Assembly: GCA_026985515.1 (NCBI GenBank)
Contig: JALSQH010000229.1
Coordinates: 1-7,352 of the forward strand
Source: a bacterium
GTDB lineage: Bacteria > JALSQH01
Direction: 5' to 3'
DNA length: 7,352 bases
This document shows, in pieces, positions 1 through 7,352 of the stretch; the first letter of the stretch is position 1, and every line of letters begins with the position of its first letter. The position numbers were made by a program, and so were the translations under genes. The notes beneath the pieces are model-generated. The model was not told the origin of the DNA and did no database searches. It saw only the letters and a program-made list of their open reading frames with translations.

Positions 1-987
1 CTCCTCAATATAGCAGTAACCATAAAGCAGTTGAGCCTTGGGTATCAAAGGACTGTCAGGTACTTCCTCAGCGAGCTGGTAAAGTAAATGATAAGTTTTC
101 CCAAATTGTCTCTTCATGGCCCATACCCATGCCCTCTCATACAGAGCATGGTCATAGAAGCGGGATGTGGAAGTAATTTTCAGATAATAGCTTCTTGCCC
201 TATCGTAATCACCTGCCTCAAAGAATAATCTTCCGATTGAGAGAAGAAGCAGGTCTTTGAAATCCGTGTAAAACTTTCTCTTACCGGTTTCCTCCAGTGG
301 GGTTTTAGCCAGATCAGATTTCACCTCTTTAAGGAGATGGTAAAAAATTCTGTAACTCTTTACAGGCTGATTCTCAAGGAGGTAAATTGAAGCAAGATAA
401 TACCGGGACTGCAGGTAAAACTCACCACCCTTTTTAATATTTCTGAAAAGTTTTGCAGCCTCCCTGTACTTTCTCATGTTAAAATAAGAAACGCCCAGCA
501 GATACAACGCTCTGTTTTCAAAAGCTTCAGGGGGAAGAATTTCTTTCAATATCTTGAAGTAACCTATTGCCTCTCCAAAGCGTTTCAACATTATGGATAT
601 TTCAAGCAAACGCTGAATCACATCAGGGTAAAAGGGGAATTCCCTACCATATATGGCAAGAATCTTCCTGTAAGTCTGGTAAGCCTGCTGAAGCATTCCC
701 GACTGAAAATAGGATTCGCCAAGATAGTACATGGCTTCCCTGTATTCGGGAAGATAACTCAGTTCCCTGTATTTAACTGCAGAGTAAAAAAATGCCATTG
801 CCTCTTCGTAGGAACCAGAGGAGTAAAAATCGAGACCAAGATCAAGGTACTTCTTTACATGTTGAATCTTTTCTTTTCTGGATAATTCCTCAATAAGTGA
901 TCTCTTCTTAGGATAGAGAGCCGGGGCAGTTAAAAAAAAATCCCCACCAATCAAAATCAAAAGAAACAGAACACTCTTAAGCTTCAT
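1..987 (-). CDS. Secreted tetratricopeptide-repeat protein (C-terminus beyond left edge)
   Basis: The minus-strand frame is open from an ATG at 987 to the window edge: 329 codons with no stop, so the C-terminus is missing. Residues 1-23 form a signal peptide (basic MKLK, hydrophobic core broken by one Asp, likely cleavage after APA), so the product should be periplasmic or envelope-bound. From about residue 45 it is a run of TPR-like helix pairs, near 45-75, 83-115, 120-150, 156-188, 193-222, 246-275 and 280-310. These have the usual small/aromatic pattern, for example YLGESYFQSG, YLLGVSYFNMRKYREAAKLF and IGRLFFEAGDYDRARSYY. TPR arrays bind protein partners; no catalytic motif is visible. The ATG overlaps the TGA of the upstream gene (ATGA, 984-987) and has no good ribosome binding site, so it is probably translated by coupling. 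It likely works with that upstream secreted protein, but the function is unknown. The TPR call is secure; the role is not. Confidence 0.85.
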   Translation of the reverse strand, partial: MKLKSVLFLLILIGGDFFLTAPALYPKKRSLIEELSRKEKIQHVKKYLDLGLDFYSSGSYEEAMAFFYSAVKYRELSYLPEYREAMYYLGESYFQSGMLQQAYQTYRKILAIYGREFPFYPDVIQRLLEISIMLKRFGEAIGYFKILKEILPPEAFENRALYLLGVSYFNMRKYREAAKLFRNIKKGGEFYLQSRYYLASIYLLENQPVKSYRIFYHLLKEVKSDLAKTPLEETGKRKFYTDFKDLLLLSIGRLFFEAGDYDRARSYYLKITSTSRFYDHALYERAWVWAMKRQFGKTYHLLYQLAEEVPDSPLIPKAQLLYGYCYIEE

Positions 988-1811
988 TCTACAATCTTAA
1001 ATTTTATGGTTGGTCTGTCCTTCAGCTGATATATTGAACCTCTATCTGCTGGCATTATATTTATAGTGATTGTTTTACCCCTGGGGGCACTGAAATAGTA
1101 GGTTGCTGAAACTTCCATTTTTACAGCTTCCATGTAGGTAAAAATTCCATATCCCTTTCCTCTGATTATCATATCCACATCCAATCTGTGATTTTCCGGC
1201 AATATACTGGCGGTAAAGATTTCCATATTTCTGGCCTTTTCAAGTTTTGAAGCATCCTTCTCCTGATAAATTGGATATCCATCAAGTTTTACAACCACCT
1301 GTACCGGGGCAAAGGTACCACCCATGTCATTTGTAAAAAGGAGCCTCAATTTTGTTCCACTTATAAACCCCTGAGAAATTCTGTCCCCCAGCTCCATTAT
1401 CTTTGACTTTGTATCCAGAATCTGGTTTCTCAGTTGATTGATTTTCTCCTCAAGTCTCTGTAACTCCTCATCCGTGACAACAAGATTTCCACTTTCCTCT
1501 TCCTGAAACTCCTCTTCAAGAGAGGTGGAAGGGGGAATGTTTTTCATCTCTTTTTCCATTTTCTGTTCCCCGGGACCTGCAGGTTTCTCCTCTTCTACAG
1601 GTCCTCCCTCTTCAAATATCTCCTCTTCAGTGCCTCCGCTCCTGGTGGTAACACTTCCCGAAACTGGAGCCGGTGCCGAACTCTTTTCCACAGAAGTGGT
1701 TGCTGGCTGTGTCCCCTCCTCCATTATAATTTCTTCGCCGGAGAAAACCCCTGTCCCCCAGAGAAAGAAACCCATTATCAGAATTACTGAAAACAGTTTT
1801 CTATTCATCAC
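984..1811 (-). CDS. Secreted acidic-linker/coiled-coil protein with C-terminal beta-rich domain
   Basis: This 275-residue protein has a clear signal peptide (MMNRKLF..., hydrophobic core, likely cleavage near VFS-GEE at residue 24). Next comes a low-complexity Pro/Glu/Ser/Thr linker (about 25-110) holding three similar acidic patches, EEIIMEEG, EEEIFEEGG and EEEFQEEESG. A heptad-like coiled coil follows (about 113-148, LQRLEEKINQLRNQILDTK). The C-terminal domain (about 152-275) looks beta-rich, with VVVKLDGYPIY, IIRGKGYGIFTYM and a terminal DRPTIKFKIVE. From memory, this coiled coil followed by an LDG..Y / RG.GYG.F.Y / RP domain matches a periplasmic family in myxobacteria and relatives that is often mislabelled dihydrolipoamide acetyltransferase. 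There is no lipoyl domain or acyltransferase motif here. The start is GTG 1811 or ATG 1808; GGAG at 1819-1822 lies 7 or 10 bases upstream, so both are workable. It is first in an operon with the TPR gene and is probably a non-enzymatic envelope protein. Confidence 0.8.
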   Translation of the reverse strand: MMNRKLFSVILIMGFFLWGTGVFSGEEIIMEEGTQPATTSVEKSSAPAPVSGSVTTRSGGTEEEIFEEGGPVEEEKPAGPGEQKMEKEMKNIPPSTSLEEEFQEEESGNLVVTDEELQRLEEKINQLRNQILDTKSKIMELGDRISQGFISGTKLRLLFTNDMGGTFAPVQVVVKLDGYPIYQEKDASKLEKARNMEIFTASILPENHRLDVDMIIRGKGYGIFTYMEAVKMEVSATYYFSAPRGKTITINIMPADRGSIYQLKDRPTIKFKIVE

Positions 1812-1818
1812 AGCTTCT

Positions 1819-1822
1819 CTCC
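1819..1822 (-). promoter_or_regulatory. Ribosome binding site of the secreted coiled-coil gene
   Basis: The minus strand reads AAGGAGAG here. GGAG is 7 bases from the GTG at 1811 and 10 bases from the ATG at 1808, so it cannot decide between the two adjacent starts. With the predicted transcription start at 1825, the leader would be only about 14-17 bases. Confidence 0.65.
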
Positions 1823-1831
1823 TTTTCTCTT

Positions 1832-1860
1832 ATTATACCAGATTGTTTTAAAAAAGGCAG
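1832..1860 (-). promoter_or_regulatory. Extended -10 promoter of the leftward secreted-protein operon
   Basis: The minus strand has a perfect extended -10 element, TGGTATAAT (1832-1840). The -35 position (1855-1860, CTGCCT) matches consensus at only 3 of 6 bases and touches the CRP/FNR-type palindrome. A strong -10 with a poor -35 under an activator-type site is the usual look of an activator-dependent promoter. The predicted start is an A at about 1825. Confidence 0.65.
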
Positions 1861-1874
1861 TGATACATATCACA
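1859..1874. promoter_or_regulatory. CRP/FNR-family binding site (predicted)
   Basis: AGTGATACATATCACA fits TGTGA-N6-TCACA with a single mismatch. The inner GTGATA/TATCAC arms (1860-1865 and 1868-1873) pair perfectly around two bases. The centre at 1866.5 is exactly -41.5 from the start predicted for the leftward promoter, the standard class II activator position. It is about -58.5 from the start predicted for the rightward promoter, close to but not at the class I position of -61.5. CRP, FNR, DNR and HcpR-like factors share such half-sites, so the exact regulator cannot be named. Confidence 0.6.
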
Positions 1875-1890
1875 GCAAAACTTCCTCCCC

Positions 1891-1918
1891 TTGACAAAAG
1901 CACTCCACGAAATAAAAT
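1891..1918 (+). promoter_or_regulatory. Sigma-70-type promoter of the nucleotide-sugar dehydrogenase gene
   Basis: A perfect -35 hexamer TTGACA (1891-1896) is followed after 16 bases by TAAAAT (1913-1918), one mismatch from the consensus -10. The predicted transcription start is about 1925, giving a leader of about 27 bases before the ATG. A TATACT at 1918-1923 is also present, but its spacing (21 bases) is too long. Confidence 0.6.
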
Positions 1919-1951
1919 ATACTGAAAACATTTTACCCGCAGAGTTACCTT

Positions 1952-3253
1952 ATGTCAATAAAAGAAGAAATAAAATCCCGCATTTTAAAGAAAGAGATTA
2001 TTTTTTCTGTGATAGGGCTTGGCTATGTGGGCCTTCCACTGGCTGTGGAATTTGCAGAAGCAGGATTTAAAGTTGTCGGATTTGATATTGACAGGAAAAA
2101 AATTGATCTCATAAACAGGGGAAAATCCTACATTGACGATATTCCATCTGAAAGACTACAACCTCTTGTTGAGAAAAAGATCCTGGAGGCATCCGACAAT
2201 TTCGATAGGCTTAAAGAGGTTGACGTTATCAGCATATGTGTACCAACTCCTTTGAGGAAAACGAAAGACCCTGATATTTCCTATATACTTTCAGCCACAA
2301 AAGAAATTTCAAAAAGATTGAAAAAAGGTCATGTAGTTATCCTGGAAAGTACCACCTATCCAGGAACAACAGAAGAAATAATAAAACCTGAACTTGAAAA
2401 AACCGGTCTGAAAGTGGGTAAAGATTTTTTTCTTGCTTTCTCTCCCGAAAGGGTCGATCCGGGGAATAAAAAATTCACAACGAAAAATACACCAAAAGTG
2501 GTGGGTGGAGTTACAGAGGATTGCCTTGAGATTGTGAGCACGCTTTACAGTCAGGTAATTGAAAAAGTGGTCCCTGTTTCTTCCCCAAAAGTAGCTGAAA
2601 TGACAAAAATTCTGGAAAACACCTTCAGAGCTATAAATATTGGACTGGTGAATGAAACAGCAATAATCTGTGACAAACTGGGAATTGATGTATGGGAAGT
2701 GATAGATGCCGCTGCTACCAAGCCCTTCGGTTTCATGCCATTTTACCCGGGTCCCGGACTGGGTGGTCACTGTATCCCAATTGACCCTCACTATCTGAGC
2801 TGGAAGCTCAAGGCATACAACTATAATGCGAGATTTATTCAACTGGCTGATGAAATCAACTCCAGTATGCCTTACTATGTGGTAGAAAAAATCTCCAGGG
2901 CTCTGAATGATGATGGAAAACCCATTAATGGTTCAAAAATATTGATTCTTGGCGTTGCATATAAACCTGATGTTTCAGATACGAGAGAATCACCTGCACT
3001 TGATATTATCTCTCTTTTAAGAGAGCGCAAGGGAATTGTTGATTACAATGATCCATTTGTACCTGAGATCAGGGAAGCAGGACTGCAGATGAAATCCGTA
3101 CCTTTAGATGAAATTGAAAAATATGATATTGTCGTTATTACAACCAATCATTCAGTTTACGATTACCGGGAAATAGTTGAAAGGGCAAAAATGATTCTTG
3201 ATACCCGCAACGCCACCAGAGGTATTGTTTCTCCAAAAATTTACAAGCTCTGA
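1952..3253 (+). CDS. wbpA: UDP-N-acetylglucosamine 6-dehydrogenase, WbpA/TviB-type nucleotide-sugar dehydrogenase
   Basis: This 433-residue protein has the full length of the UDP-glucose/GDP-mannose dehydrogenase family. Such enzymes oxidise C6 of a UDP-sugar to a carboxylate in the cytoplasm with two NAD+. Visible in order: the NAD-binding Rossmann motif GLGYVGLP (22-29) with the ribose-binding acid in GFDID (43-47); VPTP (97-100); ESTTYPGTTEE (132-142); FSPERVDPG (163-171); the helix with Lys219 and Asn223; and the catalytic thiol Cys274 in GPGLGGHCIPIDP (267-279). The C-terminal UDP-binding domain has GVAYKPDVSDTRESPA (334-349) and DTRN (417-420). The GLGGHCIPIDP form, rather than GGSCFPKD, points to the UDP-GlcNAc subgroup (WbpA, making UDP-GlcNAcA for O-antigen or capsule) rather than UDP-glucose dehydrogenase. 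It has its own promoter and no glycan gene beside it. The ribosome binding site is weak (AGAG at 1941-1944). The family is certain; the exact sugar and the symbol are inferred. Confidence 0.9.
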   Translation: MSIKEEIKSRILKKEIIFSVIGLGYVGLPLAVEFAEAGFKVVGFDIDRKKIDLINRGKSYIDDIPSERLQPLVEKKILEASDNFDRLKEVDVISICVPTPLRKTKDPDISYILSATKEISKRLKKGHVVILESTTYPGTTEEIIKPELEKTGLKVGKDFFLAFSPERVDPGNKKFTTKNTPKVVGGVTEDCLEIVSTLYSQVIEKVVPVSSPKVAEMTKILENTFRAINIGLVNETAIICDKLGIDVWEVIDAAATKPFGFMPFYPGPGLGGHCIPIDPHYLSWKLKAYNYNARFIQLADEINSSMPYYVVEKISRALNDDGKPINGSKILILGVAYKPDVSDTRESPALDIISLLRERKGIVDYNDPFVPEIREAGLQMKSVPLDEIEKYDIVVITTNHSVYDYREIVERAKMILDTRNATRGIVSPKIYKL

Positions 3254-4477
3254 TCAGGTATAGTGGTAGAGTTTTGTGAATAACCTTCTGTAAATAACAA
3301 TTCTCTGAATCTGGCCAGTTCCCTCAAATATATCAAACACCTTTTGATCCCTGTAAAGCTTTTCCACGAGGTTGTCTCTCTCAAGTCCATCTCTTCCCAT
3401 TATTTCCAGTGCCTTACTGGTAACTCTCTGGGCCACATTGGCTGCATAGGCCTTGCTCATTGATGCATGTTTTGTATTTGGCTTTCCCACATCTCCCATC
3501 CAGGCAGCCTGCCACACGAGATATCTCGCAGTTTTAATTTCTCTATCCATTTCCACCAGCAATTCTCTGATCCTCTGATACCTGGGAATGGGTCTGTTTA
3601 TCATGTAATTTTCATTAATCCACTCAACAAGCCGTTCATAGGCAGCTCTTGCTATTCCCACAGCCATCGCCGCCACAAGTGGTCTGGTCTGGTCAAATGT
3701 TTTCATCGCTCCCTTAAAACCACCACCTTTAACCTTTTTTTCATAATACTCCTCTCCTCCCAGCAGGAAGTCTTTATGAACTCTGCAATCCTCAAATATC
3801 AGCTCAGCAGTTTCAGCAGCTCTGAGACCCATTTTCTGCTCAATTTTACCTACCTTAAATCCAGGTGTCCTCTTAAAAACAAGAAAAGCCCTGTGACCTG
3901 CTCTTCCAAGGGATTTGTCAATTGTGGCAAAAACCACATTCCAGTCTGCCCTTGCTCCATTGGTAATAAATATTTTTGTTCCATTGAGTATGTAGTAATC
4001 ACCATCTTTAACAGCTGTTGTGGAAAGAGCAGCAACATCTGAGCCAAAACCAGGTTCAGTCAATGCGTAAGCTCCCCAGTGAGGATTCTCTGTGTCTTTA
4101 AAAACTTCAAAAGCCATTTTCTGCTGTTCCGGGGTTCCCATTATCATAACGGGAGGTCCACCAAGCCCTGGACCGGGAATGTTGAGCAGTATGGCAGGAT
4201 CACCCCAGGCAAGCTCTTCCATGGCAATGGCACCAATTCTGTTTATTTCACTTTCCTTCTTCTTTCCTTCAGGTTCGCCAAGAAGTTTCCCTCCACCAAA
4301 TCTTCCGGGAATGGATCCTCCTCCAAACCCCATTTTAACAAGTTTCATCAAAAATTCCCTTGGAACCTGATGGGTTCTGTCAGCCTCTATTGCAAGGGGT
4401 CTTATTTCTGTTTTCGCAAACCAGTGTATCATTTCCCTTATGTTCTGCATAGCTGGACTCAATTCAAAATCAAACAT
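3254..4477 (-). CDS. Acyl-CoA dehydrogenase, catalytic (Glu-bearing) subunit of a predicted heteromeric pair
   Basis: This 407-residue flavoenzyme of the acyl-CoA dehydrogenase family desaturates an acyl-CoA at C2-C3 and normally passes electrons to ETF. It has a helical N-domain (about 1-135), a beta domain with the flavin loop YALTEPGFGSD (137-147) and GTKIFITNGA (166-175), and a helical C-domain. The catalytic base is Glu385 in DIFEGTGQIQR (382-392), the MCAD Glu376 position. The segment that reaches FAD in the neighbouring subunit is degraded: R..FG has become N290..I293-N294, and Q..GG.G has become EIMGRDG (358-364). The upstream paralogue keeps both. Start: ATG 4477 is preferred because GGAGG (4486-4490) lies 8 bases upstream; it is one base after the previous stop. 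An in-frame ATG at 4492 would add five residues but has only a weak site. The stop abuts the convergent gene's stop. The substrate is unknown; the FDQTRP helix (261-266) departs from the common DGGR pattern. Confidence 0.9.
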   Translation of the reverse strand: MFDFELSPAMQNIREMIHWFAKTEIRPLAIEADRTHQVPREFLMKLVKMGFGGGSIPGRFGGGKLLGEPEGKKKESEINRIGAIAMEELAWGDPAILLNIPGPGLGGPPVMIMGTPEQQKMAFEVFKDTENPHWGAYALTEPGFGSDVAALSTTAVKDGDYYILNGTKIFITNGARADWNVVFATIDKSLGRAGHRAFLVFKRTPGFKVGKIEQKMGLRAAETAELIFEDCRVHKDFLLGGEEYYEKKVKGGGFKGAMKTFDQTRPLVAAMAVGIARAAYERLVEWINENYMINRPIPRYQRIRELLVEMDREIKTARYLVWQAAWMGDVGKPNTKHASMSKAYAANVAQRVTSKALEIMGRDGLERDNLVEKLYRDQKVFDIFEGTGQIQRIVIYRRLFTKLYHYT

Positions 4478-4478
4478 C

Positions 4479-5633
4479 CTATTTTCCTCCATTTTCTTTA
4501 ACTATGTAGTTTGAGGCAACATCCTCAAAAACAATCAAAGATCCTGCAAGGAGTGACAGAGCCTTTGCATCCCTGGCCCACTTCTCCACTGGATGGTCCA
4601 TAATGTAACCATGACCTCCAAGTACCTGGATGGCATCCGGGCAGATCTTATCTGCAGCCACAGCTATCTGTGCAAGAGCAGCTGCAACATCTCCTATGGA
4701 TGCTTTACCTTCCACCACACTCCAGGCAGTCTCCCATAGATAATCTCTTGCCCCCTCAAGGAGAATGGCCATGTCAGAGATCATAAAAGCAAGACCCTGG
4801 TGTTTTGCTATGGGCTGTCCAAAGGCAACCCTTTCCTGAGCATAATCAATAGCGTACTCAAGTGCCGCTCTTGATGCCCCCAGAATCATTGAAGCGATTC
4901 TCAACCAGAAATAGATGTAAGATTCCTCGAGTGACTTTACGGGGTCCTGACTTCCACTCAAAACTTCTGCCTCCACATCCTTGAACTCAACGACACCTGT
5001 TCTGAAAGAAAGTAAACCTATTTTGTCATCTTTTCTGCCTGTAGTTATACCTGGAGACTCCTTTTTTACAATAAAAACTCTTAATTCTTTCAAATCTTCT
5101 GAACCTTCCGGAAGAGCCAGAACAACATATATATCGTCGTTATCGAAATTATGCACAAAGTAGCCTGTTCCATTCAGAAAAAATTTTCCCCCCTTACTCA
5201 CATACCTCACAGTTACGCTCTCAGTATCGTAAGGATCAAAGGTTCTGTTCCATACCGAGCCTATTCTATAAGAAAAATTTGACGGATCAGAGAATGGTGA
5301 AAGATACTTCACCTTCTGCTCATCTGTACCAAAGAATCGTATAACTAACCCACCAAATCCAGGTGTATCAAGAGAAAGGGCTATTGCAGGGTCTCCCCAT
5401 GCAAGCTCCTCGTAAAGGACTACACTGCTTCTCACATCCATGCCCGCACCACCCACATTTTCCGGATAATCAATAAGAAACATTGACAGCTCTGCATATT
5501 TTTTTTCCAGAGACTCAGGGACCTTCCCTATTTTCTCTGCTTCCCTGGCAATTTCCCTAACCTCGTTCAGGGAAAATTCATGAATAGTATCCTGCACCAG
5601 CTTTAAATCTTCACCCACCTCAAAATTTATCAT
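4479..5633 (-). CDS. Acyl-CoA dehydrogenase-like protein lacking the catalytic Glu, predicted partner subunit
   Basis: This 384-residue protein is full length for the acyl-CoA dehydrogenase fold but has lost the chemistry. The flavin loop that should read TEP..GSD is replaced by a divergent stretch at about 121-140 (YRIGSVWNRTFDPYDTESV). The catalytic position is Ala363 in DAKALSLLAGS (355-365), where active homologues have DAK...YEGT. The alternative base used by isovaleryl-CoA dehydrogenase (just before the helix Arg, here Leu244-Arg245) is also absent. It keeps the motifs that reach across the dimer interface to FAD: ERVAFGQPI (267-275, Arg268, Phe271, Gly272), Gln279 and QVLGGHG (336-342). 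In known homologues these contact the partner's flavin. It is first in the operon, with AGGGGG upstream of the ATG, and the next gene starts one base after its stop. A structural or FAD-supporting subunit is the best reading; a flavin-free scaffold or another enzymatic role is possible. Confidence 0.88.
   Translation of the reverse strand: MINFEVGEDLKLVQDTIHEFSLNEVREIAREAEKIGKVPESLEKKYAELSMFLIDYPENVGGAGMDVRSSVVLYEELAWGDPAIALSLDTPGFGGLVIRFFGTDEQKVKYLSPFSDPSNFSYRIGSVWNRTFDPYDTESVTVRYVSKGGKFFLNGTGYFVHNFDNDDIYVVLALPEGSEDLKELRVFIVKKESPGITTGRKDDKIGLLSFRTGVVEFKDVEAEVLSGSQDPVKSLEESYIYFWLRIASMILGASRAALEYAIDYAQERVAFGQPIAKHQGLAFMISDMAILLEGARDYLWETAWSVVEGKASIGDVAAALAQIAVAADKICPDAIQVLGGHGYIMDHPVEKWARDAKALSLLAGSLIVFEDVASNYIVKENGGK
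4486..4490 (-). promoter_or_regulatory. Ribosome binding site that decides the start of the catalytic acyl-CoA dehydrogenase gene
   Basis: A perfect GGAGG on the minus strand lies inside the last codons of the upstream paralogue. It is 8 bases from ATG 4477 and overlaps the ATG at 4490-4492, so it can serve only the former. The order GGAGG-TAG-ATG implies tightly coupled translation and so roughly equal amounts of the two subunits. Confidence 0.75.
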
Positions 5634-5664
5634 AGCTACCCCCTATTTTGTAAACACTTACTTA

Positions 5665-5693
5665 CTTTTATCAAAAATTGACAGATATGTCAA
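5665..5693 (-). promoter_or_regulatory. Promoter of the acyl-CoA dehydrogenase operon
   Basis: On the minus strand, a perfect -35 TTGACA (5688-5693) is followed after 17 bases by TAAAAG (5665-5670), 4 of 6 to the -10 consensus. A TG one base upstream makes it an extended -10. The predicted start is an A at about 5658, giving a leader of about 25 bases with AGGGGG before the ATG. The -35 hexamer is one arm of the palindrome described separately. Confidence 0.6.
5678..5693. promoter_or_regulatory. Predicted operator, perfect inverted repeat TTGACA-N4-TGTCAA
   Basis: The 16-base element TTGACAGATATGTCAA has six-base arms that match perfectly around GATA. It spans about -35 to -20 of the predicted operon promoter, where a bound dimer would block RNA polymerase. 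TetR- and GntR-family repressors of fatty acid and acyl-CoA genes use palindromes of this size, but no such regulator lies in the window, so the protein that binds is unknown. A chance contribution from the -35 consensus itself explains one arm but not the matching second arm. Confidence 0.55.
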
Positions 5694-5745
5694 GTATCCA
5701 GAACTGCAATCCCTGCTGAAATTAAAGATGAAAAGGGAAACTACC

Positions 5746-6558
5746 CTATTTTGTGACAGGTATATCAAAGAAATCATTCCTGTATCTGTGCCACTTTACT
5801 TTTGAAATCTGCTCCCGAAAAAATGGCAGAACTTTCAGGGTCCAGTGGTATACAATCTTCGCATACCAGCTCCGGGGATGAAGATCATCGAGCCTGGTAA
5901 GATAGGAAAGAGCAGCCAGAGTATTTCCTTCATACGCTTCAAGTTCAGCAAGATCCACATATCCATATGGAAAATCTGGATCTATGGAAATCGCTTCAGA
6001 GAGAAGTTTTCTTGCCTTTTCAGGGTCACCATAACTCACAGGAAAATGTGGTAGTTTGTAAAGGGTCTTTGCAAGAACAATGGCAGGCTCACCATGCAGA
6101 TAGGTTTTGTCCAGCTTATAAGCTTTCAGTAAATAGGAAAGCCCACGAGGAGCAAGATTTAAAACATTCAGAACCCCTTTCATCAAGCCATAAAGTCCGA
6201 GAAAACTGCCTTTCCACAACCATCCATCCGGGTCGCGTGGGAAAAGAGAAGTGGTTTCCTCGCTGAATTTCAACCCAAGCTTCACAGCCTTTTCCTTTTT
6301 ATCTGGCGGTAATACATACCAGTAAAGAAAAGTGTAAATATTACGAAGTCTGAAAACTTTCAGGTTCCTTCTGTCCTTGTGAGCCAGTCTATCAAGGTTA
6401 TCAATGATCCACTTCAAATATGCTGGATTTTCAAGTTGCTTAAATGAGGAAGCAAAAGGTGCTGATGGGGGAGCAAAAAGATCATAGAGCCTTACATCAA
6501 AAGAAAGAAGTTTTCCTGCAAAACTGCATAACAAAATAATCAATATGAACCGTTTCAA
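5746..6558 (-). CDS. Secreted TPR-type protein resembling TRAP-transporter TatT/T-component-like proteins
   Basis: This 270-residue protein starts with a signal peptide (MKRFILIILLCSFAGKLLSF), so it is probably periplasmic. The Cys at 11 does not sit in a good lipobox. The middle has the look of a TPR-like family: DGWLWKGSFLGLYGLMKG (111-128), a helix of the APRGLSYLLKAYKLD type (136-150), then LAKTLYKLPHFPVSYGDPEKA (162-182) and LLSEAISIDPDFPYGYVDLAE (185-205). From memory this resembles the TatT/T-component-like TPR proteins, some of which pair with TRAP transporters, but no transporter gene is in the window. The start is TTG at 6558: GGAGG (6565-6569) lies six bases upstream and no ATG fits the signal peptide. 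It begins 12 bases after the proS stop, so the two are probably co-transcribed. Function unknown. Confidence 0.75.
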   Translation of the reverse strand: MKRFILIILLCSFAGKLLSFDVRLYDLFAPPSAPFASSFKQLENPAYLKWIIDNLDRLAHKDRRNLKVFRLRNIYTFLYWYVLPPDKKEKAVKLGLKFSEETTSLFPRDPDGWLWKGSFLGLYGLMKGVLNVLNLAPRGLSYLLKAYKLDKTYLHGEPAIVLAKTLYKLPHFPVSYGDPEKARKLLSEAISIDPDFPYGYVDLAELEAYEGNTLAALSYLTRLDDLHPRSWYAKIVYHWTLKVLPFFREQISKVKWHRYRNDFFDIPVTK

Positions 6559-6564
6559 AACAAA

Positions 6565-6569
6565 CCTCC
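6565..6569 (-). promoter_or_regulatory. Ribosome binding site supporting a TTG start
   Basis: GGAGG on the minus strand sits between the proS stop (6571-6573) and the TTG at 6558, with six bases of spacing. It is the main evidence that the secreted TPR gene starts at TTG and is translated from the proS transcript. Confidence 0.75.
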
Positions 6570-6570
6570 A

Positions 6571-7352
6571 CTACGGTTGATACTTCTCCTTTTCATTTTC
6601 AACCAGTTCGATCATTCTCTTTGCAACTCTTTTAATTTCCACCTCTTCCGAGATGTCACCCCTTCTGCTTTTTATCTCCACAACTCCTTTCTTTAACCCT
6701 CTCTCACCAACAACGATTTTAAATGGATAACCAATCAAATCGGCATCCTTAAACTTGAACCCAGCCCTTTCCTCCCTGTCATCTATGATCACCTCTATCC
6801 CGGCTTCAATTAACTCCTCATAAATTTTTTCTGCAGTTTCCCTGACTTCCTCTTTATCCCAGTTGGTTGGTATTATGATAACTTCAAAGGGCGCAATTGT
6901 AATGGGCCATATGATTCCATTCTCGTCATGGTTCTGTTCAATCGCTGCTGCGGCCACCCTTGTAACACCTATTCCGTAACATCCCATAATGAACGGTTTT
7001 TCCTTTCCATCCCTGTCAAGAAAAGTTGCTTTCATGGCCTCACTGTACTTGGTTCCAAGTTTAAATATGTGACCAACTTCTATTCCTCTGGAGAATTCAA
7101 GTTCTGCCCCGCATCTGGGACATCTATCCCCCTTCACCGGCAGTCTGAGATTCATCACCCTCTCTTCTGGCACACTGAAATCCCTGCCGGGATTTACGTT
7201 TACAAAGTGATAATCCTTTTCATTGGCACCTGTTACGCCATTTTTTACAGATAATACTGAACGGTCAATGAGTATGTTATCAAAATCAAGATTCACAGGT
7301 CCTGCAAACCCAACAGGAGCACCGGTGATTTTTTCTATTACTTCGGGCTCAG
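6571..7352 (-). CDS. proS: Prolyl-tRNA synthetase, C-terminal part (N-terminus beyond right edge)
   Basis: This class II aminoacyl-tRNA synthetase attaches proline to tRNA-Pro in the cytoplasm. About 260 residues are visible of the roughly 570 usual for the bacterial-type enzyme; the frame is open at the right edge. The visible part begins in the end of the inserted editing domain (TGAPVGFAGP, then ANEKDYHFVNVNPGRDF). It continues into the catalytic core with a Cys pair CPRCG (visible residues 77-81), RGIEVGHIFKLGTKYS (88-103) and class II motif 3, GCYGIGVTR (123-131). It ends with the anticodon-binding domain (about 155-259, including IIDDREERAGFKFKDADLIGYP and IVVGERG). The insertion marks the bacterial (E. 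coli-like) form, which clears Ala-tRNA-Pro. The apparent GTG at 7296 is an internal Val codon, not a start. The gene leads into the secreted TPR gene 12 bases downstream. Confidence 0.97.
   Translation of the reverse strand, partial: EPEVIEKITGAPVGFAGPVNLDFDNILIDRSVLSVKNGVTGANEKDYHFVNVNPGRDFSVPEERVMNLRLPVKGDRCPRCGAELEFSRGIEVGHIFKLGTKYSEAMKATFLDRDGKEKPFIMGCYGIGVTRVAAAAIEQNHDENGIIWPITIAPFEVIIIPTNWDKEEVRETAEKIYEELIEAGIEVIIDDREERAGFKFKDADLIGYPFKIVVGERGLKKGVVEIKSRRGDISEEVEIKRVAKRMIELVENEKEKYQP

Follow-up and report, generated by a model that had tools for sequence, protein, structure and literature searches.

Two-chain acyl-CoA dehydrogenases (ACADs) are best described in ChsE4-ChsE5 and ChsE1-ChsE2, which are α2β2 enzymes with two sites (PMC8399759, PMC11153573); in these pairs the α subunit holds the isoalloxazine ring and the base glutamate, and the β subunit holds the ADP-ribose side of the FAD (PMC11153573). 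Split ACADs of Gram-negative bacteria comprise Scd1AB, Scd2AB, ScdC1C2, and the ChsE1E2 of Comamonas (PMC8399759, PMC12502768, PMC6678751), and CasC of Rhodococcus jostii is a fused two-domain ACAD in which one domain is needed for FAD and the other has the base (PMC8399759). One paper calls FadE23-FadE24 a complex as well and ascribes to it an activity different from acyl-CoA dehydrogenation (PMC11980559). The most familiar split ACADs are those with which tuberculosis bacteria degrade cholesterol, and the α2β2 half-site design is commonly described as belonging to steroid degradation. Here we describe a pair of adjacent ACAD genes that divides its active site in the same manner and that appears to have come to this architecture separately, in an MCAD/AcrC-like lineage found in unrelated bacteria and with the glutamate at the MCAD position.

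The stretch of DNA that was analyzed, hereafter the window, is an entire contig (7,352 nucleotides) of a 2.36 Mb genome that is 97.6% complete and has about 20 ACAD matches. Gene A (5633-4479) and then gene B (4492 or 4477 to 3254) lie in tandem on the minus strand, at the coordinates given in the initial annotation. The second of the two possible B start codons is the likelier one because a GGAGG (4490-4486), located inside the 3′ end of A, lies 8 nt ahead of the ATG at 4477-4475 (Shine-Dalgarno-like element and start codon together, 4475-4490, minus strand). This ATG starts one base past the stop codon of A, and the translation of A and B is likely coupled. Promoter and terminator scans of the window returned no more than scans of shuffles. 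The adjoining genes within the window are proS and those for TPR proteins and a nucleotide-sugar dehydrogenase; these neighbors give no clue to the substrate, the contig ends with the window, and no etfAB adjoins the pair within it. A reading of the window as a steroid-degradation cluster was ruled out, there being no such neighbor within it. The host envelope is likely of Gram-negative type, because an Omp85 protein is encoded in the genome. Among the relatives compared, one genome is of the same family as the host and all others share only its domain, so the host comes from a very thinly sampled lineage; in that sole other same-family genome, which is 80% complete, nothing matches B with an E value as low as 1e-82.

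Both proteins are full-length ACADs with N, M, and C domains by Pfam. Protein A (384 residues; 4479-5633, minus strand) yielded a single-chain AlphaFold model with a pLDDT of 82 and an ACAD fold, for which the best PDB match is SCAD (8sgs; Z 39.9). The model of protein B (412 residues, or 407 from the likelier ATG 4477; 3254-4492, minus strand) has a pLDDT of 81 and best matches MCAD (4p13; Z 50.9). Heteromeric ACAD entries are absent among the PDB matches listed for A and B. Based on their translations, Pfam domains, models, and clade membership (99/99 for A, 99/98 for B), A is a putative β-like subunit predicted to make ADP-side contacts to FAD, and B a putative α-like, catalytic subunit. 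In NCBIfam the closest profile to B is the acryloyl-CoA reductase AcrC (309 bits, far under its cut-off of 640), with PimC at 58.7 bits (below its cut-off of 624); A scores below cut-off with PimD (57.7 bits; cut-off 653) and IpdE2 (43.5 bits; cut-off 450).

The motifs of the active site, all on the minus strand, were compared with those of human MCAD (Arg281, Phe284, Gln349, and Glu376). B has an intact flavin/substrate loop, TEPGFGSD (residues 145-152 from ATG 4492; 4037-4060), and the catalytic Glu390 within FEGTGQIQR (3323-3325), with NYMIN (295-299; 3596-3610) in place of the RxxFG of complete enzymes and EIMGRDG (363-369; 3386-3406) in place of their QxxGGxG. A carries Arg268 of RVAFG at the position of MCAD Arg281 (4830-4832), together with Phe271, Gly272, Gln279, and QVLGGHG (residues 336-342; 4608-4628) in the region of MCAD Gln349/Gly353; its flavin loop has decayed to VWNRTFDPYDTE (5220-5255), where active enzymes have xLTEPxxGSDxx, and Ala363 (4545-4547) occupies the catalytic Glu position, MCAD Glu376. 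The spacing equals that of human MCAD in both chains: 68 residues from R to Q and 27 from Q to the Ala363 position in A, and 95 from N to E and 27 from the Q-equivalent to E in B. The alignment bears out every residue that the initial annotation had listed as kept or lost in either protein, its Glu385 being our Glu390, since it was counted from ATG 4477 and not from 4492. The two co-encoded ACAD chains show complementary loss of FAD-site motifs; both have the fold and domains of a homomeric MCAD-type enzyme, but neither carries the full set of motifs for FAD binding and catalysis.

Homologs of B with 46-65% identity occur in genomes of many other families, and the majority of them are immediately preceded by an A that shows the mirror-image losses. 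In one alignment, all 31 B-type proteins have the Thr/Ser-Glu and the Ser-Asp of the loop as well as the catalytic Glu, one has the Arg, and none has the Phe or a Gln at 336. The 27 A-type proteins invariably have the Arg, the Phe, Gln279, and Gln336; the loop Ser is present in one, and Glu in five, these being group ii proteins that retain it at or near the base position. Among 17 complete homomeric ACADs in the same alignment, the Arg and the loop Ser/Thr are found in all and Gln336 in 16. Because homologous pairs in many unrelated genomes split the residues alike, the partition is more than chance.

A profile built from 19 A proteins was run against 386 genomes. Its 23 top-scoring places (≥388 bits), 7 of them outside the training set, all adjoin a B; because A evolves fast and ordinary ACADs intermix under a score of about 388 bits, lone divergent A genes in that range might escape notice. 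Two lower-scoring, untrained matches, L161 and L163, each adjoin a B as well. Homologs of the upstream gene regularly found apart from the downstream one, which the initial annotation had named as evidence against an obligate heteromer, were sought in this search and not found. With A itself as the query, the contigs of named organisms that were scanned gave ordinary ACADs only.

Some genes among the B-homolog loci have no adjacent A. Each genome of family f70 (G341, G070, and G211) has two A and two B genes, the non-adjacent A being elsewhere in the genome; these trans A proteins have intact Arg/Gln motifs and neither the loop nor the Glu. An adjacent A is also absent at the B-type genes G150:C6:174192 and G151:C6:2538, which may share another A, and the B gene on G151:C29 is at the contig end. 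L065 (7807-9111, minus strand), a member of the B clade that is partnerless at its locus, carries every motif on a single chain and appears to be a self-sufficient relative, the exception expected of such an enzyme. Its sister is a split B at L064 (774-3299, minus strand), where the loop of the A partner is still only half decayed (ALTEGDAGAN); the two may represent intermediate steps toward the split. Such pairs are also present in G057 and G151, whose phyla are represented by one or two genomes each; a wider search in those phyla found nothing further.

Pairs resembling FadE23-FadE24 of Mycobacterium tuberculosis (Rv3140-Rv3139) in Nocardia, Rhodococcus, Tsukamurella, and Acinetobacter, A. 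baumannii included, show the same partition and fall into the same A and B clades; as in the window, their upstream ACAD is predicted to be non-catalytic and the downstream one catalytic. The window pair forms a distinct subclade, with 26-28% identity to them in A and 37-40% in B, and the actinobacterial A proteins have an N-terminal extension (455-458 residues, compared with 384 in the window). The actinobacterial gene order is hisN, A (455-458 residues), and B (407-413 residues), and by order, size, and the adjoining hisN these loci are probable FadE24-FadE23 pairs. The mycobacterial FadE23-FadE24 complex is thus probably part of the A/B lineage. Within this lineage, of which one member is then probably known already, the window pair appears to branch deeply; its architecture is known, its origin separate. 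A FadE24-FadE23-like pair also lies on plasmid p5 of Rhodococcus sp. DN22 (NZ_CP133331.1; L092, 10349-12966), followed within about 8 kb by genes for a cytochrome P450, an FAD oxidoreductase, and a propionyl-CoA synthetase. Two PLSDB "plasmids" of chromosome size, NZ_LN868939.1 (2.66 Mb) and NZ_CP104448.1 (4.09 Mb), are almost unannotated and seem to be whole or partial chromosomes.

ChsE4-ChsE5 (FadE26-FadE27), ChsE1-ChsE2 (FadE28-FadE29), IpdE1-IpdE2, Scd1AB, and PimC-PimD are half-site heteromers of two ACADs, as the window pair is predicted to be. The fold, motif spacing, and base position are those of MCAD and the AcrC-type reductases; MCAD, however, unites all motifs in a single chain and forms four sites per tetramer, whereas in the window the motifs are divided over two genes. 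CasC differs in being one polypeptide, and a CasC-like fused two-domain protein of Nocardia farcinica (L122, 5434-7968) falls on the steroid side of the tree. The initial annotation had suggested a Gram-negative counterpart of the FadE-type design or else a separate origin; the split design itself stands, but it is not new to Gram-negative bacteria, for which Scd1AB, ScdC1C2, and the Comamonas ChsE1E2 are known (PMC8399759, PMC12502768).

A and B are very probably the two subunits of one heteromeric, FAD-dependent ACAD with one site per pair and an origin independent of the ChsE and PimCD pairs. The obligate heteromer proposed in the initial annotation is supported in sequence by the conserved pairing, the strict residue partition, the compensation in trans, and the tree. 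For assembly, FAD count, activity, and electron transfer to ETF, we infer the following scheme. The assembly would most likely be α2β2 with two FAD. B would bind the isoalloxazine and the acyl-CoA, and its Glu390 (385) would abstract the α-proton; A would be non-catalytic, its Arg/Phe/Gln residues and Gln-x-x-Gly-Gly reaching the ADP portion of the FAD bound to B. The reciprocal site, with loop and Glu position from A and Arg and Gln positions from B, would be dead, which would leave one working site per A-B pair and no active homomer of either protein. Electrons would presumably pass to ETF. The pair would go back to a self-sufficient MCAD/AcrC-like ancestor that was duplicated and whose two copies then decayed reciprocally, in an event separate from the one behind the ChsE/PimCD-type pairs.

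Since adjacent genes divide the motifs alike in the steroid enzymes, with the same logic as in ChsE1-E2 and Scd1AB (PMC8399759), the window pair might be a Gram-negative ortholog of the FadE26-27, FadE28-29, IpdE1-E2, or PimC-PimD family. Trees of 85 and 42 rows were computed with the four motif regions removed, and groups were named by motif and not from the tree; N. farcinica pairs from one steroid genome stood in for the M. tuberculosis FadE pairs, and PimC/PimD, outside the trees, were linked to the steroid lineage by profile scores alone. In the 85-row tree all A proteins form one clade (99/99) and all B proteins with L065 another (99/98), and the two clades are sisters (90/92; 99/95 with 42 rows). 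The steroid-type α and β of N. farcinica form sister groups (99/92; 99/97), apart from A/B. AU tests on the 42-row set rejected trees in which all α (p = 7e-5) or all β (p = 0.016) were forced together, within the limits that long branches and the single steroid genome set to the test. The best profile for the steroid α subunits is PimC, at 180-214 bits, compared with 59 bits for window B, which scores 309 with AcrC. Glu at position 376 is present in none of 7 steroid α subunits and in all 31 window-type B proteins. These lines of evidence make orthology to the steroid family extremely improbable and favor the separate origin. Because the trees, AU tests, NCBIfam scores, and position-376 Glu set the lineages apart, the sequences indicate that duplication with reciprocal decay occurred at least twice.

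Were A instead a catalytically dead paralog that acts as a regulator or moonlights, B would be an active homomer with altered FAD contacts, as its intact loop and Glu and the few B genes without an adjacent A would allow. B-type proteins, however, have lost the Arg/Phe/Gln contacts almost without exception, and it is these very contacts that A retains; the lone B genes of f70 are matched by trans A genes, and the partnerless L065 has a complete site; this possibility is very unlikely. The pair could also be a heteromer with other chemistry, either a different flavin reaction or acyl-CoA reduction of the kind carried out by AcrC/CarC complexes. In its favor are the rank of AcrC as closest NCBIfam profile, even far below cut-off, and the single report on FadE23-FadE24 activity (PMC11980559); against it, the loop and Glu are complete in B, the pair has no etfAB beside it, and related pairs adjoin genes for acyl-CoA ligases, CoA-transferases, and thiolases. 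We consider such chemistry unlikely and retain the heteromeric acyl-CoA dehydrogenase as the preferred reading.

A second split pair lies on contig C122 of the host (locus L066), where two ACAD genes overlap (4107-5561 and 5510-6550, plus strand). One product has the loop and Glu without the Arg/Gln motifs, and its divergent partner has RFQGG and QVMGGYG with neither loop nor Glu. The same partition is present in G186 (L179), G306 (L181), and G150 (L182). In the tree the α and β of this type are two further clades that group with neither A/B nor the steroid pairs, and a third origin of the design is likely here but, because of the long branches, not firm. We lean slightly toward the broader view that self-sufficient single-gene enzymes gave rise to split-site ACADs, by duplication and reciprocal decay, on three or more occasions (in the steroid/PimCD, A/B, and C122 lineages), with A/B as a broad class that is not specific to steroids and whose intermediates, L065 and L064, are still present. 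The A/B lineage offers a natural replicate of how a homomer turns into an obligate heteromer. It also carries a warning for annotation, as many genes labeled merely "acyl-CoA dehydrogenase" may be inactive halves that need co-expression with a neighbor.

Homologous pairs elsewhere adjoin genes for AMP-ligases, aldehyde dehydrogenases, thiolase-fold proteins with ChsH2-type zinc-ribbon/OB proteins, CoA-transferase III, SDR, MaoC, or SCP2 proteins. Since pairs lie in such acyl-CoA catabolic clusters, some members of the lineage may plausibly help to degrade bulky or unusual acyl-CoAs; no catabolic neighbors of that sort lie beside the window pair within the window. At L091 (5288-9356), genes for thiolase-fold and ChsH2-type zinc-ribbon/OB proteins adjoin A-B or B, as do thiolase, SDR, and MaoC genes at L062 (6512-11057), and both modules bear a partial likeness to the steroid C3 side-chain module (ChsE1E2-ChsH1H2-Ltp2). 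A recurrent cluster of a luciferase-like monooxygenase, a zinc alcohol dehydrogenase, and an A-type ACAD was read by eye at L088, L172, L173, and L174; at L088 it additionally contains an aldehyde dehydrogenase, a ligase, and a thiolase and has the appearance of a catabolic module.
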